The translations under genes were made by a program, and so were the position numbers. A model generated the notes under the pieces. That model was given only the letters and a program-made list of their open reading frames with translations. It was not told where the DNA came from and made no database searches. DNA of 64,000 bases from assembly GCF_000004075.3 (NCBI RefSeq), contig NC_026655.2, positions 1,116,001-1,180,000 on the forward strand, in the 5' to 3' direction. The stretch comes from Cucumis sativus. Its lineage: Eukaryota > Streptophyta > Magnoliopsida > Cucurbitales > Cucurbitaceae. Below are positions 1 through 64,000 of this stretch, piece after piece. Numbering within the stretch: the first letter of the stretch is position 1; each line of letters starts with the position of its first letter.

Positions 1-233
1 ATTCCTTTGTTCACCTCTTTTACGCAAATAGTAATGTTGGGCTTGTTGCTTTCCTTCTTTTTCACACAGAATTGGAATCCGGTTTAGGCACATCAATCTA
101 GTAGTTTATTGCACTTTACAGATTAATTAGTTTCAATCTTTTCTTCTTCCACTTTTCCGTGGATTCTTGTTGTATTATTTTATTTTTATTTAGCATCCAT
201 TTGATTTTTAATCTTTTCATTGATGTAATGCAG

Positions 234-3200
234 CTGAAGCTATACTTCTTGGTTTCCAACATTATCTGGTGATGTTAGGCACGACAGTTCTGATTCCTTC
301 TTCTCTTGTTCCTCAGATGGGTGGTGGATTTGTAAGGCCCAACTGAAACTTTTGTATTATTTAATTATTGTTCTATATCTATGTTTGCTTTTCTTTTGAA
401 TGATGCTCTTTAACAACCATGTGACTGTAGCTCATTATTCTTATAGGAGGAGAAGGCAAAGGTTATCCAAACCTTGCTCTTTGTTGCTGGTTTGAACACC
501 TTGCTACAATCACTCTTTGGGACTCGGTTACCAGCTGTAATTGGAGGGTCGTATACCTTTGTACCCACCACTATTTCAATCATCCTTGCTGGTCGATTTT
601 CTGATACGGCTGATCCTATTGATGTAATGTGAACTAAATCCTTCTGGGAAGTCTAACTCAATTGTTTATAGGTCAATCTGGTGAATATATTAATACCTAA
701 TGCTGGACATCAAATACCGTGTCATTCATGCTACAAGGAATGCTCATTTGTCCAGTCAATGACTAATTTTTACTGATGAGAGTTTTCTTCAATAGCATTA
801 ACCGTGCGTTTCATTTGAGGATGTTGACATTGCTTTGCTGGTTCATTCAGAAATTCAAGAAGATAATGCGGGCTATCCAGGGTGCTCTCATTGTTGCTTC
901 AACCCTTCAGATTGTCTTGGGCTTTAGTGGTCTGTGGCGTAATGTTGCAAGGTTGGTCCAGTCTAGATTATGAAGGACAGTGTTGTAGTATAATAACAAC
1001 TTGGAGATTGGGAATTTTTTTTAGGTAATTGCAACTATATAGCTGCCTGACAGGTGCTTTCTTGGGATATGGATGATATTCCATGGACTTGGAATATTAT
1101 TTTTTGGTTAGTTTGTTTGAAGCAAGGGAGACATGGATGACATACTCAATTCATTAAGTTTGCACGTTTGAGGCTCAAGAACTTAGTTCTAAGATGTTTT
1201 CATTTTTTTTTTTGAAGTTCTTAGGCTACGGATTGATTCATGTTACATGTTACTTGGAGTTCATCTTAATGATACATTATGAATTTCCCTTCAGAATTTT
1301 TAGTGACCTGTCCACTGTACAAGTCTCAAATTTCACTTTGGTTATCTTTTCCTTTTTCAGGTTCCTGAGTCCACTTTCAGCCGCCCCTTTGGTTTCTCTA
1401 GTTGGCTTTGGGCTTTTTGAGTTGGGTTTTCCTGGGGTAAGTCTCTCACACTTCTGCTCCGTGAAATTTTTTAAAAATTGTAATTGTTATTACGTTTAAT
1501 TGCAATACATAGAGATCCCTACAGTCTTTGGATACTTCTTCACTATAAGGGGGCTGACATTTATCTTGAATGTTAGGTTGCCAAATGTGTGGAAATTGGA
1601 CTGCCGGAGCTTATCCTTTTAGTCTTTGTTTCACAGGTATTTCTTTTAAGCAAGTGTATTCAGTGTTTTCTTTATAATCCAATTCTTTCACCAGGAAGAT
1701 AGTTACTTTTCTTCTTCCCTCTCTAGTAGCAATATGCAGTATCTGTGAAGCTATAATCTTGTGTACTTCTTGTGCAGTATTTGCCTCACATCATCAAATC
1801 TGGAAAGCACCTATTTGATCGTTTTGCAGTCATTTTCTGTGTGGTGTTAGTGTGGATTTATGCTCATCTACTGACAGTTGGAGGGGCTTACAAAGGTGCA
1901 CCACCTAAAACACAATTAAGTTGCCGTACTGATCGCTCTGGCCTTATAGATAATGCTCCATGGTGAGTTATGACCTCCTAAGATCAATATGCTGAACATG
2001 AAGTTACAATCCTAGCTTTGGATGTTGAAGTTAGAATCTTTTGATATCATATTTCTAATTGCTTGGAATATCTTGCCTTGCCACTCCATTATTGCATTGG
2101 GTTTTGCTTCCTGGTTCAACAATATTCTTAACATGGAATTTGCATTTACAGGATAAAACTTCCATATCCATTTCAATGGGGAGCACCCTCTTTTGATGCC
2201 GGTGAAGCTTTTGCCATGATGATGGCGTCATTTGTTGCTTTAGTAGAGGTTTGTTTTCTTCTTCTTGATTCAATGGTCGTCTGTAACTGACATGAATTCA
2301 TCCATTTCCTGATTTCTTCATCTTCTTCCTTGGAAATTGCTTGGTTTTTTTGGCCTTTTCAAATAAACAATGCCTTCGAAAAGTATCTTTGATATAATTG
2401 ACAATACATTTGACATGATCTTCTTTTCCTCCCTTGCCCCATGTCAAATGCAGTCCTCCGGTGCGTTTATTGCTACATCCAGATATGCAAGTGCAACTCA
2501 GCTGCCGCCCTCTATTCTCAGTCGTGGTGTTGGCTGGCAGGTAATGTAAAATTAGCTTATGTGTGTAATATGAAATATGTGACTCATAGTTGCATGGTGG
2601 TTGAAGATTTAATCTGTTAAGTTATTTTATTGCGGTTTGATATGACCTAAGGACTGGGCCACCTGGAAGAAAAAGGTTTAGGAGGATGTAATAAGAAATT
2701 TGCAAGCAAAAATGTTTGAATTGGCTACTAGTTTACATAGCTAGCAGACACAAACACTTATGTATCTTTATCATGAAGCACACACTTGATACATCACCTT
2801 ATTTTTTCTTAGTAACCGAGTATTGAGCTCTACTCCGCTTTGCCCACCCAAAGCTAGCTCTAGGAGACAGCAAAAGTTTTCAATTATTAAGATTTCCCTT
2901 TGGAGGCTTGAAAGCAGGACATTTGAGGGCCATGGGGGTATTTAAGGTGGAAGAATTCAGCGAGTTCAAAGTTAGATCATGTCAAGCCAAAATTTCTGTA
3001 CAAAGGTGTTTAAGCAACAGGATGATCTAAGGCTCTTAAAATGGTCTTTTTACGCTTTTCTAGGTGGATGGGATACTATTGAGCCTTGTTGTGAGCAATT
3101 TTTCATGCCTGGTTCTCGTTATGACCTATAGCTATGTAGCTGGTTTGTGTTGTAATGAATAGCTTTATGCTTTCTATATGACCAATCAGTATTGTTTCTC

Positions 3201-4232
3201 ACCCCTTCAACTTATCTAAGCAATTGTTTTTGACCCCAGGGAGTTGGAATTCTGCTTTCTGGGCTGTTTGGAACTGTGAATGGATCCTCGGTGTCTGTGT
3301 AAGAGTTTTTGCTGCCTTGAGCAATATACCTTGGTCAAGCCCAAAAGTTGTTTTTTCGCCCTTAAGATTTTCTATTGCCTTTTGTATTTTAGTGAAAATG
3401 CTGGTCTCCTAGCGTTGACCCGAGTTGGCAGTCGAAGGGTTGTGCAGATTTCAGCTGGATTCATGATATTCTTCTCCATTCTTGGTAAGTTTCTGATGGA
3501 TTTTAGTGCACTTTTCAGTCTGAACTCATGAGTTAGAAGTTGGTGACGACCATCAGTCCATCTATTCTTATCATCTGTTGACTTGTAGGGAAATTTGGAG
3601 CGGTTTTTGCATCCATTCCAGCCCCCATTGTTGCCGCTCTGTACTGTCTTTTCTTTGCTTACGTGGGTAAGCATCCGTCTTTGATAAACCGGTTGATAGT
3701 CAGAAATGCAATATTTAAGTCATCTTGGTTGGTAAACTATGCATTTTGTTTCAGGCATGGGAGGTTTAAGCTACCTCCAATTCTGTAACCTCAACAGCTT
3801 CAGAACAAAGTTCGTATTAGGCTTTTCCATCTTCCTGGGACTCTCTATACCACAATACTTCAACGAGTTCACAGCCATTAATGGCTTTGGTCCAGTCCAC
3901 ACAAGAGCAAGATGGGTAAGAAGGGATTTCCCCTTAATTTCTTATAATCACCTCTACTCCACTCCATGTTAAATTCTGATGACATTCTTCTCTCTTCTGT
4001 TGCTACTCTGTAGTTCAACGACATGGTCAATGTTCCATTCTCTTCTGAGCCATTCGTTGCTGGAATTGTTGCATATTTTCTCGATAACACGTTGCATAAA
4101 AAGGATGGTGCCATCAGGAAAGACCGAGGCAAACACTGGTGGGACAAGTTCCGATCGTTCAAGGGTGATACAAGGAGCGAAGAATTCTACTCTCTGCCTT
4201 TCAACTTGAACAAATATTTCCCATCTGTGTGA
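234..4232 (+). CDS. NAT6: Nucleobase-ascorbate transporter (NAT6-like), 5'-partial
   Basis: A multi-pass plasma-membrane permease of the NAT/NCS2 family, which moves purines, uracil or related nucleobases with protons. Thirteen exons join in phase: 234-331, 447-623, 851-951, 1361-1436, 1577-1636, 1778-1962, 2152-2248, 2454-2540, 3240-3298, 3393-3484, 3589-3666, 3755-3915, 4014-4232. They give about 496 residues. The family is usually about 530, so roughly the first 35 residues lie upstream of the window. The early 'GFQHYLVMLG' contains the QH motif. The NAT signature is seen as 'ENAGLLALTRVGSRR', with its first codon split between exons 9 and 10. Many hydrophobic helices are visible, and the C-terminus 'FNLNKYFPSV' with a charged 'KHWWDKF' tail matches the NAT5-8 group as I remember it. 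All introns are GT-AG. The family is secure; the exact paralogue number is an inference. Confidence 0.93.
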
Positions 4233-4254
4233 TTTGTTGAGATCTTCTGTCAAA

Positions 4255-4276
4255 TGCTGCTGCTGCTGCTGCTGCT
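4255..4276 (+). repeat. (CTG)n microsatellite in NAT 3' UTR
   Basis: About seven CTG/TGC units lie just downstream of the transporter stop codon, in the probable 3' UTR. This is a simple sequence repeat with no evident function. Confidence 0.85.
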
Positions 4277-4283
4277 TCTTCAT

Positions 4284-7200
4284 TCAAATGGGTCTATGGA
4301 AATTAAAACGAGAAGATAGAGTCATTATCTTTTTTAATTTATTGCAAGTAACATCTGTATCTTCTTCTTTACTCTATAGGATCACCTTAATTAATAACTT
4401 CATTTAATTGCTTCTCTTTTGTATATCCAACGAAGAGGTGGATTTCGATGTGTCTATGAAAAACAAACGTCCCTTCTATTTTTTACCCCTTCATAATCTT
4501 CACTCTTCTTCCCCTAACTATTCATATATATGCTTCACCTCAATACTTACAATAAAAAAATCATTAGCTAACATGGATGTAAGGCTGTTTGTTTCGAGAA
4601 TGTGAAGCAACGGTCACCAAAAGAGGTGCACGATGGTTTGTTTCGATCACAAGAGAAGGGTAAAGGGGTTGATGTGAATTGTGATAACATCATGTAAAAG
4701 AGGTCAAATCATCTATAAATGGGAAAGGACTAAGGGAGTTTGTGATGTGTTGATAAGAATAGTAAAATGCAATAACTCATTGAGGAGACTAAGGCATGTG
4801 TGTCATTCTGTATTGGCCAACAGAAAAAAAGAAAAGAAGAGGGAAATGTTTTAGGTTCTAGTGGTTAATATTGAAGGTGACCAGACAAAGGAACCATCTA
4901 AAAATTTAAGGCATTTCATTTAAATTTTTAGGTGAGAGGGCAATTCAAGTTTGAAAAGGAATACCATTTTGACAAGTCAACCACTCTAATATTCAAGAGG
5001 CCACATTGACCTACCCTACATAAGGGACAATTATATGAAAGTGAATGGTCACAAGAGAATATTCTTACATTTTTCATCACTTTGGAGGCCTTAAAATCTT
5101 TTTCTCAATCCACATTATGATCAAAATTGTAATTGAGTAGCACTTAGGCTTCAAACCTTATATAGAATTCATGTTTGGTCTTTGCATTGAAATTTGGCTT
5201 CAAGTTGTTTGGTACTTGAGTAGGATTCCACCCTTTGAAGAAATAAGAAAAATGTGTTTAGATTTAGATCAAAACTCTTTCTACTAATAATTCATCGGTT
5301 TGAATACTACTTTCGTTTATGAACTTTCATACTTGATTCGTTTTAACTCATTTTGGTTGACTTTCAGATTTTCTTTATAAATAAATTTAAAATCTTTCCC
5401 AATTCTATTGCTCAAAATATTTCACAACACCTTGGATATGATTCTACTCGAAGACTTTTGATAAGTGTCTTCTTTTATATATTTTGAAGTTATTTATGAA
5501 AATTTGTAATGGAAACAATAAAAATCGATACAAAGATTTACGTAATTTAACAATATGATGGATCACAATTTTATTATTAGAGAGAATATTAGATCGCTAA
5601 TTACAAAGTCACCTCTAGAATGAGAGATTTTATATTATACGTTCCTCTAAACCCTAACCAGGACAAAAAAAATGTAAATAACGTAAATAAGATAATTGCG
5701 AATATAACTTACGTTTAGGATTTGGAGAGACTCGTGTTTGATCATTTTTAGTGTCATATTATAAATTCAAGACATTCCAAAAGAATTGAAAAGAAACTAT
5801 TTACACCATTTAATTGCCATTAATTCGGAGTTTAATCATCTTTTCAATCATATTTGATAATTTTGATTGAATATATAATGTTTTTTTTTTCTTAATTCAA
5901 TTAACCAAACTAGAGGTCTAATAATAGATTATTATCTATGACACTTCAATAATTCCTTCTAACTAAAAAGATTCCATCTACTTGTGAGTCACTCACAATC
6001 AAATCTTAAAGGCAAAGAAAGAATTGGAATCATATTAAATTGGATATGCATATTAACATGGAAGTTTTGAAATGGATAAATAAAGAAAACAAAAAACGTA
6101 AACCGTAGAGAAACGAACACGCTGACAACAATTTATTATTAGAGAGAAAAATATCAAAATACAGATTCAAAACATCAGTAAAGCTAAACCACTTCAAAAC
6201 CCTAATATCAGAATCGTAAATGACATAAACACGATCACAACTTAGATTTCAAACTGTTGTTCGAAACTCAAATTTTCATAGAAGATTTGTCAATTTTGAA
6301 GCAAAAGATTGATAAGAAATGAAGATGCTTTTTTTTTTTAAAAAAAAGAAAATTTATTGTGGAAGAAGAAGGCATTATTGCAAAATAATGTGATAAGAAC
6401 ATTCTCTTCCATGATTACTATAAAAGGCTAAACAACAGAATAAATCAACTTTAAGCATATGGTGAGTTGTGACTCATTTGAGATCAAACACTTCTTTCAA
6501 GATAAGAATTGATGAGTTTACATCAAAATTCAATCTTTTTTTGGTATCAAATTACTTGGGTATCCTTCAATTCTTCCATTTGGCTTTGGAATGTATGCAA
6601 AAGGATAAGGTCAAATTGGTCAATATCAATGAAAACAGGGCCTAATAACAAAATACACCAAACCCTAAATATTCCTTTGGTTTCTCTAGGTATTTAGTTC
6701 ATGGGATTAGGGAGGTCTTAGACTAAGTAAAGCCTAAAGTTGGAATTTTGCATTTGTATATCATTAACTTTTCGATATTATTCATCTTTATCTACTCAAC
6801 TATACTTTTGAACTAGTTTCAAGTTAGTTTATTCAATAGTATGTCAACATCTGATTGTAAGATTATGGAGCAAAAACTCATGCAAAGTCAAGTGTCACGA
6901 AGATGGCATCGGGATGTTGTAGGAACCTTATGTCATGATGTTAACTTAAGTAAAAGAACAAAGTCTCACTATCTGAGATGCCAAGTGTAACACGTCTTTA
7001 ATGGTACAACGTTGTTAACCTCAAGCTAGAAGTGCATTCAAAAGACCTATTTGATGAAGTGAGAGCATTAGTGAGTGCATGCACCTCAACGTCCCTAAAT
7101 GTCTTCTTTATGCAAGGCACCAAACTTTGTATGAGAGTTTGAGTAGCCTATACATCAATGTTGCAACCTAAGTTATCGAATCATAGTGCTTTGAAGTCAA

Positions 7201-7894
7201 GTAGCCATTATTGGACTCCTTGAAGTGTAACCGTGAGGACCATTCGTAATTTCAATTATAATTAAACTTGCAGTTGCAATAGATTAATCACAGTCTTTAG
7301 TTTTTTTTTTCTAGACTCTTTCCTATCTCTTTGCTTACGAGTAGAGAAAAATACATCTACGTTCTTGTTTGTTGTATCGTTGAACACAAATATTCAAGCT
7401 ACTAACTTGTAATGCTATCTCATGTCATCTCAAAAGTCAAGCTTTTCTTCTGCTATACAAATCAATATCACAAGCTTATAGATTTTCTTCCTTTATGTTA
7501 AACTTGTGGTATTTTAGTAACTTAAGGATAAAAATGTACAAAAATATATGCATAGTTCCAAAGCCAAAGATGCTCATTTTATGAAAAAGATAAGAAGGAA
7601 GAAACAAGAGGCAGAGTTAAAGTCCTAACAAAATTCAACAAAATTCAGAGCTTTTGGTTTTGACAGAATGGTCAATTTTTCTTCTGAAAGGTCCCATCAA
7701 AATTAGTTGTAAACTTATCAAACAGTGATTCTTTTTTTACCTTTTGGTATGATAAAATATCAACTTCCTCAACTTTTATTTAATTATAGTTTATGTATTT
7801 TTAATACACTTTAAATTTAGTCATTCAAAATTAACCTTTACAAAAATTATTTATACAATGATAACAATATTTACGTCGAGAAGTGTTATGTGTG
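4284..7894. other. AT-rich intergenic region
   Basis: No gene could be supported here. The only open frames are short (for example 62 codons at 6509-6697) with no recognisable domain. The sequence is AT-rich with poly-A and poly-T runs. Segments near 5560-5780 and 6130-6210 resemble parts of 17030-17290 ('attattagagagaa', 'ctctaaaccctaa', 'attcaagacattccaa'), suggesting old dispersed repeat copies. Confidence 0.5.
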
Positions 7895-8175
7895 AACGTC
7901 AAGAAATAAGGCAACACAAATAAGAAACATCAAGAAAGGTGGCAACGTAAATTCTTTTTTCCGAAAATTCTTTTTTTCTTAACGTTTAAAAAACATCAAT
8001 AAATTAGAATAGATATTACTTGACGTTTTTAGAACATCAAAGAAAAAGTACTTTTCCTTGACGTTTAACAAACGTCAAGAAAGTTGAAAATTGACCCACT
8101 TCCACTTTTAAAAAAACGTCAAGTATTTAAAATGACAAACATTAAGAAAGTCATTTTTTCTTCCTTCCAGTAGTG
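7895..8175. mobile_element. CACTA-like transposon terminus (fragment)
   Basis: A short block holds at least five copies of the 9-mer aacgtcaag or its complement cttgacgtt (7895-7903, 8019-8027, 8057-8065, 8071-8079, 8115-8123) in both orientations, plus degenerate copies. It ends with 'ccagtagtg' (8167-8175), the complement of CACTACTGG. Subterminal motif clusters followed by a CACTA terminus are typical of CACTA (En/Spm) elements. I did not find the opposite CACTA end or a transposase, so this is a fragment or a small non-autonomous element. Confidence 0.45.
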
Positions 8176-10090
8176 TTATAGTAAAAATGCTAATAGAAAA
8201 CAACAAATGGTTTAAGAACTATTTTCAAATATAGTAAAATGAACAATGATATATTAATATCTTTTATCATTGATACATACGAATACATCTATCAGTGTCT
8301 AACACTATCTATAATGATATATTGTAAAACAATTTAAAGATGTTTTGCTATCAATAATAAACTAGTTGTGAGAGATTTATTAAAAATATATAGACTAAAA
8401 TAGTATTTTAAATTTTTTGGAAAGAGGTACATAAAACTAATGTATAAATGGAGCAACAACAACCTAATAAATTCATGAAAAGGAGAAGAAGAAAAATGGT
8501 ACCCACTAAATTTTCAATTCTTGAATGAAGAAAAAGTTGAATATATATATTTTTTATTATTGTTTAAATGTCATAAGAAAAAAAAAAAAGGTATAAGATA
8601 TTTGTTGTAATATTAATTAATTAAATTTATTGCATTCTTCTCTTACTTTTTGGTATTATTGGTTTGGGCATTTTTAGCCCTTCCCTTTTGCAATACCTAA
8701 CCCTCATCACATGGCTCCTTCTTCCATACCTTTTTCTTGGACTTTGACCAATCACATTTCTTCATATTCTAAGTTTTTATTTTAACAAAATAATATAGAA
8801 GTAATTATGGCTAAATTAAAACACCCATGCTCCTAATCAATTTGTTTTTATTTTTATAATCTTTGACGAGATTGTTCGGGAACTATTTCGTTTGTTTTTG
8901 TTTCTAGATTTTGAAAGTTAGTTAAAAACCTATTTTTCTTTTAATATCTTAAAAAGAAGTTGAGATTTGAATCCATGACCTTTTGTTGTCGACGGTTGAA
9001 CTGAGTTCATATTTGCAAGAATCTGCATGTTACTTACATACAAGACTTTTTGTTAGATTTTAAAAATAAAAATAAGTTTCTAAAAAAATGCCTTTTTTAG
9101 TTTTGGAAATTTAGTTTGATTTTAAAAACAAAAAATAAGAATCGTACGAAATATTTTTAAAATAGAAAAGAAAAAACAAAATAGGTATGGAATGATGTTT
9201 TAATTTTTTTCTTTTTTGAAATGTAGAAAAACTTAACAAACTTAACAAACTTAAAAACGAAATTGTTATCAAATAAATCTTAATTGTTCTAATTTTAATT
9301 TGAAATTAGTTTAAATCGTGTTATTTATTATTACTATTATCATTAACAATACGCAATACATGAAATGAACCCTCTAACTTCAACGTCGACAATACAAATT
9401 AAACACAAACTAAACTATACTCATTTCAGCCTCTGGATACCTATTTAACAATATACAAAAATGGCTATTCCAAACAAACAAAAAATAAATAAATAAAGTG
9501 GTCAACAAAATTTGACTGTCACTGACCAAAGTTGCTTTTAACATATGATAAGATATATATATATATATACATATTACATTATAATAATGTATTTGTTTAG
9601 TGTAATTGAGTACAAAAGATTACTACTTTTCTTAGAATCATAAATTATTAGAAAATCTAAAAGCATTGAAGCAACTAATTAAGTTATATATAAAAGTAAA
9701 TTATCTTGTAATATATATATATATATTTTTATAATGATTCAATATTTGAATAAAAGAAGAAAAATAAAAAAAAAATGTAGACATCTGAGCATGTGAAGAA
9801 GTGATTTCAAATAAAAATTTTGAAGCATGTGAGAGTTAGTTATTCTTTCCATAAAAGCACTTATTTTTCTCATTTTAAGGATCATGTCTCTATTTTTCTC
9901 TTTTAACATCATACCTTATAGTAAAAAGTTTCATACAACGCTATAATTCTTTCCACTACTCTTTTCTTCCTTTTCTTTTTCTTTCCCATTTATCTATTTC
10001 TTTTCTAAACCAAATTCTACCAAATACTTACAAAATATAGTCAAATTTCATATTCTATCCATGTCAATAGAAGTTTATCAATGTCTAATG

Positions 10091-10123
<33 letters not shown>

Positions 10124-12336
10124 AGATATTTTTAAATATAGACTTGTATCAGTGTCTATCATTGTCTTATTAGATATATTTATAGAATTTAAAATTTTGC
10201 TATACATACACATGTATTTGTCTAACGGTTCATTGATACTTATCATTACTCCTACTTACATCTTACCTTTTATCATTAACATTATCAATAATATATATTG
10301 AACAAATCATTTTTCAAAAAGTGATTATTGAGAGGGAGGATTGGACCTACGAGGAGGTCGATAGTACATGTTTGATATTGGTTAAGTTGTGCTATTTTGC
10401 CTTTAAAATGTTAAATATTTGAATCTTTCACTACATAACTACGTAATAATATATTTTTAGCGATTAGATTTATAATTTAGCCCAATACCGATACATTCCC
10501 TCTTTTATAACTCATAAACTTTGTCAACGTGAACGTAACTAAAAGGTAATAATTGAAATATATGTTTTCCTTTGAGGTTGATGGTCAAAAGACTCAAAAC
10601 CTCATATTTGTTAACAACAGTCTAAATGTAACTCAAACGTCAAAGATAGATTGTTTGATCCACTCCATATGTAATTGTTGAACATATGAGAAAATATCAT
10701 TCTGATCCCTAAATTTTGTGTTTAGTATTCAATATATTCAAAATGTTACGGATTTAGTTATTAAGTTATGAATTTAAGTTTCAATTTAGTCCATAAATTT
10801 CATAACGTTACAATTTATTTGTTCATATATTTCAAGGTTTGTAAGTCTTTCTTTTTACTTCTTAATACTAATTTTCAATCTTTTAGTGTTTGAAATTCCA
10901 TAAATGTATCTTGGTTTGATTCTCATCAAACTAGAGAAAATTCAATCAAGAAAACTGAAAAGGATAGCAATAGAAAAGAAAAAAAGAGACAAAAACTGAC
11001 AATAGGCTTCCTACCACTTGAACAATACACAATTTTTTTTTCCCAAAATCAAGAGCATGGCAACTTTTTCTGTCATATCTTACAATCTCAATGATATTGG
11101 CAAATGAAATGCCCACCAAGAATTATACACAAACGTGTTCCATTCTCTATTCATCTTTTTACACTTTACCATTCTTATCGGTAAGCTTTTATGCTTTATT
11201 CCATATATTATAATATCAGGGTTTCATTTTTCTTGATCCATTAAACAAACCCAACAATGGGGGTTTGTTGTTGTTGTTGTTTGTTAAGTACGATTTTAAT
11301 GTATAATAAAACCCTTTAATGAGTAGAAAATACCCAGAAGAAGAAGAAGCTTTTTGGTTAGTAAGGCTGAGTTTGATGGAACCTTTAAGAAAAAGGGTAA
11401 ATTTCCTTTTTGAAAGGGGGAATTGTTTGTAATGAATAGAAAGAGTTTGTAATGTAATACATAACCAAAAAAGCAATAGATGAACACCATTTGATGGGAC
11501 ACCACTCATTATACTGTTACTAAGGGGTATTTTCTTTTTTGTTTTTTTCAACCTTGGTTGTTTTGTTTCATTCTTGAAGCTATGGAATTGATGAACTTTA
11601 TCTCTAATTGCTTTATTAAGATTTGTTTTTACCCTTTTTCGAAAGAAAATTCTCATTGTCTGTATGTGGTGAAGGAGATGGGGATTAATGGGTTGGATTT
11701 GGGAGGTACCCACAAGATTTTTTTTTTCTTTTTTTACCTCCAATTCTGGTCTGTTTTCTTATGGGCTACTTGAAAACTACTCTCAGTTATGCAATCCAAG
11801 GAGAACCACTAGAAGTAGAAGATTGAAGTCTATTTTTCTTTTTGGTGTTGTGGGAAATATTTGACATTTTCTGAAGGAAAAATTTGTCTTCTTTTGTGGT
11901 CCTGTGGAATCATAACTTTGAGAGCATGACATTCAAAATGTATACATCCCCATTTCATTTATTAATATTCATATATTCTTTTTCATTTACAAAGTGGTGG
12001 TCTCAATTTGAATTGATGTGTGGAGAGGGGGTATAAAAAATACCCAAATGAAAAGAGAAACTATTGGGAGGTAAAGAGAAAGAAAAGAGAAGTGATGAGA
12101 GAGAATGTATTCATCATGTAATGTGTATATCAAGACTTGAAGCTGTATTTTCACCTTTGGCACCAGATCCTCTGTTCCTCTACCCACCCAATCATAGCTC
12201 ACCACCTCATAACTTGTTGGACAATCTTGCCCTTCTTTATCACCTGAGTGAGTAGCTTTTTTTTTTTTTACCCTCAATGATCTATTAAGCAGATAAGAAT
12301 TTAAGGCTGCTGGTGAATGAGTGTTTCTTAAGTGGC
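8176..12336. other. AT-rich intergenic region upstream of the DUF4228 gene
   Basis: No convincing gene. It contains simple TA repeats (about 9553-9569, 9711-9726, 10093-10121). It also has two diverged stretches, about 8195-8350 and 10025-10210, with 'tatcattgata' and 'tgtctatcattg' motifs like the MITE-type repeat at 46222-46392. A 175-codon open frame on the minus strand at 11216-11743 has low complexity and no recognisable domain, and I do not call it. Confidence 0.5.
10093..10121. repeat. (AT)n microsatellite
   Basis: An uninterrupted run of about 14 AT dinucleotides. Confidence 0.9.
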
Positions 12337-12346
12337 TATAAAAAAA
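12337..12346 (+). promoter_or_regulatory. Candidate TATA box of the DUF4228 gene
   Basis: 'ctataaaaaaag' lies about 90 bp upstream of the chosen ATG (12427), followed by a pyrimidine-rich leader with 'ctcttcac' and 'cccctcccctc' stretches suitable for a transcription start near 12360-12380. The position fits a plant core promoter, but no transcript data support it. Confidence 0.5.
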
Positions 12347-12426
12347 GATTGGTTCTCTTCACAGCCCCTCCCCTCTTGCTTTGCTCATTATCCTCATATC
12401 TCCCACAATTTCAGAGAGAACTAGAG

Positions 12427-13260
12427 ATGGGAAATTGTCAAGCCATTGATGCAGCAACACTTGTGATACAACACCCAAGTGGGAAAGAAGACAAATTGTA
12501 TTGGCCTGTAACTGCTAGAGAGATTATGAAGATGAATCCTGGTCACTATGTTGCTCTTCTCATCTCTACTACCATGTTTACACCAAATGAAAGTAATAAC
12601 AACAATCAAACAAGCAATGAAACCAGTAGTAATTCGGTTCGTTTAACTCGAATCAAGCTTCTTCGCCCAGCTGACATGCTTGTTCTTGGCCAAGTTTACA
12701 GACTCATCACTACTCAAGGTTAGTTTTATCTATCTTTCTTCCTCTTGTTTCTGTTTGTTTTGTCATATCCAACTTTTAAAACTCTTGAAATATCTCTTTA
12801 CTCTTAAGCTTTTTAGGATTAACTTGAATTAATGGCTTCTTTGCTCTGGTTTTCAGAGGTCATGAAAGGTTTATCAGCAAAGAAACAAGCAAAAGTTAAA
12901 CAAAGTCAGTTAGAAGCAGCTGATAAGCCAGACAGAAGGAAACAACGTACAACCAGAAGTTCAGATGCAGCAGCAGCAGCAGCTGGAAGATCTGTTTCTG
13001 AAGATCAAATTCAGGTGAATTTTTAACAAACATCCAAAGGAATTTTTAATTCTGAACGATGTTTTTACAACAAATGTTGTCTCTATTTTGAACTGAGTTA
13101 AAAACACAATTCTTTCTAAATGAATTGCACAATCTTTTTCCAGGCTAACAAACATGAGAAAAACAACCGACCAAGGACAAGTACGTCGACAACCTCGGCC
13201 ACAGCCAGATCAAGAACATGGCAACCTTCATTGCATAGCATCTCAGAAGCTGGAAGCTAA
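12427..13260 (+). CDS. DUF4228 (PADRE) domain protein, 188 aa
   Basis: Three exons (12427-12718, 12857-13014, 13144-13260) total 567 nt and encode 188 residues. The start is the ATG giving 'MGNCQAIDAATLVIQHPSGK', the conserved beginning of plant DUF4228 proteins. An MGNC start is also a candidate for N-myristoylation and palmitoylation. 'GHYVALLIS' and 'IKLLRPADMLVLGQVYRLI' are the typical core. A lysine-rich segment ('KGLSAKKQAKVKQ'), an Ala run (GCA repeats in exon 2) and a Ser/Thr/Arg-rich tail ending 'SISEAGS' follow. The open frame continues upstream of 12427 to 12313, but homologues start at MGN. DUF4228 genes are often stress- or pathogen-responsive; their biochemical role is unknown to me. 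Confidence 0.92.
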
Positions 13261-14180
13261 TCATTTATGTTTCCTATTTCCCACATGCTATTGAGAGACA
13301 GGGTGGCACAGATTGTCCTAAGGCTCTTTAAGCTTCTCCTAAGAGGAAAAAAAAAAAAAGCAAAAAAGGAGAGATAGGCCAAATGAGCCTTTTAATTCAA
13401 GAAAAATTCTTCACCAACACGTTACTGATAATGATATTAGGATGGTGGCTGTAAAAGAGTTGTTTAAAACTTTTTCTTCAATCTTGGGGGAAAAAAAGAG
13501 AACCAAAACTGTGTGCATAAGAAAGCAGGGTGGGTATATAGTGAAAACCAGTTGAGATTCTTCAAACATCTTTGTAAATTCATAGTCTTTTTCACCAATT
13601 AAATGAGATTTGAGCAGAAAAAGATAGCTCAGTTTTTTTCTTCTTCTTATTACCATTCTGATTATCTGTCTGCAGAACTGACAAATTCATGTGATTCACT
13701 GTTGTTTCTGTTTTACACCTTTGGTTTATGAATTATAATCTCGTGAAAAAAAAGGTTTAATGGTTGGATTCTCTATTAAGTCGAGGTTGAGCTCAAAAAA
13801 GCAACTTCCCACTTGCTTTAATGCTTACAACTCATGAGGAGCACAGTTGAGTTGATGTGGATTTGCATCACTATCATCTCAAGTTTAGCTAAGCATTGTA
13901 CGGTATAAAGTCTTTTCTAACATCTTTTCTTGGAACTAATCAAATAGATTAATAATTTTGTCCCATTCTTTGATTATGATTCATAATTACCAAATGGGTT
14001 AATTTTTCTTGAAATTACCATCTGTTTACCTATATTTGTAAACTATTTGTTGGTAACTAGTTAATTCTTTGGAGCAGTTCATAAATCAAGAACAGTAAGT
14101 TGTTCTTTGTAAAAATGAAAGTGAAGATATAATTAAAAAGTAGAAAAAGAAAAAAAAAACCTAAGACAGAATGACTCATG

Positions 14181-14266
14181 TATAGTGCAATGTGACATTG
14201 GCCTCATGCATAGCTACAGTGAAATTACATAATTGAAGGCTAATTGGGATGTGATGGATTGCCACT
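14181..14266 (+). repeat. Direct repeat copy 1
   Basis: Aligns by eye with 15386-15472. Shared words include 'gcatagcta', 'agtgaaat', 'ataattgaaggcta' and 'tgtgatggat'. Weaker similarity extends about 30 bp upstream, to a shared 'aaacct(t)a' start. Confidence 0.7.
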
Positions 14267-15385
14267 TCATTCCTACAACATTAAGTATATAAAACTTTTA
14301 AATTCTACCGATTCAACATGCGATTAAAATTGAAAGATTCAAACGTCTAACTTCTTTAATTTAAATTCATTCTAAAATTTAATTATAAAGCTCTAAAATT
14401 TCAAAACTAAATAAATTAAGTTAAAATTGATTTTTTTAGTAAACTTTGAAAACCTCCTCCAATGTCAAGATACGTAAAGATTTGAACCATAGATTTAACT
14501 ACTAAATGGTAAGAAATTATATAGAGTTAAAGTTATATACTTAATGGAAATAGAATTGTGAAATTACAGATAAATGGCAACAAAAAGTTAATCTTTTTCC
14601 TAATGATTATAATATTGGTTTTGATAGTCATTAATTGAAGCATTATTAAAGGTAGATTTTTTATACTAAGAATATTCCATCTTTTAGATGGGTTAGAGAA
14701 TTGATAGTGATTATTAACAAATTTGAATAAGAAACAAAAAGTTATACGAATGACTCGTAATACCTTTAGTTTGTGACGCTATTAGCATACTGATGAAATC
14801 GATGAACTAAATATTTTTACTCTTAACAAATTTGTTGTTGTCTATTTTGACGACATATTAATTTAGAATCTTTTCTACTCTTTAATTTCCAATAGTACTT
14901 TAATAATTTAGCCTTACATCAAGTTTGTATATTCCTTTACCAATCCCTTACAATACTTGGAAGGTCCTTTTTCATGGATTTCATACTTAGGTTGGAAAAT
15001 GACAGTGCACTTTCTACCATGTAAAGAAGACTTTCAATGTCTTAATCTTACGATAAATTATTGTATGTTATGGAATCGACATAAAAATTTACATGTTAGC
15101 TACATCTTCAAACACAATTTATTATTAAAAAGAAAACTTCAAATAATAAATTGAAATACGCTAGTAGAGTTAAAAGAGTTTATACAATGTACCTCTCAAA
15201 ATGCTAAAAGTTATATATTTTCGTAACTCTAAAGGAAATCAATACTTGAACATTCAAAGTGTCAAGTAACATATTCAAAAGTTTGGACGAGATATATAAT
15301 TAGAAAAGGTGAAAGGATGGAGAGGAAAGAGACAGTTGCCATGCATGCACACAATCAAACCTTAGGACAAAAGGAAGGAGTAAGA

Positions 15386-15472
15386 TATAGTGGAATGTGA
15401 CAGTGCACTCGTGCATAGCTATAGTGAAATAATATAATTGAAGGCTATATATGTGATGGATGGATCACCACT
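15386..15472 (+). repeat. Direct repeat copy 2
   Basis: Diverged copy of 14181-14266, about 1.2 kb downstream in the same orientation, ending in the shared 'ccact'. Confidence 0.7.
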
Positions 15473-18069
15473 AAACACACTTATAAGCCCAAAAAAATAA
15501 CACTGTCATCATTTTGGGGCATATTTTTTGACCTTTGATGCAATCATTAACTTAAAAACTTTAAAATAAGAGGAATCTTCTTCAATACCCAAAGACATCA
15601 TTACATAAAGTTGTATATATATATATATTGGGCTTAAAGAAGGGCAGAGCAATTACAGACCATAGGAGAAAAAGCAGAAGATTCATAACTTTTGTTTTCT
15701 TTTTAGATTTTGTTAAGTTATTGCTCCACTTATGAGATTGCTTTTTTATTATTATAGAAACAAACACAAGATCATCACCACTTAGTAGGTGGAGACTTTA
15801 ATCTTAACCTTTATCTTTGATTCTAAATCATCATATTAATATTAAAGTGAAGTTGTAAATAAGATCTTTCAAGGAAGTCTATACTAATATTTTGAAAAGT
15901 AAGTTTTTGATAGCTAGAAATGAGTAGACTTTATTTGGTAACCCTTTGGTTTTTGTTTATTCGATTTATGTAAAAGGGAGATTTGTTTTTTTTTTAATAT
16001 AGCAAGTGAGATGTTGTGATGTCTTGAATATATTATCTAACTCTTTCTATAGACATTATCTTCGTATTCGTATTGTGTACTAAGTTGTTTTCATAATGGT
16101 AAAATTGTTTCTCCCTCAATCTGCCATTATCAACTCTTCTAGTTCTTATTCTTTGTTTTTGTCATAACATGGATTATGGATATTTGAGCCTCAAACCTCA
16201 AAAGAGATGGAGTACATTTCAATTTTCACTTTTTTCTAACATTTTTTTCTTTGGTTTTATGACCTTCTCTGTCATATCAGAGACCTCATTTCTCAAAAAA
16301 AAAAAAAAATTCAATGAAAAGCACATCAATGAAACAAAACAAAAACAAAAACACCTTTCATACTCAATGAATCAAGACCACTAGTTTTCTCACCTATCAA
16401 TTGATTGCAGCATATCCTCTCTACATAACGCTACTAACTAATTGATAACAACAATAATTGATATCCATTGTTATGCCAAGCTGTTTCATATTGCATTTTG
16501 CTTGTCAGTTTCATCACACAAGTTTTTACTTCTCTCTGTTACAACAGTATGGTTGACTGTTTCTCTACAGGCAAAAACGTTTGTATTGAAGCTTGTAGCC
16601 TATGGTCATCTAGACTAAGCTGAAAGGTGTTTTGCTTTGTTGTTTCACACGTGTGTGTTCAAGAGTTCATATTGCTCTTATGGGGACATAATCCTTATTT
16701 GCTTTCTCATTCTTGTTTGAGAGAAGCGTTAGAAGGAGATGGAGGAGAGCTCATTCGTAAGTGTAGCTTTAAGTAAGTTATTCTGAGGGGATCTTGACTA
16801 AGAGTTAGCTATTTGTGAGTTACTGTAGAGGAAATCTAATGGATAAATACCTTGTTCTAATAGCTTGACTCTTTCTTTAACGAAGTTCCTTTCCAATAGG
16901 CATAGTCACACTACTCCCATATGAAGTGTTATGAAATCACCAAAGACACAAAAAACATTAAGAAAAAGAGAGAGAATCGACACATATATGTTATGTGATA
17001 CACTACTAGCAATGTGTTATTTATGTTTCCGAGATAAAGAGAAAACAATATTATTAGTAAGAATATTACAAAATACAGAGTAGCGACACTAAAGTTAAAG
17101 AATTTATGTTGTGTACATCTCTAAACCCTAGAGTCATCAATGTATATAACCATAAATAATAAAACATATTGAATACTGATTTTAACTAGGTTTTAAGGAC
17201 GTTGTCCCCCTAACCCCCTCCAGTGAGACTCCTCGTATGTGGTTGTTTGTAGTGTTAGATAACAAATTCAAAACATTCCAACATCAACAGATAGATTATA
17301 TCACATCGAGCTGGGTTGTCAATCTTTGCGTTGTTGTTTAGTGTGTTATAACATTGTGTCTAATTTGTGTGAAATCGATAACTTCACCAAAATAGGTCAT
17401 TATAAGTGGAGTTTCCCTCTTTTTTCTTTCATTTTTTTTTTTTTTGACATGAGGGGTTGGAGCAGAAGAATAAATATCAATAACTTCATGTTCCACAGGT
17501 TATGAGGCATATCATTGGTGAGTCTTGAATCTCATTCACTGACTCCAGCTGTTGGATAAGAATAATAATTGAGATACGTCTCATAATTTAGCAGATCTTG
17601 TTCTCTTCCCATCTAGATCCAAATTTCAAGATTGCCAAAGATCAGAAAGAAAGGACCAATAGCTTTTTTTCATGGCAGTTCTGACACAAGAATTTGTACT
17701 TCTTTCTACAACTTTGAATGTGATTTACTGTTTGGTCAACCAATAATAAAGAAAATTATCATTTGAAACAAAACAGTTTCTTCACATATAACAAAAAAAA
17801 AAAAAAAGCAACTCATTAATGAAATGATGAAAACAGCTTATGGTCTGATCAATTGAATAGAATAACAATACATCTCTTTCTGCAGTTCTTATGTAAGGTT
17901 TTAAGCTCACACTCAAAAAATTTATTGAAGCTCAAATTGCTGTTATAGTACACTTCATAGAATAGCAAACCGAATCCGTAAGTAGTGAAGAAAATTGTAA
18001 CTTTATCAGCTCCTCGTGCACGATATAACAGTTGCAATCGACAGAGAGTTGTTCTCAACTGGTGTGTTC

Positions 18070-20457
18070 TTAGTCACTTCCTTTAATCTCTTCATGCTTG
18101 TCAAGTTGGCTGAAATTCCCCTTCTGTTTGAAGAGTTGGTTGTGATGATGCCTGCAGTAGAGTCGATGTTCGTGCGCTATGTAGTTCGATGGGCTAATCA
18201 CACACCCTCCATGTGAGCACCTGAAGCAAGCTCTGTGGTATGATTTACTGTCAACTGCCACCTGAAGGAAGAAAGACAACAGCAAGTTTTCAATTTAGCA
18301 AACTAGTTTTAGTGAAATTTGAATAGTGCCTTACTGATTCAAGCATTACGTCCTCGATCAAAAGGTCAGAAGTTCAAAGACTCCAGACTCGTTTTAGCAA
18401 CTTTGAGGAGTAAAATACCCCAAATCTCGTAAAGGAAATTGAGAGATTACACTGTCTTAGATCGAGGAGACAAATATATGTTTATAGGATCTTGATACTT
18501 GATAGGATCAAATACTTATTCATTAGTTTGACTAACAATGGAAAGAGAGCGAAAAAGGTGAAAAGTAAAATAGTTTGGGAGAGTTTGAAGTCAATGTGTT
18601 GATGGAGTCCTTTTGTGAACTTGTACAGGAACAGACCTCATGAACTATCTCTACTTGTATTTGTATACTTTCGACAAATAATCGAAACCTTTCTTATTTT
18701 TCTTTGTGGGGGTCTATCAGGATCACACTCCTCTTTCTCTCGCATGCAATACACAAACAGACGAAAAGAAAGCTATTCTAAGCCAACAGTCAACCACCCT
18801 TCCGAATTTGTAATTTCCAAATGTATCATATTGTCCTAAGTTGAATTTAGCTATATGGAAATTATTGCACTGATTCATAACATAAGCATTGGAAGCAAGT
18901 AAAAGCTTACAGACATTTAAACGGCATAATGAACATTTACCTTCTCAATTGGATAAACAGTTTTCTTGCAAGTAACACATTTATCTTGAGTTCCAGCAAA
19001 TAAACTTGACAATTTGCTGTTGGTTTGGACCTTCAAACATAAATCAAATTTAACTTTCACGTTTTAATAACAATATCAAGTTGTTAGATACCAGATCATA
19101 AGTATTGATTTTAAAAGATAAAACTTGGAAAAAACGAATAAAGCAAAGAAAAAAAAAACCTGATTGGTAGATCTGTCTGTTCTAACAGTTCTTGGAGTAG
19201 CTAAAAGAGAAGAAAGAAGAATATTTATAGACTGAACAAGCAGAAGCCATTGCAAATGGTTGAACAAACAGCCAATTACCTTCAAAGCTTTTTTCTAAGC
19301 TTCCAGTCATCTTGAACAACTGATCAAAGTGAGGTTTGCAATACAATACACCCTCAAAGGAGGAGTAATTGAACAACTGGAGCAACAGGAAAATAAAAAT
19401 GAAATTATTAATAATAATTGATATTGGTGATGGTGGTGATGTTTCAAGTTACAGATTCCAAGTCAACCTAAATATAGTTCAACTAGTTGAAGATTCAAAT
19501 CTCTAATCTCTCATGTTAAGTCTCTCGTGTTATTGAACTCAAGAGACAAACTATGACCTTACTTGAACAAAAACAGTTCTACTTCTATAGGTTGTACAAC
19601 TGTGTCTTTGAGTTCTAATGCACCAACAAACGTGATCTTAATACACACGAAATCTTAGTTAGCAAAATTCCTTGTCGGAGAAGCTTCACAATTACAGACT
19701 CGAGAAATCAGACCCTTATGAGATATGGGAACCATTTAAGATCATTATGAAATCCTCTCCAGGAAAATTTTAGCCAAATTACAATACTTGAAGCATTCCA
19801 ACAACGGTGTTTTCATTAGTCATAGATAAAAATGGAAAATAGGATCATTTTACATCAGTTTGAGACACAATCTTGATATCTTGAGCAGGCATACATCAAT
19901 ATAATCTATTCAAAAAATCTATATGGTCAGAATTGAACAAATAATCAGAAATCAATAAGGGTTCTTATTCATTCAACTTTCAATCTCAATCAACAAGCAT
20001 TGAAGACGTTAGAATGTTTTGAATCTGTTATGTAGCACTCTAGATAACCAAGAACGTTGGTTAGAGGGGTGCCTTATGTAAACTCTGAAACTCTAATTTT
20101 CCCTTTAAATCTGATATCTCAATATTTTCTCTCTAATAACAAACAAACCGTTCACTCCCTCTCTATTTGTGAATCATGTATTGATTATTTGTTTTCTTTT
20201 ACGTTGCTTCTGTTTACCTTTGATTGTAGATTTCTTAACATGAGAAACCATTAAGAATGAAACATATCTGTTTATAGAAGAAGAAGAAGAAGAAGAAGGA
20301 AGATTAATAAAAAAAGAGATACCTTTAGAGTGCTCTTGCAATGGTGGCATCTGAAACAAGCCTTATGATAAACTTTGTTATCAGCAGTAAGCTGATCAAC
20401 CAAATAAACAGTCTTGTCACAAGCTTTGCACTTTTGGGTTGTCCCTAAAAAAGCCAT
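18070..20457 (-). CDS. Two-LIM-domain actin-binding protein (WLIM type)
   Basis: Five exons on the minus strand (20323-20457, 19280-19376, 19160-19200, 18941-19030, 18070-18261) total 555 nt and encode 184 residues. Start 'MAFLGTTQKCKACDKTVYLV'. LIM1 has C10, C13, H31, C34, C37, C40, C58 and H61 as zinc ligands; LIM2 begins at C109/C112 ('KCVTCKKTVYPIEK') and ends 'LYCRHHHNQLFKQKGNFSQL'. A spacer of about 40 residues separates the domains and a short acidic/basic tail ends 'EEIKGSD'. Plant proteins of this layout bind and bundle actin filaments and also enter the nucleus. Length (about 190) and layout match the family. LIM1 looks WLIM1-like while the interdomain is intermediate between WLIM and PLIM, so I give no paralogue symbol. 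All introns are GT-AG. Confidence 0.93.
20276..20298. repeat. (AGA)n microsatellite in LIM intron 1
   Basis: Seven or more AGA units, located in the first intron just downstream of the exon 1 donor (minus strand). Confidence 0.85.
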
Positions 20458-22587
20458 CTTCATAAAATTTGAAGGATTCAAAGAAGAATATGAACAGAAA
20501 CACAAACAGAGCTGAACTGAACTGAACTATCAAGCTGAGAATAAGATCAGACTTCAGAAGGGAAAGAAGAAACAGAAGATCTTTCCTTTGCCCTTTTTAT
20601 GTGTTGTTTCAATTTCAAAATTCAGTAAATTTCCTCTCTTAGTCAATCCAAAATCCTGAGTCAGAGATTACAGCTCAGGCACATTTTGAAATCTTGACCA
20701 ATAAATTTCCCATCTAAAACAGCCGTTTACTACATCATTTTACACGTGTCGTCTCTTTTATTTGCTCAAAAAAGTGAAGTTTATGTACTAAGCAGTGGAT
20801 TAATGTTAGGTTTCAATGCAATTTTTATTAGTATAAACGTTATGTTATTCTTCACTTGTAATGGAAGTAACAGAACCAAGTTTCTCAGTTACAAAGTCTT
20901 TTTTAACCAAAGATCATATTGATTAACCTTGAGTTAAACTTTTAGAGGTTCGGTTATAAAAGTGGAGAGATGACTTGTTGAATGAATTAAAAAGGTATGA
21001 TGGAAGATGAGAATTTTTGAATAAAAAACTATATGGCTTTTGAGTAAACAAATGTGGTGACAGATAAGAAATGCATATACAAGGAATTCGAGAGAGTGTA
21101 TATGACAACTTTCAAGGACTATAAACATTTTAATTTGTTGAGTTCATGATTTGACATATCACAAGTCTTCAAACTAATTATTTTATGCAAATACAAGGTG
21201 TCAAATTCAATATCTTGTCCATTGAATTTAAAGCTAATCTCTTCTCTCTCTTCTTACAAATTAAATTAAATTTTACATTATTTGAAATAATTCACTTTAC
21301 ATTAGACTAATTAAGCTTTTTTTTCTCTCTCGATCAATTACAAAACACTCTATAGTGTATAGTATATACTATTTTTACTTCTTTAAACAACATATTAAAG
21401 TGGAAGTAGAAAACTTTAAATGGTATGTTTGTTTTCTTTTCAATTAAACTTTATATCTTTTCTCAATCTCCTTTTGAGGCGCCGATTTGGAATAACAATT
21501 GAATTGATATTTGTCCCACCTCCAGCCTCCACCATCCTTGTTGTCCTCAACAATATGAATAAGACTACATTAAATTTGAATTATTCCTTTATTTTTTTAA
21601 ATTTTGTTTAGAAGGTTTTATACAAATGGAAAATCACCTAATCCACTAGGTATATACATAGCTTTAAATAATAATAATGATACAAAAAATAAAGAAAGAA
21701 AGAAAGAAGCATCTTTCTAGGTTGCAAAGAGTAGTTAGGTATTGGGCATTATTTATACTTAAAAAATCGTAATCATGTCAATAATAACCACCAGCCAATC
21801 TTACTTGTATTTCTAATTTATTTTTATTTTTCTTCATGTGGGTGTTACTTCTAATTTAAAACTCAAATCATTAAAACAAATCATGGATCAATTTCATTTA
21901 ATTTTTGTAACAAAATATATGAGATTAAATATCAATGGATCATAAAGTTTTCAAGTTAAATCATCTTGTAATCGAACAATTTCTGCCACATAAAAAAAGA
22001 AAAACTAACCTTTTATTATAAAGTAGTTTCATAGTAAACATCATGAAAAAATCATCACAAGTATTTATGGCTAAATTAAAAGAGTACGTTGGCAAAATTA
22101 AAAGGATGTTCAAATCTCATCTCAAATTAAATCAACCAAATTAAACCGATTCGAATTTGATAAAATAAAAATTCAAATAAAATCTTTTAAGCAACATAAT
22201 AAAAAATGGAACTCCAATTTGAGAATTCCTTGCAATTACTCTAAATTAAAAATCTCATATTTCTTTCCACTATGAAAGTTTTTTTTGTCAATAAAAAGGC
22301 GAAAACGAAAACTAACTTAAGAAACCAACAAATCGACCATGTAAGTTCTATTTCAAGCTTTGAAGCAGGCAATGTTGTAAGCTTCATAAAATGTGTTCAC
22401 AACGATGTAAACGCACTCTGATATCCCCTTGAGATGTTATGAAATGAAGGGTACAAAAAGAAATTATTGATGATTAAAACCCTACAAGAAAAAAAAAAAA
22501 AAACTCGATCTTTATTTTAGCACACAGATGAAAGCATTAAGGACTTTTTGGCAGACATTTTAATTGGCCAAATGGATACAAACTCCA
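20458..22587. other. LIM gene leader/promoter and SDH7 3' flank
   Basis: The first 100-150 bp should be the LIM 5' UTR and core promoter (minus strand; an AT-rich 'cataaaaag' lies near 20600). The rest is AT-rich with homopolymer runs and no domain-bearing open frame. The sequence just left of 22588 is the SDH7 3' UTR. Confidence 0.45.
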
Positions 22588-25500
22588 TCATGTACTTCCG
22601 CTACCTGTCTTTGCCTGTCGTCGAGCTTCTTCTCGCATGGTCGCTTTCACATAGATTTCATAGCAACATCCTGAAAAATATGATGATAGAGATCAAAGAT
22701 TTGTTTATTTTGGGGGTGGGGAAATAAAAGATGTAAAGATGTCATTCAAAGGAATGGAAGAGATACTAAGGAGGTGTTTGGTGCGTTGAGTTGAGTTGTA
22801 AGTTGAGAGTTAACATATTGAAGTTATGAAATCCATGTTTAGAGTGTAGAGTTGTTTAGTCTAGAAGAGAAGATATAGTACAAACTTCAATAACGAACAC
22901 TAATGAAGCTAGTGAATTGAGTTATAAGTTGGTAGACCAAAAATCCCTTAAAAGATATCCTTCCTACCATCGAACATGGGTAGATAAAAGAACAAAAGAA
23001 TACCCTTGACGAAAGAGGATAAATTAACGAATGATTTGTAAGATTTTGACCAGAGAAATTTTCCATCTCTTAAAATGCTATGCATGTTGTGTTAGAAATT
23101 GTGTCATTTCTTTCTAAACAAGTGGCCCACAAAACAGATCTTGACGCTTTCACTCCCAAGCTTCACTTAACCACCTAACCAAAATATTTTCAGGAAAAAC
23201 TGGAAGTACCGATTGAAAATTTTACCCTCCTATACTTGATGTGTGGATATATCCCATTTCCCCCATCTTTTTGTATATCCCTTTGATAATGAATGTTTTT
23301 ATTTCTTGAAATAAAAACAAAGATAATGGTAACATTGCAGAAATTAAAATAAGGAAGAAAAAAAGAACCTTCTAATGACCGGGAGAGCTCAGAACAAAGA
23401 ACATCAAAAGAGGAAAAAAATCAAAGATGTTTCGACATCATGCCAATTCACACATCAGGCAGCTGTTAGGTACCTTAAGCACCTTGGAGAACCACACCCC
23501 AAGTCAACAATTGGGGTGGGAGAGCCAAGCCGCTTAAGTACCATATTGGTAATCCCATAACTACCTTGATTTCTAACAGTACCCATTCCCGGAAAGTCGA
23601 TGTCCCACCGGTTCCACTCTGAAACATTGACAACCAGCTCTGATACTATTGTTAGGTACTTAAGCACCTTAGAGAACTACATCCCAAAATCCAGCTATTG
23701 AGATGGGAGAGCCAAGCCACTTGAATACCATATTGGTCATCCCATTCTACTGATGGGGACACAAAGCATCGCATACCTACCTTGGTTCCTACAATACAAA
23801 GGCATCTCATAACTACCTTGGTTCCTAACAGCAACCTAGTGCAAATGTGAGGCACTCAAAACTGAAGAGAGAGAAAAGCTTCACTGTCCACATTCTAGTC
23901 ATGGAAATAAAGATTGTGGGGAGATCAAATGTTAGTGTACGAGCTCAGTTGACTTAGGCACAGCAAACAAGATATTGCCCACGCTTCACTGGACTTAGCG
24001 TTAAACTTAAACTGTTCGTTTTCTACAAGTTTGAATTGACATTTTCGGAGAAATCTGAATAATAGAGAAGCATTATTGGCATCCTTACGAATGTTTTTGG
24101 AGATGAGGGCACTAGGCTCTAGCATATGGAGGCTGGAAGCTAATATCAAGTTCAACTAATGCAATATTGCTGAATCAAACTATGGAAACGCAGAATTGCC
24201 TAATAAGTTGGTGAATATGATGTGCAGCTTAGAGGTGGTCTTCAATCTTCATTTTCTTACTGCTTCGCAGATCAATCAACACTCATGACCTGCTTGACAG
24301 ACATATTTTCATATATATATGAGTGTCCACGAGCACACACATGAAACCTCAAGGTGGTGAAAGCTCATTGGAGAACTAGATTACCAGGTCCCTAGAAGTT
24401 GGTCTCTTGACCACTTCAATGGAAGTAGCCGAAAATCTTTAACCTGATTGGGCTTCTGCAGAATTATTAAGGACCCCAAATTATATGGCGGCAATTGGCA
24501 TCACTGGCAACCAAGATCATATTCAGTATAGTTATTCCAGTTTTTGTTGAGAATTAAGGGAACTAAAAAGAAAGAACGAGAAGAATCTTTTGAAGACAGA
24601 AAAGCTCATATGAACAATGTCTGGAAGAGTGTTTTGTTTTGCTGTTCTCTTCAAGGAGAGTCATACTACATTATTATCCTGTTTGTTATATAATATCTTG
24701 AAGAATTTGATTGTATTCCTCCTCTTCTACTTTTTATTGTAAAGAGAATCAAAATTGCAAAGAAAATAAGTAACTTGTATGTGCCTTTACCAGTTGATCT
24801 ATTGTCTACGACCAAGTGTCATCATGATACTTAAATAAACAGGAAAAATAGCTACTTAGACTTTCAATTGAACTGTTATTAGCTAGCTGTATCACCTAAT
24901 AACATCCTTAGATAGAACTCAAGGTTGAGGCCACTAAACTGTAAATGAAACTAATATTAATCTGGCAGTCACTACTATCCTAAATTAAGAAAACCTGTAC
25001 CTGAATTGGTCAACGGAGTGGCATGTTTAAATGATCGTTAGTACTAAAAGAAATACCATCTCCAAAATTCACATATCAGTAAAAGTTCTTATAAGATAAA
25101 TCCAAAATCTCGATCAACTTAAACATTGGCCCTTATTTAACTAAACACTACTTTGTTCTAAATTTGAGTCTCAAGTTTCTTCTTTTGCAGTCATTGAAAC
25201 CCAACGTTTCTACTAAAAACACCCCATACAAGCTGCTGCCCCTTTCTTCCACTTCAGTAGGTATTATTTCTACCTTCTGAGTTCACCTAAGATACTTTTC
25301 AGCTAATACAATACTAAGAATTAACCGAACCAAAATGGCTAGAGCTAATTTTCACCTCTAAGGAGCAAGTAAAGATGTGACATTCTTGTAACACAATAAG
25401 GAAATACACCATCCAAAAGTTTCATCCACACACACACCAATCACATGTGTAGCTATAATGGCAAAAAGTGCAGAGCAAGAACCCCATGGGACAAAGAGAA

Positions 25501-26403
25501 ACATATTTTATTTATTAAAAGAAAAAAGGGCCAATACCTGCAACAACCACAATTGTCAAAACATCTCCAACTCTTTTGAGTCGAGAGACAGCTTTCTTAT
25601 GTGATCTGAACCGCCTAAGACAAGGGTCCTCAGCTAATAACTGCCAGACATTCAACATAATAAAATTCAATGCCAATAAGTCATTGCAATCACATACACA
25701 GCAACAAAAGTGCATCAACAAAATACAAGAGATGAACCAAAATTTTGGTAGACATGTTAACCTATCCACATGTATAGCAAAATCCTTCGCGAAATGAAGG
25801 GAATATATATTTTCTAAAATAGTTCCAAATTCCAAGTATCGGTGTGGAATGTATAGTTGCAAAGTTCGAGAACGCGCATGCAAATCAACCCTTTAATATT
25901 CACAACCAATAAAAGAAAAAAAAAAATTCACAAAGGTTTCATGCCATAGCATGGTAACAGATTAATGTAGAAAACAGCAGCCGTCAATTTCATGAACCTA
26001 AATGTAGAAGCTCAAGCAGTTCGATCTGAACAGCTTCGAAAAAGTTCCATCTATACTGACATGGAAAAATTCAAATACATACGAGAGATCAATCAACTTA
26101 ATGGAGCTAGTATGAGGTAAACAAGGAATTAACTAAATATCCAAACCGATGCAATAAACAGGTAGAATAACAATTAAAGATGGAAAATAAGAAGATAGAT
26201 AGATATGCTTACAGCCTTTTCACGAGTCCCTGGTTCGACGTGGAATCCACGTCGAGAAAGTGAGGAAGGATCCACCTGTGGATGGGCCAAAAGGTGAAAA
26301 GATTGAACGAAGAGATAAAGAAAGAAGGGATTGAGGGAGAAAGAACCTGAGATTGAGATCGGAAATGAGAGGCAAGAGTGGATTTGTTGAGGAAAAACGC
26401 CAT
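22588..26403 (-). CDS. SDH7: Succinate dehydrogenase subunit 7 (complex II, plant-specific)
   Basis: Four exons on the minus strand (26347-26403, 26213-26275, 25538-25640, 22588-22670) total 306 nt and encode 101 residues. '[19 protein letters not shown]' is a short Ser/Arg-rich mitochondrial-type presequence. Then come '[20 protein letters not shown]', a basic stretch '[18 protein letters not shown]', a single hydrophobic segment '[18 protein letters not shown]' and a basic tail '[10 protein letters not shown]'. This layout matches plant SDH7, a small membrane-anchor-associated subunit of mitochondrial complex II, as I remember it. The exons are tiny while intron 3 is about 2.9 kb and carries a TRIM element. 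The gene is divergent from the DCC gene. All junctions are GT-AG and in phase. The function is inferred from family resemblance. Confidence 0.85.
23464..23578 (-). repeat. TRIM 3' LTR
   Basis: 115 bp, TG...CA bounded. It aligns with 23650-23830 through 'gagccaagcc', 'taccatattggt' and 'cataactaccttg'. It is the 3' LTR because the element reads on the minus strand. Confidence 0.8.
23637..23648 (-). other. TRIM primer-binding site (tRNA-iMet)
   Basis: The minus-strand read 'TAGTATCAGAGC' adjoins the 5' LTR. It matches the plant initiator methionine tRNA PBS at 11 of 12 positions. Confidence 0.8.
23650..23830 (-). repeat. TRIM 5' LTR
   Basis: 181 bp, TG...CA bounded. It differs from its partner by point changes and an additional segment of about 65 bp (about 23746-23807) that includes a second 'ctaccttggttcct' unit. 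Confidence 0.8.
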
Positions 26404-27373
26404 TGTTGAAGAGTAGGAAATGCGAGAAGGAAGAAGGGAGAAGTTTGAAACCTGAAACTGAAGTGGGCTTCCAAAACCTTTCACCTCCAAGGTGGTAAGT
26501 GGTGAATGTGAAAAGTAAAAAGTAGAAAATAAAAAATATTTTAATACTTGAGCTCTGGAATATTGGGCATTTCCATAAACAGTAAAATAAATTAAAATAT
26601 TTACTAACCTATTAATATAAGGAAAGAAGCCTAATGTAAATATTCTGTTAAATTTACCTTTTTTTACTATTCTTAATAATTCTAAATCCTTTTTATTTAA
26701 TTATAAATTTTTGAAAAATTAACTTTCAAACTATATCATAATAGTCCAAAACAACAACGGTATTTTATAAAAAAATTTAGAAGTTGTCTTTAAAATTGTT
26801 TTCTAATTTTATTTTGTGTTTTTCTAAGCCAAAAATAATAAGAAGAAGAAAGATTGTCATAAATTGAAAATATTGAGAAAAAAAAATTGCAAATGAGCTG
26901 GGATGAATTTATCAATTTTTCTATGATTTGTAAAATAAGGTTTAAAATATTAAATTTGTTTAATGTTTTTAAATGTTGAATTTTAGTTTATGAACTCATA
27001 ATAAATCTTAAAATTAGTTCTTACAGTTTTTAATTATTTTTTGCTTTTATTAGGATTTTCAACATAAATTTTAAAAATATATTTACATGTTTTGTTTTGT
27101 TTTTTTTTTTATGAAAAAAGTATAAAGAAAACATTTTGATTAATTTTGGTATGTTTCCTATAAAGTGATGCAAATTATTTTTGAGGTAATTTTGGTTAAT
27201 TTGTAAGGGTTTGATAAAATAACCATTTTTACAATATTTAATCTCTGTGGAAGAGAAATGCGAGTAGTGGATTATGGGTTGCCACGCGTTTAAGCATGCA
27301 GGCAAGAAGCTGTTTACGAATCACTTCTTCATTTTGCTTAAGCAGCCTTCAAATGCAAACCACAAACTAGAAT
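26404..27373. promoter_or_regulatory. Divergent promoter region between SDH7 and the DCC gene
   Basis: The two genes start back to back, 970 bp apart, and this span must hold both promoters. It is AT-rich in the middle (26520-27250) with GC-richer leaders at each end. No clear TATA box could be assigned on either side. Both products are predicted to go to organelles, so shared control is possible but unproven. Confidence 0.5.
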
Positions 27374-29997
27374 ATGGCGTTTGGAGGAGCAGCTGCCCCT
27401 GCCATGGCCTCCAAATTTGCAACAACAATCACCACTCCAATTCGACTGATCCCATCTTCTCACCTTCCCAAGCTCGGCCGCCATAGCACTCAACTCTTCT
27501 CCCCGTTTCGAACCACCAATCAACTCGGTAACATTCATTCTCCATTCTTCAATTCTGCCTCTATTTGTGAGTCCTCGTTTACTTGTTCTTTCCGTTTAAA
27601 TGATGTTCTTGTTCTTGTTCTTGAAGTAATTTTTTAGATGGACAAAACTTTTTTTTTTTTTTGAGTTGCTGGAGCTAGAAAAGTGAGAAATGGTTTGATT
27701 AATTCCACGTTCATGTGTGCGCATTTTGCGGATTAACCCATCGTCTTAAATCTAATGGAGAATTATGGTTGATGGGTTTAAGAGGGGTATTTGCAAAAGA
27801 TTTGTCTGATCAAATGAAATTAGCTACTTTAGGAAAATGACACGCTACAAGCTGTTAGTTTTCCTTGGTGATTGATGAACAATGCAATGCAGGATTGAAA
27901 TACCAAATTCGTGCTATAAGTGAAGCTGTAGTAGATCCTGTTTCTTCAAATAAAGAGAATGGAGAAGGATCATCCCAAAGTTGGAAGATCAAAATGCTCT
28001 ATGATGGAGATTGCCCGCTCTGTATGCGTGAGGTTGCACTGAGATATCTCATTCGCTTTTAAATTTTAGCCTTTGACAATGGTTCAGTAAATTTTGGCTG
28101 TTTAAATTGTTGTTTGATGTCCCATTTTTGTCTAATTATATGTGAATTCATGGTTCTGATAGGTTAATATGCTAAGAGAGAGGAATAAGCAATATGGTAC
28201 AATCAAGTTTGTTGACATTGGTTCAGATGATTACACGCCACAAGAAAATCAGGGTCTTGACTACAAAACCGTAAGACTTTGATTATTTCTCTTTTCCGAA
28301 TGATTGAATATTAAGTATTAAATATCCGAATTGTGGAAGGAAAGAGGTATAGAGAGATAACAATTAACAAGATGATGAATCATACTTGATACTATCGTTA
28401 CTGGATTTTGAATGGTATGAATCCCATGAATTGTAGACCCATCATTATACTCTTTTCTTCTTCACTCTGCATTTGTGAAATTCAAAGATCACCCTAGTGC
28501 ATAAGAGTGTCTGTAAGGAACCCTCTATGACAGTAAGTTCTCGCTATTGAACTACAAGGCAATGCAAATAACTATTATCGAGAAGTCGAGAACCACTTTC
28601 TAGTTCACGTAAAATGCATATTATATGAGATTTTATATTCTTGTCCTGCAAGCAACAGTTTTGAAGTTATGCACCTTCTATTTTCATTTAGGTTATGGGA
28701 AGAATTCATGCAATCCTTGCAGATGGTACTGTGGTCAGAGATGTTGAAGTATGTGCCCTATTGTGTTCCTTTTGTTGTTCTAATTTAGATCCAGCTATAA
28801 AATTTTGATTATATCATGTGGTTTCTGTTGGGTCATACATCGTTTCAAACTTTCAAGGTCTTTATTCCAAATATTACGCTTTTTCCCTGTTTTGGGGTCC
28901 TTTTTTTTGTATTGTGACTTATATCAACCTTAGACTCATTATTTATCAGCTATTGATCATTTATTACATATCTTGCTCAAATATTAGATGCTCAACAACC
29001 TTTAGGAAACATATTTACTCAATAATCTCAATAGATACTTTGTCTATTTTTGACCCTACCTCTGTTGCAGGCCTTTAGAAAACTTTACGAACAAGTTGGT
29101 CTTGGATGGGTATATGCTGTTACAAAATACGAACCAGTAAGTCTTCTCAAACTTATTTGATCTTTCATCCATTTGTTTCATCAGAAGTGATCCCACAGAC
29201 TATTCTCTTTAGTTCCACATTGATGCTAATGAGCAGCTTATTATCTACAGTTTGGAAGATTAGCTGATGCCGCATATGGTCTCTGGGCGAGATATCGTCT
29301 TCAGTTGACAGGTGAAACACAGCAAGTGATTTTTGGATCATATAGTTACTATGTCTATATGGGATCCTTAATGACCGTGTACAGAAGTAAAAAGCATCAA
29401 CCACATGTGTATATCTTGTGTTACATAGCTACATGTCTCACACATCCAAACCTGTCTTCTTGTGTTACATAGCTGCATGGTTAATTGATTCTCAGCATTG
29501 AAAGTATCCCCATGAATATTCATTTACTGACTGATTCAAAATGCTGTCTACAACCTTCAAAAATCAATTTGTACCTACCATTAACAAAACTCACAAGTCT
29601 TAGGGTTCTTGATGATTGTGATCTCTAAATTTTTCTCATTGCAATTTGGTTTCAGGCAGGCCACCTCTAGAAGATATTCTGGCAGCACGAAAGAAAAACC
29701 AGGTAAATTTATATGCTTGGTATGAACTATATTTTTGCCTTTCCCTGACGATAAGATTTATCCACCAGCTTTAACTTACAAGAATCAAGAAAGAATTTGA
29801 GAGTTCTTTTTTGGGCTATCTCATGACTTCTAAGTTGACACAACAGTGCAATAGTAATTTCGACACGTTTTTCTGACTTTCTAGTTTGTGTTTTACAAAA
29901 TATAGAAGCCTATCTATGAATATACACATACGTGTTGGACTTTCTGTTTTCTACACAGGATGAAATATGTAATGACAGCAATGCATGCAAGAGGTAA
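27374..29997 (+). CDS. DCC-family thiol-disulfide oxidoreductase, plastid-targeted
   Basis: Eight exons (27374-27527, 27893-28032, 28163-28270, 28692-28748, 29071-29136, 29251-29311, 29656-29702, 29959-29997) total 672 nt and encode 223 residues. The N-terminus is rich in Ala/Ser/Thr and hydroxylated or basic residues ('MAFGGAAAPAMASKFATTIT'), as in plastid transit peptides. The DCC (DUF393) domain follows, with 'MLYDGDCPLCMRE' giving a C92-x2-C95 redox pair, then 'IKFVDIGSDDY', 'GRIHAILADGTVVRDVEAF' and 'YGLWARYRLQLTG'. DCC proteins are predicted thiol-disulfide oxidoreductases; the substrate is unknown. The closest plant relatives I recall are the Arabidopsis At5g50100-type proteins. All introns are GT-AG. 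Confidence 0.9.
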
Positions 29998-31249
29998 TCC
30001 TTCTACACGGGGTGATGATTCTCGCTTGGCTAGTTGAATATCAGAAAGGGGTTGGAAAAGGACTCAAGCTATTAAACGTCATTAATTTAAAGGCCAGTAG
30101 CTTCTCATGCATTATTGTATTAATGGATGTCTAATAGGCTCATAGCAGTACCCTTTTTCTTTTTTCTTGGGGTAAGAGATAATACAATATTTATAGTGTA
30201 CTTTGGTAAGATTCAGAGGCACTTCTTCCCAGCTCCTTGTACTCAATAATCTGTTACTTCTTCTAATGAAATATATTGGTCTGTGCTTATTCTAACAGAA
30301 TGCTAATGAAATCTACAATTTCATCTTGTTGGTTCCCTTGTGTTATGAAATGTTTTTGTCGAAATATATACATCATTGCCAAATTTACGAGGGGTTGTGA
30401 TACTTTTTAACTTCTACTATTTTGTGGTTCGTCGAGAAGGGCGTTTTCTAAGTTACACAGGAACTTACAGATGATGAATATGTTTGAAGCTTTTTAGGTG
30501 ATATATGGGCGAGTTTTGCAGAAGAAATGTACTTTTGTCGTCATGGAAGAGGCCTTCAAGGACGCTGTTGCTAAAAATGATTGTAATTAGTGAAAACAAA
30601 GTTATCTTTCAGTTACGTTAGGGGTTAATCTTAGTGTTCTTGAATGCATAAGCTTTATTTTCCATTTCTTTCGAAACAGCAGCCATCTAGGCATTCATTT
30701 TAAAGAGCTTGTATTTGCCACCAAACCAGAAACTGCCGAGGAAATTCAAGAGCCATTTTTAAATGGTGACTTAGGGAAGAATAACTGAGCACATAACATA
30801 ACCTAATGCCCAAACATAAAATAAATGGGATACAGGCACTGCACACAGGAGGAAGAGAAAATTTTCTCAAGACACCAACCTTCGTAAGAAGAAAATTATA
30901 TGCACTATTAATAAAAAACCTCCCATTCCCAATGTTAAAAAGTGGCAGAAAGAGAGTTTGTTTTGTACAGAAATGTATAAACAGTAGCTTGTAAAGAACC
31001 AAAACATAAGCATTGGGGGCATTCTGATCAAACATCAACTGAGACCAGCTACTTTCTGATAGTGCCGAAAATTGCTACACCAATGTACAAACACTTGAAT
31101 CAGAGAGAAAAATCTTCTGGCTCAGAGAGATAGCATATCCAAAACACTTGGAAAAAACTGCACAGGACCTTCCGTATCACACAAGAACACCCCTCTCTTG
31201 CATCTCTTTATAAACGCACACACTTTAAGCTGGACGCCATTTTTAAGTT
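29998..31249. other. Convergent 3' flanks of the DCC and CBP60 genes
   Basis: The two genes end tail to tail. The span should contain both 3' UTRs; 'aatgaaat'/'aataat' signals occur near 30245-30275. I see no separate gene. Open frames at 30700-31038 and 30806-30994 overlap on opposite strands and lack domains. Confidence 0.5.
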
Positions 31250-34200
31250 TCAACCATAGTCTAATTTTTCCTTTCCACGACTCTGTACACCTTTGTATCT
31301 CTTGAAGCCAAGTTTGTTTCTTCTCCTGATTACCAATCTCAACAAAAAGAACCATTTTAGCACACCATATACCTTAGCCCATCTCATTTGAGCAACACAC
31401 GATGAGGAGCCACCTTGAAGAGTAGTTGTTGTCACTCGTGATTCTAAAATTGAGCTACATTGCACATCGGACTCTAGAACTTGCATATGATCCACGTCAA
31501 AGAAAGATGAGTGTAGTGGCTCGGAATCGCAGATCAGAGAAGAGTTGGCAAAATTTGGGGAACTTGGCATCGGATCATATCTTACAACCATAGAACCGAA
31601 ACTCTGCAAAGCATGATCGTCCAAGCCGCTAGGATTCCCAATAGAACCCATTGATGAAATTATGTCTGAAGAATAGGCATTTGATGGTGGGAAATCAAAG
31701 CCACTAAATTTTGGAGAAGACAAGTACTTGCTACCATAAGAATGGTCCTCCATGGGTGAGCTCGGGGTGTAAACAAAACTAAGTGGGTGAGAAGAGCCAC
31801 CTACAAGCAAAGTTTCATCATCAATGGAATCCACTTCGTCCCAGTGTTTGTATGCAGAGACAACCAAGTTGTGAGCATCAACCTGAGTACAGAATGAATG
31901 TACTGAATCAGCTGAAAAAATGTAAAGGAACTTAGAAGAATGATATATATATATACTTAGAGGTGACAGGAGATGAGTGCCTTTTCACTTTCAGATAGCT
32001 TATCTATGGGAACGTACTGGTAATCTGAAAGTAGCCCCATTACTCGTCCTACAACATCAAAAACCACTCCGCTTTTCTGTTCCAAATCATGAGGTTTGTA
32101 CACATAAATCTTCTTATCGAGCACACATGTTTGTGCATGCTCAATTATAGCTTCCCACATTTTGGTAGACATACCATGGCCAAGAATCTGGTTTTAAAAC
32201 CAAAAAAAAAAAATCTATAAGAAGTCATGATTTGCACAAAATTTAGATATATGATAAACGAGAAAAAGGTATATACATTGCGAAGCCTTGAAGGTTGTAC
32301 ATAAAGCTGAGTTAGGAAATCTTTCACCGTCTCGATTTTTTCTTGGCTCAGGCGCTTATGATAGGCTCCATCCTTGCTAATTTTCTGCAATCTCCATACT
32401 TCATCCTGCAGAGTTGGAGGATGGTGCTTCTTGTACACTGAACCAAATGGCAGATGTCAATTCTTTTTCTAATATGTCAGACCAGAAAGATACAATATAT
32501 ATGCATGTACATATGCCTCCACAAACCAAAGGATGGGAGATAATATATTGAGAGTGAACTCCAGTGTTTTGTATTTAAATGAAGCATATTCCTTAATGGC
32601 GTCAAAGTCAGTGTTAAAAAGTGGTCCATCAAGATTTAAAACTGCTCTCAATTCTTCAAAAACGTATCCACGAGATATTACACATAGTATAGGTTAATCG
32701 TATCACAAGCTTCACATGATAGAAGCTTCCAAATAGCCAGTATCATATTTCAAGCTCCAGTTTGCAATTTATAAGTTCAGTTGACAACCTAATTCAATAC
32801 AATAAGCAACAAAAGATAAATAACAGCCAAGCAGAAGTTTTGAAGCCGTTGGGCCAAAAAAAATTCATAATGCATAATTTGATTTTATACAGACTTCATG
32901 ACGAACATCTAGAGAACAAATGGCAGAGTTTGATTATTAAAGAAAACTGTATTGAAGTTTGACAGCAGTGTTCCATTCTCCTCATAAGAAAGGAACTATA
33001 CTCGGAATAATTTGATGCAATCAGTACCAAACTTAATATTTTGCAATGACGTACTGATCTTTCATTTTAACAATGTGTAAATTCAAATAATAAACCTAAT
33101 TACTCACATTCTCCACGGTGATCTCTGACAACAAATGACGCAGTCTTTGCTTCAAGAATTCTTGTTCCATCATTGTCGTCTATAATTCTTGCACCGAGCC
33201 TGAACCGACGACTTCTAGTCCAGCTTGAATTGTCAGTGAAAGAAATCTCACCTACCGAACCAATCCCATCTTTGAGACTCACAAGTGTCTCTCCTGTTAG
33301 AAGGGGTTTCTTTCCTTCCCTCTCTCTTACAATGTTATTCCTAAACTCCTCTGCGGTGTAATTATCACCTCCACCCTCAAAATCACCCTCAAGCACTACA
33401 ATTTCCACCTTGGCAGAGGATTGAGGCCCAGCGCCAACAACTTCCCCAGTTAAGGTGTCAACCAAAGCCACCATCAAATTGGAACTCTCTCTTCCTTCAA
33501 TGCGAGATCCAGTAAATACCGGGAGAAAAATATCAGTTATGAACTTCAATTGAAAGCATCTCGGCCCAGAAGAATAGTTTTCTTTCGCGTCATTCCCATC
33601 ATTCCTTAACATAAATGCACATATTTCATCAACACTCTAATATATCTCATCCATACATAGATCTTTTGGGTTTAACAATTTATGATCTAATGTCACTTCT
33701 TCTCTACTTCTAATTGTAGAAGTGGGGGCAGTAAATGTACATGAAAGCATAAAAAGTACTACCTTTGCACATTGGTAATGTACTTTCCTAGTGCCAATTC
33801 AACCTCCTCCCTCACCTGTCCAGCACACAATTAGCAAAGCTTACATCAAATTTTCAAACTTGCAACTCAAGGAATAGAACCGTTAATTCATCTATTAAAC
33901 CATAAATATACTTTTTGATTAATTTTCTTTTTTTTTTTTTACAGAATCAATACGTATAATACTGTAAGAAATCAGAACTGTTGAGTTGATGCAATTTGCC
34001 TATCCCATTAATTAACTATAAAATGTTTGTCTTCATTTCAAGTTTCCCATGAAGTAGCCATTTATACCTTGCCAATCCAAATAGTTCTTCCCCACCCTTA
34101 TAACAGAAGTATTCAATATTCAAGAACTGTAGGAGAACTAAGTAAGATCCCAAAGCTGAGACCACAACCTAGGCCTGAAGAGAGAAATAAGCAAGTAGCA

Positions 34201-36777
34201 ACCGATCATATTAATTGTTCTTTGTGATTGATTTTTTGGTCATTTTCCCTTAGTATTGCTCGAGTTCATCTTTGTCTTAGTTTGTTTGGATGATTTTGTC
34301 CTTTTCTTATTTTGCTCTTAGTATAATCCTATTGTACTTTGAGCATTAGTTTCATTTATTATTATTAATAAAGAGGCTTATCTTCGTTAAAAAAAACAAA
34401 ACAAAATCAGTAGACATTTGGAGGACAAGAAAAATAAGAGACTAGAGCACTCAATGATAAAGCTTATCTTCTTTGATTCTTAGTAAGATGAAACCCTTAT
34501 ATCAAGTCCACGGAGTTATTTGGTCTTTCAACTTGAAACATAGGAATGGAAAAACTTCATCTTAAATCACCACTGCTGTAACTTATCGTGTGCAAATGTG
34601 AAGTTGGTTTTTTTTGTTACTTAAATTTTTATTATTAATCGACTATGAGGCTCTAGCTCCAATTGCTTCATGAGTTTGACATTTTATGTTCCTGAGACAA
34701 CAACTTAAATTCATTGTTGGGATTTCATAAGCACTCAATTCCAACAAAGCATTGCCTCATTTCAACTTTCAAAGGGTTTTAAATTTTGATGGTTAAAAGA
34801 TATAAGAACCCTACCAATCATAAGTCAAGCCAAAATAGCCAAACTACTTACTTTTGTTGCAAAAAAAATATATTCAGACTATGAAAGTATCCTTCCTTTC
34901 TAAACTTGTTTGGTAGACCATTTTCTTCTTTTTTTTTTTTGGATGTTTCTATTCTTTATTCTGTCAAATACTTTCATATTCCAACAAGGGTAAACTAGAC
35001 TAATTCCATATGCACGTTCCATATTGCATATAAGGGATGGTATGAACAGAGAGAAACATAGACAAAAGCTGGCAAGCTTTTCAAAATAAAACTTATAGGT
35101 AGATTCGACCTCAATGGTACTATCAAAAAACCTACTCCGCTGGAAAACTTTAATTGGTAACATTTGGAGTATGTTATTCTTGGTTGGAGATAAAAGTGAC
35201 CAGATAGGCCAGCAATCTAGAACTAAAAAAAGAGATGGTCTTCATATCCCTATGATATCCATTTGCAAAGTAATCAAGCTTTTTATGTTATGCTTAAGGC
35301 TTTGACGCTTCATTAGAAGATTCCTGGACCTTATATTTGGTCCTTTCTTTATATCCAGAAAAATAGGAAAAGGTCCTCTTTGGTAAAGGCTGGGACTCCA
35401 GTCCCACTATAAATTTTCTGCAGCAATGTAACAATTTTTCATTGACAAACAATGAATATAACATATTTCCTGGAGGGCTCCTGCTTACCACTTTACGAAT
35501 GACAGGCTCCAATAGCTGTTGCATTGATTGCAATGATATGGCATCACGAACCACACTGTACATTATTGAAAAATAAAACATCAAAAGAAATTTTAAATTA
35601 TAAAATTTGAAAAAAAAAATGAAAAAGAAAACAACATAGCAGTCAAAGAACCACAACAAGAATATACTGGTTGCTGCAAGGTTTCGAGGTTCCAAAATCT
35701 ATTGGGGACATACTTATTATTAACAACATAGGAAGAGTCGTAGCCCCCTCATCCATCATATCTTGTAGCCAGTGTTTTTTAAAGCTCAAGGTGCAACAAA
35801 GCACAATACAATAGCCTTCTAGGGCTCAAGAGCAAGGTGCAAAAGAAGTGTAAGCCTTTATTTGTGAAGTACGCTATATATAAAAGTCACTACATTAAGG
35901 AGAGAAAGCAAGATGAGAAAATATGGAAAGGACCTCTAAAGACAAGAAATTTTGCATTTAGACTTACTAAATTTGATATTTTTTAGTTAATAAAGAAGGA
36001 AAAACCTTAATGATTACCATTTCTTAAAAATAATGAAAAAGCCCCAGAGGGCAGGACCTTGAGCCTTAGGACTTCACAAGAGACATGTGCTTTGTTTTGT
36101 GAGTCTCACCTTTTCAAGGTGAGGTACAAGACCTCAGCCTTCGGCCAAGTTCAACCTACTCCCTATTTCCTATATATATATCACATGAGATCGTGCCTAA
36201 TAGCTTCTTCAAGGCAACTTTGTTCTTCAGGTAAATATCAAACAAACTCAATTGCACATACCTATCCCTTCACACTCACACTCATTATGATGCTCCATAA
36301 AATGCATCATTTTTCACTCCTCAGCATAGTCCCTAGAATCCACCCAAAAAATACTCAAAACAAGAGTCATCTAGCTCTTTCACCAACTCATGTAGTAGCA
36401 CACATACAAATAATTCTCCTAACCTTCTATTAAACCGACGAAGCCAGATCACACCACATTCCCACTTCGAATTCTAAGCTTCCAGCAAATGGAAATCATA
36501 TCCAAAACATAGATAACCATTGCTAACAAAACTCACTAAGACTCCATATTGCAAGAAGAAATTAAACATAATCAACTACAAACCTTCCATATCCACTAAT
36601 ACAAGAACAATCCCACAAAAAATCAATGAAACAAAAACCCAATAAAAAGAAGTAAGAGAGAGAGAAAATCGCCATGTGGTAGTACCTCATAAAACAAAAC
36701 TTTCTACGCTTATCATCGGGATTATCACCATCCGCCGGACCATCTCCATCATCTGGGTTTCTTTTCTGCGACAACAT
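31250..36777 (-). CDS. Calmodulin-binding protein 60 (CBP60) family transcription factor
   Basis: Seven exons on the minus strand (36686-36777, 35489-35555, 33763-33815, 33108-33604, 32277-32437, 31981-32187, 31250-31882) give 1710 nt and 569 residues. Start '[20 protein letters not shown]', then '[20 protein letters not shown]' typical of CBP60 N-termini. The DNA-binding central region follows ('[19 protein letters not shown]', '[20 protein letters not shown]', '[20 protein letters not shown]', '[12 protein letters not shown]'). The C-terminus has a basic amphipathic '[20 protein letters not shown]', the likely calmodulin-binding segment. CBP60s act in the nucleus, coupling Ca2+ to salicylate and immune gene expression. 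Exon 6 has no usable GT donor: joining 'SESEK' to '[11 protein letters not shown]' needs a GC donor (31980-31979), and reading through meets a stop at 31957-31959. All other introns are GT-AG. Intron 1 holds a fold-back repeat. Confidence 0.9.
35777..36119. mobile_element. MITE-like fold-back element in CBP60 intron 1
   Basis: The left arm contains 'caaggtgcaacaaagcaca' (about 35787-35805). The right arm contains 'tgtgctttgttttgtgag' (about 36086-36103), its imperfect inverted complement. The arms continue with 'ctagggctcaag' against 'cttgagccttag'. About 340 bp in total with no coding content. Target duplication was not resolved by eye. Confidence 0.5.
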
Positions 36778-38860
36778 AGGAGGCCACAAGACATACAGAC
36801 ACAAGACGATGCGATGGAATTGGCGAAGATTGCAATGAACTAAAAAGACCCACATGCGGCGCAACCGCAAGAAAGGAATAAAAGATATACACAGATAATG
36901 AAATATATATAAATATAAATATATATATACACACACAAACCCACAAATCAATTTCGATTGACCCAAAAAGGAAAATAAGCCAAAAAAAAGAAACCCATCT
37001 GATCCCTTCTACTCTTCGTCCAAATTGGAGCTCTCCTTGCCCTGAAACTCAATCATAGTCGTCATTTTTTGCCTCAAAGCTTTCTGGGTCGGTCTGAAAA
37101 AGAAGAATCTGAAGCTGTGGCCGAGTCCAACCGTGAAGAAGAAGAGTGTAAGCCAGAAGTGAAGAAGAAGAAGAAGAAAATCGTTGGAGAAAATTTCCGT
37201 TGAGGCGAAAGGCAAAGAGGGAAAAGGAAGAGTAGATTGGTGTGTCAGTCAGAGAATGCGAGAGCGTGTGGGTGGCGAAATGGCCCTTCAAACCGCGTCG
37301 AGAAAAATAAATAAAGGCTGACGTCAGCCAAAACGGGACCTACTTTTGAATAACCTTCACACGTCTTCATGCCCTCCGCCCTCTTCCCCATCGCTTTCCT
37401 TCACCAAATTTACATTTACCATATTGCCGTTATGTCCTCTCGTGGGGTCATTCTCCACCAAATTTTCTTTTAGCTTAAATTACAAATTTGTCCTAACTCA
37501 TTTGAAAGGGGTGATTTTGTAAAAATATCCAAAATAATAATGGAATTCATATTAAAACATTTTTTAAATTTATAAAAATAGTAAATTTAAAACTGATGAT
37601 CTTTGATAAGCCCTTATCTTTGTAGTATACGAAAATTAACAAAAATATTTACAAACTTATTAAATTCGAACAATCTATCTTTGTTTATTACTTATAAATG
37701 GTAATATTTTACTGTATTTTTAAAAAAAATTAAAATTATGTCCTTTAAAATAAATGTTTGTATTTTACGAAGATTTATCAAAAATAACAAATTTGACACA
37801 ATAAAACATATAACAAAATTTTAGATTTTATCCATAACATACAATAATATAATTTTAAATTTTGTTATAGCTTATAAATATTTTAATTTGTTTTGTTATT
37901 TTTTAAAATGACTCGTATTTTATCTTATTTTTCAATTATAATATATCAACACATGTTTAACATGTGTGTTTAATCATGCATAAAAGTATTGTTAAATGAA
38001 TAAAATTATCACATTGTTCAACATTATTGAACCTAGGGTGCTTTATCAATCAATCAATATTATTTTATCCTATTCTAATATATGTGGCACACAATGTAGA
38101 ATAGAGTTGGAGAATTAATGGCAAGTTTTGGTTTTGGTTTTTCCTTTAAAAAAAAACTAAAATTGTTGGAAATTTAGAACCTAGATTTTGGAAAGCAGCA
38201 CATGGGTATCCTTAGAACCATATTTAGCCACATCTTTTACCTATTTAACATTCAACCTAATTGAATCGGCTAACTAAACGTCTCAAAATCAGGAGTATAA
38301 CTCAATTAACGTAAATTTAAATCTCAAAGGTAGACGTTCGATTCTTTCACTAATATTCAAAACATAATAATAAAAAATTGTATCAGCCCTTTGAATTCAA
38401 CTCCTTTCTAAGCCTATCAAAAGTAGACTTTTAAGAGTGTTGTGTGTATGTACATATTATACACCTTTGAAAAGTAGACTTTTAAAGTTATGTTTAATAT
38501 ATATAGTTTTTAAATTTTGTTCAATATATATAATTAAACACTTCAACTTCTAAAAGAATAATAACTTTTTAGGAAGGAAAAAAAAACTGATATTTGCTAA
38601 ATAACCAAACACCATATATTTATTTTTGTTTGAAAATTTTTCTAATCAATTAAAACCACAATTATTGGTCAAATATGAGCATAACTAAAGCATCAACTAC
38701 CATTCAAAAAGTTCAATCTCACACTTCATTCTTTTTAGACAACCAACAAAAAGTCGTATTCAATAGTACCCTCAAGAAGGAATTGATGCTCTAATTTGAA
38801 CACTCGTACAAGTTTAAAAGCTTGTTTTTTATACGGATATTTTTTAAAATAAAAAATAAA

Positions 38861-38940
38861 TTAAAATATTTACAATTTATAGCAAAATTTTGAATATATC
38901 AACGACAGTCACTAATAGACTCCTATCGGTCTATGAATGT
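38861..38940. repeat. Partial copy of the dispersed 'ctatca' repeat
   Basis: Contains 'ttaaaatatttacaatttat', 'agcaaaattttg' and 'cactaatagactcctatcgg', which match parts of the fuller copy at 46222-46392. Confidence 0.55.
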
Positions 38941-38961
38941 GATAATAGAATTTAAATTTTC

Positions 38962-38965
<4 letters not shown>

Positions 38966-39004
<39 letters not shown>
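38966..39004. repeat. (TA)n microsatellite
   Basis: About 19 uninterrupted TA units, the longest dinucleotide run noticed in the window. Confidence 0.95.
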
Positions 39005-39007
<3 letters not shown>

Positions 39008-39881
39008 AAGAATGATATATATGTTATGTATTATTATAATAAGTTTAGTGCATTTGAATAGATATTACTAATAGCATTAGTCAAAATGGTGAGAGCAACT
39101 TAATAATAATAAACTAAGCGTGATATGAACTCAACTTGATAGATATGCACCCATTTCCACGAATCTTCCTCTGTACTTTCAATTTGACATCACCATCACG
39201 GCTTTGGATTTGGGAATGACGCAATTACCCCCCGGCTTCAAAAGGCCAAATCGGATGGCGCCATGCCATGCCCTGCCCTGCCCCTTGAACTTGAACACAA
39301 CAACAAAAACACTTCACAAAACCATGTGTTCCACTTCAATCATGCAAAGCAAGGGCTACGATTTAAGTAATAATTACAACAGCAATAATATAGAGAGAAT
39401 ACAGAAAGAACGACATGACACCAAGGGACCGAAAATAATGTCAACGTGTTCGAAGGAGTGAATGACTTTTCTAAACTTCAGCATCTCGGAACATGGGTAG
39501 GAAATAGTACAAAGAGAAACTTTAGTTGAGTTAAAGCCTAAGTGTGGGTAAGTTATAATAGTCCATTTTAGAGCTAAACGACTTCTAAAAGTCCATCTAC
39601 TCCCTCCAAAGATCGAACTTTTCAGCTCAAAATTTTGAGATTGGACCTTTTGAGAGAAGAAATGAAAAATAATAATATTAGACTATCCTGCATCTATCAA
39701 CTATGAGAATAGCATCTACACATTGTGGTACCTACATTGAATAGTTTTTCATTTTTGTGGGTGAAAAAGAATTCTTGTATGGACTAAGCAATTTCTTACA
39801 AAGTTCATTTTGGCTTGACCTCTTCAGTTGGTGGAAAAGAAACCAAGTGTGGAACTTTATTGAAGATCGTTACCGTCTATG

Positions 39882-42800
39882 TTATAAGTGTAACCACTGA
39901 CCACAATAACCAGATGAGCTACATGATCGCCTTCTACAAGTAGTTGAATCGACTCCGCATTCTTCATCACTGAAACACTTGTGATCTGCTCGAGCATCAA
40001 GGATGTGGCAAGCACTCTCTATTTGTTGGCCACCATCTCCTGCTGTGTTCAGTGAGGTGGCTGGGCAGACTTGTAAAGACATTGCGCTCAACCTTCTTGA
40101 TGAATTTTCACCCTATAGAAATAAAATGCACTTCATCCACACTAATTCATTTCACATTTTTTTCAGCCTAAGAAGATATAGGAGATTGCACCGTACTACT
40201 TGTGTAAAAGAACACGTGAGCTCAAGTAGCAAATGTAGCCAAAATGCTTTAGTAAATTCAAGATCGGTGAACTAAGCTTGAACTAAGCTTAAAAACGATA
40301 CTTCTACCAATTTTGTTTTTGTTTTATTGGTTTTCAAAATTCAATAGAAACTAAGAAAAGTACTTAGAAACTTATTTTTGTTTTTAAAAGTTGGGTAAGG
40401 ATATAAATGGTTAACTAGGAACTATGAAAACCTTGAAAAATAAATAATGCCAAAGAATCAAATAGTTATCCAACTAAGCCTAAAATTTTTAAATATTTAT
40501 TTCAAATATGTTCTTCATTAAATATTTCCACTCAATTGGACATATTTTTAACAGTGGCTAGCTGTTATGGAAGGGTAAGTATGTAAAGACTGGGTAGTGG
40601 GAGAAATACGTACCTTGATAGATGTCCCGTTAGTCAGGCCATAGACCTCTGGAAGTCTTTCGTGCCAAGAACTTAAAACTGGCAGGGGGTGACCCTCCGT
40701 AGTGAAAATGTAATTTTGATCAACCAAAAATGAGTCGTCAAATAAAAGATATAAATATTTGCACCTATAGAAAGAGGAAGACGATACTTTGGTGTGATGA
40801 ACAAGCTGGTTTTATAGAGAACAGAATCGGAGGGAGAGAAAGAGAGAGAGAGTTCATACGTTTCAGAGAGGAAAAAACTATGTTGATGATCTTCCAACTG
40901 CATAGTTGTAACATCTCTAACACTTGCAAATCCTCCTTCAACTTTAGTGTGTGAAATAAGGGACTTTATGATTGATTCACCCACTTCAAAGTACCAGGGA
41001 TCTACAAGACCAAAAGCAATAGTTTATTGAGGAATAGGATGGATGATTGCTAGAAGCAGACAATGAGATAAACCATTATATAAGATCCGTTTGGACTGCC
41101 ATACGGAATGAATACAAAATTCAAGTTTAATAATCAGAATATCAGTTTGGCCAAGAAGCAATGTGAATCCCTGAGATATTCTATGTAAAAAGAATACAAG
41201 AAGTTTGGCCACCATAAATCGAAGAAATATCTTATGTCCTAGTGTTAGGCTCAGATGCGCTTTATAAATTATAACTAGTAGTTGGAAAAGATAAGGAAAA
41301 TAGCATTCCAAGAATACTACAATACAGCAGAGCTTCAAACTTTTTGTCAACATGAGATAAAATAATCATAATATACAGAACGGGGAAGTTTTTGAAAAAT
41401 AAAACCTTTGGTTGCTTGATATAAGTAAAAAGTTGACTCTGCCAATTCTGGACGGAGAGGATAATACTTTTCTGTAGGATGCAGCATTTGACGGTCAAGT
41501 AAATACCTGGACAATTTTAAATCCCAGAGTTCAGATTTAATCGTTTTCATGGAAAATACACAAGCTCCAATAGAGAAACAAGATAATAAACAAAAGAAAA
41601 TAAGATAGAACAGCAAAAATTCTGTCTTCTGGTCAAATCATGGGATAGTTTAAATAGACAGATCTGCGAGGAGTATACCTTTCCGGTAGAACTCCATACT
41701 TCTCCCATACATAAAAGAACTCACGATGTGATGAATTAGCTGCCGGAATATCCCCAACAAGAACCTATTAACAGTGAGTCAAAACAGTCATATTTGAGTA
41801 AATTAACATTTCCTAAACTTAAAAGGGTTATAGCAACTAGCCTGTAGGCCAGGCCAAAATGCTTGAAGGCTTGTAAGCTGCCAATAGGTTGCTCTCCCCG
41901 TCCTCATATCGGCCTCATGATACCTACATTACCAAATAATTTCAAACAGCCCCCCAACTTAAGATAATATATTTTTGTATACTACCCTTTCAAAAGGGAC
42001 TAAGTGGAGGATAGGGAATGTATGGATGCTTTTTTAAAATTTTGTTCCTAAAGAACATTTTCAAAAACTGTTTTAGCTGTCATTGTTGAAAAATCTATTT
42101 GGAGAAAAAAAGTTCGCGTTGAAAATTGTTTTGTTAAGTATAAGAACAGTTAAAAATGCACTACCATGGACCATGTCTGAAATATTTCTGCACAGCAAGG
42201 TAAGCAGCGTGAAACATTCTCCAGAACTCTTCTTTCCCAAAAAGAACATGCGCCTTCAATAGATACTCATAGAATGAGTCAACCCCTTGAAGAAACCACA
42301 AGAATCAAACATCAGAATTGTGGTTTTTTAGTCTTTCAATATATAATTAAGTATAATTCTAACCCAGCAAGCTCAATTCCATAAAACAGATTTTCTTCCT
42401 CATGGACGTTGAGTTAATATTACAAGAGTATAAAGCACCCTATAAAAAATGGGTGACAATTATTAAATAAGAAAAAAGGGTAACAGTAAAGATATGCTAA
42501 TATCTACCGAAATGTGTAAGAATCTGTATTTCAGCAACAGAGGTGACATACCAGCTCCAATTCCAGAAGAGAACTCAATCCATTCACCTGTTTCCACATC
42601 CAATGTAGTTCCAAGTAAATTCAATGAACTGCGCATGCTCCACAACTTACGAAGAGCACGCAAAGCAGCATGTTCAAACCTGGGGTCACCAGTCAATCGT
42701 GATAATGCTCCCATTTCAAGAATTAAAGAACCTATATCCAGATAAAAGTTGATTCAATTCAGACCATAAATCTTGAACGTATACTTATCTCAGCCATAAA

Positions 42801-45521
42801 AGATAAAACCTCACCACACCCCGAAGTACTTGTTTCAGTAGTCTCATCCTCCATTACTCCATGCTGCCCACAGAATTTTGGATTGACGCGGAGTCATATA
42901 CTCCTCTTTAGAGGAAGGAAAGGGGAACATGACCCAAAAAAACCATATTCATATATTCTAAAACTGAAAAGAAAACTTCTGAAATTATCTAAGGAACTCC
43001 TATGTACCAGGGATACAGGGAGCATAAACTGCATCAAGAATATCATTCACATAGCCCAGATTTAAGCTCAATTTTAGAATATTTAACACCCCCACCCCAC
43101 TCTTATCCAAGAAAAAAAAACCACAGAGAAGAAGCAGATGAGAAATAAAGCAAAGTAAGATCTGGCTTATTGAATGCAAAATGTGTTCAGTACACCTACG
43201 GAGATTCACTTATTATTGTTGTAATCATTTAGGAACCCATACCAAGAATATTGTTCAATATGCAAACAGCATAAACAAATTAATAATTAAGCATCAGAGA
43301 CATCTCAATATCTCAACAACCACAAGATTAGCTTGATAAAAGAAAACAGGCCAGTGAATGCAAAATCCCATAAAGATCATATAGCAAAAGTATGATATAT
43401 CATAGTATTTTTAATCTATAAAACTTTGACATAAGCAGATGATAGGTAATACCTTGAGGTTAATCCAAGCATATGGCAACCCTGTGGGGGTATTAAATGC
43501 AGGTAGGAAGCGGTTCCCTAAGTCTTCAGCCAAAACTAATAGTTGATTCTTATAACTTTGTCTAGCCAAACGATTTGTGGAATCAGTTGCAAGAACATGG
43601 GCAGAAACAAGTCCTCCAAGAACTCGTATGTTGCACTACAAAATTGTTGACAAGAGTTAGGCATGTATTGCTACTTCAGACACGACAGCTTAGCTCTTTT
43701 TTAGGACAAAACACATTTGAACTCTAGAGATGCAACTTGCCAACCAACCAACCACATTCATCTTTTTAGCAATTAGGGATACATAAGGACTCGGATACCT
43801 CAAATAGATTTATCCGTGCATCAACATCAAAATGCAAATTTTCAGAAAGCCAAAGCACGGCCTTTTGAAATTCAGTGTTGTTACCTAAAATTACAAGACT
43901 GAAAAAGAAAAAGGTCATACATTATGAAACTGATAACTAAACAACCATAAATTCAGGCAGTATATCAATTCATACCTAGACAATGATTCAATTAATGTAA
44001 GAGCAGATCCAGTATAATTTTGTGGCAAGTGTTCCAGCTGAAATTGGAAGAATAATAAAGTTAATGCATTCCCTGCAACCAACCACTCTACAGCTATATT
44101 AACAACATAATTATTACCTTAAGATTACCCAGCTCACTGAGGGAGTTAGTGAAGGTCTTCGTAAGAGGTTTTAGCTCATCATTCTGAAAGAAATAGGCTA
44201 GTCAATAGATTTCTACATTATCAGAGATTCAGAGCACACTAATCTGCAACTGAGAGCACTTACTGGAAATGCATATGTCATATAGTTGTCATACGCATGG
44301 TAGAACCTAAAAGCATACAAAATAAGCCAACTGTTAGATACTTTGTGAACTAGTAATGTGGGGATCATCTAAGTTAATATGACAAAACTATGCAAGAACA
44401 ATGTTGCATACTAAAACAAGATTATGCAACTCACCAATAATAAGGATTAAGACACAGTAACTAGAGGTCAAAATAATACACTTAACGTCACTCGGAAAGA
44501 AGTTCAACAAATCTAATCGTAGTTCCCCTGAAGACCTAGACCGAATAAGATCGATGTAGTAGTTATTTGATCCCATATTACTGTGACTTATTTTCCCACA
44601 TAAGAAGTAGATAAAACTCAGGGGCTTGTGTAACATACTCTTTTGAAAACAAAACTGAATCTAAGAATTCTACGGTGGTGTGAGCTCGGCTTGACTACAG
44701 CAATTTCAAACTAGAATATAGATACTGGGAGGGTCAATAAATATTACAGATAATTAAACGATAAATGCAACACAAATGATTTGAACTTAGAGTATCCTCG
44801 ATAAGAAGAAAAAAACATATCGACATATTCTGAATATCTATGTTTGAATTCACAAAACAAACTATGGTCGTAATTCAGAAGGGAAAAAAAAATCCTATAA
44901 AAAGAACCTGCAATATAACACTTGTTCCAGAACTAAGATAAAGTAAATCCTACAGCATACAAAATTGTAATCGAAAACGCTTTAACGTCAATTAAGCCTT
45001 CCATATGTTATTGCGTTAGATATTTCGAAGAGCCAACACTTGATCCAAGCAACAATTCAAACAAGACATAAAAGCCCACAGCAATATCACTCTACAGCCT
45101 CCATGTTCCAGAAAAAAAAAATGGCTAAGCACAGATAACAATGATCAGCCTCAGATAATCCACATAGCGAAAATTCTCCAGAAATGACAAAATCAGACTT
45201 CATAGTTATAATCTTCAAAGAACTGAACAAATTATCTCCTATATCACACCAAACACTAGAGTTGCTCAACACTACCGATCCGCATAAAGAAAACGAAACC
45301 AGAACCGAATCCAATTGGCCGAAAGGAAAAACAAGACTACCGAAATTAAACTAAAAGCGGCAATGAGGAATATGAAGATAAGAGTCTTACATCCGGCGGG
45401 CTTTCTCCCTCATACGCATTCTCTTGGAAGTCAAGTAGCTGCTGGAGCTGGAAGGATTGAAGAGAGTGAAGAAGATGATGAAGAGTAGGAGAATCCATGC
45501 GAAAGACCGGCGAGACAACAT
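39882..45521 (-). CDS. MNS5: EDEM-like GH47 alpha-mannosidase I (MNS5 type)
   Basis: Fifteen exons on the minus strand (45391-45521, 44264-44306, 44118-44183, 43976-44037, 43799-43898, 43453-43635, 42815-42863, 42552-42731, 42165-42285, 41842-41923, 41679-41764, 41406-41506, 40860-41001, 40614-40764, 39882-40112) total 1728 nt and encode 575 residues. A signal peptide starts 'MLSRRSFAWILLLFIIFFTL'. GH47 landmarks are 'FYHAYDNYMTYAFPNDELKP', 'GIGAGVDSFYEYLLK', 'PLRPELAEST' (E388, predicted catalytic), 'FFLSETCKYLYLLFDD' and 'FTTEGHPLPV' (T471, calcium-binding position). The Cys-rich tail ends 'SCSSSGYCGQWLHL'. EDEM proteins trim mannose from misfolded ER glycoproteins, marking them for degradation. 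The length is close to Arabidopsis MNS5 (about 574); the choice of MNS5 over MNS4 rests on this and is less certain than the family. Intron 10 is GC-AG; the rest are GT-AG. Confidence 0.92.
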
Positions 45522-47524
45522 GTATGGAAGTAGTGTATGGAGGGGATAAGAATTCCGGGAAGAAGAAACGAATCGAATCGAATGGAATCAATGGCGCTTG
45601 GGGATCTGAACCGAATCTTGACTCAAATCAAAGACGCCCATGGAAACTTTGTTGTTGTTGTGTATTGAATCATTGAATAATTTGGTTATTAATTTCCCAA
45701 AAGAGATGAGTGCGAAAAAACAAATCTTCCAATTAAACATAAATATAATATGATGATAATAATAAGATAGGAGTATATATATTCATTCATTCCTTTTAAA
45801 TTGCATTTCTTCAAACTTGATGGGTAATTTGGGAAAGACTTTTATAATTAGTCATTTCACAAATATAACAAATCAACAAAATATTTATATAAATAATGTT
45901 GTAGACGAAAAAAAACAATTCATGATTAACTATGTCCAACGAAAAAAAGACGATGAAACAAAAAATATAGAAGAAAAAAAAAGATGTCAGAGGATAATAG
46001 ATAAAAACAATAATAATAAAGGGCAAACTCATAATTTTTTAGATGGTAAATTTAATAGACTTTTTCATTTTCTTATGAGCATCGTGAAATAATTTGATCG
46101 TATCAAAGTTAACCGTTATATATATTATCTTGGATAGGTGGCCTTGTTCCATTTACAAATCTAAATATTAGATAGTTGCAAATTTAATAATTAAATTCAA
46201 AATAATTAACTATAAGCAACGTTTTAAAACATTTGTAAATATAGCAAAATTTGTCAAATTTTATCAATGATAAAAGTCTATCACTAATAGACTATGTTGT
46301 AAATATTTGTCTATCACCAATAGACCATAGGAGTCTATCAACGATACAAATCAATCCGTGATAGTTTTGCTATATTTATAACTTTTAAAATGTAAATTAT
46401 ATTTCTCAAATGACCATTCATTACAATTATCTTTAAATATTTTGTTTATATTTTTTTAGAACACCTCTTTAATTAAATAATTTATTTATAAATTTGATTC
46501 TATTGGTTATATTGAAATAACTTAATAAGTTGTAATAAAATAGAGTGATCGCTCTCGAACTCAAATAATTTTATACACTGTCTCAACAAATATTTGAATT
46601 TTTGTACATTCTCGTTGAAGCATATCTTCTTAGTTTTTATGTTGTACTTTATGTGTGTAAGATGCATATAGTGCAACATTACATGACGTGAATTTAAACA
46701 TTTGATATTTTAATTGATAGATTATGATTTTTATGTTAAGAAAACAACTATAATTTTTATCCCAACAAATCAATGCCATGTAACGTTGCATGCCATAAAA
46801 ATGTATAAAAAAAAATCAAACAAGAGGATAGGTAATACAATTGTGATTTTATCCTATTAGAATATAAAATATAGTAAAGATTATTCTATTTCAAAACAAC
46901 CTTTAAAAAGTTAATCAATTAATATCCACCTATACACAAATATGTATAGAGTGCTTTTAACTTAAATTACATAGGTTACACGATAGCATTGCGTATATTC
47001 ATAAAAACTAAATAGTAAATATGAATTTGATTTTGAAATTTTGAAATATATAAATTAAAATTTCAAATTCGAAATTAAGATATATATACTTCAACAAAAA
47101 TTTAAAAAGTTAAAATCTACTCCTTCCTAACAAAATATATAGTAAATCAAAACAAATATTAGAAAATGAGTAATTTGTTTCACTAATTACTACACACCAC
47201 TAATTACCATTCCATAAACCTTTCCCCATCCAACCACTTGTCATCTTTTACACAAAATAATCCATAGTAATTGCTTTGATTCAGTCATCAATGGAAGTTC
47301 GAGGACATCACCATTTTCCGCCATTACCAATCTCCTACAACTTCTCCCATCCACAACCCCACCTCCATTTCCCACCCTTTTTCATCCCCCCCCATCTCCA
47401 TCTTCCCCAATCCGTCATTGTCTTACTTCTCATTCCTTCTGATCATCAAACACTCCACAAACCTTTTCTCCACTGTTCCGGCACCGAGGAAGCAGGTTTT
47501 CCACCACCTCCTTCCTCTTCCGCC
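45522..47524. other. Mannosidase promoter, AT-rich spacer and peroxidase leader
   Basis: 45522-45700 is the upstream region of the mannosidase gene. 45750-47200 is AT-rich and contains the MITE-like repeat 46222-46392. From an ATG at 47291 to 47524 the sequence is open in frame with the peroxidase and rich in Pro, His and Phe codons. This is probably a pyrimidine-rich leader rather than part of the protein. Confidence 0.5.
46222..46392. mobile_element. MITE-like dispersed repeat with inverted ends
   Basis: About 170 bp. The left end has 'catttgtaaatatagcaaaa' (46230-46249) and the right end has 'ttttgctatatttataac' followed by 'ttttaaaatg', an imperfect inverted match. Between them lie palindrome-prone 'tctatcactaatagac', 'tctatcaccaatagac' and 'gagtctatcaacgata' units. 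Related but diverged pieces occur near 8195-8350, 10025-10210, 38861-38940 and 50980-51085. Confidence 0.6.
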
Positions 47525-48520
47525 ATGGCTTCCTTTCCTCCTCCCGCTTCCCTTTTCGTAATTATCCTCTTCGCCGTTCCCTTCTTAGTTGAATCCCAGC
47601 TTTCTCTTGACTATTACCAGAAAACTTGCCCCGATTTTGCTAAGATCGTCCATGAAACCGTCTCTAAGAAGCTTGCTACTAGCCCAACCGCCGCCGCCGC
47701 CACCATGCGTCTCTTGAGCAACGATTGCTTAGTGGGAGGCTGTGATGGCTCTCTTCTCATTGCCTCAAACGCCTTCAACCACGCCGAACGCGATGCGGAA
47801 ATCAACCTCTCTCTTCCAGGAGACGCATTCGATGTCGTCGCTCGAACGAAGGTCACTTTAGAGCTTTCCTGCCCAGGGATCGTCTCTTGCTCCGACGTAT
47901 TAGCACAAGCGACTCGCGATCTCATCGCGATTACAGGCGGACCGTCGTACAATGTTCCATTAGGGCGAGAAGATAGTTTGGTATCAAAATCATCCGAAGT
48001 AGAAGGAAACATTCCGAAGATGAATCAAACAATTGACGAGTTGATCAAACTATACACAGCGAAAGGATTCACAATTCAAGAAATGGTAGCGTTATACGGT
48101 GGAAGAACAATCGGATTCTCAAATTGCAAGGAGTTCGGAGACCGAATCTTCAAATTCAGTAAATCAACACCAACAGATCCAGAGATCCATCCGAAGTTCG
48201 CAGAGGCTTTGAAGAAGAGCTGTGAAGGATATGAGAAGAATCCAGGAATGTCAGCGTACAGCGACGTCGTAACGCCGGGGAAATTCGACAATGTGTACTT
48301 CCAGAATCTGTTGAAAGGACTGGGATTATCGGCGTCGGAACATGCGATGGTGAAGGACGCAAGGACGAGGAAATTTGTGGAGATGTACGCCGGAAACCAA
48401 GCGTTGTTCTTCAAGGATTTCAGTAGCGCCATGGAGAAGTTGAGTGTTCGTGAAGTGAAAACTGGTGGGAAAGGAGAAGTGAGGAGGAAATGCGATGTGT
48501 TCAATTCAATTCAAACTTGA
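47525..48520 (+). CDS. Class III peroxidase homologue lacking both catalytic histidines
   Basis: A single exon of 331 residues, the intronless type related to Arabidopsis PER31/41/63/65. The chosen start is the ATG in 'gccatgg', giving the signal peptide 'MASFPPPASLFVIILFAVPF' with likely cleavage before 'QLSLDYYQKTCPDF'. All eight cysteines remain (C35, C68, C73, C116, C122, C201, C233, C323), as do Arg62 and most distal Ca2+ ligands (D67, G72, D74, S76). The distal 'FFHDC' reads 'LSNDC', so the acid-base His is Asn66. The proximal 'GGHTIGFSHC' reads 'GGRTIGFSNC', so the haem-ligand His is Arg194. Normal peroxidase catalysis is therefore unlikely. The frame is fully open with good family identity, which argues for a retained secreted or cell-wall pseudo-enzyme over a simple pseudogene. 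Confidence 0.92.
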   Translation: MASFPPPASLFVIILFAVPFLVESQLSLDYYQKTCPDFAKIVHETVSKKLATSPTAAAATMRLLSNDCLVGGCDGSLLIASNAFNHAERDAEINLSLPGDAFDVVARTKVTLELSCPGIVSCSDVLAQATRDLIAITGGPSYNVPLGREDSLVSKSSEVEGNIPKMNQTIDELIKLYTAKGFTIQEMVALYGGRTIGFSNCKEFGDRIFKFSKSTPTDPEIHPKFAEALKKSCEGYEKNPGMSAYSDVVTPGKFDNVYFQNLLKGLGLSASEHAMVKDARTRKFVEMYAGNQALFFKDFSSAMEKLSVREVKTGGKGEVRRKCDVFNSIQT

Positions 48521-51500
48521 AATAAAACGTCAACAAGTTTTTCCAAATTGTAACGGCGTCGTTTTGGGACATCATAAATAATTTACTTAATGCCGTGATT
48601 TAAAGGAGGAATTTTCTGACCTCTCTTTTTTGTAAAATTGAATTGGAAAAAAGTGAGTTAGAGTTTATTGATGGAGTGCAATTGTATTTGACACCATGAA
48701 TTATTATTTGGTGTTTTTCTTCTTTTTTTTTCGAGCATGAAATTATAATATGCCCTCTCGTACTTATATTTCAATTTATTTATGTTCCTTTCTCTAGTAA
48801 ATTGTAATAAAGTTTGTTTTTTGAGTTTTTTTAAGAAAAAAATTGACAAATTATTTACACATAAAATTATTACATTTAATTTTTTATGAAGAATAAATAT
48901 TATGTTAAATGTTATATTTTTCTTTATTTTTTGTTTTTGTAATGACAATTTGATAATTAGAAGCTTTGATTCAGAGTTCTTTATTTTTTTTGTTAAGAAA
49001 TCAACATATTTGATAATTGTTTCCTATTTTGTTTTTATTATTCCTTATTTTATACATTATTTTTATTATTTCATTCTTTTATATATTAATTTTGCTGTTA
49101 TCTCCTTTACATTTTTTTCCTTGGCCACGAGTTGTTCTAGTTGGAGGCGACCGAAGTTGGGTGGCAACGAGGGTCAAATGTAGTAGCCAACAAAAAAGTA
49201 AGTAAAGAAAAGGATATAAATGATAAACAAAAAAATAATGATCAAATAAGTTATCATATCAAATATAACATTGTTTTTAATTCTTAAAACATAAGAAACG
49301 TAGAACAAGAAATATGAAATATAAAACAAAACATTATCAAACGAACACTTATTTTATTTCGTTTTTAATTGTATATAATCTATTTAGTTACAAAACAAAG
49401 ATCTATTTAACTATAAAATTATCTAATAGTCTTTATTTACTTGAATGGTTGATAAGAAATAAGAATAGTAGATCTAAGTGTCTACTAATAATAAATAAAA
49501 AAAATACAAAGGTGGTTATTGAATTGTTGTAAAGTTGTGAGCCTCATGCATAAAGTTTATGAACTCTTTTAGGTCAACCACTCAAAAGCACCCAACCTCT
49601 TCTAAATCTGGTCCTCTAAATTCAAACAAATTTGGAAATTTATTTTAGATAAAGCATTTAACAAAAAATAATAAATCAAACACATACTTAAATGTTTTCT
49701 CTCCCAACAAAAATAAAAAATAAAATAGTTATCAAATTAATAACGATTGAGAGTTGATGTTATTAGTATATTACTCAATAAACTATGCTCTATTCAAATT
49801 CTAATAGAATAGAAAATGTGATGTAAAAAAAATAATCATGAAAAATAAGAGAAATATGAATTCCCAACTCCATCCAATTTAATTTCTGTCATTTTTTAAA
49901 ACAAGAAAAAAGAACAAAACCTATTTTTCTATCATAATTAGATTAGATATAAGTGTAATTGAAATTTAATATTATCTCAATAAAAAAGAAAGAAAAAAGA
50001 AAAGGAATTTATTTGTGTGCATGCCCAGTCAATAAATCATTCATCCTTGTGTGGTAAAAATGATTGCACCCACTTTGTGAGTTGTCTCATTTTGCCTTTA
50101 TATATATATATACAAAATGCAAAAATACATATATGACAACCCATGTGACATACATTTCAATTATACTAAACATTGAAAAAAGTAATTTCAACTAGTTCTT
50201 ACCAAAAAAAAAAACTTCAATAATTTTAGTTCAAAGTAAGAAAAAAGAAACTAAGTGTGACATCATTTGTATAGATTGATGTCACAAGTAATATATATAA
50301 ATTGATTGTGCGGACGATATCGATAAATAATCATAATTATTGTGAAAATCTTTTAGTTGAAAAAAGTAACTATATAAATATCGAAAAACGTTTTCTATTT
50401 TTCATATATTATTTCTCACATCAATTTTTATACTTTATAATAACAAAAATGATTAAAAAAAAATCAAAATATAACATACGTTAAAGAGGACGAACATAGT
50501 AGGTTAAAAAAAAGTACCCTATATTGACCTTTTAAATGCTAAAAAAATATTTTAAAATGAAAGAAAAATTAAACACTTGAATATTTGCTATAATAAAAAA
50601 TAGAAAATAGAAAATAGAAAACAATTAAAAATTATATATATTGTCACATAATATTTATAGCGAGTTGGAATACTCACAAATAAAAATAAAATAGGAATAG
50701 AAAGAGGGAGAGAGCTTTGTGGAATTGTGTAGGGAGGAACATTATAATTTGCAATGCAAAAAGTATAGAATTGCTTGTGCCATTTCTAGAGGACAAGAAT
50801 AAATTGCTCACTACAATCTATATTTTGGTGGGTCCCTATTTGTTTTTCATTTTTCTCCCTCAAATCATATTTATCTAAATATACAACCATCTAATTCAAT
50901 TTTATTATTGTTATATACTTTTTTAAAGAAAATTATTAAAATGGAAATATTGAAAAAAACAATAAAGTGTAATATTTTTAAAAATAACAAAATAAATTAA
51001 AATATTTACGAGTATAATAATTTTTTGGCTTTTATCAATATCGTCGACAAAAATATATTAGTATTTATCAATATATATTATTAATAGAATTTGAAAATTA
51101 TACAATATGTTCGGATGTTCCATGACGATATTTGCAAGCTTGACGCGTTTGAATTAGAGTTTCAAATGAATATTGACAAACCAAAACGAATAAAAAAATA
51201 CTACCCTACTACCAATAAATATATTTTGGAGATATCTTCTGTCCATTATGTGATTGTGTTAGTGTCACTCTTGACTAAATTCATAAGTCGACTTTGATTG
51301 TTTTAAACAAAAAGACGTATATTACACGTTGTCGTATCAAATAACTGAAACTAATAGTTGTCACACATTTATGGTATTTCTATGTAATATGTATAATTGT
51401 CATTTTTCTTAGTAGAGGAGAAACGACAAATATTTGAAACTCTAATGGATGAGTTGTATTCACTACACACAAATGAAATTGTACCCGAATTAATATATTT

Positions 51501-52522
51501 GTATAAGATATTGGGTGGTTTAATAATTTAAATTAACATAGAAAGTTCACAAATTTGACTCAATTTAACGAATTAAACACATAGTCAACTATATACAATT
51601 TTACAAAATTTGACCTTCTATTACACTCACCCACTTGTTTTCAACAATAAAAAGTAAAATTCTTAATGAAAATAAAACTATAAATTTACTCACACACACC
51701 AAAATCTAATATATTACTAACTAAAATGCATCATCACCACATTTATTTTAACATTAAGATTCAAATAAATTTATTTGTTTTTATAATAAACATAAATTTG
51801 TACCATCAATTTTAAAATTTGAAGTTTAGTCATTATTACATGAACGAAGTAAATGACAAAGTTTGTTTGTATTATTGTTATTATTAGTTAGTATATTGTG
51901 GAGTTTATTCAATTTCAGTCTATATATTATGATCAACTCTATCTTAATTGTGGTCAATCATAAATAGATTCTAAAATTTTGAGAAATTTTATTATTTAAA
52001 ATAAATTATAGGGTATTTGTCAAGAAAAATTACATAAGATGACATAAACATTTAGAGAAAAAAAATATGACACAATTTTTTTTGCATATTGTAAATATGA
52101 TAAATAATTAGTGATATTTATCAGACAACTGTCTAAGGTTATAAGAGGGTTATCCATGATTACATTTACTACATTTTTGCTATTTTTGTCAACATCTCAA
52201 AATTAAACTATTTCTAATATATAATCAAAAATTAAAAAATGTGTTTGATAAAATTTGCTATATCTGTTTAAATAGTTTCAAATTTTACTATTTTTGAAAT
52301 TTTGAAGTAAATTATGTTAAAATTCATGTAAACATTTTATAAGACGTAAACAACAATCTAACAAACTCACAGATTATAACATATAAAAAAATGAAACCTA
52401 TAGTAGTTTATTTAAGTAAAAGAAAATGATTTTTCTGACAATATGACACCAGGAGTGGACTGTTTCTTAGAGCATGAAAATTAAAATTGTAATGAAATAA
52501 TAAAAAGCCATTTCCCTCGTCG
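48521..52522. other. AT-rich intergenic region
   Basis: About 4 kb with no supportable gene; open frames are below 100 codons and consist largely of Phe/Ile/Lys/Asn. A short GC-richer patch at about 49117-49185 ('ggaggcgaccgaagttgggt') stands out from its surroundings and may be a remnant of something. 50925-51090 has a weak copy of the 46222-46392 repeat. Confidence 0.5.
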
Positions 52523-52534
52523 TTGACCAGTCAA
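52523..52534. promoter_or_regulatory. Inverted W-box pair upstream of the U-box gene
   Basis: 'ttgaccagtcaa' is TTGACC followed by GTCAA, two WRKY-type W-box cores in inverted orientation, 174 bp upstream of the ATG. WRKY control would fit a stress-related PUB gene, but this is motif matching only. Confidence 0.45.
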
Positions 52535-52707
52535 CCCACAAAAACCAAACCCACAGCAGTACAATGCCCTAAAGCACGCACCTCAGCTCACATCAGCTCT
52601 CCCTTCTCCATTCTCCATTCTTCATTCTCTTCTTCTCTCTCTTTTTCTTCACTAACACAATTCTCTGTACAATTGAATTCCTCTCCTCAACTTTGATTTC
52701 TGTATGT

Positions 52708-54318
52708 ATGGGTGGCAATGGCAAATCCCGGTGGAAGTTCCTCTTCCCCCACCGTCGTAATTCTAGGCTTCAATCCAACGATCCTCCTAAAGAGTTCCTT
52801 TGTCCTGTTTCTGGTTCGTTAATGGCAGACCCTGTTGTCGTTTCTACTGGACAGACGTTTGACCGTGTTTCTGCTCAGGTTTGTAGAAATTTAGGGTTCT
52901 CCCCTGTGTTAGATGATGGTTCTAAGCCTGATTTCACTACTGTGATTCCTAATTTAGCTATGAAGAAGACAATTCTTCATTGGTGTGAGAAGTCTGGTGC
53001 TCGGAATCTTCAGCCTCCTAATTACACCTCCGTTGAAAGCCTTGTTTCTGCATTGATGGAGAAGGAGAAGCCTCAAGGCGGGATTGGGGATTCCTCGGAT
53101 AGGGATTTGTTAGAGGGGGTATCGGATTTGCCGGCAGTGGATTTCTCGCACGCTGCGACGGAGTATGGACACCGTCCTGAACGGTTTTACACCAGCTCGT
53201 CGGAGGAATCAGTCGTCGTTGGGGGAAGCCCGGGACCGTTCACGACTCGACCTGCGTGTTATTACTCATTTTCGTCTTCTTCGTCTGAAACCGTGGAAAA
53301 CGAAGCGCTCGTACAAACCCTAGGCCCGAATTCATCGATTTCCGAGGATGAGAAGAATATTTTAACGAAGCTCGAGAGTTCCGATGTGTTTCAGCAAGAA
53401 GAAGGCGTTGTTTCGCTGAGAAAAATCACGAAAGCCGATGAGAATATTAGGGTTTCTCTTTGTACGCCTCGGATTCTTTCCTCTCTCCACCGGTTGATAA
53501 AGTCGAGATACCCCAAAGTACAGATCAACGCCGTCGCCTCTCTTGTAAATCTCTCCCTCGAAAAGCCGAACAAATTAAAGATCGCGCGGTCAGGATTGGT
53601 TCCAGACTTAATCGATGTGCTTAAAGGAGGTCATTCCGAAGCTCAAGAACACGCCGCCGGAGCGCTCTTCAGCCTAGCTTTAGAGGATGACAATCGGATG
53701 ACGATCGGAGTTCTCGGCGCGCTACCGCCACTCCTGTACGCACTCCGATCGGAAAGCGAGCGAACTCGAGACGATTCAGCTCTGTGTCTCTACAACCTAA
53801 CAATGATTCAGAGCAACCGAGTGAAGCTTGTGAAACTCGGCGCCGTAACGACTCTACTTTCCATGGTGAAATCAAGAAACTCAACGAATCGACTGCTATT
53901 AATCCTCTGTAACATGGCCGTGTGCCAGGAGGGAAGGTCCGCAATGCTAGACGCCAACGCCGTCGAGCTTTTGGTCGGAATGCTGAGGGAGAAAGAGCTG
54001 AACTCCGAATCAACCCGCGAGAACTGCGTTGCGGCATTGTACGCACTTAGCTATGGAAGCATGAGATTCAAAGGATTAGCGAAGGAAGCTGGAGCAATGG
54101 AGGTTTTGAGGGAGATTGTCGAGAGTGGAAGCGAGAGGGCGAGAGAGAAAGCAAAGAAGATACTGGAGAGAATGAGAACGAGAGGGACATACGGTGAAGA
54201 CGACGACGACGACGATCCCGACGGCGAGTCGAGTTTTGAGAGAGGTGGACTCAGTTCGACTCGGTACCCAATCGGTGGTGCAAGATTTCCCAGCTCAGCC
54301 AATACGATGCCGTTTTAA
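52708..54318 (+). CDS. PUB38: U-box/armadillo E3 ubiquitin ligase (PUB38-like)
   Basis: A single exon of 536 residues. The start is the ATG giving 'MGGNGKSRWKFLFPHRRNSR'; the frame is open a little further upstream but only through non-ATG codons. The U-box spans about residues 26-100 ('PPKEFLCPVSGSLMADPVVV', 'GQTFDR', 'VIPNLAMKKTILHWC'). A Ser/Glu-rich linker follows. Armadillo-type repeats cover about residues 215-490 ('INAVASLVNLSLEKPNKLKI', 'AQEHAAGALFSLALEDDNRM', 'LCLYNLTMIQSNRVKLVKLG', 'ENCVAALYALSYG'). A poly-Asp patch lies near the C-terminus. Such proteins pass ubiquitin from an E2 to targets bound by the ARM domain. The layout, intronless structure and 'MG.NG..RWKF' N-terminus point to the PUB38/39/40 group. 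An inverted W-box pair lies upstream. Confidence 0.92.
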   Translation: MGGNGKSRWKFLFPHRRNSRLQSNDPPKEFLCPVSGSLMADPVVVSTGQTFDRVSAQVCRNLGFSPVLDDGSKPDFTTVIPNLAMKKTILHWCEKSGARNLQPPNYTSVESLVSALMEKEKPQGGIGDSSDRDLLEGVSDLPAVDFSHAATEYGHRPERFYTSSSEESVVVGGSPGPFTTRPACYYSFSSSSSETVENEALVQTLGPNSSISEDEKNILTKLESSDVFQQEEGVVSLRKITKADENIRVSLCTPRILSSLHRLIKSRYPKVQINAVASLVNLSLEKPNKLKIARSGLVPDLIDVLKGGHSEAQEHAAGALFSLALEDDNRMTIGVLGALPPLLYALRSESERTRDDSALCLYNLTMIQSNRVKLVKLGAVTTLLSMVKSRNSTNRLLLILCNMAVCQEGRSAMLDANAVELLVGMLREKELNSESTRENCVAALYALSYGSMRFKGLAKEAGAMEVLREIVESGSERAREKAKKILERMRTRGTYGEDDDDDDPDGESSFERGGLSSTRYPIGGARFPSSANTMPF

Positions 54319-56244
54319 CAACAATCCCTTCTTCTTTCAGATGTATTCTTTTTGGGTTTGTTCTTTGTTTTTGTAAACTATGTAATTAATGGTTTTTCCC
54401 TCTAGAAACCCTTCAAGTGAGATTCGAAGAATGTGTATTCTATTTTTTTTTTAATTTTTCTCAACAACATTTAGGTTGGTTCGCTCGATTCGATTCAAAC
54501 AAAAATCTCTTGAGAAATAGTATATGTTTAGACCATCAACTATGTTCATCAAGTTAACAATTTTCGTAGAGATAGCTTAAACTTTATGATAATCTAATTA
54601 CCGACTAGCTTATAAACATTTACATATGATTCCTTAAAAGAAGGTTTGCTTTTTCCTACTTTGTCCAATTGATATTGTAATGGTTACTTATGATGTTTTT
54701 CCAAAATTAATGGACTTTTTTATTAAAAAAAAGTTAATTAATTTTCAATTTATGAGTGGTTGATAAATAAGATTATAAAATGGATATAATTAATGAGCCC
54801 ACTTTAAATTGCCCTTTTTAGAGGGAAGTATTGGAGATGTTTTCTTCCTTTGTCTTATCCCTTTCCACTTTCTCCATTTCGTGTGAGTTCGAAATTGGTA
54901 TTCATCCTATGTTTCTTTTCTCATAAGAGAATTCAACTTATAATGGATTGTCTATACCATATTATTGTTACAAAGTTATAAGAATTTTTTGGATAGTTTT
55001 CTTAATGGCCCGAGTTTGCTTGGGAGATATGACTAAACATGCATCGCTTCTCAATAAGAGATCCTAAGAACATGAATGTGTGACGTGTGATTAAAGAAGT
55101 TTAAAAGAATTTAATGTCATTGTCTATGCCATGTTGCTTAGGAGACACAACTTAATAAAATCATATTTATTAAGGGGTCAGTCTCACATTTTCGTTTTTT
55201 GTATTTTAATATTAATTTTAAAGTGTTATATTACAATATATTAAATAATGTTTTATTGTTACTAAATTAAGCTTCTTGTACAATGGTTGTGTTCACCTTC
55301 AAAACTTCAAAGTTCTTGATTCAAATTTCATCTACTACATCTAAAAAAAATTAATATTATTATCTATGCCAACCATATGCAATTTTTTTATTCGATAACT
55401 CAATCATATAAATTTTAAAGTTTGTATTTTCTTCTTATAAATTTCACTTTCATAAGCATCCAAGTGAAAACAACAACAATGAAACTTATACTTAGAGGCA
55501 CAAATTAAGTTTTACTTTTAAGAATGTTTTGTCCATAAAAATAAATAAAATGAAAATGAAAATGTATAATAAATTAGAATACTAGTTGGAGGAGTGAAAT
55601 TTTGTAATAAGTAAATTTTAAAAAAGAAATTGTAAAAATAGAACATTCGAAAAAAAGAAAGAACGCAGAGTAAATTTTGTCACATTTTTTTTTGTTGCAT
55701 GGAGTTTAAGTAGTATGTCCATTTTACCACTCTTCCCTTTTTTATTTTTAAAATTATGCTTATTTCCTTTTAATTTCTTACAAAAAATGTGCATATTTCT
55801 TATATTTAATTTTTATTTCAATTAATTAATAATTGATTATTTAACCAAACCCTAAAAAATGATCAAGGTTTGAAATTCTAAAAACAAATTAAAATTAAGT
55901 AATTCTAATTTGAGATTAAACATTTTTTTTTCGATGATGAAGATCAACGGCCGTAAATTAGTCAAGAGGAGGTCTGACGTGGTGGAAGAGGCCCCACATC
56001 CCTATTTATGTATATATATTATATTACACTGATCAGTTGCAGTTTCGCTTTCGCGCGCTCTCCACTCTCGTCGGGACACCGCCGGCCACTGCCATTGTCC
56101 GGTAGCCACTGGAACTTTTCAAAACCAATTGCCATTGCTGGATTCCTCGACGTCATCCACCACCATGCCAATTTTCTCTACAAATTTTCATTTCTACTTT
56201 CCACTTCCACTTCCGATCTCTCTTTTTTCTCTTTTCTTCTTCTT
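54319..56244. other. U-box gene 3' flank and NAGLU promoter/leader
   Basis: AT-rich with no gene. Poly-A and poly-T runs dominate 55180-55950. From about 56025 onward a GC-richer leader precedes the NAGLU start. The leader is open in frame with NAGLU from 56008, but the signal peptide argues for the ATG at 56245. Confidence 0.5.
56001..56020 (+). promoter_or_regulatory. Candidate TATA region of NAGLU
   Basis: 'cctatttatgtatatatatt' sits about 225 bp upstream of the chosen ATG and just before a GC-richer leader, so transcription could start near 56030-56045. Confidence 0.4.
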
Positions 56245-59200
56245 ATGGCGTCCTTTTTTTCTTCCACTTTCCTTATCTTCGTTACAATTTTCGCCGCGTT
56301 CTCCACTTCTCGGTCTTCGACGATCGGAGTCGAATATATTTCGCGGCTTCTTGAGATTCAGGATCGCGAGAGAGTGCCTGCGTATGTCCAAGTTGCTGCA
56401 GCTCGTGGAGTTCTTCGTCGGCTTCTTCCTTCTCATCTCCCTAGCTTTGACTTTCAGATTGTTTCTAAGGTACTTGGCTGATTTTCTTTACAAGTTCCAG
56501 TGTTATCTATTTGACTGATGAAAGAAGTATAGACTACAGAGTAGTTTGTTAGAGAGATTTTGATTTGTTTTCCTAGGCACTCAAACATTTAGGAAAATGA
56601 AAGAATTATTGTACATTTAAAGTTTCGTTTGCTTATAGTGTCTGTTTTTCATGTTCATATTTCTCGTGGTCTTTCTATGTGTTGAATTTTCTCAGGACAA
56701 ATGTGGTGGAGAATCTTGCTTCGTGATCAGGAACCATCGTGCGTTCAGGAAATCCGGGGATCCTGAGATTTTGTACGTAGAAACTATCTGCTAATCTTTT
56801 CATTCAGTTTGCCTTGATCTAACTGGCCTTTAAAATTGGATTAAGCTACTATGTTGCTTCTTGTTATTTAATAAGTGAAGGATCGGGAGTTCACATCACG
56901 AAAAATATTAATTCGTATTGCACAGTGTTCTTTGTATATAGAAATTATAATCGATCTCTTACTTTTCAACATGAACACGATTTCCAATATTTTTCTAGAA
57001 TCGCTGGGGTCACTGGAGTGGAGATTTTAGCTGGCTTGCACTGGTATCTTAAGCACTGGTGTGGTGCACACATATCTTGGGATAAAACAGGTGGCTCACA
57101 ACTGTTTTCTGTACCTAAGGCAGGCCTGTTACCTCGTATTCAAACAAACGAGGTTGTGGTTCAGAGGCCTATTCCTTTGAACTACTATCAAAATGCAGTT
57201 ACATCAAGCTGTAAGGTTTTCTTTTTGGATTTTTCATTACATCCATCTCGTTGCAATGCACAATTTTCATAAATGAAATTGAATTACAAAATTGTGTTTC
57301 TCCAGTAACAGTTATTCGTTATTGTTTCGATACATATTTTTCTATTTTCACTTTCTTTGCTTCTGGTAGACTCTTTTGCCTGGTGGGACTGGAAAAGGTG
57401 GGAAAAGGAAATAGACTGGATGGCTCTTCAGGGTATCAATATGCCTCTAGCATTTACTGGGCAGGAGGCTATTTGGCGAAAAGTATTTCGGGTATGTTTT
57501 CCTCTATTTATAAGTGTTATGTTATTCATACTGTCTTCAACATAATGATATTTTCAGCAAGTGTGAACTGTCATCTTACCCTACATATGCTATAATCTCT
57601 GACTTATCTTAATATTTTTGATGATTGAAACAATGTTACTAATTGTGCATCATGGGACCATGGATGCAATAGTCTACATCCTTTGCACTATAGCAATACA
57701 AGTATAATATTACTCTGCTGCTTCCTGCTATTGGAAATTGTTTCTGGCATTATCTCAACTTTTCCTTACATTAGAAGCTTCTTTTGTTCATTACTTTCTT
57801 CATCATTGCTATGGTAGCTTTCATGTCCTTTTCTTCAAAAGAAAAAAAAGAAAAAGAAAAAAACAGCTTCCCTTGAGTTATAGGCATGCTCGTTTCCTAC
57901 ATTTTAATTTATGCAACAAAGTGGCTAAAGCGAAAAAGCTATCTCTAGTAATTTTTTTGGCTAGATCCTATTACAATTTACTTAGTTCAAAATATAGATC
58001 GATCTCATTCCACACTATATTTGCAGAAATTTAATATAAGCAACTCAGATTTGGATGATTTCTTTGGAGGTCCTGCTTTTCTTGCATGGTCACGTATGGG
58101 AAATTTGCACAAGTGAGTAGTTGCTTTGTAACTGCGTTGAAATTAGATCATTGTTGGATCGATATTCTACTCCGCTGGGACTAAAATGTAAGATAGAATG
58201 ATAAATATATAATCATCGTCACAATCAACTACATAATCTTCCTGCTTTAATCAGATATATGTAGAGAATGGCTTAAATGTGGCATGTATTTTGACTCTTA
58301 CATTTCAGTTCTAGTTATAAAAAACTCACTTATAATTTCTTATCATTGCGTTTTTAATATCAACACTCTTATCACAGATGGGGTGGGCCACTGCCGCAAA
58401 GTTGGTTTGATCAACAACTTATTCTGCAGAAAAAGGTTATTGGCAGAATGTTTGAGCTGGGAATGACTCCAGGTATTTTTTAAGCACTGTCAGATAATTT
58501 TTGTAGTACCTCATGTTGTAATGGAGTTCATAATTCTTTGGTCTTGACCCAGTAGGAAACTTAAGATTCTGTTTCATTTAAATATTTTCACTTTCATGCT
58601 GGTTTTCTTTTTGAATTGCTGTTTTAAAGCTTCAGTAATGTTGCTATAGTTCGTACAGCCTATTTACTGGACAAAGTTCTTGAAAGCTTTTGTGCTGGGA
58701 AGAATTTATGGACCATGGTTTTCTTTTTTCTCCTTTCCAGTTTTGCCAGCCTTTTCGGGTAATATTCCTGCTGCTTTCAAACAAATATATCCAGCAGCAA
58801 AAATAACACGCTTGGGAAATTGGTAACTCAACACTCCCTTATGGTCTTATCTTATATAAATTTCATATTTGGTATGGTTAATGATGTTTTTATTGTGTTG
58901 TTTTGGCATTTTCTTAGAATATATTTTGAAACATCCTGGAACCAGTGTTGGTCAAATCCATGATACTATAAAAGAACAAAAGTAGTCCATGATACGAAGA
59001 ATGTGAATCACTTTTGAAAATAATCACTTTAGTGAACTGTTTGATGATATTTTTTGATTTTGTTTTTGGTTTTAATATTTTTCAAGGTTTTTTAAGTTTG
59101 TCTAGACGTGCTTACTATTTTAAAACAAAGTGTAAATTGAATGACTACTATTAAAATTTGAGGATTTTTAGGATAAAAACATTACCTAAAGAAAAATATT

Positions 59201-62200
59201 TAAAATGGAAAAAAAAAAGTGATCGAAGGATTAGTGGAAGGAAGCAGGCAAGTGAAGAGAATCTAGTGGAAAACTGTATACACAGGGAGAGTAGTAGGAG
59301 TGAATGTCTAAATAGGAGAAAGGCATGTGAATCGAGAGAAGTTAGAAATTTTATTTTTAGATGGAGTCGACTAGAAAATAATATATAGAGGAAGATCTCG
59401 AGAGGGATTAATGCCAGAAAGTATTGGGATAGAAGTTAATGAAATTATTTTGATTGATGAGTGAGAAAGTATATCTAACATGATTAATAAGAGAAACAAT
59501 GGAGAGGAATTAGTAAGCTAAGTTATATAGAGAGAAGTTATTAAGTTGGAGCTAACATGAGTTCCATTCATTAGAAATTTACTGCCAAAATATGAAATGA
59601 TCTCTTCATAGAGTAGTCTGACCAGAAAACCTCTTACTTTTTATTTGAAGCAACAACCTGCAGTAATCCTTCAAATCACGAGACCTTACAATGATGCTTG
59701 AGCAACAAGAAATTTTGCAGAGTACTTGTTTAACTAATGACAATGTCAATTGTCTCTATGCTACCATTGTCCTGCAGGTTTACTGTTCATAGTGACCCTA
59801 GATGGTGCTGCACTTACCTTCTTGACGCCATGGACCCTTTATTTGTCGAGATTGGTAAAGCATTTATTGAGCAACAACAGAAAGGTATTTTTAGACCTAC
59901 GCGAATGAAATGTATGAGAACATATTTCATGCCTTTTCTTAAATGATGCTTGATGATTCTAAAGTCTGAAATTGCATTTTTTGGCCAGAATATGGAAGAA
60001 CATCCCATGTATACAATTGGTATGGTGCTTGTTTCCTCAACATATTTTGTATTGTGTGCGGTTCATTTTTCTTTTAATCTTCACTGTAAGATGTGTATGG
60101 TCAGCTTTGTTACATTATAATAGCAGGAAAGCTAGCGAGAAACAAGCATTTAAAAATGGTGCAATACTGGTTTCGACAGTCTTTAAATTGTATTTTCTTC
60201 AAACATGAGAACTATCCGCCATCAATTTTTCACATCATGAATATCTTTTCACCTTACAGTGATACCTTTGACGAGAACACTCCACCTGTTGATGATGTGG
60301 AATACATCTCTTCATTAGGTTCAGCTATTTTTGGAGGAATGCAGGCAGGAGATTCTAATGCTGTCTGGCTAATGCAGGTAATTGTTAGTTCGTTTTTCCA
60401 TGTAAGGGGCTGTTAGGCCAATTCACTTAATTCTCTGTATAGTTCCAATTTTTATGGATGTCCCTGAAGGGACCCAAATCACTAAGTTTTCTAAGTCATA
60501 TCACAAAGCAAGTGGAACATGATATGGATTACTCTAGTGAATGTGCATTTCATCTCTTCTTGTTCTGTTTTGGTGAAATGTGAACTTTTTTCTCGATCTT
60601 CTTAATGAAATTTGTTCATGTACAGGGGTGGATGTTTTCATATGATCCATTCTGGAGGCCTCAACAAATGAAGGTTATAATCGTGCTTTATGTCACCAAT
60701 TGCTCATGCAATCATACACGAATATATCTTCCTACTTTCAATCATCATTAGATCATTGCATGCATGAAGAATTTTATCAGGGAATCTTTGACTCAGATCC
60801 GCTGTGTTATTTGTAAATGCTAATTCATTTACTTGGGCTCGTTGTATCGTGTACCTTCTTTTATCTACTCATCTTTAGGGTTGTCATTGTGCATTACTTT
60901 CACTTCTGGTTGAAATTGGTGAGATTTTTCAGGCCCTTTTACATTCTGTCCCTCTGGGAAGGCTGGTAGTTCTTGATCTGTATGCTGAAGTGAAGCCTAT
61001 CTGGATATCCTCTGAGCAATTTTATGGCATTCCTTACATCTGGAAAGTCTCTATTTCCATTCTTTTGCTTAATCTTAATGCTCATATCTAATAAATGGTC
61101 AAGGCTTAGGCTTACAGAAGGCTTTTTCCATAGCATATCAGCAATGTTGATGAGTATGTTATAATTATCAGTCAAGAATCGACATTCAAAGTTCCTTAGT
61201 TTTAAGTTTTCTTTATTTGTTACATTCATGAATGTCTAAAGTTATTTTTATCCGGCCTTGACGTTTTTTTAGTTGCTATACATTGGTTGATTATGTTGAC
61301 AATCTAAGAACTAACCATTTAAAAGCAGTGGTGTTGAGAATGGCATGTTATATATCTTTTTACAAGCCCATTTTTATAAGTTAATAATAATTTGAAGAGA
61401 GAATCTCAAACCTACGGTTGATTTATTAAAGTTCCCTTGATTAAGGATTACATTATCTAATTTTTTTTGGATAAATTTTATATCCTTTTCAATGTAATTT
61501 CAGTCCAATGTTATCTTCGTGTTTTTACTTTATAAGAAAGATGTTTCTGGCAAGGCAATTTTAATACCCCATTTCATTTAGTTTGCAGGTTAAAACTGCA
61601 GTTATCTGACTTTAGCCGTTTCAAGAAACTTTTTGTAACAAAACTGCTTATCTCGTTAATTCTGTTGTCTTGAGCTAAAACTAGATTGGTTTATTGTTTC
61701 ATTAGCCATATGCTATATTTCAATGAATGTGTAATACTCGTGAATTTTAGCTTCAATAACATGAATTTCTATTCACAGGTGCATGCTACATAATTTTGCT
61801 GGAAATGTTGAGATGTATGGCATTTTAGATTCAATAGCATCTGGACCAATTGAAGCTCGTAGTAGTCCATACTCGACAATGGTAAGATTTTCATCTACTA
61901 TTATTTGGTGTCTAGATGTTGTCATAATGTTTTGGCAGCATATTGAACTCCTATGGTTATACAAATTTTTTATTCGAGGAGGAAACAAGTCTCTTTACTA
62001 ATAAAAATGAGACTACCGCTCAAAATACAAGATGATTATACAAAGAACAGAAAATGTATAATTTAGGGATCGGTAGGCACACCTAGGCGTCTCAACTAGG
62101 TTGACACCCCTTTAGCACCCTCATCATCTCCAAAATAAATACCCAACTCTAGGTATACTAATTTTGATAAATACTCCAATAGTTTTATAAAAGTAAATTT

Positions 62201-64000
62201 GGTGCTTTCTTTCTCTCGTCCATAAGTGCAGCTCCAGGTATATATGAGTATTAATGCAACTTTGAGGAGATGAAGTGATTCTCTTTTTTTCTTTTCATTA
62301 TTGAAAAAACGGCTTGAAATATTATTTTGGCATTTAATATTACTCAATTCTTTTATTTCTTTTTATTATGTAGTGAAGTGACAAATGGCTTAATCATAGT
62401 GGATTGTGGCAGCACAGTCACTCTGCCAATTACAATAAAAATTCTACCCATAACATATCATCTCTCATTAACATGTAAAAGCTTTATATTTAACACATCT
62501 ATGAAGATATTACTAATTCCAATCTTCCTCTACCCTTCTCTTTTTCTCATATATCTGAGGTGTATCATTTATTTTGCAATGTTTAAGTTCGTTTTTAGCT
62601 TTGTCAACGGTGTTTTCATTTGAAGGTCGGTGTAGGAATGTCCATGGAAGGAATTGAACAGAATCCTGTTGTCTACGATCTTATGTCTGAAATGGCTTTT
62701 CAACACAACAAAGTTGATGTCAAGGTACAAATGTTTTACAATTATTTTTAAAATATAATGGCCCATTTGCTTCATTGCCAGTTGTATTCATGCTCCATGT
62801 GTGGAAAGCTGACAAGTGACATTGCATAGATTTAATCGAATATACGGAAGGGTCCATCATATGAAAAGGATAGTGAGATCATTTCTTTTCTGCCGTGCAT
62901 ATGTTCACATCCTGGCTAATGCCAATGTGGTTTTATTTTCCAAGTTGATTTCACAACTAGTTCTGTTGATGTCTTGCATGCAATGCATTATGAGAAGGAA
63001 CTGACAGATGCGAAAGATAGAAAATGTTTCATAATAAATTCCATACAATTCATGAACAATCACCACAAGTTCTATGTAAAGTATCTAAGCATGGAAGAGA
63101 GCTGAGATCTATATGGAGATTAGAAATACCTGGAGCTATTATATAGATCAACTAACTTGCGAAGTTACATGAATTAAGCAATCTTCCTCAACTAACCAAA
63201 TATAGGCAATCTTCTTTGCCAACAAATATAGGCAACTTCCTAAGCTATGCTCTACTATAATAGTAAGTATATGTTTTTTCTCCACCGACCATACTGATGT
63301 AGACGAAGCCCATAGGTCAATAATTAAGGCCATTTGCTTATTAAATAGCTAAGATATAATTTTCGTTTGATTCGTTACCCAAATATGAAATAATTGTTAA
63401 CTTCATTGCAAATCATTCCAACAATAGAAAATTTCTTTTCTAGTTCAACAATTTCAGGTTTGTTCATAACATCTTGGCCAACATACTGCACACTTTCCCC
63501 ATGATTTCTGAATTTTAGCTCTATCACTTTCTATTTTAAAGTTTATTTTTCTCCAATAGAATTTATTTTCATGATAGATTTTGCGCAATTGTGTTTATAG
63601 AAAATTTTGTTCCCATCAATTAAAATTTGTAAAATACTATCCTTTTATTTCCAGAAATGGCTTCCTCAGTATTCAGTCAGGCGTTATGGTCATTTAGTCC
63701 CTTCAATACAAGATGCCTGGGATGTATTATATCACACCGTCTACAACTGCACTGACGGTGCCAATGTAAGTATGAAAAAAACTGTGATGGCCATTCAACC
63801 TTTTCTTCTCTTTTGGTACTTCTACGACTAGTGTTTCCTGTCTTGTTGCTTTCAAATGGTCATCGCCGTTCTCCCTTCGTCTATTGTGTTAAAAAATGTT
63901 ATGCTAACATATGTCTGTCACTATGGAAAGGACAAAAACAGGGATGTAATTGTGGCATTTCCTGATGTTGATCCATCGGCAATCTTAGTATTACCCGAGG
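56245..64000 (+). CDS. NAGLU: Alpha-N-acetylglucosaminidase (GH89), 3'-partial
   Basis: Sixteen exons are visible: 56245-56469, 56696-56772, 56999-57210, 57370-57491, 58027-58112, 58378-58472, 58741-58822, 59778-59884, 59989-60019, 60260-60377, 60626-60673, 60933-61042, 61779-61881, 62626-62724, 63655-63765, 63931 to the window edge. They give about 565 residues of an enzyme usually near 800. A signal peptide '[20 protein letters not shown]' precedes the N-terminal domain. GH89 landmarks are '[20 protein letters not shown]', '[20 protein letters not shown]', '[13 protein letters not shown]', '[10 protein letters not shown]' (E351) and '[19 protein letters not shown]' (E480), matching the two catalytic Glu of human NAGLU (316 and 446) in spacing. 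It removes terminal GlcNAc from glycans or proteoglycans in vacuole or apoplast; the Arabidopsis homologue is CYL1. The exon 12 donor reads TG|GAAAGT instead of TG|GTAAGT. All other introns are GT-AG. Confidence 0.93.

Follow-up and report, generated by a model that had tools for sequence, protein, structure and literature searches.

CsPRX1, a class III peroxidase of cucumber, has lost both histidines of the haem site as well as the proximal Asp and the distal Phe, and most of its changes at otherwise fixed positions fall in the haem pocket. Judged by its sequence and those of its paralogues, CsPRX1 would be a maintained haem-free pseudo-peroxidase, in which haem binding and enzymatic activity were abandoned long ago and which selection has since preserved in a non-catalytic form; we put the probability of this reading at about 0.68. 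A maintained pseudo-enzyme had been proposed in an earlier note on this DNA, and on the evidence of cucumber paralogues alone the proposal was strengthened by the rejection of neutral evolution (LRT 19.7), the lack of a long neutral phase, the old loss of the pocket, and a level of non-pocket change similar to that of the paralogue CsPRX2.

Identity and reading frame of CsPRX1

Coordinates refer to the window, i.e., the whole 64-kb stretch of cucumber DNA that was analyzed. The CsPRX1 coding sequence (47525..48520, + strand) comprises 331 codons without interruption and specifies 331 amino acids (aa) with the class III peroxidase fold minus the haem-site residues. Its product matched PF00141 in Pfam with 227 bits over residues 42-291, while an NCBIfam search of the protein returned no family, and its best PDB kin by sequence were the barley grain, royal palm, banyan, and other plant secretory peroxidases. 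We presume that it belongs to the PER31/41/63/65-like subfamily, a label also given in the earlier note.

The gene was identified as CsPRX1 (CsaV3_1G001790.1) by matching computed properties of a 409-aa model to a published survey that lists 60 class III peroxidases in cucumber and is cited here in part (PMC11507654). Read as 409 aa, the protein has a pI of 6.57, an instability index of 36.19, and a GRAVY of -0.106, the values printed for CsPRX1, and a computed mass of 44,781.9 versus 44,782.4 Da in print. A mass offset of ~0.4-0.5 recurs in the three paralogues named by the same property matching, CsPRX2 (332 aa), CsPRX18 (326 aa), and CsPRX37 (319 aa).

The full-length open frame described earlier held for all 331 codons but not as the limit of the frame, which stays open upstream of 47525 to an ATG at 47291, the start of CsPRX1 in the cited part of the survey. 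This in-frame extension (47291..47524, +) forms part of the 409-aa model and contains no Pfam family. We prefer the 331-aa start, since it is homologous to the CsPRX2 start and puts a hydrophobic leader at the N terminus. The published start, 78 codons upstream of the homologous one, is thus likely a start-codon misannotation that buries the leader, and 47291..47524 is probably 5′ untranslated. On inspection by eye, the N terminus is hydrophobic, with homology to the start of CsPRX2, and the sequence was read as a predicted signal peptide (47525..47596, +), with the mature protein probably beginning at Gln25 (QLSLDYY). The leader as read by eye, together with what is known of the family, would place CsPRX1 in the apoplast or cell wall; the longer published model was placed in the endoplasmic reticulum (PMC11507654).

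In its cited parts, the same survey states that CsPRX1 and CsPRX37 are intronless and that most CsPRX genes have both untranslated regions, with four named exceptions that do not include CsPRX1, a weak hint of transcript support; these parts give no expression value for CsPRX1 (PMC11507654). The loss of the histidines appears to be undiscussed there, since the word histidine occurs once in the main text, in the introduction. In the literature searched, no other open-access paper carried the gene identifier.

Elsewhere in the window, an uninterrupted U-box/armadillo-repeat frame of the plant U-box E3 ligase type (PF04564, PF00514) lies downstream of CsPRX1 at 52708-54318 (+), and an exon of a calmodulin-binding protein-like gene (PF07887, 193 bits) lies at 33100-33612 (-). 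Scans of the 64-kb window for tRNAs, Rfam families, and tandem repeats returned nothing relevant.

Replacement of haem-site residues

Paralogues for comparison were drawn from the cucumber genome (226.6 Mb, 88 contigs). Gene models were built from 40 of 64 chosen regions and from the first loci; the 24 regions outside this set lie mostly on contigs C6 and C7, and three of their genes were included (L005, L006, and L008). Of the 60 gene candidates obtained by chaining, 51 were full and 9 partial; 4 of the 51 failed to splice, which left 47 models; two poor models and one exact duplicate were removed, and three were swapped for hand-checked forms. The resulting 44 peroxidases, aligned with CsPRX1, are automatic models, some of them near-copies of one another. 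For residue numbering, an HRP sequence identical to PDB 1h55 over 308/308 residues was aligned to CsPRX1.

On the distal side, Ser65 (AGC, 47717..47719, +) stands in place of the distal Phe (HRP Phe41), a column at which 42 of 43 aligned paralogue models have Phe and one has Leu, and Asn66 (AAC, 47720..47722, +) replaces the distal catalytic His (HRP His42), which is found in all 43 models that align there, one being gapped. On the proximal side, the haem-ligating His (HRP His170), present in 44/44 models, is replaced by Arg194 (AGA, 48104..48106, +), and Glu272 (48338..48340, +) replaces an Asp that is likewise universal among the 44 (HRP Asp247), which we take to be the hydrogen-bond partner of the proximal His. 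The Ser-Asn and Arg substitutions had been reported in the earlier note, and their codons were found as described. Four changes come in addition to those on its list, namely, Asp272Glu, Phe177Tyr, Ser191Tyr, and Leu269Ser. Tyr177 (48053..48055, +) stands for a Phe (HRP Phe152) kept in 43 of 44 models, the remaining one having Tyr; Tyr191 (48095..48097, +), three residues ahead of the proximal ligand position, stands for Ser (HRP Ser167; 40 Ser and 4 Leu among 44 models); and Ser269 (48329..48331, +) occupies a column that is Leu in 34 models and Phe in 10 (HRP Ile244).

An exon-level census of loci gave a similar picture. At the distal site, 57 of 62 rows carried His, 4 carried Phe, and 1, that of CsPRX1, carried Asn; at the proximal site, 61 of 80 rows carried His, some rows repeating one gene. 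The other non-His rows were interpreted either as frames that cross an intron boundary or as an additional frame within one exon. The sole other departure at the distal Phe column, among the 43 models aligned, is CsPRX18 (L002, G000:C3:34204302-34208231), which has Leu (FLHDC).

Both histidines are required for the chemistry that defines class III enzymes, and CsPRX1 has neither (Asn66, Arg194). The role of His170 as the haem ligand is supported by the part of an HRP review that was consulted.

Retention of the peroxidase scaffold

The remainder of the class III framework is in place. CsPRX1 retains all eight family cysteines (Cys 35, 68, 73, 116, 122, 201, 233, and 323), the distal Arg (Arg62, HRP Arg38; 47708..47710, +, from the paralogue and HRP alignment), and Glu88 and Asn94 (HRP Glu64 and Asn70). 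At ten aligned positions, which we took to be the HRP Ca2+ ligands, it is identical to CsPRX2 (10/10), a comparison of sequences only. These results bore out the earlier statement that the disulfide cysteines, the distal Arg, and most Ca2+ ligands persist. By descent, CsPRX1 is class III: it matches PF00141, its closest kin are class III, and the eight cysteines of the four disulfides and the Ca2+ positions are all present.

Changes at conserved sites concentrate in the haem pocket

At 43 columns conserved in ≥95% of the sequences, CsPRX1 departs at seven (F65S, H66N, I125V, F177Y, H194R, D272E, and L275M), the largest number among the 45 aligned genes, the next worst having 3 and the median being 0. 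With 27 positions that we assumed to be haem-lining, these changes affected 5 of 8 near-invariant haem-lining columns versus 2 of 33 others in CsPRX1, compared with 0/7 and 0/33 in CsPRX2, and the two outside the pocket (I125V and L275M) are mild. For five catalytic residues (HRP Arg38, Phe41, His42, His170, and Asp247), 4/5 were changed versus 3/38 of the rest (Fisher P = 0.0013), and 3/4 versus 4/39 if Asp247 is left out (P = 0.010), where the haem-lining and catalytic sets were named after the changes had been seen and the residue roles were assigned from family knowledge. Over all conservation levels, haem-lining sites showed no enrichment (11/24 versus 79/235, P = 0.26). The enrichment of change is confined to conserved haem-lining sites.

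Outside the pocket, 3/32 columns of 80-95% conservation were changed in both CsPRX1 and CsPRX2; at 50-80% conservation, 21/64 were changed in CsPRX1 and 16/61 in CsPRX2, and below 50%, 53/106 and 52/109, respectively. Since these tier counts are similar, the non-pocket constraint profile of CsPRX1 resembles that of a canonical peroxidase. When only lineage-specific changes were counted, a stricter measure, CsPRX1 had 30 versus 17 in CsPRX2 (P = 0.079), and those of CsPRX1 were spread nearly flat over the conservation tiers (6/40, 2/29, 8/61, and 14/81).

Descent, intron history, and selection

In a tree of the 45 cucumber peroxidases, CsPRX1 and CsPRX2 formed a clade (support 100/96), which CsPRX18 and CsPRX37 joined (100/99). 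CsPRX2, at 61-63% identity, is the nearest paralogue of CsPRX1, with end branches of 0.42 for CsPRX1 and 0.27 for CsPRX2. The coding frames of CsPRX18 and CsPRX37 are uninterrupted, like that of CsPRX1. The only intron of CsPRX2 (L004, G000:C1:5206585-5210196) interrupts the gene at residue 129 in phase 0; it lies eight codons away from the common 137/0 site and coincides with none of the common cucumber peroxidase sites (72/0, 137/0, and 192/1); its three clade mates being uninterrupted, this intron is likely a gain or a shift. Given the uninterrupted CsPRX18 and CsPRX37 and the 129/0 position in CsPRX2, the four-gene clade was probably without the common introns before CsPRX1 arose. For the same reasons, an origin of CsPRX1 as a recent retrocopy of CsPRX2 was not favored.

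Selection was examined with a codon model of 8 genes and 293 codons, all from cucumber paralogues. The dN/dS check that had been proposed gave an omega of 0.058 on the CsPRX1 branch versus 0.068 elsewhere, and omega = 1 was rejected (LRT 19.7). With both sister branches free, omega was 0.064 for CsPRX1 and 0.035 for CsPRX2, so that CsPRX1 may be somewhat less constrained than CsPRX2. Because synonymous sites were saturated and the branch omega averages over a long time, the CsPRX1 branch was modeled as a stretch under constraint followed by a neutral one. The best-fitting length of the neutral phase was 0, and its upper 95% limit was ~0.18 substitutions per codon by interpolation, or 0.115 with stops penalized; this two-phase model is compatible with neutral evolution over the last few million years.

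The pocket codons gave a different figure. Conditional on loss, F65, H66, H194, and D272 were best fitted by 4 to 6 neutral substitutions per codon, a range at the upper end of the grid; the lower limit was ~0.9-1.0, and a value of 0.12 lay 7.3 to 7.6 log units below the best. The changes from CAC/CAT to AGA and from TTC to AGC take three and two bases, respectively, and at least 7 base changes are needed over the four codons. Substitution rates are of the order of ~7 × 10−9 per site and year, at which the two limits correspond roughly to 5-9 million years for the neutral phase and >40 million years for the pocket. Since the limits do not meet, constraint on the pocket was lifted well ahead of any neutral phase of CsPRX1 as a whole. 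The pocket loss would be younger than estimated if several bases mutated in single events or if the new residues were selected for; such selection would itself imply function.

Alternative interpretations

CsPRX1 might instead be a young pseudogene or a gene under recently relaxed constraint, i.e., a redundant duplicate whose pocket was struck by chance and in which stops are yet to come. It has accumulated more lineage-specific changes than CsPRX2 (30 versus 17, P = 0.079) and lost more near-invariant columns (7/43) than any other of the 45 aligned genes, and a final neutral phase of up to ~0.12-0.18 substitutions per codon fits the data. We nevertheless consider this unlikely, as the frame is open and the cysteines are intact, omega = 1 is rejected on the branch, and change outside the pocket is like that of CsPRX2, while the pocket codons are too changed for so short a phase (7.3 to 7.6 log units below the best at 0.12 substitutions per codon). 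An artifact of assembly or sequencing affecting an otherwise normal peroxidase, which we regard as hardly credible, would have to account for at least 7 base changes over four codons that are all sense and involve no frameshift, and a simple read error is unlikely with Ser65 two bases from TTC and Arg194 three from CAC/CAT; it is true that one assembly was read and that the published CsPRX1 model, which agrees, may share that assembly.

Haem might also have been kept through a ligand switch, with a Tyr191 tyrosinate, partnered by Arg194, on the iron and Asn66 as the distal residue, giving a catalase-like or haem-carrier wall protein. Monofunctional catalases combine a proximal Tyr-Arg with a distal Asn; the Tyr191 column is Ser or Leu in 44/44 paralogue models, and Arg194 and Asn66 co-occur with the new Tyr. 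This arrangement is very improbable, however, because residue 191 is not known to come within reach of the iron, and because the absence of the distal Phe and Leu269, together with the Asp-to-Glu exchange, suggests a pocket that has decayed or been filled. A single-sequence AlphaFold2 model of CsPRX1 (mean pLDDT 37.3) was too poor for use on this point.

If CsPRX1 is a maintained haem-free protein, as we favor, Arg194 would occupy the proximal iron site, perhaps forming a salt bridge with Glu272 in place of the His-Asp pair, so that no iron would be coordinated and no peroxide cleaved, and the four disulfides and two Ca2+ sites would hold the fold without haem. Tentatively, such a protein might serve in the wall as a scaffold, or might restrain cross-linking, by taking up the docking sites or partners that active peroxidases use (pectin, extensin, or other wall partners).

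Relation to known peroxidases

With class III peroxidases of the HRP type, CsPRX1 shares the fold family, a predicted leader, eight cysteines, Ca2+ positions, distal Arg, and Glu88/Asn94, and it differs from them in the replacement of both histidines, the distal Phe, and the proximal Asp. The nearest precedent lies in class I. APX-L/TL29 has no Ca2+/disulfide scaffold. According to the cited part of PMC8069737, it is a plant peroxidase relative without catalytic residues that binds no haem and is maintained, its knockouts have phenotypes, and most angiosperm APX-L proteins have Leu-Asn at positions 41-42, comparable to Ser-Asn in CsPRX1. In contrast to CsPRX1, these proteins are class I and reside in the thylakoid lumen; by definition Arg38, position 41, His42, His163, and Arg172 are all replaced, so that the distal Arg is lost too; and their proximal His was lost mainly via small deletions rather than by a substitution such as that to Arg194 (PMC8069737, in part). 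CsPRX1 itself falls outside APX-L/TL29, being class III by tree and cysteines and having kept Arg62; by analogy, it is best read as the class III counterpart of this class I group.

The C-terminal domain of KatG is a more distant parallel. It is fused and ancient and is no free secreted protein. In the cited part of PMC4232752, it is a peroxidase-family domain without a prosthetic group beside a haem domain, and peroxidase-like domains lacking both histidines appear in a figure devoted to ascorbate peroxidase-like proteins. Judged by title and the start of the abstract, none of the open-access literature matches listed described a class III member without both histidines, and the parts consulted of the watermelon, waterlogging, melon, and human-haemoprotein papers and of the HRP review contained nothing on CsPRX1. 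As expected, searches for CsPRX1 kin gave 12 pattern matches in prokaryotic genome contigs, none of them confirmed, and no match in viral contigs.

Implications for the class III family

Class III peroxidases number dozens per plant genome and are usually presumed active from family membership. CsPRX1 is already in print as an ordinary family member, its missing histidines being passed over in the text examined (PMC11507654, in part), and it is a warning against inferring activity from motif scans. If CsPRX1 is indeed a maintained haem-free member, part of the class III family would work without catalysis, in parallel to APX-L in class I, and the gene would provide a naturally occurring case in which functions of wall peroxidases other than catalysis could be tested.
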